33,363 nucleotides of DNA from Cohaesibacteraceae bacterium (GTDB lineage: Bacteria; Pseudomonadota; Alphaproteobacteria; Rhizobiales; MH13). Positions 1 to 33,363 of the stretch are shown here, one piece after another. Position 1 is the first letter of the stretch. Each line of letters begins with the position of its first letter. The notes beneath the pieces are model-generated. The model was not told the DNA's origin. It did not search any database and worked only from the letters and a program-made list of their open reading frames with translations. The translations under genes and the position numbers were made by a program. The DNA is taken from contig JANQJE010000153.1 in NCBI GenBank assembly GCA_028281795.1, positions 1 to 33,363 of the forward strand, read 5' to 3'.

Positions 1-2
1 GG

Positions 3-620
3 CGGGCAGTGCGCATCGGGGCGTTGGCCACGCTGTCGCGCAACTTCCAGATGGGGTTTTTGCGCCCGCTTCTCGGCCGCCAGGATGTAGACCTGATCCT
101 GCGCTCGGGTTCCTCGGGCGATCTCTTGCGCGCCCTGGAAACATTGAATCTCGATGTGGTGCTTCTGACCCAGCCGCCGCAGCGTGATGCGGTGTCGCGC
201 TTCGTGGCACACAGGCTTGCCGAACAGCGGGTGAGCCTGATCGGAACGCCGGACCGGGTGTCAAAAGGCGTTCGGTTAGAACGGTTGCTTGTCGACCATC
301 CGGTGATTCTGCCAACGGCGGACAGTGGCATTCGCACAGGATTCGATGCCTGGATGGAGCGGTTGGACATCCGGCCTCAGATTGCCGCCGAGGCCGATGA
401 TATGGCGATGATGCGTCTGCTTGCGCGCGAAGGTGTCGGGCTGGCCGTTCTGTCGCCCATCGTCGTTCAGGACGAGCTGGCAAACGGCCTCCTGCTCGAG
501 GCGGCGCCGCTCCCCGATCTTGCCGAAACGTTTTACGCTGTCACCATGGAGCGGCAGTTTCCCAATCCGCTGGTTCGTGCGCTCCTGGTATCGGATACCA
601 AGCAAGGTGCTTCCATCTAG
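3..620 (+). CDS. LysR-family transcriptional regulator, effector-binding domain (5' end outside window)
   Basis: This is the C-terminal part of a LysR-type regulator. The frame is open from the first bases of the window, so the N-terminal winged helix-turn-helix is upstream and unseen. About 205 residues are visible. They begin with a VRIGALATLSRNFQ strand typical of the start of the LysR substrate-binding fold and continue through alternating beta/alpha segments to a typical C-terminal 'AREGVGLAVLSP' segment. The opening strand and the LRSGSSGDLLRALETLNLDVVL stretch, read in parts, resemble the NhaR branch (sodium/proton antiporter regulator), but this is an impression from memory. A GTG at 9 could be mistaken for a start, but the fold would then lack its DNA-binding domain. 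The targets are not in view. The cupin gene downstream on the same strand is a candidate partner only by position. Confidence 0.85.
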   Translation, partial: RAVRIGALATLSRNFQMGFLRPLLGRQDVDLILRSGSSGDLLRALETLNLDVVLLTQPPQRDAVSRFVAHRLAEQRVSLIGTPDRVSKGVRLERLLVDHPVILPTADSGIRTGFDAWMERLDIRPQIAAEADDMAMMRLLAREGVGLAVLSPIVVQDELANGLLLEAAPLPDLAETFYAVTMERQFPNPLVRALLVSDTKQGASI

Positions 621-709
621 CAACCGGTTACAACCCTTGGGGAGGTTTCTTCCAGTGGGTTGGCTGTAAAATGTCAGCCATCCCGACCGATGTTTTTGGA
701 GGAACGATC

Positions 710-1189
710 ATGTCTGATATGCTTCAGGACAAAGCCGTACCGGCACTTGATATCGCGCCGCGCGCAAAGCCCTCGAACTATCCAGAACCTTTCGCCTCCC
801 GTGTTGCTGGCCGGACCAAACGAGCATTGGGCGATGCATTCGGGTTGCAGACTTTCGGCGTCAACCTAACGGAGCTTGCGCCCGGCGGTGCATCGGCACT
901 GCTTCATCGTCACTCCAAGCAGGACGAAATGATCTACATCCTGCAAGGCCGTCCAACGCTGCGCACAGAGCATGGCGAGCAGGTACTGTCTCCAGGCATG
1001 TGTGCCGGTTTTCCTGCCGGTGGTGTCGCCCACCACCTCATCAACCGCACCGATGAGCCTGTGCTCTACCTTGAGGTCGGCGACCGAACGCCGGGCGACG
1101 AAGGCTCCTACCCGGAAGACGACCTGAAGGCTGTCCTTATCGACGGCGCATGGGCTTTCACGCGCAAAGACGGAACGCCGTATGGCTAA
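710..1189 (+). CDS. Small cupin-domain protein
   Basis: This is a 159-residue single-domain cupin. The conserved cupin motif 1 is visible as HRHSKQDEMIYILQG (two His and a Glu as metal ligands), followed by a Gly-rich turn and motif 2 around PAGGVAHHLIN, with a further His ligand. Proteins of this type bind a metal in a beta-barrel and can be sugar isomerases, dioxygenases or ligand sensors; nothing here fixes which. The start at 710 is preferred over an in-frame ATG at 671 because GGAGGA (about 698-703) sits seven bases before it. No signal peptide is seen, so the protein is probably cytoplasmic. It lies about 90 bases after the LysR gene and 134 bases before the sugar-binding protein gene, which has its own operator. 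It therefore may not belong to the sugar operon. Confidence 0.8.
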   Translation: MSDMLQDKAVPALDIAPRAKPSNYPEPFASRVAGRTKRALGDAFGLQTFGVNLTELAPGGASALLHRHSKQDEMIYILQGRPTLRTEHGEQVLSPGMCAGFPAGGVAHHLINRTDEPVLYLEVGDRTPGDEGSYPEDDLKAVLIDGAWAFTRKDGTPYG

Positions 1190-1237
1190 GTGAAGCCAGT
1201 GACTATGCGTCTTTGCTTCATCGCCCACAGAACAAGA

Positions 1238-1255
1238 AATACAAACGATTGTATT
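1238..1255 (+). promoter_or_regulatory. Putative LacI-type operator overlapping the -35 region of the plus-strand sugar operon
   Basis: The sequence AATACAAACGATTGTATT is a perfect 7-bp inverted repeat with a 4-bp spacer. It is followed at once by TTGATT (1254-1259), which can serve as a -35 hexamer overlapping the operator's right arm. The nearest -10 candidate about 17 bases on is weak. A nearly identical palindrome with the same arrangement lies at 16105-16122, upstream of the convergent minus-strand operon and beside a lacI-family gene. Repression by that LacI protein is inferred from symmetry, spacing and context. Confidence 0.75.
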
Positions 1256-1323
1256 GATTTGTCCGGCGGAATGCTGTTTCCTGTTTGAAAGGGCGCAGAC
1301 CCTGAAAACCGGGAGGACTTTCA

Positions 1324-2337
1324 ATGACACGTTTCACACGATTGGCGCTGGCCGTGTCGGCGTTTTCGCTGCTTACTGCAGCGCCTGCTGCGGCACAGGA
1401 CGCCTGTCTTGGTACAGCCGAGGCGCTACATTTGAGCGATGCACAGCTCGCCGATGTCATCGATCGCAATCTGACATTTGGCTTTCTGACCAACAACATT
1501 TCCGATGATTTCAGCCGCACCCTCGTGGCCGGTGGCGAAGCTTACGCTGAAGAGATCGGTGTGGAGCTGATCGTCAACAATGCCGATTTCGATGCCAACA
1601 CGCAGCTCTCGCAGTTCGATGCCCTCCTGCAGCGCCAGGTTGACGGCATCTTTCTGACGGCTGTGGATGCAAGCTCGATCGGTCAGGCGGTAAACCGTGC
1701 CAACCGGGATGGTGTGCCGGTTTTCATCGTTGGTGGTGCCCCGGCGCGCGGTGAGGTGATCGCCGTCATGAACGCATCCTCTTATCAGGGCAGCTTCGAT
1801 GCCGGTGCGGTGATGATGGATGCCATTGGTGAGGCCAACGCACAGGTTGCCATCCTTGGTATTCCCTTCGCGCTGCAGACCATTCGCGATCGTGAAAAAG
1901 GCATTCTGGATGCTGTCGGTGCAGCCGGTGGCCAGGTGATCTCCATGCAGTCCGATTTCAGTCAGGACCGTCTGCTGGAACTGGCGACCAACGTGATTCA
2001 AGCCAATCCTGACCTAAAGGGTATTTTCGCCACGTGGAGTCTCGCTGTGAATGCTGCCACTGAGGCCGTGGAACAGTCTGGCCGCGATATCGTCATAGCG
2101 GGTTATGACTCCGAAGTGCCGGGTTATGTGGAGCTTGCCGGCGGTGACACCAACATTGTCGCGTTGTCCGGCCAACAGGCCTCTGTGCAGGGGCGGGCAG
2201 CCATCGAGGGGTTGGTTCAGTCGATCCTCGGGGCGGAGCTTTGCGAAGAGATCATCACACCGAACCTGCTCGTGACGGCTGACAATTTCGAAGACAGCTG
2301 GTCCGTTCAATATCCAGGCGCCGAGCAACCCTGGTAA
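1324..2337 (+). CDS. Sugar ABC transporter periplasmic substrate-binding protein (ribose/RbsB type)
   Basis: This 337-residue protein is a periplasmic binding component for a monosaccharide or similar ligand, of the RbsB/Peripla_BP_4 type. The N-terminus is a clear Sec signal peptide (basic MTRFTR, a hydrophobic stretch, cleavage after AAPAAA, mature start near QDAC). The body has the two-lobed fold signatures: GFLTNNISDDFSRTL-like first strand, DALLQRQVDGIFLTAVD at the end of the first lobe, and NPDLKGIFATWSLA in the second. A Shine-Dalgarno GGGAGGAC lies 8-10 bases before the ATG. It is the first gene of the operon 1324-6714 and is separated from the ATPase gene by a strong hairpin. That should give it more transcript than the membrane components, as is usual for binding proteins. 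The ligand is unknown. The LacI-type operator upstream suggests a substrate-inducible system. Confidence 0.9.
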   Translation: MTRFTRLALAVSAFSLLTAAPAAAQDACLGTAEALHLSDAQLADVIDRNLTFGFLTNNISDDFSRTLVAGGEAYAEEIGVELIVNNADFDANTQLSQFDALLQRQVDGIFLTAVDASSIGQAVNRANRDGVPVFIVGGAPARGEVIAVMNASSYQGSFDAGAVMMDAIGEANAQVAILGIPFALQTIRDREKGILDAVGAAGGQVISMQSDFSQDRLLELATNVIQANPDLKGIFATWSLAVNAATEAVEQSGRDIVIAGYDSEVPGYVELAGGDTNIVALSGQQASVQGRAAIEGLVQSILGAELCEEIITPNLLVTADNFEDSWSVQYPGAEQPW

Positions 2338-2360
2338 ATCCATCCCTCCCGAAGAAACTT

Positions 2361-2391
2361 GAGCGGGTCCTTTTCTGGATCCGCTCTTTTT
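2361..2391 (+). terminator. Rho-independent terminator or attenuator after the binding-protein gene
   Basis: Bases 2361-2370 (GAGCGGGTCC) pair with 2377-2386 (GGATCCGCTC) with one G-U pair and a 6-nt loop, followed by five T residues (2387-2391). Flanking bases TCCCGAA (about 2347-2353) and TTCGGGA (about 2390-2396) can extend the stem. It lies between the binding-protein stop (2337) and the ATPase start. It is probably a partial terminator that keeps binding-protein mRNA in excess, and it may also act as a 3' stabilising hairpin. Confidence 0.8.
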
Positions 2392-2415
2392 CGGGAAGCC
2401 TCCAGTGAGCCCTTC

Positions 2416-3948
2416 GTGACCTCACCGCATCGCCAGTCTTCACTTCGTCTCGTTCTGACGGGGATTACCAAACGCTTTCCCGGTGTGACGGCGTTGGATG
2501 ATGTGAGCTTCGATGTGCGGGCGGGCGAGGTGCACGCCTTTATGGGCGAGAACGGTGCCGGCAAATCGACACTGATGAAGATCGGTGCCGGTATCCACAA
2601 GCCCGATGCAGGACACATCGAGGTGGAAGGCGCGCGGGTGACGCTTGGAAGCCCGTCTGATGCCACCGATCTTGGCATTCACACTGTGTTCCAGGAACTC
2701 ACCGTGCTCGACAATCTTGACGTCGGGCAGAACATTCTGATCGGGCAGGAGCCGATGCGAGGTGGCGTCTGGCTTGATCGCGTGGCTCTTTACCGCGAGG
2801 CGCAGGCTGTTCTGGATCGCCTCGACATTAAGCTCGATGCACGCGCACCTATCCGCACGCTGTCCACCGGTCAGCGGCAGATGGTGGAAATCGCGCGAGC
2901 GTGCGGTGAAACGCCGAAGGTTCTGGTGCTGGACGAGCCAACCTCCTCATTGGGCCGCCAGGAAGAAGAACTGCTTTTCGCGCTGGTGGACCGGCTGCGT
3001 GCCGATGGTGTCGGCATTGTCTACATCACCCACCGTATGTCCGAAGTGTTTCGTCTGGCCGACCGTATTACGGTGTTGCGTGACGGCAAACATGTCGTGA
3101 CCGCGCCGCGCGCAGACTTTACGCGTGAGGCATTGATCGCCGCCATGGTGGGCCGGAGCGTCGATGAACGGCCCAGCGGTTCCGCGGTTGAGGATCTGCA
3201 CGTGGCGCTGCGCGTCGAGGGCCTGGCAAGGGGCTCGGTCGTGCGTGACGTGTCGTTTGACCTGCATGCCGGAGAGGTGCTCGGTGTTGCCGGGCTCATG
3301 GGGGCCGGGCGTACCGAACTGGCAAGGCTGATGGCGGGCGTCGATGCGGCTGATTCCGGTCAGATGCATCTGTTCGGTGAGCCCTTCGCGCCGGGCAATG
3401 TGGCAGACGCTATTGCCGCTGGCGTTGCCTATCTCCCGGAGGACCGCAAAACGCAGGGCCTCATCCTGTCACTGTCGGTGGCTGACAACATCGCGTTGCC
3501 AAATCTTGGCCGGTTGAGCCGTTCGGGCATTCTTTCCATGACGAAGCTCCGCGAGCTTGCCACAATATGGTCTGCCAAGCTCGGCATTCGTGCTGCGTCG
3601 CCCCAGGTGGCGGTGGATACGCTTTCCGGCGGCAACCAGCAGAAAGTGGCCATCGCCAAGTGGCTTGCCACAGAACCGAAAGTGATCCTGCTGGATGAGC
3701 CGACGCGCGGGGTGGATGTCGGTGCCAAAGCCGAGATTTATGCACTTATACGGGACCTTGCCGCGCAGGGTGCTGCTGTGATGGTGATCTCGTCGGAACT
3801 GCCGGAAGTCCTTCAGATCAGCGACCGGATCGCCGTCATGGCGCATGGGCGGATCGCAGGGATTGTCCCCGCTGAAGGGGCAACGGAAGAGAGCCTGCTC
3901 GATCTGGCGTTCACCGAAGTCCAAGACGGGCAGGGGGTGGCAGCGTGA
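2416..3948 (+). CDS. Sugar ABC transporter ATP-binding protein with two ABC domains (RbsA type)
   Basis: This is a tandem-ABC ATPase that powers the ribose-type importer, about 510 residues, the usual family length. The first domain has a Walker A GENGAGKST, a signature LSTGQRQMVEIARA and a Walker B VLVLDEPTSSL. The second has the degenerate Walker A typical of this family (GLMGAGRTE), a signature LSGGNQQKVAIAKW and a Walker B VILLDEPTRGVDVG. The family's usual 'MKILAG' after Walker A reads MKIGAG here, a small deviation. The GTG at 2416 was chosen as the start. A longer frame from TTG 2359 would begin inside the terminator hairpin, and the conserved domain starts only at about residue 10 of the GTG form. 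No strong Shine-Dalgarno is visible, so the start is moderately sure. The stop overlaps the next gene's start by 4 nt (GTGA). Confidence 0.88.
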   Translation: MTSPHRQSSLRLVLTGITKRFPGVTALDDVSFDVRAGEVHAFMGENGAGKSTLMKIGAGIHKPDAGHIEVEGARVTLGSPSDATDLGIHTVFQELTVLDNLDVGQNILIGQEPMRGGVWLDRVALYREAQAVLDRLDIKLDARAPIRTLSTGQRQMVEIARACGETPKVLVLDEPTSSLGRQEEELLFALVDRLRADGVGIVYITHRMSEVFRLADRITVLRDGKHVVTAPRADFTREALIAAMVGRSVDERPSGSAVEDLHVALRVEGLARGSVVRDVSFDLHAGEVLGVAGLMGAGRTELARLMAGVDAADSGQMHLFGEPFAPGNVADAIAAGVAYLPEDRKTQGLILSLSVADNIALPNLGRLSRSGILSMTKLRELATIWSAKLGIRAASPQVAVDTLSGGNQQKVAIAKWLATEPKVILLDEPTRGVDVGAKAEIYALIRDLAAQGAAVMVISSELPEVLQISDRIAVMAHGRIAGIVPAEGATEESLLDLAFTEVQDGQGVAA

Positions 3949-4889
3949 ATCAGTCCGTGGCCAAGCTGCTGCGTGATGTCATGCCCTATCTGGGGCTGGT
4001 CCTGCTTGTCGGCTACTTCTCGTTTTCGTCGGAGTTCTTCTTCAACGCGCGCAACTTCGAGCGGCTCGCGACTGACAGTGCCACCTTGATGCTCGTCGCG
4101 TTCGGTATGACGCTGGTGATCCTGATCGGTGAGATCGACCTTAGCGTTTCAGCTGTTGTCGGTCTTTTGTCCGTGGTGCTGGCGCAGATGATGGTTGCCG
4201 GGCTTGCCTGGCCCATTGCGATGGTGCTCGTCATCGTTCTGTCGGTCGCCATCGGGACGATGAACGGTGTGATCACGGTCTATGGGCAGATACCCTCTTT
4301 CATCGTCACGCTCGGCATGCTGGCCATCGCGACGGGGCTCGCCTTTGTGTTCACCGGGTCGGTTTCGGTTGCGATCCTGCAGTATGATTTTCTGGATCTT
4401 TTCTACTCCGATCAGATTTTCGGCCTGCCCATACCGCTGATCATCGTGACGTTGGCCTTTCTGACCTGCGTTGGTCTCCTGAACAGAACCCGCTTTGGCC
4501 GTGAGCTTTTTGCCGTTGGGGCGAACATGGAAGCAGCGCGGCTTTCCGGCGTGCCGGTGAAGCAACGCAAGGTGACGGTGTTCGCCATCATGGGATTGCT
4601 CGTCGGTGTCGGCGCCGTGCTTAGCGCCGCGCGTCTGGGCAACGGAGCGCCTGGGTCCAGCCCGACGCTCACACTGGATGCGATCGCCGCGGTAATCATC
4701 GGAGGCGCGAGCCTGTTTGGCGGCTGGGCTTCTGTGGTGCGTACTTTGCTCGGTGCGCTTCTGATCGCCGTGCTCAACAATGGCATGGTGCTTCTGAACG
4801 TGAACATCGACGCGCAGTACATCGTCAAAGGGGTGATTATCCTTTTTGCGGTGGTGCTGGAGCGGCTGGCCTCGGGGGCGCGATCATGA
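3945..4889 (+). CDS. Sugar ABC transporter permease (RbsC type), first copy
   Basis: This 314-residue inner-membrane permease belongs to the BPD_transp_2 family. Hydrophobic segments run along the whole length, compatible with 8-10 transmembrane helices. Conserved family stretches are visible: GMTLVILIGEIDLSVSA near residues 45-65, FAVGANMEAARLSGVPV as the cytoplasmic coupling loop near 190, and DAIAAVIIGGASLFGG near 245. It starts at a GTG overlapping the ATPase stop (GTGA) and its own stop overlaps the next permease (ATGA), so translation is coupled. With the second permease it probably forms a heterodimeric pore for the ligand delivered by the 1324-2337 binding protein. Confidence 0.9.
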   Translation: MNQSVAKLLRDVMPYLGLVLLVGYFSFSSEFFFNARNFERLATDSATLMLVAFGMTLVILIGEIDLSVSAVVGLLSVVLAQMMVAGLAWPIAMVLVIVLSVAIGTMNGVITVYGQIPSFIVTLGMLAIATGLAFVFTGSVSVAILQYDFLDLFYSDQIFGLPIPLIIVTLAFLTCVGLLNRTRFGRELFAVGANMEAARLSGVPVKQRKVTVFAIMGLLVGVGAVLSAARLGNGAPGSSPTLTLDAIAAVIIGGASLFGGWASVVRTLLGALLIAVLNNGMVLLNVNIDAQYIVKGVIILFAVVLERLASGARS

Positions 4890-5827
4890 CACGGGCCCAG
4901 ATCGCCAACTACGGAATCTTCTTCGCTTTTGCGCTGGTGGTCATCGGCCTGATGCTGGTCAGCCCGGCTTTCCGGGCGCCGGAAAACCTTGTTTCCATCG
5001 GTCGGCAGATCGCGGTGCTTGGCATCGCTTCCTTTGCCATGACGTTCGTCATCCTGGCCGGTGAGATCGATCTGAGTGTGGGCGCGGTGGCGTCGGCGTC
5101 GGGTGTCGTGACGGCCATGGCGCTTGCAGCCGGTATGGGACCATGGGCGATCCTGGTTGGGGTAGGCGTCGGCGCCGGTTTCGGTCTGATGAACGGGCTG
5201 CTGACGATCTATGCCGCAGTCCCGTCTTTTATCGCGACTCTGGTCAGTTTCTTCATTGCGCAGGGCGTGGCGCTGACGCTGACCGGTGGCCGCACGATCC
5301 TTTTCGATGCGGACTGGTTCCGCGATCTCTTCGCAACGGGTACCGTCTTCGGTCTGCGCAGCGCGTTTCTCTGGCTTATCTTTGCGTTTCTGGCGCTCTG
5401 GTGGCTGCTTGCCCGCACACGGTTCGGGGCACATGTCTATGCGATCGGCGGCAACCAGCAGTCCGCGCGGATGCTCGGCCTTGCGGTGGATCGGATCAAG
5501 CTCATCATCTTCACCATGGCTGGCGCGTTGATGGGTCTCGTCGGGATGATCCTCATCTCGCGCATCGGCAATGCACGCAGCGATGGCGCCATCGGTCTTG
5601 AGTTCGATGCCATTGCCGCCGTGGTCATTGGTGGAACAGCGCTTGGTGGCGGAACCGGCTCGTTGTTGCGCTCGCTTATCGGCGTGATGCTGATCGGTGT
5701 GCTGAACAATGGCTTGGCCATCCTCAATGTAGATTTCAACGCTCAGCAGGTGATCAAAGGTGTTCTGGTCATTGCCGTGGTGCTGCTGGACCGATGGGCG
5801 CGCGGCCTGAAAGGAGCCTCGGCATGA
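4886..5827 (+). CDS. Sugar ABC transporter permease (RbsC type), second copy
   Basis: This 313-residue permease is a paralogue of the preceding gene. The same landmarks appear: MTFVILAGEIDLSVGAVAS near residue 55, the coupling-loop stretch YAIGGNQQSARMLGLAV near 185, and DAIAAVVIGGTALGGG near 245. Two different permeases plus one tandem ATPase is a known arrangement in this transporter family. The ATG at 4886 overlaps the previous stop (ATGA), and the stop at 5825-5827 overlaps the lactonase start, again ATGA. This tight coupling places the downstream SMP-30-type enzyme in the same functional unit as the transporter. Confidence 0.9.
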   Translation: MTRAQIANYGIFFAFALVVIGLMLVSPAFRAPENLVSIGRQIAVLGIASFAMTFVILAGEIDLSVGAVASASGVVTAMALAAGMGPWAILVGVGVGAGFGLMNGLLTIYAAVPSFIATLVSFFIAQGVALTLTGGRTILFDADWFRDLFATGTVFGLRSAFLWLIFAFLALWWLLARTRFGAHVYAIGGNQQSARMLGLAVDRIKLIIFTMAGALMGLVGMILISRIGNARSDGAIGLEFDAIAAVVIGGTALGGGTGSLLRSLIGVMLIGVLNNGLAILNVDFNAQQVIKGVLVIAVVLLDRWARGLKGASA

Positions 5828-6714
5828 GTGTGATTGCAGGCGATATAGAACGATTGGCTACAGGTCTTGCCTTCACCGAAGGGCCTGTCTGGCTGCCCGA
5901 TCATCAGACGCTGTTGTTCACCGATATTCCGGGCAATGCGATCCATGCGTGGAGCCACGAGCGTGGCCTGTCGCTGTGGACGGATGATGCGCACTTTGCG
6001 ATCGGTCTGGCGCGCGCTACGGACGGCCGTGTGCTGTCGTGTGAACACTCCACGCGGTGCCTGACGGCATTGACGGTCAACGCAGACGGTTCCTATGGCG
6101 GGCGCGATGTGCTCGCCCGTTCGCTCGATGGCCGAGTGCTGAACTCCACCAACGATGTGATCTGCACCTCCGATGGCACGATCCTCTTCACCGATCCGCC
6201 ATTCGGCGTGCGGGCCGAAGACGGCGAACTGCATGGCTACCAGCAGGCGATGGAACTGCCGGGCTGCTATGTTTTCAAAGTCGGTGCCGATGCCGACAGT
6301 CCGGTGTCTGTGCTCACCGAGATCTACCGTCCGAACGGACTGTGTCTGTCACCCGATGAACGCACACTTTATGTGAGCGACAGTTCCGAAGTGCATCACA
6401 AGGTGCTTGCCTGCGACATCTCCAAGACATGGGAAGTGTCGAACCTGCGCGATTTTGCGGCGATGCCGGTCGGCGTGCCCGACGGCATGCGTGTCGACAC
6501 GGCGGGTAATCTTTGGGTCGGGGGCGGCGACGGCGTTTATGTCTATGATCCGGATGGGAGCCAGATCGGCCACGCGCCGGTGCCGGAAATGGTGACGAAC
6601 GTCGAGTTTGGTGGCGCTGACGGGGATGAGCTTTTCATCACCGCTGTTTCCTCGCTCTATCACCTGAAGACCGAGCTGCCGGGCGGGCGTGCCTGGCGCT
6701 ATGGTGACCGGTAG
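5824..6714 (+). CDS. SMP-30/gluconolactonase family protein, probable sugar lactonase
   Basis: This is a 296-residue six-bladed beta-propeller of the SMP-30/LRE family, whose members hydrolyse aldonolactones with a divalent metal. Expected metal ligands are visible: Glu19 in FTEGPVW, Asn171 in RPNGLCLS and Asp220 in VPDGMRVD, with Asn110 in NSTNDV as a likely substrate-side residue. No signal peptide is seen, so it should act in the cytoplasm. The ATG at 5824 has AAAGGAG upstream and overlaps the permease stop (ATGA); an earlier ATG at 5794 lies inside the permease gene and is less likely. A lactonase after a sugar importer suggests oxidation of the imported sugar to a lactone. The matching dehydrogenase could be the SDR or the GMC enzyme of the convergent operon. 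Its 3' end overlaps that operon's last gene by 16 nt. Confidence 0.88.
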   Translation: MSVIAGDIERLATGLAFTEGPVWLPDHQTLLFTDIPGNAIHAWSHERGLSLWTDDAHFAIGLARATDGRVLSCEHSTRCLTALTVNADGSYGGRDVLARSLDGRVLNSTNDVICTSDGTILFTDPPFGVRAEDGELHGYQQAMELPGCYVFKVGADADSPVSVLTEIYRPNGLCLSPDERTLYVSDSSEVHHKVLACDISKTWEVSNLRDFAAMPVGVPDGMRVDTAGNLWVGGGDGVYVYDPDGSQIGHAPVPEMVTNVEFGGADGDELFITAVSSLYHLKTELPGGRAWRYGDR

Positions 6715-7106
6715 ATCGGTCCGCGTGCGATGACAGGTTTCAGCAAGGCTTCATCGTCGGGCGTCAGACCGCCCGAGCTGTCGCGCGCTTCCTGCCCCGG
6801 ATAGCCAATCGCAGCTCGGGTCTGCGGATGCATGAAGTAGGCGTTGGCCAAGACGATGCCGAGCGCCTCGAAACCCGCCCGATCCGTCTGGGCTAGCGCT
6901 TCAACGTCGGCCAAGGTGGCGATGTTACCCGGTAGGTCCAAGAATCGCACCATCGGTTCCAGACGGGATGGGTCTATGGCGAGAACCTCATCGATTGGAT
7001 CCCGCCAAAGCATCAAATCCTCAGCTGACGGCATGTCTGCTCCGCCGGGGATCATGACTTTGGCGAATTCAGCCAGGTGCATGCGCTGATCAGCCGAGAG
7101 TGTCAT
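6699..7106 (-). CDS. Gluconate 2-dehydrogenase subunit 3-like small subunit of a GMC oxidoreductase
   Basis: This protein of about 135 residues is the likely small partner of the GMC flavoprotein encoded just upstream. It has the pattern of the gluconate 2-dehydrogenase subunit 3 family: an N-terminal helix that includes FAKVMIPGGADMPSAED, a middle helical section, and a C-terminal YPGQEARDSSGGL stretch. Family members are often exported through a Tat signal, but none is present here, so the complex should be cytoplasmic. The ATG at 7106-7104 overlaps the stop of the GMC gene (ATGA); an upstream in-frame start at 7154 would lie inside the GMC gene and is rejected. It is the last gene of the minus-strand operon. 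Its final 16 nt overlap the plus-strand lactonase gene. Confidence 0.8.
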   Translation of the reverse strand: MTLSADQRMHLAEFAKVMIPGGADMPSAEDLMLWRDPIDEVLAIDPSRLEPMVRFLDLPGNIATLADVEALAQTDRAGFEALGIVLANAYFMHPQTRAAIGYPGQEARDSSGGLTPDDEALLKPVIARGPIYRSP

Positions 7107-8710
7107 GCCGCTGTCCCGACCGTGGCGCGGTTTTCGATCAGCGCGAGCACGCATTTCGCCGCGACCGCCATGATGGTGGCCGTGGGGTTCATGCCGGATG
7201 AGGTGGGGAAGAGACTGCCATCGAAGATGTAGAGGTTCTCAACATCATGGCAGCGGCCCTCGGTGTTGGTGACCGAGGTCTCCGGATCGTTGCCCATCAC
7301 AGCGGTGCCCATGAGATGCCAGCCGCAATCCCGGATCAATGATGTGACGCTCGTCTCGATGGCGCCTGCTGCCTCCATCGCTTCAACGGCCCGGGCGGTG
7401 TGAAAGTCGAGCATGGCGCGGGTGTTGTCGGATACCGTGTAATGCACCTCGGCTGCCGGCAGGCCGCTGCTGTCCGTCTGCGTGTCGGAGAGCGCGATGC
7501 GGTTGACCTCGTCCGGCAGGTCTTCGCCAACGATCCCCCACTCGAACGAGCGGCCAAATTTGCGCCGTACGCGTTCGTGCAAGGTTGTGCCCCAGGCATC
7601 AGTCAGAGGACCATCGCCATAACCGGCGCGAAAGCTTTGCGGCCCGCCTGCAGGCATGCAGTTCCATTTCGCGCCGCGCACAAAGCCGCGCGATTTGTCG
7701 GTTTCGTAGAACTGCATGGAGGTGAGGATTTGCCCAGCGGGACCGACCCAGCTTTCCAGATCGTCGTCGAACGTGCCCATGACTGCGGCGAACGGATGCA
7801 TCATCAGCCGCCTTCCGACCAGACCGGAGCGGTTGGCCAGTCCGGACATCAGGAGCAGACGCGGGGTGCCGATGCCATTGGCGCAAAGGATCACCACATC
7901 CGCTTTATGACGATGACGTTCGCCCTTGCCATCGATCCAGACAACGCCGGATGCTCGACCAGGGCTATCGGTTTCGATCTCGCAAACGCGCGCGCCCGTC
8001 ACCAGGTTCACGCCCTGGTGGATGGCCTGTGGCCAGTGTGTCCGGTCGGGCGTGGCCTTCGCTTCATCGGAGCAGCCGGTCCCGCATGTGCTGCGCAGGA
8101 CGCAGGGTTGCAGCGAGCGGTAGGGGCGCGAGGGAATGGCGTTCGAGCCTGGCCACCAGTGCCAGCCAAGCTTGTTCATACCCGCCGCCGCTTTGCGGCC
8201 CACCTTGCCAATGGGCAGCGGCGGCAAGGGGCAGGGTGCGCCATCGGGGTAGGCGGTGTTGCCATCGCGGCCGGACACGGCCATGGCCTCCTCGACATAG
8301 GCGTAGAAGGGCTCCAAATCCTCATAGGTAAAGGGCCAGTCGTCGGCGATGCCGTCGAGCGTCTTGACGCGGAAATCCGATGGCATGAACCGCATCCAGT
8401 GCGCACCGTAGATCAGTGCCGCACCGCCGACACCGGCAAACATCAGAGGGTTCACATCCGAGTGTGACGTGTCGATCGGGTAGTCTTCCGCGCGACCTCT
8501 CACGTTGGGATTGGGGTGCCATTTCCGTAGCTGGGTCAGCTCCCAGTGGGGTGTCGCGCCATCGAAGGCATCGGCGGGAACCCAATCGCCCTGCTCCAGG
8601 ACTGTGACGGATATCCCGGCGGCGATGAGTTCACCGGCGGCGACCGCGCCTGATGGGCCGGCGCCGACGATCACCACATCGCTGTGCGCCGTCAATGAAG
8701 TCCCCGTCAT
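7103..8710 (-). CDS. GMC-family FAD-dependent oxidoreductase, probable sugar or glycoside dehydrogenase
   Basis: This 535-residue flavoprotein has an N-terminal dinucleotide-binding fold (VVIVGAGPSGAVAAG, glycines 16, 18 and 21) and a C-terminal GMC region. In the latter, His465 in CGWHLMGTAVMG and Asn508 in SSGMNPTATIM are the expected catalytic His/Asn pair. Similar enzymes paired with a subunit-3-like protein include gluconate, sorbitol or fructose dehydrogenases and glucoside 3-dehydrogenases. The GH31 glycosidase and glycoside transporter in the same operon make a glycoside or sugar dehydrogenase the best guess. No Sec or Tat signal and no cytochrome c gene are present, which is unlike the periplasmic complexes of the family. 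The start ATG shares its A with the ATPase stop (TGATG), and the stop overlaps the small-subunit start. Confidence 0.87.
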   Translation of the reverse strand: MTGTSLTAHSDVVIVGAGPSGAVAAGELIAAGISVTVLEQGDWVPADAFDGATPHWELTQLRKWHPNPNVRGRAEDYPIDTSHSDVNPLMFAGVGGAALIYGAHWMRFMPSDFRVKTLDGIADDWPFTYEDLEPFYAYVEEAMAVSGRDGNTAYPDGAPCPLPPLPIGKVGRKAAAGMNKLGWHWWPGSNAIPSRPYRSLQPCVLRSTCGTGCSDEAKATPDRTHWPQAIHQGVNLVTGARVCEIETDSPGRASGVVWIDGKGERHRHKADVVILCANGIGTPRLLLMSGLANRSGLVGRRLMMHPFAAVMGTFDDDLESWVGPAGQILTSMQFYETDKSRGFVRGAKWNCMPAGGPQSFRAGYGDGPLTDAWGTTLHERVRRKFGRSFEWGIVGEDLPDEVNRIALSDTQTDSSGLPAAEVHYTVSDNTRAMLDFHTARAVEAMEAAGAIETSVTSLIRDCGWHLMGTAVMGNDPETSVTNTEGRCHDVENLYIFDGSLFPTSSGMNPTATIMAVAAKCVLALIENRATVGTAA

Positions 8711-9786
8711 CAGCCCGTCTGGCGCAGGGCTGCCTGCGTGTCCGGGTCGAACAGATGCACCTGATCGGGTGGGATGGCGAGGCCGACATTTTCACCGGCT
8801 TTCAGTGCGCTGGTCCCGTTTGTGACGAGTACCAGTTCCGGATCGTTCTCTGTGAACAGATAGCTGGACGATCCCGTCGCTTCGACAGCGGCTATGCGCG
8901 TCGGGACGGCGCCAGGTGCGTCGGGTGCAACGACCGAGACATGTTCAGGGCGTAGGCCCACGGTCACGGCTTGACCCGGCTGCATGGTCACATCGGTCGC
9001 GATTGTTGCGCCAAGCGCCGCGACGCTGGAGCCGTCTTCGGCCACAACGCCTGGGGCGAAGTTCATGGCCGGCGATCCGATGAAACCTGCCACGAACCGG
9101 TTGGCGGGACGCTCGTAGAGTTCGAGCGGTGCGCCTTGCTGCTCAATCACGCCAGCGCGCAGGACCACGACATGGTCGGCCATCGTCATGGCTTCGATCT
9201 GATCGTGCGTCACATAGACGGAGGTTGCACCGATCCTGTCGTGCAAGGCCCGGATTTCCTTGCGCATACGCACCCGCAAGGCGGCGTCCAGGTTCGACAG
9301 GGGCTCGTCGAACAGAAATGCCTTCGGCGAGCGGATGATCGCCCGGCCCATGGCTACCCGCTGGCGTTGACCGCCGGACAAGGCGCGGGGGAACCGGTCA
9401 AGCAGGTTTTCCAGACCGATGGTTTCGGCAACTTCCTGCGCGCGCTTTGCGCGTTCGGCTTTGGAGACGCCTTTCAAACGCAGCGCATAGGTGAGATTGT
9501 CGCGCACATTCATGTGAGGGTAGAGCGCGTACGACTGGAACACCATCGCCAGGTCCCGGTGGCGCGGCGCAAGATCGTTCACCAGCCGGTCCTCGATCCA
9601 CATGTTCCCGGCGCTGATCTTTTCGAGACCAGCGATGGTACGCAGAAGGGTCGACTTGCCGCATCCCGATGGCCCGACCAGCGCGACGAACCCGCCTTTG
9701 GGAATGGTCAGATCGACGCTCTTCAAGGCGTGGAACGCGCCATAGTGCTTGTCGACGTTCTCGATACGGATTTGAGGCTGACTCAT
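8710..9786 (-). CDS. Carbohydrate ABC transporter ATP-binding protein (UgpC/MsmK/MalK type)
   Basis: This 358-residue ATPase energises the maltose-type importer encoded upstream. Visible in order are Walker A GPSGCGKST near residue 38, Q-loop MVFQSYALYPHM near 82, signature LSGGQRQRVAMGRA near 135, Walker B AFLFDEPLSNLD near 155, and the H-loop VTHDQIEAMTMAD near 190. A C-terminal regulatory TOBE/OB section contains VTVGLRPEHVSVV. The ATG at 9786 overlaps the permease stop (ATGA). The reading frame stays open for almost 900 bases further upstream, but that extension lies inside the permease gene and is not coding. The protein has the full MalK-type length, so it may also dock regulatory partners. 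Confidence 0.92.
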   Translation of the reverse strand: MSQPQIRIENVDKHYGAFHALKSVDLTIPKGGFVALVGPSGCGKSTLLRTIAGLEKISAGNMWIEDRLVNDLAPRHRDLAMVFQSYALYPHMNVRDNLTYALRLKGVSKAERAKRAQEVAETIGLENLLDRFPRALSGGQRQRVAMGRAIIRSPKAFLFDEPLSNLDAALRVRMRKEIRALHDRIGATSVYVTHDQIEAMTMADHVVVLRAGVIEQQGAPLELYERPANRFVAGFIGSPAMNFAPGVVAEDGSSVAALGATIATDVTMQPGQAVTVGLRPEHVSVVAPDAPGAVPTRIAAVEATGSSSYLFTENDPELVLVTNGTSALKAGENVGLAIPPDQVHLFDPDTQAALRQTG

Positions 9787-10610
9787 TTCAGGGCTCCGGA
9801 GGTCAGACCGTTGACGATCTGGCGTTGCAGGAGGACGAAGGCGGCGAGGATCGGCGTCACATAGGTCGCCGCGAAGGCCATAATCGCGTTCCAGTTCACC
9901 ACGTTGGGTTGGAGGAAATTCGTCATGCCGATGGACGCCGGTTGCAGGCGGTTGTCGGCGATCAGCGAGGCCGAATAGACGTATTCTCCGAAGCCCTGCA
10001 TAAAGATGAGAAGCGCGGCTACGAGGATGCCGTTGCGCGCCAGCGGCAGCACGATGAAGAAGAATGCCCCGGCGCGCGAGTTGCCATCGACGAGCGCCGC
10101 TTCCTCCAGTTCCCTTGGGATGGTCATGAAGGTTGCGCGGCAGAGAATGACGAAGAATGGCATCGTTTTCGCGGCGATGGCGAGCACGGCGGCCAGGCGC
10201 GGATAGTCGAGCAGGCCTATGGAGGCGAACCCGACAAAGATGGGCGTTACCATCAGGCTCGGCGGCAACACCTGAAGCATCAGGACTGTGAACAGCGCCA
10301 CATCGATCCAGCCATTGCGGTAGCGTGCAAGGACATAGGCTGCACCCGCTCCGATGATGGCCGTAATGGCGGTGACACCTGAGGCGATGAGCAGCGAGTT
10401 CCACAGATAGCGCGGGATGTTGGTGGTCGCCCAGACCTCCGCATAGGTGCTCCATTGCGGGTCTTCGGGAAGCAGCTGCGGCGGGACGGCGAAGATGGCC
10501 GAGCCGGTCTTCAGGCTGGTGACGTACATCCAGTAAAGCGGGAACAGGTAGATAACCGCCAGCAGTAGCGCAATGAGGAAGAGGATGCGGTTGTGAAGGG
10601 GTGATCGCAT
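9783..10610 (-). CDS. Carbohydrate ABC transporter permease (MalG type)
   Basis: This 275-residue permease has six predicted membrane segments, beginning with ILFLIALLLAVIYLFPLYW near the N-terminus. The cytoplasmic EAA loop is visible as PRELEEAALVDGNSRAG followed by ILPLARNG-like residues near 170-190. The ATG at 10610 starts just before the first membrane helix and fits MalG-family N-termini; an upstream in-frame start at 10745 would add an Arg-rich stretch with no family counterpart and would overlap the MalF-type gene, so it is rejected. Only eight bases separate it from the preceding permease stop. Its own stop overlaps the ATPase start. Confidence 0.9.
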   Translation of the reverse strand: MRSPLHNRILFLIALLLAVIYLFPLYWMYVTSLKTGSAIFAVPPQLLPEDPQWSTYAEVWATTNIPRYLWNSLLIASGVTAITAIIGAGAAYVLARYRNGWIDVALFTVLMLQVLPPSLMVTPIFVGFASIGLLDYPRLAAVLAIAAKTMPFFVILCRATFMTIPRELEEAALVDGNSRAGAFFFIVLPLARNGILVAALLIFMQGFGEYVYSASLIADNRLQPASIGMTNFLQPNVVNWNAIMAFAATYVTPILAAFVLLQRQIVNGLTSGALK

Positions 10611-10618
10611 GGGCCGTC

Positions 10619-11521
10619 TCACATCCGCGTTTCGGCGCGCGTCGAGCGTACATAGACCAGCGACACGGCAAGCACGACGAGGATCATCATCACCGAGATC
10701 ACCGCGCCGCGCCCGAAGTCGAACTCCCGGAAGGACAATTGCCACGACCAGTACTGCGCCACGGTGGACGAGCCTGCTGGACCACCGGAGGTGATGGCGG
10801 CGAAGAGATCGAACTGTTGCAGTGTGAAGATGACCCCAAGTGCGAGAACGGCTCCGATGGTGGAGCGCATCATAGGCAGCGTGATCGTCCAGAATTTCTG
10901 CCAGGCCGTCGCACCATCCAGAGCCGCTGCCTCGTATAGGTCGTCGGGAATCGCGGCGAGCCCGACCGACAGCAGGATCATGTTGAACGGCATGCCGTAC
11001 CAGATGTTGGCAAGGATCACCGAGTAGAGCGACACGTCGATGTCGGAGCGCCAGAAGATCGGTTCGGAGATGAGCCCCATGCTCAAAAGGACGTGGTTGA
11101 TGACGCCAAAATCACCCGATAGCAGCCAGTTCCAAAGCACGCCGACGACAAGGCCAGGCATCACCCAGGCGGCCAGGAAGAGCCCTCGGAACCATGTCGC
11201 GCCCGGGAACTTCTGATGAAAGAACAGAGCAAACGCAAAACCGATGGTAAATTGAAAGGCAACCGATCCAACCGTGAAGATGATCGTGTTCCACAACACC
11301 ATCTGGGCCAGCGGGTCGCGGAAGATGGAGAGGTAATTGTCCCAGCCGGCGCCGGGGTGCAGCAGGGTCCCGAGCGAGAAGACGTCGACCTGCTGAAACG
11401 AGATGATGACATTGTAGAGAAGCGGCAGGCCGGCAAAGGCGAGCAGGTAGAGCAACGCAAAACCGATGAGCAGCGTATCGAAGCCGATGCCATCGCGCAT
11501 GCTTCTCAGAGGACCCATCAT
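10619..11521 (-). CDS. Carbohydrate ABC transporter permease (MalF type, short form)
   Basis: This permease of about 300 residues pairs with the MalG-type protein. Hydrophobic segments are spaced as in six-helix MalF homologues without the large enteric periplasmic domain. The EAA loop reads IPDDLYEAAALDGATAWQKF, and the C-terminal part contains ITSGGPAGSSTVAQYW, a typical family stretch. Two adjacent ATG codons (11521 and 11518) follow AGGAGCACC, and the second has the better spacing to GGAG, so the exact start is uncertain by one residue. A longer TTG start at 11551 is less likely because it would lie in the loop of the intergenic hairpin. The gene follows the binding-protein gene after an 80-base gap that holds a strong stem-loop. 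Confidence 0.9.
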   Translation of the reverse strand: MMGPLRSMRDGIGFDTLLIGFALLYLLAFAGLPLLYNVIISFQQVDVFSLGTLLHPGAGWDNYLSIFRDPLAQMVLWNTIIFTVGSVAFQFTIGFAFALFFHQKFPGATWFRGLFLAAWVMPGLVVGVLWNWLLSGDFGVINHVLLSMGLISEPIFWRSDIDVSLYSVILANIWYGMPFNMILLSVGLAAIPDDLYEAAALDGATAWQKFWTITLPMMRSTIGAVLALGVIFTLQQFDLFAAITSGGPAGSSTVAQYWSWQLSFREFDFGRGAVISVMMILVVLAVSLVYVRSTRAETRM

Positions 11522-11540
11522 GGTGCTCCTGTTGGGTGGA

Positions 11541-11572
11541 TCAGGCGGCAATCCGGTGCCGCTGCCGCCTGA
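11541..11572 (-). terminator. Intercistronic stem-loop between binding-protein and permease genes
   Basis: Bases 11541-11550 (TCAGGCGGCA) are perfectly complementary to 11563-11572 (TGCCGCCTGA), giving a 10-bp GC-rich stem with a 12-nt loop. No T-run follows on the minus strand, so it is not a classic terminator. Its place after the binding-protein stop (11603) and before the MalF-type start matches the malE-malF type of hairpin that protects upstream mRNA and raises binding-protein levels. Confidence 0.65.
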
Positions 11573-11602
11573 CCTGTGTGCAGTGATCGGACCCCGATCC
11601 GA

Positions 11603-12820
11603 TCAGTTGAGGATACCATCGATGACGCTTTGTGCGTCATCAAGGGCTTCCTGCGGTTCTTTCTGGCCGGTTAGCGAGGACTGAATCGCGTCCTGAATGG
11701 CGCGGGAAATGCGCGGCCATTCGGGGTGTGGGCCACGGTTGGCGGCGTATTGAAGCTGCTCGGTGAACACTTCTGCTGCTGCGTCGATACGCGCATCGCC
11801 GGTCGAGGCGAGAGGAACGTCGACGCGGGAAGGCATGCGGGTAAACTCCGGCCACATGCGATGCGCCTGACTGTCAAAGTACTCCAGGAAGGCGAATGCT
11901 TCATCCGGGTGTTCGGTGTTGGCGAAGATCGCCAGATTGAAGTCACCCAAAGCTGAGGCGCGCGGGCCACCCTCTTCACGCACCGGAAGCAGCGTCACGC
12001 CCCAGTCGAAGTCCGCATCGGCCGCCATACGGCCAAGTTCCCATGGTCCGGAGATCACCATCGCGGCGTTGCCGCCATTGAAGGTTCCGGTGGAATCCCA
12101 CTGGCCGCGTGTCAGCGTGTCGGGGCTGGTAAGACCTTCATCGAGCAAAGTCTTCCAGAAGGAGAGCGCATCGGCCGCCCCATCGCCATTGACTTGCTCG
12201 AAGGAACCGCCGGTCATCTGCAGCCAGGGAAGGAACTGGAACGTGCCTTCTTCGGATGCCTTGGCGGAGAAGGCGATGCCATAGACATCATTGTCCGGAT
12301 CGGTCAGCGCGGAAGCGGCCTCGTAGAGTTCATCCCAGGTAGAAGGCGGATTGTCTGGATCGAGGCCGGCGGCTTCGAACAGATCCTTGTTGTAGTAGAG
12401 CGCGATGGTGTTGGAAGCACGTGGGATGCCATAGACGCCACCGTCCCAGGTGAAGGATGAGCGTGGACCGGGGAAGTAATTGTCCATGTCGATCTGGTCG
12501 GACGCTGTGGCGAGGTCCGTCAGATCGAGGAAGGCGCCACGTGCGGCAAAGGCTGCATGGTCGGGGTTGTCGATGGAAATGATGTCCGGATTGGTACCGG
12601 TTGCAAAGGCCCGCAGATTTTCCGTCACGATGTCATCGAAGCGGATCTCGCGAACGTCGATGGTGATGCCATTGTCCATTTCGGTGAACTCACCGGCGAA
12701 GGTGGCTTCGGCGCCGGTGGCGCTTTCGGTCCACAGGGTGAGCGTGACATCCTGGGCCGCGACGTTGGCGGTGGATGTCAGAAGCGCCGCGAAGGCAAGC
12801 GCTGTGAGTGTCTGTTTCAT
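11603..12820 (-). CDS. Carbohydrate ABC transporter periplasmic substrate-binding protein (MalE/UgpB type)
   Basis: This 405-residue periplasmic binding protein belongs to the extracellular solute-binding family 1. The N-terminus is a Sec signal peptide ([14 protein letters not shown]..., cleavage after NVAAQ or nearby), followed by the first strand [12 protein letters not shown]. Other landmarks are [21 protein letters not shown], a [23 protein letters not shown]-like segment (read in parts), and a C-terminal helical domain. It probably binds the oligosaccharide or glycoside cleaved by the GH31 enzyme encoded directly upstream. The Shine-Dalgarno GGGAGACC precedes the ATG at 12820. The 60-base gap to the GH31 gene carries a small hairpin. 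The ligand cannot be read from sequence. Confidence 0.92.
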
Positions 12821-12880
12821 GATGGTCTCCCTTGTTGTCGGCGCCTTGGTGGCGCTTTTTGGATGTGGCTCTCCATAGGG

Positions 12881-14965
12881 TCAGGTGGGGGGCAAGAGTG
12901 CGGGGAAAGCCTGGGTGAAGCGTTGGATTGCGTCGGCGCGAACGAACACGCCGGGTTTGCCAAACGGTGCGTCGACGAGCGGCTGCGAGCCACCGCCATG
13001 GGTTTCTCCTGACCACACATGCACCCAGTCGGTGCCGTCAGGCAGCATGACGCGGAGCGTTGTCTCGCCAGGGTTCAGGACCGGAGCGACCAGCATGTCC
13101 GGTCCAAGCATGTAGCTCATGCCGTCGGCTCCAGCGTCTGTCTCGAAATGATAGAACAGCGGTGCCATCACCGGGTCGCCTGTCTTGGTGTAGTGGGCGA
13201 AAACCTCTTCCAGATAGGGTCTCAATGCCTCACGTACCTTCAGCAGGTCGGTCAGAACGGCCTCGACCTCCTCGCCAAAGGACCAGATCTCGTTCGGCCC
13301 ACCGGTGCTGGTGAAGATGTTGAATGTGTCCTGGCCGTAGCTCACCGGCTCCCCGTCCTCTGGAACGGGCACGCCTTCGGGCACACGGAAGCCATGCAGG
13401 CGGCAGATCGGCGAGAAAACACCGAATTCGAACCAGCGGATCAGCAGTTCGCGGAACGCGTTTGAGCCGCCATGACCGTCGTAAAACCCACCGATATCGG
13501 TGGTCCACCAGCCCATACCGGCCATTCCTGCATGCAGGCCCGCAGGTAGCTGTGCGCGGAACCAGTCCCAATCCGACCAGACATCGCCGGACCAGAGGAT
13601 CACGCCATGCTGCTGCGAGCCTGCCCAGGCGGATCGGCAGAGCAGCACACCATCTTGGTGACCCAGCGCATCGAGATTTTGACGGTAGTTGGCTTCGTGC
13701 AGGACCGGATAGCCGCTGAGCATTTCAGCGCCATTGCCAAGCGCCGTGCGGACATTTTCCGGATGGGCCGGCCTCATTTCCGGCTCGCACGCATCGAGCC
13801 AGAAATTCTTGAAGCCATTGTCGACGTAGTTCTCTTTCACCAGTTTCCAGTGGAAGTCACGCGCTTCAGGGTTGAAGGCATCGTAATAGGTGAAGAAGCC
13901 GGGCCCGAACGGGTCCTTGTCCGGGAACGGAATCATCACCGGTGAGCCACGCTCGGAGGTGAAGATCAATCCGCGCTCGGTCATGTGCTTGTAGTGGTCG
14001 GAGGCTGCGGACACCGTTGGCCAGATGGAGACCATGACCTCGATGCCCATGGCACCCAACTCGTCTACCAGGCCCTTGGGATCAGGCCATTCCTTGGGAT
14101 CGAACTTCCACTCGCCCTGACGGCTCCAGGCAAAGAAGTCGATGACGATGCAGGAGAGTGGGAGCCCGCGTGCTTTGTGTTCACGGGCCACGGAAAGGAG
14201 TTCGTCCTGTGTGCGGTAGCGCAGCTTGCATTGCCAGAAGCCCAATGCCCAATCGGGGATATCGGGCGATTTGCCCGTGGCGGTGATGTAGCTGCGCACA
14301 ATCTCGCGAGGGGTGTCTCCAGCAGTGATCCAATAGTCCAGCCCGTTGGTCGCGTCGGCTGTCCAGCGTGTAACGTTGCTGGCAAACTCGGCGCGTCCGA
14401 CGGCCGGGTTGTTCCACAGAAAGCCATAGCCGCGTGAGGAGACCACGAACGGGATCACCACATGGGCATTCTGCTGCATCAGCGTGGTGGAAACGCCTTT
14501 CAGGTCCATCCTGCCATGCTGCGGCTGGCCAAGACCCCAAAGCCGCTCACCATCATAGGCCTTGAACTGTTGTTCCAGTTTCCAGGAGCCCGATGCCAGG
14601 GCCTTGAAGTTGCGTGGACGCGGCCCGGCAAAATGAGAGCGGGTTTCACAGAGCAGTTCTTCACCCGTATCGGCGCGTACAAAGCGGAGCATCAGTTCGC
14701 GGCGAACGTCTGCACCATAGCGTGTTTTGATCCAAAGCTCGGCACGTAACCGGCCGCGCGTTATGGAAGCGGTTTCACCATCAATGGTGATCTCGGCATT
14801 CTGTCCATCGACGGGCAGAAGCGCATCGACATGCGGCGGCACAAGCTCCTGACCGGGACGCGCCCGCACACGCAGTGCATCCTCGCCCCATGGCTCGACC
14901 CGCAGTCGCTCTCCAAGAAAATCACAAACCAGCGCACTACCATCGCGTGTGAACACAGCGGTCAT
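12881..14965 (-). CDS. Glycoside hydrolase family 31 (alpha-glucosidase/alpha-xylosidase type)
   Basis: This 694-residue cytoplasmic glycosidase has no signal peptide. The N-terminal beta-sandwich (about 1-235) is followed by the (beta/alpha)8 barrel. The GH31 nucleophile motif is FWLDACEPE with Asp391 as nucleophile and Glu394 conserved, and the likely acid/base is Asp461 in ILWSGDVWSDWDW. The C-terminal domain holds MLGPDMLVAPVLNPGE and WVHVWSGET. The WLDA(C/T)EPE form is more like alpha-xylosidase or alpha-glucosidase branches than the ADFGE form of sulfoquinovosidases. The substrate is probably an alpha-linked disaccharide or short glycoside imported by the MalE-type system encoded next to it. 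The start ATG at 14965 lies three bases from the SDR stop. Confidence 0.92.
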   Translation of the reverse strand: MTAVFTRDGSALVCDFLGERLRVEPWGEDALRVRARPGQELVPPHVDALLPVDGQNAEITIDGETASITRGRLRAELWIKTRYGADVRRELMLRFVRADTGEELLCETRSHFAGPRPRNFKALASGSWKLEQQFKAYDGERLWGLGQPQHGRMDLKGVSTTLMQQNAHVVIPFVVSSRGYGFLWNNPAVGRAEFASNVTRWTADATNGLDYWITAGDTPREIVRSYITATGKSPDIPDWALGFWQCKLRYRTQDELLSVAREHKARGLPLSCIVIDFFAWSRQGEWKFDPKEWPDPKGLVDELGAMGIEVMVSIWPTVSAASDHYKHMTERGLIFTSERGSPVMIPFPDKDPFGPGFFTYYDAFNPEARDFHWKLVKENYVDNGFKNFWLDACEPEMRPAHPENVRTALGNGAEMLSGYPVLHEANYRQNLDALGHQDGVLLCRSAWAGSQQHGVILWSGDVWSDWDWFRAQLPAGLHAGMAGMGWWTTDIGGFYDGHGGSNAFRELLIRWFEFGVFSPICRLHGFRVPEGVPVPEDGEPVSYGQDTFNIFTSTGGPNEIWSFGEEVEAVLTDLLKVREALRPYLEEVFAHYTKTGDPVMAPLFYHFETDAGADGMSYMLGPDMLVAPVLNPGETTLRVMLPDGTDWVHVWSGETHGGGSQPLVDAPFGKPGVFVRADAIQRFTQAFPALLPPT

Positions 14966-14968
14966 CGT

Positions 14969-15724
14969 CTATCCAATCGCAAGGTAAGCGCCGTCGAGAA
15001 TGACGGCGGTGCCGGACATGTAGTCGGCCTCATCAGAGGCTACGAACGCGGCCAGCGCCGCAACTTCTTCCGGTTGGGCAGCACGCCCCGCCGGGATACC
15101 TGCGATGACCTCATCCATGATGTCTTGAGGGATCGCCTTGACCGCCTCGGTGGCGATCAACCCGGGGGCAAGGGCAACGGCGCGGATGTCGGGTGCATGG
15201 TCGAGTGCCAGTGAGCGCGTCATGGCGAGCACGGCGCCCTTGGTCGCCTGATAGGCTGAAAAGCCCTTTTCGCCGACGAAACTCTGGACCGAAGCCGTGT
15301 TGACGATCACGCCCTTTCCCCCCTGTTCGCGCATCTGTTCGACGGCGACCTTGGCGCCCATCCAGTAACCGCGAATGCCAACGCCGGTGATGGCGTTGAA
15401 CTCTTCGAGCGTCTGTTCGTGAATCGGCTTGAAGACGGCGGTGAAAGCGTTGTTGTGCCAGATGTCGATGCGCCCGAACCGCTCGACCGTTTCGGAGGCC
15501 AGCGCCTGCACCTGATCCGGTTCCGCCATGTCTGTGTGGTGAAAGGCTCCGCCGATGGCATCGGCGATGTCAGCACCTTTCGGATTGATGTCGGCGATCA
15601 TCACCTTGGCGCCTTCTTGTGCAAAGCGCTCGGCGCAGGCCCGGCCAATGCCCTCGGCTGCGCCGGTGATCACGTAGACTTTGCCCTCGTGTCGGCCCGG
15701 TACGGGAAACATGCGGGCGCTCAT
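14969..15724 (-). CDS. Short-chain dehydrogenase/reductase, probable sugar dehydrogenase
   Basis: This 251-residue classical SDR has the cofactor motif TGAAEGIG (Thr20-Gly27), a catalytic Ser145 in NTASVQS and Tyr158/Lys162 in YQATK. Asp44 (IADIN) at the end of the second strand suggests NAD rather than NADP. The usual NNAG motif reads NNAF (91-94), a small deviation. The C-terminus IPAGRAAQPEEVAALAAFV and SGTAVILDGAY is typical of the family. Together with the SMP-30 lactonase of the convergent operon it could form an oxidation-lactonolysis pair for the released sugar (inference). Its start ATG overlaps the EthD-like gene's stop (ATGA). Confidence 0.9.
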   Translation of the reverse strand: MSARMFPVPGRHEGKVYVITGAAEGIGRACAERFAQEGAKVMIADINPKGADIADAIGGAFHHTDMAEPDQVQALASETVERFGRIDIWHNNAFTAVFKPIHEQTLEEFNAITGVGIRGYWMGAKVAVEQMREQGGKGVIVNTASVQSFVGEKGFSAYQATKGAVLAMTRSLALDHAPDIRAVALAPGLIATEAVKAIPQDIMDEVIAGIPAGRAAQPEEVAALAAFVASDEADYMSGTAVILDGAYLAIG

Positions 15725-16050
15725 GGACGATCCTTTGGCAGAATCACATGCTCGTCGGTGACGAGGAACGTCACGCTTTCCAGAAAGTTGTCGGTGTCCT
15801 TGGCGGCTATGTCGTTTTCCGGCGAGGCAAGGCCAGCCACCATGGATGCGCGGTCATCGAAGTAGATCTCGGCGGAGCCGTGGTAGGGCGCTTCGGGCAT
15901 GTCGCCCGGATCGCCTGCAATGTTGATGCGATAGCCGCGCATGCCAGGAATGGCGGCGGCGAGGGGAGCATGAACGTCCACCCAATAGTCGGCAAAGGCC
16001 TCATGGGTGAGGTCCGGCCGTCGGCGCACAAGGGCGACGAGTTTGATCAT
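15721..16050 (-). CDS. EthD-domain (dimeric alpha/beta barrel) small protein
   Basis: This is a 109-residue protein of the EthD/dimeric alpha-beta barrel type. MIKLVALVRRRPDLTHEAF begins the first strand and helix, followed by DYWVDVHAPLAA with the conserved HAP motif and a central GMRGYRIN strand. The role of such proteins is often unclear; in sugar operons they can be mutarotase-like or accessory to dehydrogenases. It is the promoter-proximal gene of the minus-strand operon. The ATG at 16050 follows GGGAGGAAGC, an excellent Shine-Dalgarno; an in-frame ATG at 16077 lies upstream of that site and is rejected. The LacI-type operator lies 55-72 bases upstream. Confidence 0.82.
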   Translation of the reverse strand: MIKLVALVRRRPDLTHEAFADYWVDVHAPLAAAIPGMRGYRINIAGDPGDMPEAPYHGSAEIYFDDRASMVAGLASPENDIAAKDTDNFLESVTFLVTDEHVILPKDRP

Positions 16051-16104
16051 GCTTCCTCCCGTTTTCTTATTGACCATAGTTCACGATGAATCCGCGCAAG
16101 CGTC

Positions 16105-16122
16105 AATACAAACCTTTGTATT
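16105..16122 (-). promoter_or_regulatory. Putative LacI-type operator between the minus-strand catabolic operon and the lacI-family gene
   Basis: The plus strand reads AATACAAACCTTTGTATT, a 7-bp perfect inverted repeat with a 4-bp spacer, the same arms and spacer length as the site at 1238-1255. On the minus strand it runs into TTGACG (16106-16101), a good -35 hexamer, with a weak TGAACT about 17 bases further as a -10 candidate. On the plus strand TTGCCG (16124-16129) and TATGAG (16148-16153), 18 bases apart, could serve the lacI gene. The site can therefore repress the catabolic operon and perhaps the regulator itself. Confidence 0.78.
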
Positions 16123-16242
16123 TTTGCCGGACAGGGTGCAAAGTCGGTATGAGGGAGGGTATTCAAAGCATGATGCAAAGGGTTGTTTGTGCACGCAGGA
16201 GGCGGATCTGACGTGGTGGTTTCCGGTTATGGCGCGTAGTTC

Positions 16243-17262
16243 ATGAACACGCGCGTTGGGTTGAAACATATTGCCGAGCATCTCGGTCTGGACGTGTCGA
16301 CGGTATCGCGTGCATTGCGGTCCGACCCGCGCGTGAAGCCCGAGACATCCAGTACGATCCGTGAAGCGGCGGAGCGTATGGGCTACCGGCCCAATGCCAT
16401 GGCGCGCGCCTTGAAGGGTGGCACGACCAACCGCGTGGCCGTTCTTCTTTCACCGCCTCAGCAGCGTTTCGCGTCGCCGATCTTTCTGGAACTGCTCTCC
16501 ACGCTTGACCAGCGGCTGCGCGGGACGGGGCGCAGTCTGGCCGTTTTCGCCGCGCAGGAACGCAGCGAAGAACCGGAGATCGTGCGCGCCATCGTTGAAG
16601 ACAGGCTGGCCGATGGCATCGTCCTTGGCCGGACGCGGCTTGAGGATCCACGCGTTGCGTATCTGATGGAGACCGGCTTTCCATTTGTTACCTTCGGACG
16701 TACCGAATGGGAGCAGGATCATTCCTGGATCGAGATCGACTATGCGCATGCCGGTGAACTGGCCGTCGAAGCGCTCAGTCTTGCCCAACCGAATGCGCTT
16801 CATGTTCTTTCTGCTCCGGAAGGTCTGCGCTTTGCCGATCAGTATGTGATCGGCGCAAAGTCCGCTGCGTTGCGGTGCGGGCTGGGCAATGTCGTGATCC
16901 ACAGGATCGAGATGACCGAAGCGATGGGTGAAGAGGTGGCCATGGGGCTGCTGGAAAAAAACGGACGGCAAGCGCTTGCCTGCATTCAGGATTCGCTGGC
17001 GTTTGGCGTCTACCGTGCGGCCGCGAAGCTTGGGCTTGCGCTTGGCAAAGATGCGGCGGTCTTCGGCGGTCAGAACTTCCCCGGCTCAGAGCATACAGCC
17101 CCGCCGCTTTCGACCTTTTCCACGGAGGACAGCCGGGTGGCCCGTCTGCTGAGCGATGTGATGTTGCAACGGCTTGACGGGCCCAAAGATCAGCAGGCGT
17201 TTACCCATCAGGTGATCGAGCCGCGCGCGCTCTTGCGCGGCTCGCATCTGATGGATGATTAG
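16243..17262 (+). CDS. LacI-family transcriptional regulator
   Basis: This 339-residue repressor has an N-terminal LacI helix-turn-helix (GLKHIAEHLGLDVSTVSRAL, about residues 6-25) and a hinge region ending near RPNAMARALKGG. The periplasmic-binding-protein-like effector domain follows: VAVLLSPPQQRFASPIF at its start, DGIVLGRTR at mid-length, and FGGQNFPGSEHTAPPLSTF near the C-terminus. It is divergent from the nine-gene catabolic operon. The palindrome at 16105-16122 lies in the shared intergenic region, and a matching one lies before the 1324-6714 operon. It is therefore the best candidate for the regulator of both. The inducer is unknown. The gene ends only five bases from the stop of the convergent thiamine-uptake operon, with a hairpin (17218-17243) in its last codons. 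Confidence 0.92.
   Translation: MNTRVGLKHIAEHLGLDVSTVSRALRSDPRVKPETSSTIREAAERMGYRPNAMARALKGGTTNRVAVLLSPPQQRFASPIFLELLSTLDQRLRGTGRSLAVFAAQERSEEPEIVRAIVEDRLADGIVLGRTRLEDPRVAYLMETGFPFVTFGRTEWEQDHSWIEIDYAHAGELAVEALSLAQPNALHVLSAPEGLRFADQYVIGAKSAALRCGLGNVVIHRIEMTEAMGEEVAMGLLEKNGRQALACIQDSLAFGVYRAAAKLGLALGKDAAVFGGQNFPGSEHTAPPLSTFSTEDSRVARLLSDVMLQRLDGPKDQQAFTHQVIEPRALLRGSHLMDD
17218..17243. repeat. Inverted repeat (hairpin) within the 3' end of the lacI-family gene
   Basis: GAGCCGCGC at 17218-17226 is perfectly complementary to GCGCGGCTC at 17235-17243, with an 8-nt loop. It lies inside the last codons of the lacI-family gene and just beyond the 3' end of the convergent ThiY-type gene. No T-run follows, so any role in ending transcription from either side is only a possibility. 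Confidence 0.4.
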
Positions 17263-17267
17263 CCGCC

Positions 17268-18275
17268 CTACCGGCTGGCTTCCTGCGCCAGGAGGTCGTT
17301 GGTGTACCAGGCCGAGACGTCCGGCATTGCCTGTAGCGGGCGACCAGTTTCATCGTTGAGAATGCGGGCTTCGAACAGGAAGCCGGTGATGTTTTCAAAC
17401 ATCTCCTCATCGATCAGCCCGACAGGTTCGTCTGGGTCGCTGAGATAGCCGCCGTCCACCAGAGCCTGCATCGAGGCACGCACCAGATCCGGATTGGAGA
17501 GCATGCCTGCCGTTTCCCCGATCAGTATCTCTGCGGCTTCTTCCGGATTGCTTTCCGCGAAAGCGTAACCGCGTTGAGCGGCCTGGACGAAGGCGCGGGC
17601 CGTCTCTTCATTGTCGGCCAGCCAGCTTTCATTGACGCCAAGAAAGGTCGTGTGCTGGTCGGGCACACCATAGTCGGCATAGCGGAAGGCGCGTTGGGGC
17701 CGGTTCAGCAGAACGGAGTTGACCCCTTCCCAGGTGCTCACCTCCAGCGTGAAATCGACCGTGCCGTTGGCGAGCGCTTCGTAGGCCGATGTACCGAGCG
17801 TCACGGTGTCAAAGACGCCTTCGCCGCCATCGTTTGCGATGATAGTCGAGATCAGGGCTTCCTCCCATGCGCTGCCGAAACCTGCGTATGTCATGCCGTC
17901 CAGATCGGCGGGCCGCTGGATGTCTTCACGCTCGCCGTTGAATACCAGGCGGCCCGTTTCATGCTGCACAACCGCCAGCACGACTTTCATGTCGGCCCCG
18001 GTTGCACGCTGGCTGTGAAAGCCGACAGCGCTCAAAATACCGAACTCGGCCACACCGCTGGCGACGAGCGTTCCGGAGGATGTATCGGTGTAAGGCAGAA
18101 TGTCCACCGCAAGCCCAGCTTCCTCAAACCAACCTTTGGCCTGTGCCACGTACAGGCCGACATGGTTGGTGTTGGGCGTCCAGTCGAGTGCGACGCTGAG
18201 CGGTTCTTGCGCGGCTGCGGGTAATGAGAGGGGAAGGCTTGCAAGCAGAAGAGCGCCAACAACAAGATTTTTCAT
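17268..18275 (-). CDS. thiY: ABC transporter substrate-binding protein for thiamine pyrimidine (NMT1/THI5-like, ThiY type)
   Basis: This 335-residue binding protein has a Sec signal peptide (MKNLVVGALLLASLPLSLPA, cleavage after AAAQ). The mature protein opens with LSVALDWTPNTNHVGLYVAQ, the characteristic NMT1/THI5 start whose Trp-Thr-Pro-Asn section lies in the ligand site of pyrimidine-binding members. GVAEFGILSAVGFHSQRATG and a helical C-terminal domain follow. Known ThiY proteins bind N-formyl-4-amino-5-aminomethyl-2-methylpyrimidine, a thiamine degradation product; hydroxymethylpyrimidine is the alternative. The ATG at 18275 has GGAGAC upstream and starts one base after the ATPase stop. 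The reading frame is open further upstream but overlaps the ATPase gene. It is the last gene of the TPP-riboswitch operon. Confidence 0.88.
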   Translation of the reverse strand: MKNLVVGALLLASLPLSLPAAAQEPLSVALDWTPNTNHVGLYVAQAKGWFEEAGLAVDILPYTDTSSGTLVASGVAEFGILSAVGFHSQRATGADMKVVLAVVQHETGRLVFNGEREDIQRPADLDGMTYAGFGSAWEEALISTIIANDGGEGVFDTVTLGTSAYEALANGTVDFTLEVSTWEGVNSVLLNRPQRAFRYADYGVPDQHTTFLGVNESWLADNEETARAFVQAAQRGYAFAESNPEEAAEILIGETAGMLSNPDLVRASMQALVDGGYLSDPDEPVGLIDEEMFENITGFLFEARILNDETGRPLQAMPDVSAWYTNDLLAQEASR

Positions 18276-18276
18276 A

Positions 18277-19026
18277 TCAGTCTCCGGTTTGGGCGAGCAG
18301 GGTTTGCAGGATCTCCGCTTCCAGCCCGACGAGGTCGGCATCGGCGTCTGGCTGAAAGCGGGGACGGGGGTGGGGCAGGAGGAATTCGGCGATGACCCGC
18401 GCCGGTTTGCGCGAGAGCACATAGATGCGGTCGGACAGGGCAACCGCTTCGCGGACATCATGGGTGATGAGTAGGGTGGTCCAGCGAGCCGCCCGCCACC
18501 GGGCCTCAAGCCAACGCTGCATGCCGACGCGTGTCAGGGCGTCCAGCGCGCCGAAGGGTTCATCGAGCAATTGGACTGGCCGGTCTTGGACAACTGTCCG
18601 CAGCAAAGCGGCGCGCTGGCGCATACCGCCGGAAAGTTGGGCGGGATAATGCTGCGCGTAGCCCTTAAGGCCGAACTCACCAAGCAGCGGCAGCACTTTC
18701 GCGCGTGCGGCCGTTCTGGAAACGCCCTGTACCTCCAGACCCAGCGTCAGATTGTCGAGTACCCGGCGCCAGGGCATCAGTGCATCGCGTTGCGGCATGA
18801 ATGCGAAAGGCGTCATACCGTCGTCCAGAGGTGCACCATCCAAAAGGATCGTGCCACGGTCGGCGACCAGATCGCCTGTCATGAGCCGGAAAAGAGTCGA
18901 TTTTCCCGCTCCTGAAGGGCCGAGAAGCGAAACGAACTCACCGGTTCCAAGGTTCAGGTTCACACGGTCGAGTACCGGTGTGCCGTCGAGCGCGACACAG
19001 ATATCGGTGAGTTTCAGCGCACTCAT
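18277..19026 (-). CDS. thiZ: ABC transporter ATP-binding protein, thiamine-pyrimidine uptake (ThiZ type)
   Basis: This 249-residue ATPase of the nitrate/taurine/pyrimidine subfamily has Walker A LGPSGAGKSTLFRLM near residue 37, a Q-loop FMPQRDALMPWRRV near 80, signature LSGGMRQRAALLRTV near 127, and Walker B QLLDEPFGALDALTR near 148, then an H-loop LLITHDVREAVAL. The start ATG at 19026 is preceded by CGGAGGCTCAAC, a good ribosome site, and overlaps the permease stop (ATGA). A longer in-frame start at 19062 lies inside the permease gene and is rejected. The ThiZ name rests on its operon partners and the TPP riboswitch, since the ATPase alone does not show substrate. Confidence 0.88.
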   Translation of the reverse strand: MSALKLTDICVALDGTPVLDRVNLNLGTGEFVSLLGPSGAGKSTLFRLMTGDLVADRGTILLDGAPLDDGMTPFAFMPQRDALMPWRRVLDNLTLGLEVQGVSRTAARAKVLPLLGEFGLKGYAQHYPAQLSGGMRQRAALLRTVVQDRPVQLLDEPFGALDALTRVGMQRWLEARWRAARWTTLLITHDVREAVALSDRIYVLSRKPARVIAEFLLPHPRPRFQPDADADLVGLEAEILQTLLAQTGD

Positions 19027-19823
19027 GTTGAGCCTCCGGAGCGGGCTCCTGCCTCGCGCCAACGCAGCATGATCGTCTGAAGAATGGCGGTGGCGGCAAA
19101 AAGGGTGAGTGTCAGCAAAGAACTGATAACCACCGCAGCCAGCATAAGGTCCGGCCGGAAGCTGTTTTTCGCGTTGAGGATAACGATGCCAAGACCCGCA
19201 CGGGCGCCGACATATTCTGCGAATATGGCCGCGACGACCGCATATGTGATGGAGATGCGCAGCCCGGCGAAGAAGTAGGGCAGGGCAGAGGGCAGCCGTG
19301 CCCGGACAAAGATCGTTTTGCGTGACGCCCCCATCGAGCGCAGGAGCGCCTCGATGTCGCGATCGGTCGAGGCGTAGCCGTCAACCAGGGCCACCAGCAT
19401 CGGAAAGAAGGTAACCAGCGCCACAAGCAGGATTTTCGGGGTCAGTTCGAAGCCGAACCAGAGCACCACCAGCGGTGCGATGGCGACCAGCGGCAGAGTC
19501 TGGCTGATGACGAAAATGGGGAAAAGCGCCCGGCGCAACCGCGGCAGAAAATCGATGACAATCGAAAAGGTGAAGGCGACCAGCATGGAGCAGGAGAAGC
19601 CGATCAGCGTCGCCTGCAGTGTTGGCAGTGTGTTTTGCCAAAGCAGCGCGCGATGCAGGATCATCTGATCGATCACGCGCGAGGGTGCCGGCAGCACCAG
19701 CGCCGAGATGCCCGATAGGCGGACATAGGCCTCCCAGACGGCAAAGGCGGCAAGGACGCTGAGCAGGGCGGGCAGGGCTGTCTGGACCCTTGCCCCCGCG
19801 CTGTGGGGCCGGTCGATACGCAT
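19023..19823 (-). CDS. thiX: ABC transporter permease, thiamine-pyrimidine uptake (ThiX type)
   Basis: This 266-residue inner-membrane permease belongs to the BPD_transp_1 family. An N-terminal helix (LLSVLAAFAVWEAYVRL) is followed by a typical ALVLPAPSRVIDQM loop and five further hydrophobic segments. The cytoplasmic coupling motif is LLRSMGASRKTIFVRARLP near residues 165-185, the EAA-like loop of SsuC/TauC/ThiX permeases. The gene starts five bases after the YkoF-like gene and overlaps the ATPase start. Assignment to pyrimidine uptake comes from the riboswitch, the YkoF-like protein and the NMT1-type binding protein in the same operon. Confidence 0.88.
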   Translation of the reverse strand: MRIDRPHSAGARVQTALPALLSVLAAFAVWEAYVRLSGISALVLPAPSRVIDQMILHRALLWQNTLPTLQATLIGFSCSMLVAFTFSIVIDFLPRLRRALFPIFVISQTLPLVAIAPLVVLWFGFELTPKILLVALVTFFPMLVALVDGYASTDRDIEALLRSMGASRKTIFVRARLPSALPYFFAGLRISITYAVVAAIFAEYVGARAGLGIVILNAKNSFRPDLMLAAVVISSLLTLTLFAATAILQTIMLRWREAGARSGGST

Positions 19824-19828
19824 AAGAC

Positions 19829-20437
19829 TTAGTGCGTCGACGGGCTGTTGGCGGAGACCGTCAGGTCCATCGTGACATGGCCGTTGGGCGGCCCGAACCG
19901 GCAGAACGCTTCCTGCAGCGTCGCGAAAACTGGTCCGGCATCGCCGATCAGGCGCGTGCAGAAATTCTTCGAGCGGTCGAACGTTCCGCTCTCCTTCAGA
20001 AAGCCGATGCAGCCCATGATTTCGGCCATGTGATCGCCCGATCCCATGACGTAGAGCGAGAATTGCGCCCGAGCGATTTCGCCTGTGGCGTCGGTACCCT
20101 GGACAGCGGCCAGCGCTTCGCTTTGCCTGGTTTCCAGTGGGGTGGTGTTCTGCGCCAGTGCATCGGTCTGGCAGATTGGATCGTCCGGCTCGCCGGGACA
20201 GCCGCGCGACAGGGTGACCCGCAAGACGCAGTGATGGCGTTTGGCGGCGGCGGCGACATAGAGATCGCGCAAGGCCGGCAACAGGACTTCAGGCGGTCCG
20301 ACCATCAGGGTCGACATGTCGTCGGTTTCGATGCGCAGACGGTCTCGCCAGGGATCGAGCGCCGACAGGGATGAAAGAATGACATCCACGAACCCATCGG
20401 TCATGGGGTACAGAGACACTTGAGCGCCGACGAACAT
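19829..20437 (-). CDS. ykoF: YkoF-like thiamine/hydroxymethylpyrimidine-binding protein
   Basis: This 202-residue protein has two copies of the YkoF-type ferredoxin-like domain. The first starts at MFVGAQVSLYPMTDGFVDVIL and the second at RAQFSLYVMGSGDHMAEIMGCI, with matching (A)Q(F/V)SLY openings. YkoF binds thiamine or its pyrimidine and is found with thiamine-uptake ABC genes. No signal peptide is present, so it is cytoplasmic. The ATG at 20437 follows AAGGAGGACGATC, a near-perfect ribosome site that is also the 3' edge of the TPP riboswitch. The longer open frame to 20545 runs through the riboswitch and is not coding. It is the first gene of the riboswitch-controlled operon. Confidence 0.88.
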   Translation of the reverse strand: MFVGAQVSLYPMTDGFVDVILSSLSALDPWRDRLRIETDDMSTLMVGPPEVLLPALRDLYVAAAAKRHHCVLRVTLSRGCPGEPDDPICQTDALAQNTTPLETRQSEALAAVQGTDATGEIARAQFSLYVMGSGDHMAEIMGCIGFLKESGTFDRSKNFCTRLIGDAGPVFATLQEAFCRFGPPNGHVTMDLTVSANSPSTH

Positions 20438-20443
20438 GATCGT

Positions 20444-20537
20444 CCTCCTTGCTACGCTGGCATTACCCAGATCAGCTTTGAGGGTCCGAGGGCATGCGCC
20501 CTGCATCTCAGCCGCGGCTCTACGCGGCACCCCTGTG
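20444..20537 (-). promoter_or_regulatory. TPP riboswitch (THI box) controlling the ykoF-thiXZY operon
   Basis: Read on the minus strand, the conserved TPP-aptamer blocks appear in the right order: AGGGGTGCC (20534-20526), GGCTGAGATG with the invariant CTGAGAT at 20511-20505, an optional P3 hairpin AGGGC-gcat-GCCCT, ACCCT, and GATCTGGGTAATGCCAGCG (20473-20455), ending in TAGCAAGGAGG. The last block contains the Shine-Dalgarno (20450-20444) of the YkoF-like gene. Ligand binding therefore probably blocks ribosome access directly. No T-run terminator is seen after the aptamer. Confidence 0.93.
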
Positions 20538-20605
20538 GTGATCACAAAACATCAGGTTTGAGAACTTAACGCAAGGGCATTTTCGCCGCAGGCGATGGCC
20601 TTACC

Positions 20606-23600
20606 TCAGTGGAAATCGCGCGATTTGGGGATGATCCGCACATCGCGCGGATGACGATGGCGGCTTGGAACCTTCGCATCTTTCACCAGACCGCCTTTCA
20701 CGCTGTCCGCACGTGACAGCACAGGCCGTATGACTTCGTCAGCGCGGGCAAGGCTTTGCGGTGCCGTATGGAGCGTGGAGAGCGTGGCCAGATCATCGGT
20801 GCGGTCGTAAAGCGAGGTTGCCATCAAGTGGATGACGCCTTCCTTGCTCTTTTGCACATGACCCATCACCAGCATCAGCTTGGAGCCCATCACCTCGCGG
20901 CGGAACCGTTCGAACCGGCGTGCCCAGACGACCACATTCACGATGCCGGTTTCATCTTCCAGCGTGATGAAGATGGCGTTGCCCTTGCCCGGCCGCTGAC
21001 GGATAAGCACGACACCCGCTGTTTTCACCCAATAGCCGTCGCGGGTGTCAGCCACTTCCTGACAGGTCAGAACCTTCTGCGCCCTCAAGGTCGGCCGCAA
21101 CAGCGCCATGGGGTGAGCTTTCAGAGAAAGCCGCACGGTCTGGTAGTCGGCGACCACATGTTCAGCCAACGCCATGGCGGGCAGGTTGGCATCGGGTTCG
21201 GTGCTGAGTTCGTGCTGGCTGGCCGCCTCGAACAAAGGCAGCGGGATGTCGTCGGGAAGGCGGCGCACCGCCCATAGTGCTTCCCGGCGATCCATGCCGG
21301 TGGAGCGGAACGCATCGGCCTCGGACAGAAGCTTCAGCGCCCGATGCGGCAGGCGGGCGCAGCGCCAGAGATCCTCGACGTCCTCATAGGGCCGGGCGCG
21401 TGCGTCCACCAACTGTTCGGCCCACTCTTCATGGAAACCATCGACCTGACGGAAGCCAAGTCTGAGTGCCAGACTTCCATCTTCGGAGCGCTCCAGCGTG
21501 TTGTCCCAGGCGCTATGATTGATGTCGACGGCACGGGCTTCAACGCCGTTCTCCTGCGCATCGCGCACGATCTGGGCAGGAGCATAAAATCCCATGGGCT
21601 GGGCGTTCAAAAGCCCGCAGGCGAAGACGGCCGGGTGGTGGTGTTTGATCCAGGAGGAGATGTAGACCAGCTTGGCGAAGGAGGCGGCGTGGCTTTCAGG
21701 AAAACCATACTCGCCAAAGCCCTTGATCTGGTTGAAACAGCGCTCGGCAAAGTCGCGTTCATAGCCGCGTCGCACCATGCCTTCGACCATCATCTTCTCG
21801 AATTTATGGATCGTGCCCATGTGGCGGAAAGTAGCCATGGCGCGGCGTAGACCGTTGGCTTGTTCGGGGGTGAACTCGGCGGCGACCATGGCGATTTTCA
21901 TCGCCTGTTCCTGGAACAGCGGGACGCCCAGCGTGCGGCCGAGAACCCCTCGTAGTTCATTCTGATCGTGCGGCTGTGCGGGCGAAGGAAAGACAACCTC
22001 TTCTTCGCCGTTGCGCCGGCGCAGATAGGGGTGGACCATGTCCCCCTGGATCGGGCCGGGGCGCACGATGGCGACCTGAATGACGAGATCGTAGAATTCT
22101 TTGGGTTTCAGGCGCGGCAGCATGTTGATCTGTGCCCGGCTTTCCACCTGAAACACGCCGATGGATTCGCCGCGTTGAAGCATGGCGTAGACGTCTTCAT
22201 CGCCGTCTTCGATATCGGGCATGTCGAGCTTCAAGTCTTCATGATCGTCCAGAAGCGTCAGGCATTTGCGGATGCAGGTAAGCATGCCGAGCGCCAGCAC
22301 ATCGACTTTCATCAGGCCGAGCGCGTCGATATCGTCCTTGTCCCACTCGATGAAGGTACGGTCGTCCATCGCCGCATTGCCGATCGGAACCAGTTCGTCG
22401 AGCCGGTCGCGCGTGAGCACGAACCCGCCGACATGCTGGGAAAGGTGGCGTGGGAAACCCATGATCTGATGTGCCAGATCGAGCACGCGGTGGATGACGG
22501 GATTGTCCGGATCGAGCCCGGCTTCTCGGATGTGTTTGGCTTCCACCTCGCGGCCAAAGGACCCCCACACCGTGCCGGCCATGCGGGCCGTCACATCTTC
22601 GGTGAGGCCGAGAACCTTGCCGACCTCACGCAGGGCGCTGCGCGGGCGGTAGCTGATCACAGTGGCGGCGATACCGGCTCGCTCGCGGCCATAGCGTTCG
22701 TAGATGTGCTGGATGATTTCTTCGCGCCGTTCATGCTCGAAATCGACATCGATATCGGGCGGCTCCTTGCGTTCCGATGAAATGAAGCGCGCGAACAGGA
22801 GGTCATGCTCGGCCGGATCGACGGCGGTGATGCCGAGGACGTAGCAGACGGCGGAGTTGGCTGCCGAACCGCGGCCCTGGCACAAAATGCCCTTGTCGTG
22901 GGCAACCCGTACGATCTCGTGAATGGTGAGGAAATAGGGCGCGTAGTCGAGCTGTTCGATGAGAGCGAGTTCGTCCTTTAGCAGGCGCTTCACCTTCTCC
23001 GGGACGCCGGTGTGATAGTAGCGGTAGGGCGCATGGCGCCAGACCAGTTCCTCCAGCCAGGCCTGCGCCGTCTTGCCAGGAGGGATCGGTTCGTCGGGAT
23101 AGGTGTAGGCAAGCTGGTCGAGGGTGAAGTCTATGCGCGCGAGAAAGCTGTCCGTTTCAGTCAGAGCTTGCGGCGCATCACGGAACAGCCGGGCCATCTC
23201 CTTTGGTGATTTCAGATGGCGTTCGGCGTTGGCTTCCAGCCGTTTGCCGGCGTTCTCCAGCGTGCAGCCCTCGCGGATGCAGGTCACTACATCCTGCAAG
23301 GAGCGCTGACCGGGCTGGTGGTAGAGCACATCGTTGGTGGCCAGAAGCGGCACGTTGGTGCGTTCGCTGATGGCGATAAGACCGGCAAGACGGCGGCGAT
23401 CATCACCGGCATAACGCATGCTGGCGCCCAGCCAGACGGCCCCAGATGCTGTTTTCTGCAATTTCTGCAGAACAGCGTCGAGCATGGTGGTGTTCAGGGT
23501 ACTTGCCGGAGGTGGCATGACGATCAGAAGCAGCCCTCGCACATGGCGTAAAAGGTCATCGAGCGTGAGGATGCAGTCACCCTTTTCAGCGTGCTTTTTG

Positions 23601-23941
23601 CCATGCGTCAGTAGGCGGCAGAGCCGCCCCCAGCCCTCCCTGTTTTCCGGGTAGGCTAGAATATCCGGCGTGCCGTCGGCAAAGACGAGCCGTGCCCCCA
23701 CCACAAGCTGAAAGGCCTGTGCCATGGCGCGCGTTTCGTCGTCTTCATCTTCGCGAAGATCCTTCAGCGCGCGGTAAGCCCGCGCGACGCCTGAGACGCT
23801 GTTGTGGTCTGCGATGCCGATGCCCGTATGACCGAGTGCAAGAGCCTGGACGACCAGATCGCCAGGGTGTGAGGCACCGCGCAGGAACGAGAAATTGGTC
23901 GTCACCGCCAGATCGGCATAGTTGGGCGCGGACGTGTTCAT
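20606..23941 (-). CDS. dnaE2: Error-prone DNA polymerase III alpha-type subunit DnaE2
   Basis: This 1111-residue C-family polymerase acts with ImuA and ImuB in SOS mutagenesis. The N-terminal PHP domain begins with LAVTTNFSFLRGASHPGDLV and GIGIADHNSVSGV. The palm has PPDIDVDFEHERREE with catalytic Asp396 and Asp398, plus GRGSAANSAVCYVLG at 357-370. A helix-hairpin-helix section is followed by an OB fold (GIVNVVVWARRFERFRREV) and the C-terminal stretch PSRHRHPRDVRIIPKSRDFH found in DnaE2. Length and these motifs separate it from replicative DnaE1. The start ATG shares its A with the ImuB stop (TGATG), so it is coupled to the SOS-controlled imuA-imuB genes. Confidence 0.95.
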   Translation of the reverse strand: MNTSAPNYADLAVTTNFSFLRGASHPGDLVVQALALGHTGIGIADHNSVSGVARAYRALKDLREDEDDETRAMAQAFQLVVGARLVFADGTPDILAYPENREGWGRLCRLLTHGKKHAEKGDCILTLDDLLRHVRGLLLIVMPPPASTLNTTMLDAVLQKLQKTASGAVWLGASMRYAGDDRRRLAGLIAISERTNVPLLATNDVLYHQPGQRSLQDVVTCIREGCTLENAGKRLEANAERHLKSPKEMARLFRDAPQALTETDSFLARIDFTLDQLAYTYPDEPIPPGKTAQAWLEELVWRHAPYRYYHTGVPEKVKRLLKDELALIEQLDYAPYFLTIHEIVRVAHDKGILCQGRGSAANSAVCYVLGITAVDPAEHDLLFARFISSERKEPPDIDVDFEHERREEIIQHIYERYGRERAGIAATVISYRPRSALREVGKVLGLTEDVTARMAGTVWGSFGREVEAKHIREAGLDPDNPVIHRVLDLAHQIMGFPRHLSQHVGGFVLTRDRLDELVPIGNAAMDDRTFIEWDKDDIDALGLMKVDVLALGMLTCIRKCLTLLDDHEDLKLDMPDIEDGDEDVYAMLQRGESIGVFQVESRAQINMLPRLKPKEFYDLVIQVAIVRPGPIQGDMVHPYLRRRNGEEEVVFPSPAQPHDQNELRGVLGRTLGVPLFQEQAMKIAMVAAEFTPEQANGLRRAMATFRHMGTIHKFEKMMVEGMVRRGYERDFAERCFNQIKGFGEYGFPESHAASFAKLVYISSWIKHHHPAVFACGLLNAQPMGFYAPAQIVRDAQENGVEARAVDINHSAWDNTLERSEDGSLALRLGFRQVDGFHEEWAEQLVDARARPYEDVEDLWRCARLPHRALKLLSEADAFRSTGMDRREALWAVRRLPDDIPLPLFEAASQHELSTEPDANLPAMALAEHVVADYQTVRLSLKAHPMALLRPTLRAQKVLTCQEVADTRDGYWVKTAGVVLIRQRPGKGNAIFITLEDETGIVNVVVWARRFERFRREVMGSKLMLVMGHVQKSKEGVIHLMATSLYDRTDDLATLSTLHTAPQSLARADEVIRPVLSRADSVKGGLVKDAKVPSRHRHPRDVRIIPKSRDFH

Positions 23942-25617
23942 CAGGCAAACAGCCCATGTACGAACCAGCCGGGATGCTCCGTTTCCCGGCTGTACAGTCC
24001 TTCACGGAACACCCAAAAGCGGCGGCCTTTTGTATCTTCCACCCTGTAATAGTCGCGGGTGAGGCCTGCATCCTCGGATCGCCACCATTCCGGTGCGATT
24101 CGTTGCGGACCCTCGGCGCGTGCCACCTCGTGCAGAACGCGCCGCCAGCGGAATTTCAGCGGTGGACCATCCGGGATCTCCGCCAAAGCCTCGATACGCT
24201 GTGGGTGTTCGAACATGTGGACGGGCAGGTTTGGCGGTTCACCGGGCTCCGGTGCAGCCCATTCAAGGTCCGGCATGGCGATGGACTGGGTATGGGTAAG
24301 CCGGTGATCGGGATAATCCTTGGCGGGCACCTCATAGGCAGCCCGTTCGGGGATATGGGTCTGCGCGCCGACAAAGCGCAGCACTGCCTGTTTGCCATAG
24401 CGTGTGCCGAGTTGGTCGATGAGCGCAGCCACGTCTTCATCGGCCATCTCATGGCCATCGAGACTGGTCTGGGCTTGCTGAAAGGGGGCGCATGCACCAA
24501 CGGACAAACGTAAAAGATCATAACCAAAGCCGGGGTCGAGCGGATCGGCGAGCGTGTCGATCCGTTCCCTGAAAAGACGCATGATCGGCTTTCCTGCCCG
24601 GGTCGGCAGCGATGTTTCCACGCGCAGGCGGCGTACGGCACCATCGGTACGAAACAGGCTTGCCTCGAAAGATTTGCCCCCTTCGCCGCGTTTCTCCAGC
24701 ATCCGTGCTGCCTGTTCGATCAGATGCTCGATGGTGGCGAGCACATCCTCCTGCCGGCCAATGGGTTCGCCGAAGCGGCGTTCAACCGTGCAGGGCGGCA
24801 AGGGCCGGCGTGGGACGATGGAGATATCTTCCTCACCCAGAACACGGGCAAGCTTGGTGATCAGGCCGGTGCCGAACCGGGCGGCCAGTGGCGTACGGGG
24901 GCGGGCGGCCAGATCGCCGATGGTGGCAAGGCCTGCATGGTTCAACGCAAGGTCGATGTCCCGGTCGATGCCGAGGGCAGCTATCGGCAGAGTAGCAACT
25001 GTCTCTGCTTCCTGCCCGGTTGGTATGATGGCTTGGGTCTTACCGATGGTAAATCGGGCGATGGCGCGAGCCGTGTCGGGTGTGGCGGCAATGGCTGTTC
25101 TGACATCCATACCGGCTTTGATGCAGCGCGCCTGCAGATCGTCTTGCAGGGCCCGTTCCCCACCAAACAGATGAGCGCAGCCGGTGATGTCGAGCAGCAC
25201 GCCACCCGGCTCATCCAGAGCAACCAGTGGTGTGTAGCGGTCGCAAAAATCGGCCATCAGTTCCAACCAGGCTCTGTCCGCCGTTCGATCCCTGTCCATG
25301 GCAACAAGACCCGGCACACGGGCGCGGGCATCAGCCAGTGTCAGACCGGGGGTAAGGCCAAGCGCCATGGCCTCACGGCTGACGGCCATGAGCCTGAGGG
25401 CGCTACGCTCCTTCTCGATGAAAACGATCGGCGCTTCAGCCTGTCCGTTTGAAGGGGCTGGCGGTTGGGCTGCCTGACGCTGCAACCGGTTGGCGGGCAG
25501 GAACGGAAACCACACGGCCAGATAGCGGCTTGCCCGGTGCCGGTTTGCCGAGCCTGGGTCTGACGCTCTGGACTCTGTTCCATTCGGGTTTGGAAAGTTG
25601 GAACTGGCCAAGGTCAT
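23941..25617 (-). CDS. imuB: ImuB, catalytically inactive Y-family polymerase homologue
   Basis: This protein of about 558 residues is the scaffold of the DnaE2 mutasome. It begins the Y-family-like fold at RYLAVWFPFLPANRL, continues with LGLTPGLTLADARARVPGL, and has a palm-like LDITGCAHLFGGERAL and thumb/little-finger region ending near FGYDLLRLSVGACAPFQQAQTSLDG. The acidic catalytic residues of active Y-family enzymes are not apparent, as expected for ImuB. ATG 25617 is the best visible start, giving about 33 residues before the conserved fold; an alternative TTG lies two codons on. This start lies 182 nt inside the imuA gene. The open frame continues to 25773 but only deeper into imuA. The C-terminus REGLYSRETEHPGWFVHGLFA is typical of ImuB. 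Confidence 0.9.
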   Translation of the reverse strand: MTLASSNFPNPNGTESRASDPGSANRHRASRYLAVWFPFLPANRLQRQAAQPPAPSNGQAEAPIVFIEKERSALRLMAVSREAMALGLTPGLTLADARARVPGLVAMDRDRTADRAWLELMADFCDRYTPLVALDEPGGVLLDITGCAHLFGGERALQDDLQARCIKAGMDVRTAIAATPDTARAIARFTIGKTQAIIPTGQEAETVATLPIAALGIDRDIDLALNHAGLATIGDLAARPRTPLAARFGTGLITKLARVLGEEDISIVPRRPLPPCTVERRFGEPIGRQEDVLATIEHLIEQAARMLEKRGEGGKSFEASLFRTDGAVRRLRVETSLPTRAGKPIMRLFRERIDTLADPLDPGFGYDLLRLSVGACAPFQQAQTSLDGHEMADEDVAALIDQLGTRYGKQAVLRFVGAQTHIPERAAYEVPAKDYPDHRLTHTQSIAMPDLEWAAPEPGEPPNLPVHMFEHPQRIEALAEIPDGPPLKFRWRRVLHEVARAEGPQRIAPEWWRSEDAGLTRDYYRVEDTKGRRFWVFREGLYSRETEHPGWFVHGLFA

Positions 25618-26308
25618 GATGCCACTCCACACGCCAGCTTTGTCCATGGGTGCCGGCTTTGTTGCGTAAAAGGGTGATGTCGAAGGTTGGGTGCCCTGGC
25701 GCATTGGCTTCCAAGGCGCGGGATGGTGCGCTGGCAACCTGCCATCGCGTGAAAGCTGCACTTGGCTGTTCATCGGTGGCGGCGCGCAGCAAAAAAGGTG
25801 TTACGCCGGACTTTTCCGCTGCCAGTGCCAGACGGCGCGTGGCTGTCAGATCAAGTTCCTTTGGCGCTCCCCAGGCTTCAATAATGACGCCTGCCAAAGA
25901 GGTGCAGCGTACGGCCTCCAATCCGGCAGACAGAAAATGGATCGGTTGACGCACACGCACGAAGATCAGGTTGGCTGGATCAAACCCGAGACCCGCAAGG
26001 CCATGCGGGTAAAGCCGCCCCGTTTCGCTCTCGCTCATGGTCTGACGTATCCAGACCACAGGCCGCTTTTTGCGCCGGTCCCGGCCAGCGATCCGTTGCA
26101 TGAAGCTTGCCGCAAAGCCGCTGGAAGATGCCATATCGGCTGTTTCTGCGGCATAGGTTTCGTGCAACATGGCCAGCCCTAGTCCGCCGCCCAGATGTGC
26201 ATCGATCTCGCTCACGCCAAAACCGACCTGACCATGTTTCAGGCCATAGGTTTGGGACGGCGCCAGCGTTTCAAGCTGGCGGCGTAGCTGATGGATCGCT
26301 TGGCTCAT
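25436..26308 (-). CDS. imuA: ImuA, RecA-related mutasome protein
   Basis: This protein of about 290 residues belongs to the ImuA branch (SulA/RecA-like fold) that works with ImuB and DnaE2. Visible family stretches are FGVSEIDAHLGGGLGLAMLHE near residues 31-51, WIRQTMSESETGRLYPHGLAGLGFDP near 86-112 (read in parts), and WHHDLGQFQLSKPEWNR in the C-terminal half. A Pro-rich tail ending in SPTASPFKRTG overlaps the imuB reading frame. The start is ATG 26308 or the preceding in-frame GTG 26311. A LexA box begins eight bases upstream of the GTG, so the leader must be very short. The three genes imuA-imuB-dnaE2 form one operon. Confidence 0.9.
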   Translation of the reverse strand: MSQAIHQLRRQLETLAPSQTYGLKHGQVGFGVSEIDAHLGGGLGLAMLHETYAAETADMASSSGFAASFMQRIAGRDRRKKRPVVWIRQTMSESETGRLYPHGLAGLGFDPANLIFVRVRQPIHFLSAGLEAVRCTSLAGVIIEAWGAPKELDLTATRRLALAAEKSGVTPFLLRAATDEQPSAAFTRWQVASAPSRALEANAPGHPTFDITLLRNKAGTHGQSWRVEWHHDLGQFQLSKPEWNRVQSVRPRLGKPAPGKPLSGRVVSVPARQPVAASGSPTASPFKRTG

Positions 26309-26318
26309 CACGTAATAT

Positions 26319-26333
26319 GTTCACTTTTTGTTC
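26319..26333 (-). promoter_or_regulatory. LexA (SOS) box upstream of imuA
   Basis: The plus strand reads GTTC-ACTTTTT-GTTC, an exact match to the alphaproteobacterial LexA direct-repeat consensus GTTC-N7-GTTC; on the minus strand it is GAAC-N7-GAAC. It sits just upstream of the imuA start. A TAATAT hexamer on the minus strand immediately before it is a possible -10 element, so LexA would cover the transcription start. SOS induction of imuA-imuB-dnaE2 is well known in this class. Confidence 0.9.
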
Positions 26334-26497
26334 TATATTAGAAAGACTCGGAATCCGCCAAGAGTCAATTGTTGTGGTGATGGGCTTGTGGCGGCGATCC
26401 GGCTCTTTGCGGGCCTTGACGGTTCTTTCCGCTACGGCTCTGACGTCACAGGCGACCTTGAAAAGAGACCGGGATCGCGATGTTCTTTATGCTTTTG

Positions 26498-26998
26498 TCA
26501 GTCTGGTTCAGTGCGTCGGGTTTGTAGCTGATCGGCAAAATGCTCGATACGCTCTACAAAGTCGGAACGTACGACGTCGTCCTGATGCACCGTCAGTACG
26601 TTGTTGATCTCTGCATCGAGCAGATCTTGCACCATCTCCACGGCTTTTTCTGGTGCTGAATGCCCGCCGAACGTCAGCGCAAGTGCGACAGGCTGCGCAA
26701 ACGGACGATTCTGGTCGATAAAGGCACGCAAGGGCAGTGCGGGATAACTTGTCCAGATGGGCGCCGCCAGGACAATGCAATCGTATTGGCTCAAATCGAC
26801 GGGTTTGACATCGATCTTTGGCAGTCTTCCCTGCACGCTATCGTAACCAGCGAGCAAATAGCGAAACCAGCCGAGGCGATAGCGTGGGCAGGCAATCTCC
26901 AGGACATCAGCCTTAAGGGCGCCCGCCAAAGCATAGGCTACCTTGGTAGTCGTCCCTGTGCGCGAGTAGTAGATGATCAGTGTTTTCAAAGCGGGCAT
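26498..26998 (-). CDS. Flavodoxin-like protein
   Basis: This protein of about 166 residues has a flavodoxin fold. The FMN phosphate-binding loop is visible as YYSRTGTTTKVA near residues 10-21, after the first strand LKTLIIYY. The second flavin loop region is LAAPIWTSYPALPLRAFI near 76-93. An insertion around YRLGWFRYLLAGYDSVQG suggests a HemG- or menaquinone-dependent-like flavodoxin branch rather than a short electron carrier, but this is uncertain. ATG 26998 was chosen; a TTG two codons upstream overlaps the preceding stop. It follows the nitroreductase gene with almost no gap and is probably co-transcribed with it, giving a flavin-redox pair downstream of an FNR/FixK-like site. Confidence 0.82.
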   Translation of the reverse strand: MPALKTLIIYYSRTGTTTKVAYALAGALKADVLEIACPRYRLGWFRYLLAGYDSVQGRLPKIDVKPVDLSQYDCIVLAAPIWTSYPALPLRAFIDQNRPFAQPVALALTFGGHSAPEKAVEMVQDLLDAEINNVLTVHQDDVVRSDFVERIEHFADQLQTRRTEPD

Positions 26999-27000
26999 GC

Positions 27001-28095
27001 TCAAACGCCAGCAACCATGACATCTTCGACCGGTCGCCGTATCGACATGGGCAGAGCCGGTGCATGGCCAAACCGGATCACCAGATCCGGGCGGGCGTCC
27101 GGCTGACCCAGCCAGTTTGCGAATTCCAAACGGATGCTCTCGACCTCGACCGGTTGATTGACATGAGCTGTGCGGATGCCGAGCGCAGTGGCCTGCAAGG
27201 CAAAGCGCTCAAAACTCCGGCCGACCCTGATCCAGTGTTCCGGATCGGCACGATCGCCGATAAACACCGCAATCCCTGCCGATGAGCGGATATGGTCACG
27301 GTATTTGTCATTCTCGGCTTCCTCTGTGAAGAATCGGTCGAACATGAAACCTCCGAGTGGATTGGGCAGGACCGGATTGCCGGAACAGGCTGAAAACAGT
27401 CCATCCCGTGTGGTCATTGCTTCGTTCGGGCTGAAACGCAGCCACTCACGCAATTCCGCAACAAAGGCCGGATCGCGAATCTGTTGACTGTTGCCGGCTA
27501 CCACAAAGTCCAGAATGGCCTCGCGCTGTTCTGCATCTGTGAAGAACAGAACCTCGACACCGTCTTCCTGCGCTGCAATTTCCAAAGCTCGCATATCGTC
27601 CAATGAGAGTGCTTGTCCGTCATAGACGGAGCGGGTCGATTGGCGCAGTGGAATGGCATCATAAAGCTGGGAGCTTTGTGTGCCGCCACGGGCGAGTGCG
27701 ACATGGATTTCGGTCTCAGCGCCGGGCATGATTTCGACATCGGCAGGTCTGCCGTGCGCCGCAGCCGTCAGAACCAGATTTTCTGCGGCACAGCCAAGGC
27801 TGACAAAGATATGATGATGGTCAGGGTCGACCACCTCCGTCCCCCTGGTGAGATCGGGCAAGATGTCGATCTGCTGGCTATCCACGCGGAACATCCAGGG
27901 TTGGGTGTTGTGACCATTTGCGGCGAGGCAGGCATAGCGAACGAGTTCGGCAAGTTCGGGCGCATTGGCCAGTGCCTCGCGCTGGCGAGCAACTTCCTCG
28001 TTGTAGGCGTTAAGCCGTGGCCATCGTGCATAGCCCAACCCACCCAGTGCGACGGCAGATGCGCCTAGGATCAAGAGAGTGCGTCGAGACAACAT
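27001..28095 (-). CDS. Nitroreductase-family (Acg-like) flavoprotein with twin-arginine-type N-terminus
   Basis: This 364-residue protein opens with MLSRRTLLILGASAVALGG, a twin-arginine (SRRTLL) plus hydrophobic stretch, so it may be exported by Tat or anchored facing the periplasm. The body is nitroreductase-like: ACLAANGHNTQPWMF near residues 55-69 is the hallmark of Acg-type FMN proteins, with SSAGIAVFIGDRADPEHWIRVGRSFERFALQATALGIRTAHVNQP near the C-terminus (read in parts). Acg proteins of mycobacteria belong to a hypoxia regulon and may sequester or reduce via flavin; a substrate is not known. The ATG at 28095 follows AGGAAAGGAAAAGCC. An FNR/FixK-like box is centred about 59 bases upstream, and the flavodoxin-like gene follows. 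Confidence 0.85.
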   Translation of the reverse strand: MLSRRTLLILGASAVALGGLGYARWPRLNAYNEEVARQREALANAPELAELVRYACLAANGHNTQPWMFRVDSQQIDILPDLTRGTEVVDPDHHHIFVSLGCAAENLVLTAAAHGRPADVEIMPGAETEIHVALARGGTQSSQLYDAIPLRQSTRSVYDGQALSLDDMRALEIAAQEDGVEVLFFTDAEQREAILDFVVAGNSQQIRDPAFVAELREWLRFSPNEAMTTRDGLFSACSGNPVLPNPLGGFMFDRFFTEEAENDKYRDHIRSSAGIAVFIGDRADPEHWIRVGRSFERFALQATALGIRTAHVNQPVEVESIRLEFANWLGQPDARPDLVIRFGHAPALPMSIRRPVEDVMVAGV

Positions 28096-28146
28096 GGCTT
28101 TTCCTTTCCTGTCTCAACTGGCTTAGGCGCTCTGACCGCGCGTTTG

Positions 28147-28160
28147 TTGATGACGGTCAA
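28147..28160 (-). promoter_or_regulatory. Putative FNR/FixK-type box upstream of the Acg-like nitroreductase gene
   Basis: The plus strand reads TTGAT-GACG-GTCAA, one mismatch from the palindromic FNR/FixK consensus TTGAT-N4-ATCAA. It is centred about 59 bases before the nitroreductase ATG. A class II activator site at -41.5 would put the transcript start near 28112, leaving a short leader with a ribosome site. It overlaps the last codon of the phosphoribosyltransferase gene by four bases. Confidence 0.55.
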
Positions 28161-28864
28161 CGCGAGGGTTGATTGCCGATCACCGGCCGTGCGTGGCTTT
28201 GCCGGACCGACTCCGCCGTGCTGCGGGCGAGCAGGCCGATAACCTCTGTGTCTTCGACCTGTGTGAAGTCGCGGTAGTGTTCTCCAACGGCATGGAAAGG
28301 CGACGGCGCCGAAAGGTACACAAGTTCGTCAACAAGCTCTTCGAACGTGCTGACGCTTTGCGCGGGCAGCACGGGGACAGCCAGAACGAGGCGCGCCGGA
28401 CGTGCTTTGCGCAGCATAGTGAGGGCTGCCTTGATGCTGCTGCCGGTGGCGATGCCGTCATCCACCAGAATGACGGTGCGTCCGCCGGGGTCAACCGCTG
28501 GACGATCACCGAGATACTCGCGACGGCGTTGCGCGATCTCCTCCAGCTTTCGCTTCATTTCTGCTTGGACGTAATCTTCGCTGGCGGCAATCAGGTGCGC
28601 CACGCGCTCGTTCAGGATCAGTTCCGGTCTTGGACCGTCGGCCACCGCGCCGATGGCCAGTTCTTTCTGATGCGGGGCTCCGATCTTTTTGACGAACATC
28701 GGTTCAAGCTGTGCATCGAGTGCAACGGCGATTTCATAGGCAACCGGTATCCCGCCGCGCGGCAAGCCAAGCACCAGGGGGTCAGCGTCTTTGAGGTGCG
28801 CGAGCTTTCGCGCCAGACGACGACCGGCGTCTGTACGATCTTCGGGAGCATCAAGGTTTGTCAT
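28157..28864 (-). CDS. Phosphoribosyltransferase-family protein
   Basis: This protein of about 235 residues has the type I PRTase fold. The PRPP-binding loop is VILVDDGIATGSSIKAAL near residues 131-148, with the two adjacent Asp residues and the GS turn intact. The N-terminal part holds VLGLPRGGIPVAYEIA, a family stretch near 32-48, followed by KKIGAPHQKELAIGAV. Such stand-alone PRTases occur in stress or low-oxygen gene groups, sometimes fused to a hydrolase; no fusion is present here and the base substrate is unknown. Start ATG 28864 follows AAGGACGTG, and an adjacent GTG at 28867 is an alternative. It lies between the host-attachment gene and the nitroreductase gene on the same strand. Confidence 0.85.
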   Translation of the reverse strand: MTNLDAPEDRTDAGRRLARKLAHLKDADPLVLGLPRGGIPVAYEIAVALDAQLEPMFVKKIGAPHQKELAIGAVADGPRPELILNERVAHLIAASEDYVQAEMKRKLEEIAQRRREYLGDRPAVDPGGRTVILVDDGIATGSSIKAALTMLRKARPARLVLAVPVLPAQSVSTFEELVDELVYLSAPSPFHAVGEHYRDFTQVEDTEVIGLLARSTAESVRQSHARPVIGNQPSR

Positions 28865-28908
28865 CACGTCCTTATCTCAAGGGCCTTGTGCCGTTGACCC
28901 CGTCTAGC

Positions 28909-29346
28909 TCAGGCGGCTTCAAGCAGTTTGATGATTGCCTCAATGGGCCGGTGCACATAGTTGCCCGCAATTTCCTTCAGGACGGCCCGTTGCACCCGGG
29001 TGCTCAGCGCCTCACGCAAAAGACCCAGCGTTTTGGCATCGGCGATCAGCACGACTTGCCGGTCGGCGTTGGTCTCAAGATCGTCATCGATCCACTTGGC
29101 CAAAGACCTGGCGAAGGCGGCCTTGTCCATCGCTTTCCAGTCGGTCTGTTCAACAGTTGTCATCCGCCCGCCGGAGACGGGGTAGCGTCCCGGTCTCTCG
29201 GTCCCCTGTTCACCGGCGCTTTGCAGCTGTTGTTCGTCGGTTGAACGGACCTGTAAATCCCACTGAACGGCTTTGCCGTGGTTTTCCAGAATCAGGTGCC
29301 GTTGACCGTCGGCCAGGATGACGAGAGCAGCATGCGGTAGCTTCAC
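28909..29346 (-). CDS. Host-attachment-type protein
   Basis: This 145-residue protein matches the 'host attachment' family known from agrobacterial attachment studies. The pattern is an N-terminal strand KLPHAALVILADGQRHLILEN, a central variable section, DKAAFARSLAKWIDDDLE, RQVVLIADAKTLGLLREAL, and a C-terminal LKEIAGNYVHRPIEAIIKLL helix. Despite the name the domain resembles release-factor-eRF1-like folds, and its role in most bacteria is unclear. It starts at GTG 29346 with GGGAGAT upstream. It has no signal peptide. An FNR/FixK-like box lies about 80 bases upstream of the start. The next gene on the strand is the phosphoribosyltransferase, 44 bases on. Confidence 0.82.
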   Translation of the reverse strand: MKLPHAALVILADGQRHLILENHGKAVQWDLQVRSTDEQQLQSAGEQGTERPGRYPVSGGRMTTVEQTDWKAMDKAAFARSLAKWIDDDLETNADRQVVLIADAKTLGLLREALSTRVQRAVLKEIAGNYVHRPIEAIIKLLEAA

Positions 29347-29418
29347 GGCTGTATCTCCCTTCGCTGTATATGGTCGGCCGGTGTGGCATTGAGGTCATCA
29401 CATTGCGGCTGCACGATG

Positions 29419-29432
29419 TTGATATTGCTCAA
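29419..29432 (-). promoter_or_regulatory. Putative FNR/FixK-type box upstream of the host-attachment-type gene
   Basis: The plus strand reads TTGAT-ATTG-CTCAA, one mismatch from TTGAT-N4-ATCAA. It lies in the 95-base gap between the acyl carrier protein stop (29442) and the host-attachment start (29346), with its centre about 80 bases upstream of the latter. A -41.5 position would give a leader of about 38 bases. A second one-mismatch site lies at 28147-28160. Confidence 0.55.
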
Positions 29433-29441
29433 CGAAGGCTA

Positions 29442-29684
29442 TCAGGCCGCTTTGCTCAGATAGGCAGTAGCCAAGGCGGGCGTTGCGATCTGGGTGTACT
29501 CGCTCTCTGGTATGTCGATGCCGAAACGTGTGTGCAGCGCAGTGACCAGATTGAGAACGTCCATCGAGTCCAGTTCCAGATCGTCCTGGATGTGATCATC
29601 ATCCGATACCGTGTCGGGATCGATATCGGGCGCCACTTTGACCAGCTCTTCAAGGAAAGCGGCACGGATTTGCTGTGGGGTCAT
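29442..29684 (-). CDS. Acyl carrier protein, coupled to the 2-oxoacid dehydrogenase E2 gene
   Basis: This 80-residue carrier protein is acidic and helical. The phosphopantetheine site is Ser40 in DDLELDSMDVLNLV, and the third helix region is GIDIPESEYTQIATPALATAYLSKAA. It is a dedicated paralogue rather than the housekeeping ACP, judging by its position. The ATG at 29684 overlaps the E2 stop (ATGA), with GGAGGCTCT upstream, so the two proteins are made together. Upstream genes encode a fused E1 and an AMP-dependent acyl-CoA synthetase. An ACP beside an acyl-transferring E2 suggests that acyl groups from the dehydrogenase, or lipoate precursors such as octanoate, pass via ACP; this is an inference with no direct proof. 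Confidence 0.88.
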   Translation of the reverse strand: MTPQQIRAAFLEELVKVAPDIDPDTVSDDDHIQDDLELDSMDVLNLVTALHTRFGIDIPESEYTQIATPALATAYLSKAA

Positions 29685-30889
29685 AGAGCCTCCGGGGTCT
29701 GCATCAGGTTTTCGAATTCGGTGAGGAACCGGGCGGCCTGACGCCCATCGCCGACCCGATGGTCGAGCGACAAGGTGACGGTAACGGTCTGGCGGGGAAC
29801 GACCGCGTCGCCAACAACCCATGGCCGGCGCTTTGGCGCGCCGATGCCGACCAATGCCACCTGCGGCGGGAAGATCACACCCGTCATGGCCTCCGCGCCG
29901 GTTTCGCCGAGCGCCGAGATGGTGATGGTTCCCATCGACATTTCCGAGCCGCGCAACCGGCCGGCCCGTGCGCGCGTGACCAGGTCGCGCATCGCGGCCA
30001 TGGTCTCGTCCAGTGTCAATGTCTCTGTGTCCATGATGGCTGGTGCCACCAGCCCGCCGCCACGCAACGCAACAGCCATGCCGGCATTGACCGTTTTGGA
30101 CGGCTGGAATCCGTCGTCATGATATTGTCCATTCACCACCGGAACTTTTGCAGCCGCAAACGCACCGGCACGCACAAAAAGCGCGCCGATCAGCAGGCGA
30201 TTGGCTGGCTCCCGATCCCGGTTGGCCTTTTCAAGCCATTCTGTTGCCGGTTTCAGGTCGATCGTCTGGCTGACATACAGATGCGGAATATCCCGATTGG
30301 CCCGTGACATGGCCGCTGCAATCGCTTTGCGCATTTCGGCCATGGGCGAGGAAGGCTTCGCGGCAGCGACTTCGGACGTTGTGCCAACGATGCGTTCCAC
30401 GTCGCCAAGCTGAATAACACCGCCCGGCCCCGATCCCTTCACGGTGGTCAGGTCAATGCCGTGTTCAGCCGCCCTGTGCCGTGCTGCCGGGGATGCGGCT
30501 AAGCCGCCAGACGGAAGAGCAGGCGTGGCCGGTCTGGGTGGTGCGGCCGGTGGAACTGGTGGTGGCGCAGCAGCTTCCTCGGACGGCGGTGCAGGTGCCG
30601 CCTTCGGCTCAACCACAACCGGTGCTGGTTTCGGCGCGGCTGGTGCCTTTTCGCCTTCGTCCAGAATCATGGCCAGAGGTGCGCCGACAGGCAGTTTTTG
30701 ACCGAGCTCGGCTTCCAGATGATGCACTGTGCCGGTCTGGAAAATCTCGATCTCGATGGCGCCTTTTTGTGTCTCGACGACTGCGATGACGTCGCCACGC
30801 TTGACCGTGTCGCCAGGCTCGATCAGCCATTCGACCAGCGTGCCGGCCTCCATGTCGGCTCCCAGCGAGGGCATTTCAAAAACGCCCAT
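29681..30889 (-). CDS. 2-Oxoacid dehydrogenase complex E2 (dihydrolipoamide acyltransferase)
   Basis: This 402-residue E2 has a single N-terminal lipoyl domain with Lys42 in VVETQKGAIEIE as the lipoylation site, and a long Ala/Pro-rich linker near 85-128. A peripheral-subunit-binding domain follows (ASPAARHRAAEHGIDLTTVKG-like, about 131-166), then the catalytic domain with His377 and Asp381-Gly382 in SLDHRVGDG. Pyruvate, acetoin or branched-chain 2-oxoacids are all possible substrates. It starts one base after the E1 stop and overlaps the ACP start. No E3 (dihydrolipoamide dehydrogenase) gene is in the window, so the complex probably shares a housekeeping E3. Confidence 0.92.
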   Translation of the reverse strand: MGVFEMPSLGADMEAGTLVEWLIEPGDTVKRGDVIAVVETQKGAIEIEIFQTGTVHHLEAELGQKLPVGAPLAMILDEGEKAPAAPKPAPVVVEPKAAPAPPSEEAAAPPPVPPAAPPRPATPALPSGGLAASPAARHRAAEHGIDLTTVKGSGPGGVIQLGDVERIVGTTSEVAAAKPSSPMAEMRKAIAAAMSRANRDIPHLYVSQTIDLKPATEWLEKANRDREPANRLLIGALFVRAGAFAAAKVPVVNGQYHDDGFQPSKTVNAGMAVALRGGGLVAPAIMDTETLTLDETMAAMRDLVTRARAGRLRGSEMSMGTITISALGETGAEAMTGVIFPPQVALVGIGAPKRRPWVVGDAVVPRQTVTVTLSLDHRVGDGRQAARFLTEFENLMQTPEAL

Positions 30890-30890
30890 G

Positions 30891-32885
30891 TCAGCGCCCC
30901 ATCATGGCTTTGACCCTGGCAACGATCTGCGGTGTTTGCGGGATCGCGGCGTCTTCCAGATGCTTCGGATAGGGGATCGGCACCTCGGCTGAGCACAGGC
31001 GGTCGACCGGCGCATCGAGATGCCAGAAACCCTGTTCCATGATCCGGGCGGAAATTTCGGCGGCCAGCGATCCGCTGCGCCAGCCTTCATCAATGATCAG
31101 GGCGTGGCGCGTGCGTGCCAGTGATCCGATGATCGTTTCGTCATCCAGTGGGCGCAACACGCGCAGGTCGATCACCTCGGCGTCAATGCCTTCCTTGGCG
31201 AGTTCTTCTGCGGCGTCCATCACCTTGTACAGTGATCCGCCATAGGTGATCAGCGATATGTCTTTGCCTGACCGGCGGATGGCAGCCTTGCAGATGTCCA
31301 CCGGACCGGCATTGGTGTCGATCATTCCGGTGCGGTTGTAGAGCATCACGTTCTCGAAGATGAGGACCGGATCGGGGTCTTCCAGCGCGGTCCAAAGCAT
31401 GCCGCGTGCGTCCTCGACCGTAGCTGGCGTGAGCACCTTAAGCCCCGGAATATGGGCGTACCAGCCTTCCAAGGAGTGGGAATGCTGGGCCGCCAACTGT
31501 TTGCCTGCGCCGGTCGCCATCCGAATGACCAGCGGTACACCGAACGCACCGCCCGACATATGCCGCATGGTGGCAGCCGTGTTGAGAATCTGGTCGAGTG
31601 CCAGCAGGCTGAAGTTCACCGTCATCAATTCAACGATCGGCCGCATACCAGCGGCGGCGGCCCCGATCCCGGCGCCAGTAAAGCCGGACTCCGAAAGCGG
31701 CGTGTCGCGGATACGGTCCTCGCCGAGCTCCTCCATCAGCCCTTTGGTCACCGCATAGCAACCGCCATAAGCGCCGACATCCTCACCCATCAGAAAGACG
31801 CGGTCATCGCGCTGCATGGCGTCGCGGATCGCCTGTTTGACCGCCTCCCTGTAGGTGATTTCGACGGTCTCGCCGGACGGTTCTGCGGGCGCGGGCTGTT
31901 GCTGTTGGTCGCCCAGAACGTGCTTTTCGAGATCTTCGACAGGCTCCCAGGTGCCGGCTTCGGAGAAGGCAACGGCCTCGGCAATCTCAGCGTCTGCATC
32001 GGCTTCGATTTTGGCGATATCGTCCCGGTGGATCAGTCCATTTTCCAGCAGCCAGCCCTGGAAGCGCACGATCGGTCCTTTGCCCCGCCACTCCTCGACT
32101 TCGTCCTTAGGCCGGTAGAGTTGCGCGTCGAACATGGAGTGGGCCCGGAAGCGGTAGGTCCGGCATTCCAGAAACACCGGCTCGCCGGTTTCGCGGATGT
32201 GCCCGACCGCCCGGCGCGCGGCCGCTTCGACCGCGACCACGTCCATCCCGTCGACGATCTCAGACTGAATGCCATAGGATGCAGCCTTCCGGTGAATGTC
32301 GGTTTCGGCTTCCGAACGGGCAAGCGCCGTGCCCATCGCGTAGCCATTGTTCTCGCAGACGAACAGGACCGGCAGGGACCATAGCCGGGCGAGGTTCAGC
32401 GTTTCATGAAACTCACCTTCGGCCACGGCGCCTTCGCCAAAGAAGCAGGCCGTGACGCCGTCATTGCCCTGCATTCTGTCGGCCAGCGCCAGTCCGCCGG
32501 CGAGGGGCAGACCGCCGCCGACGATGGCGTTGCCGCCATAGAAGTTGGTGTCCCTGTCGAACAGGTGCATGGAGCCGCCGCGCCCGCCTGAACAGCCTTC
32601 GGCCTTGCCGTACATCTCGGCCATCACCGTTGTCATCGGCACGCCACGCACCAGCGCATGGCCATGCTCGCGGTAGGTGGCGACGATGCGGTCCTCTTCA
32701 TTCAGAACCGGGATGATACCGGAGGCAATAGCTTCTTCTCCGTCATAGAGGTGCAGGAAGCCGCGTATTTTCTGCTGTGTGTAAAGCTCGGCGCATTTGT
32801 CTTCGAACCGGCGAATGCGGATCATGCTGGAGAGGAGTTCCAGAACATGGGTTTCGTCGAGGCGCGGTTTGTCGATCACACTCAT
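30891..32885 (-). CDS. Fused 2-oxoacid dehydrogenase E1 alpha-beta subunit
   Basis: This 664-residue thiamine-diphosphate enzyme joins the usually separate E1 alpha and beta chains. Residues 1 to about 325 are alpha-like, with the cofactor motif starting at [12 protein letters not shown] (150-161) and ending at CENN (177-180); GEG replaces the more common GDG. A Gln/Pro/Ala-rich linker near 333-346 leads into the beta part, with [47 protein letters not shown] and a C-terminal transketolase-like domain with [15 protein letters not shown]. Alpha-beta fusions are known but less common than separate chains. The substrate could be pyruvate, acetoin or another 2-oxoacid. The ATG overlaps the acyl-CoA synthetase stop (ATGA). 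With E2 and ACP downstream it forms one coupled operon. Confidence 0.92.
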
Positions 32886-33363
32886 GTTTCGTCGGTCTCC
32901 AGTGTTGAGATGTCGCCTTCAGGCAGGCCCAGCTCACGCGCTTTCAGCAGTCGGCGCATGATCTTGCCCGACCGAGTTTTGGGCAGGGTTTTCCGGAAGA
33001 CGATTTCGCGCGGAGCCACGGCCGGACCCAGCTTCTTGCGGGCATGGCCGCGGATGGCACGTTCCAGTTCTTCGGAGTGCTCAAAACCGGGGTTGAGCAC
33101 CACATAGGCTTTGACGACCTCGCCGGCCGTTTCGTCCGGAACGCCGATTACCCCGGCTTCTGCAATCGCGTCATGTTCAATGAGCGCGCTTTCGACCTCG
33201 AATGGGCCGATCAGATGGCCGGACGACTTGATCAGATCGTCGGCGCGGCCAACGAACCAGAAATAGCCGTCGCTATCGCGCATCGCCAGGTCGCCGGACA
33301 GGTACCAGCCGTCGACGAAACACTTGTCGTAACGCGCCTGCTCATGGAGGTAGGTCCGCATCA
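32882..33363 (-). CDS. AMP-dependent acyl-CoA synthetase, C-terminal part (5' end outside window)
   Basis: About 160 C-terminal residues of an ANL-superfamily ligase are visible, and the gene runs off the window's right edge. Conserved blocks are [31 protein letters not shown] (read in parts), which carries the A8 hinge of the adenylation family, then [26 protein letters not shown] and the C-terminal catalytic lysine motif [16 protein letters not shown]. These match acetyl- or propionyl-CoA synthetase-like enzymes that make acyl-CoA from a free acid, ATP and CoA. The TGA overlaps the fused E1 start, so it is translationally coupled to the dehydrogenase. An ATG near 33361 is internal and not the true start. 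Confidence 0.88.

Follow-up and report, generated by a model that had tools for sequence, protein, structure and literature searches.

A string of co-oriented genes in a Cohaesibacteraceae bacterium (GenBank assembly GCA_028281795.1, contig JANQJE010000153.1) carries two short boxes that are very probably binding sites for an oxygen-responsive activator of the FixK/FNR type, making the string part of a predicted low-oxygen module. The window (the whole stretch of DNA analyzed, 33,363 nucleotides) ends in this minus-strand string, which runs from the C terminus of an acyl-CoA synthetase (acs) through E1, E2, ACP, host-attachment, and phosphoribosyltransferase (PRT) genes to an Acg-type nitroreductase and a flavodoxin (Table 1). 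A low-oxygen FNR/FixK regulon had been predicted here from the DNA letters, and comparative genomics (the boxes, their conservation, and FixL-, FixJ-, and FixK-like genes) supports this reading. The regulon would be of a known kind, and the Acg-type nitroreductase seems to be a conserved member that earlier lists lack. With somewhat less assurance, we consider it likely that twin-arginine Acg nitroreductases, together with the PRT gene and the acs/PDH/ACP operon, are conserved direct FixK/FNR targets across the Alphaproteobacteria, so that a family controlled by DosR elsewhere would have been rewired.

Table 1. Coordinates of the boxes, the -10-like hexamer, and the genes of the string
Feature	Coordinates	Strand	Details
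Flavodoxin	26498..27004	-	PF12724; overlaps end of Acg gene
Acg-type nitroreductase, 364 aa	27001..28095	-	twin-arginine N terminus; NF047509 E 2e-90; PF00881; PDB 2ymv
-10-like hexamer TAAGCC	28120..28125	-	+29 to +34 from box 1 center, one base nearer than the family element
Box 1, FixK/FNR-type site TTGACCGTCATCAA	28147..28160	-	perfect TTGAYN4RTCAA, read toward Acg-type gene
PRT-domain protein, 236 aa	28157..28867	-	PF00156
Host_attach/baeRF family 12 protein, 145 aa	28909..29346	-	PF18856 E 2.9e-27; PF10116 E 1.1e-26
Box 2, TTGAGCAATATCAA	29419..29432	-	one mismatch to TTGAYN4RTCAA, read toward host-attachment gene
ACP-like protein, 80 aa	29442..29684	-	PF00550; end of acs-E1-E2-ACP string
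2-Oxoacid dehydrogenase E2	29681..30889	-	PF00198, PF00364, PF02817
Fused E1 alpha-beta, pyruvate-dehydrogenase type	30891..32885	-	PF00676, PF02779, PF02780; TIGR03182 over cut-off
Acyl-CoA synthetase (acs), C-terminal part	32882..33361	-	PF13193

The window's Acg-type protein scores 303.5 bits against NF047509 ('Acg family FMN-binding oxidoreductase'; cut-off 199), and the best solved match to the profile of the Acg-type family is PDB 2ymv (Acg). In an alignment of the Acg-type proteins of the clade (A1), a near-invariant RR close to the N terminus is followed by a hydrophobic stretch, and one member (L043) has a lipobox-like LPGC. The twin-arginine N terminus suggests export of this FMN enzyme. 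The nitroreductase and flavodoxin genes are likewise adjacent at two other loci (L204 and L231). Adjoining the flavodoxin gene are three genes (20606-26311, minus strand) that by inspection resemble an imuA-imuB-dnaE2 mutagenesis cassette, the most downstream of them encoding DNA polymerase III alpha domains; no FNR-type box was found near this cassette.

The two boxes and the Acg-type promoters

Both boxes lie at the predicted positions, where their sequences were verified. Each had been described as having one mismatch, which is true of box 2, but box 1 has none against the alphaproteobacterial consensus TTGAYN4RTCAA. The center of box 1 is 58.5 bp 5' of the Acg-type ATG and that of box 2 is 79.5 bp 5' of the host-attachment (baeRF12) start, both distances being to start codons and not to transcription starts. 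Box 1 shares bases with the stop codon of the PRT gene before it and would thus be an internal promoter site of the gene string. Box 2, which fits the published FixK2 consensus TTG[AC]N6[TG]CAA, lies roughly 10 bp beyond the ACP stop codon; we rejected by inspection its being part of a terminator after ACP, as the arms are short and A+T rich. The two boxes are the only matches to TTGATN5TCAA in the window (0.25 expected), and at least two such matches occurred in 4 of 100 shuffled windows. Allowing up to one mismatch to TTGAYN4RTCAA adds a single site, within the E1 coding sequence. Taken singly, either box could be a chance match.

We therefore turn to the relatives, where the original prediction had suggested looking for conservation and where boxes upstream of Acg-type genes far exceed the chance expectation. 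Among 40 Acg-type orthologs from the order to which the window belongs, 17 match the consensus between -54 and -82 with no more than one mismatch (0.16 expected) and 8 match it perfectly in that interval (0.03 expected), the expectations coming from the frequency of such sites elsewhere in these sequences. In a second set, of 79 named Acg-type orthologs, 30 carry a site with one mismatch or none (0.6 expected) and 21 a perfect one, located from -50 to -76 (0.06 expected). There is slight overlap between the sets (L083 and L238 have identical upstream sequence), and some of the Acg sequences are related, so these counts are not fully independent. Control open reading frames of the same loci had a box at an Acg-like distance in 5 of 573 cases with at most one mismatch and in 1 of 573 with a perfect match. 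The published FixK2 consensus is present upstream of 46 of 119 Acg orthologs (0.57 expected). Carriers of perfect boxes among the 79 come from Rhodobacterales, Rhizobiales, Kordiimonas, Kiloniellaceae, and Caulobacterales genomes; orthologs without a box are numerous in this set, especially in sphingomonads, beta- and gammaproteobacteria, and Bacteroidota. Because the position of the box is conserved at Acg promoters, we regard box 1 as real and not a product of chance.

Next, we aligned 46 Acg promoters on the center of the box. The sole signal besides the box itself was TAnnAT at +30 to +35, with T at +30, A at +31 (31/46; binomial P = 4e-12), A at +34, and T at +35. A -10 element here, roughly 32 bp from the box center, would place the start some 42 bp beyond that center. 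This is the class II arrangement, and the conserved -10-like sequence fits a predicted class II promoter for the Acg family. Class II activator distances had been proposed for both boxes; the conserved element supports the proposal for the Acg family, whereas box 2 has only a weak match (TGACCT) at the corresponding position. A class I reading of box 2, through CATATA at about +54 to +59 from its center, was another candidate, but the resulting spacing of about -65 is off the usual class I phase.

Host-attachment, PRT, and acs genes in relatives

A genome of the same genus (G003) has the acs, PRT, and host-attachment genes in different places, and each is preceded by a box. The host-attachment gene is preceded by a perfect box (TTGACGATTGTCAA) at -69.5, the PRT gene by another perfect box (TTGATGCGGGTCAA), and the acs-E1-E2-ACP operon by TTGACAAAAATCAG; the Acg ortholog of this genome has only a looser sequence (TTGACCAACCGCAA), also at -69.5. 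That boxes were kept in G003 although the genes have moved apart makes chance hard to credit. After acs-E1-E2-ACP in G003 (L183 2979-5687) come two further genes: one for a PPK2 polyphosphate kinase, in convergent orientation, and one resembling a phosphate permease gene, with two one-mismatch boxes upstream.

The acs gene of the window is cut by the contig end, and it had been suggested that its start be sought beyond the window. We found the N-terminal 418 residues on contig C268 (L283), where a one-mismatch box (TTGACAAAAGTCAG) lies upstream at -63.5; the two parts of acs abut within about 3 residues of the G003 sequence. More widely, 23 acs loci were examined: 13 carry, within 400 bp, a box with one mismatch or none, and in 4 of these it is perfect. 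Of 30 PRT orthologs, 9 show a perfect box in the nearest 800 bp, where the frequency in same-order Acg-locus DNA predicts about 0.3. In a Paracoccaceae metagenome-assembled genome (L263 1-4176), acs-E1 is divergent from a nearby Acg-type gene with a one-mismatch box on each, so the pairing of the acs operon with Acg is seen again beyond the order of the window. Few host-attachment orthologs outside the genus had boxes, and the class-wide comparison gave little.

These comparisons bear on the strongest alternative, which is that box 1 is functional and box 2 has decayed, the host-attachment and PRT genes being read mainly from the acs promoter. The mismatch in box 2, its lack of a good -10 element, and its place just past the ACP stop codon in a string of co-oriented genes are all compatible with this. 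We nevertheless consider it unlikely, given the perfect box at the host-attachment ortholog of the same genus and the published data for Bradyrhizobium diazoefficiens. The host-attachment gene bll4645 of that species is FixK2 dependent and has a box (TTGATCGGGATCAA) at -69; its expression changes -10.6-fold in the delta-fixK2 strain (PMC9104804, Table 2; PMC6515984). TTGAG half-sites are moreover tolerated in published FixK2 boxes, as in TTGAGCAAAATCAA at hspC2 (PMC9104804).

Candidate regulators and other sites in the genome

Absence of FNR/FixK genes from the genome had been named as an observation that would count against the prediction; contig C285 carries a FixK-like gene with FixJ-like and FixL-like genes nearby. 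Among solved structures the FixK-like protein matches FixK2 best (4i2o; E = 2e-27), and the two share the ETVSR recognition helix; the top NCBIfam models of the FixK-like protein are FixK and FnrL, both below their strict cut-offs. The FixL-like protein matches NF041777 below the cut-off and also matches solved FixL heme domains. Between the FixK-like and FixJ-like genes lies a gene for a small receiver-only protein (L005 2769-3143, minus strand) that may act like FixT, inhibiting FixL by feedback. C89 carries another FixK-like gene, and five HTH_Crp_2 proteins in the genome are over the cut-off; inspection of these five recognized no FNR cysteine cluster.

Pattern searches of the 3.33-Mb genome, which is 79% complete, found 12 distinct perfect TTGAYN4RTCAA sites, box 1 among them, and 2 sites for the reversed pattern. 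Several of the 12 are intragenic and resemble chance matches. Others precede a Usp-led nitrate gene block, DUF2267, a BchE-like gene, and phaA/phaR; the first of these lies on C84, between an FtrB-like gene and the nitrate block. The BchE-like gene (L188 3493-5278, contig C131) encodes a B12-binding radical SAM protein and has its perfect box (TTGATGCGTGTCAA) 81.5 bp upstream.

FnrN and FixK recognize closely similar motifs (PMC4999443), and the sites therefore do not identify their binder. The sites could thus be real and bound mainly by another Crp/Fnr paralog, of the NO-sensing Dnr/NnrR type or FtrB-like, with NO or nitrate as the signal. The five HTH_Crp_2 proteins and the perfect box next to the FtrB-like gene are in line with such a binder, but we judge it improbable, since a FixL-FixJ-FixK-like cluster is present, its FixK-like helix matches that of FixK2, and the boxes recur across many orders in which FNR/FixK factors are widespread. 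That the boxes are chance matches, as the modest window statistic and the intragenic genome sites might suggest, is very improbable, being already contradicted for box 1 by positional conservation at Acg promoters and opposed by the independent boxes at the relocated G003 orthologs.

The preferred reading is thus control by a FixK/FNR-type activator. In the mechanism that we infer from these sequences, falling oxygen would be the signal, and FixL-FixJ signaling would probably raise FixK. As the presumed binder, FixK would occupy box 1 next to RNA polymerase, on its upstream side, with the box center near -41.5 relative to the inferred start, and would activate the genes for the Acg-type nitroreductase and the flavodoxin. 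Box 2 would likewise switch on the host-attachment/baeRF12 and PRT genes, and the third box, upstream of acs on the neighboring contig, would turn on acs-E1-E2-ACP. With three boxes along the block, acs to flavodoxin would form one low-oxygen module with three successive promoters.

Relation to known low-oxygen regulons

Among the closest known systems is the FixLJ-FixK2 regulon of B. diazoefficiens, which has FixL, FixJ, and FixK-type regulators and the same box. Usp and PHB genes are FixK2 dependent there, as is a nitroreductase gene, blr4652, with the box TTGATCGACATCAA (PMC9104804 and PMC6515984); the covered portions of these papers gave no PRT gene or acs-PDH-ACP operon in the regulon. 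We considered and rejected blr4652 as direct evidence that the Acg gene is a target. A locus of a same-order genome with the same box (L195 16645-17250), matched to blr4652 by box sequence and gene order and not by accession, encodes a non-Acg nitroreductase of 201 aa, in contrast to the longer Acg type of the window.

The alphaproteobacterial FNR/FnrL/FixK core regulon is alike in its consensus site and target promoter class (PMC2908626 and PMC4999443). Usp is a core target, and protoporphyrin monomethyl-ester cyclase is included; nitroreductase, host-attachment, and phosphoribosyltransferase genes are absent from the text of both papers. They are also unmentioned in the main text of the Dinoroseobacter shibae and Rhodobacter capsulatus FnrL papers. 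A search of the main texts of open-access papers found none that names Acg-type nitroreductases, this PRT, or the acs-PDH-ACP operon among the targets of FNR/FixK. The lxa locus of Burkholderia cenocepacia is similarly a clustered low-oxygen island of stress and metabolism genes, with several Usp genes (PMC9104464), although it belongs to another class of bacteria and is likened here by description and not by gene content.

A parallel with the hypoxia regulons of mycobacteria had also been drawn. It holds at the family level, by the NF047509 match, but the proteins here have a conserved twin-arginine N terminus. The mycobacterial DosR dormancy regulon, which also has PRT-domain and Usp members, differs in its regulator family and DNA site. 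Its Acg-family nitroreductases (acg, Rv3131, and Rv2030c) are under hypoxia control (PMC3110807). If our reading is true, a hypoxia family controlled by DosR in mycobacteria is placed under an unrelated oxygen-responsive regulator, which gives a candidate oxygen signal for a flavoenzyme family that is widespread in the Alphaproteobacteria and probably exported. This suggests that Acg-type nitroreductases were recruited separately by DosR in mycobacteria and by FixK/FNR in Proteobacteria, and their function may therefore be general to oxygen limitation and not special to pathogen dormancy.
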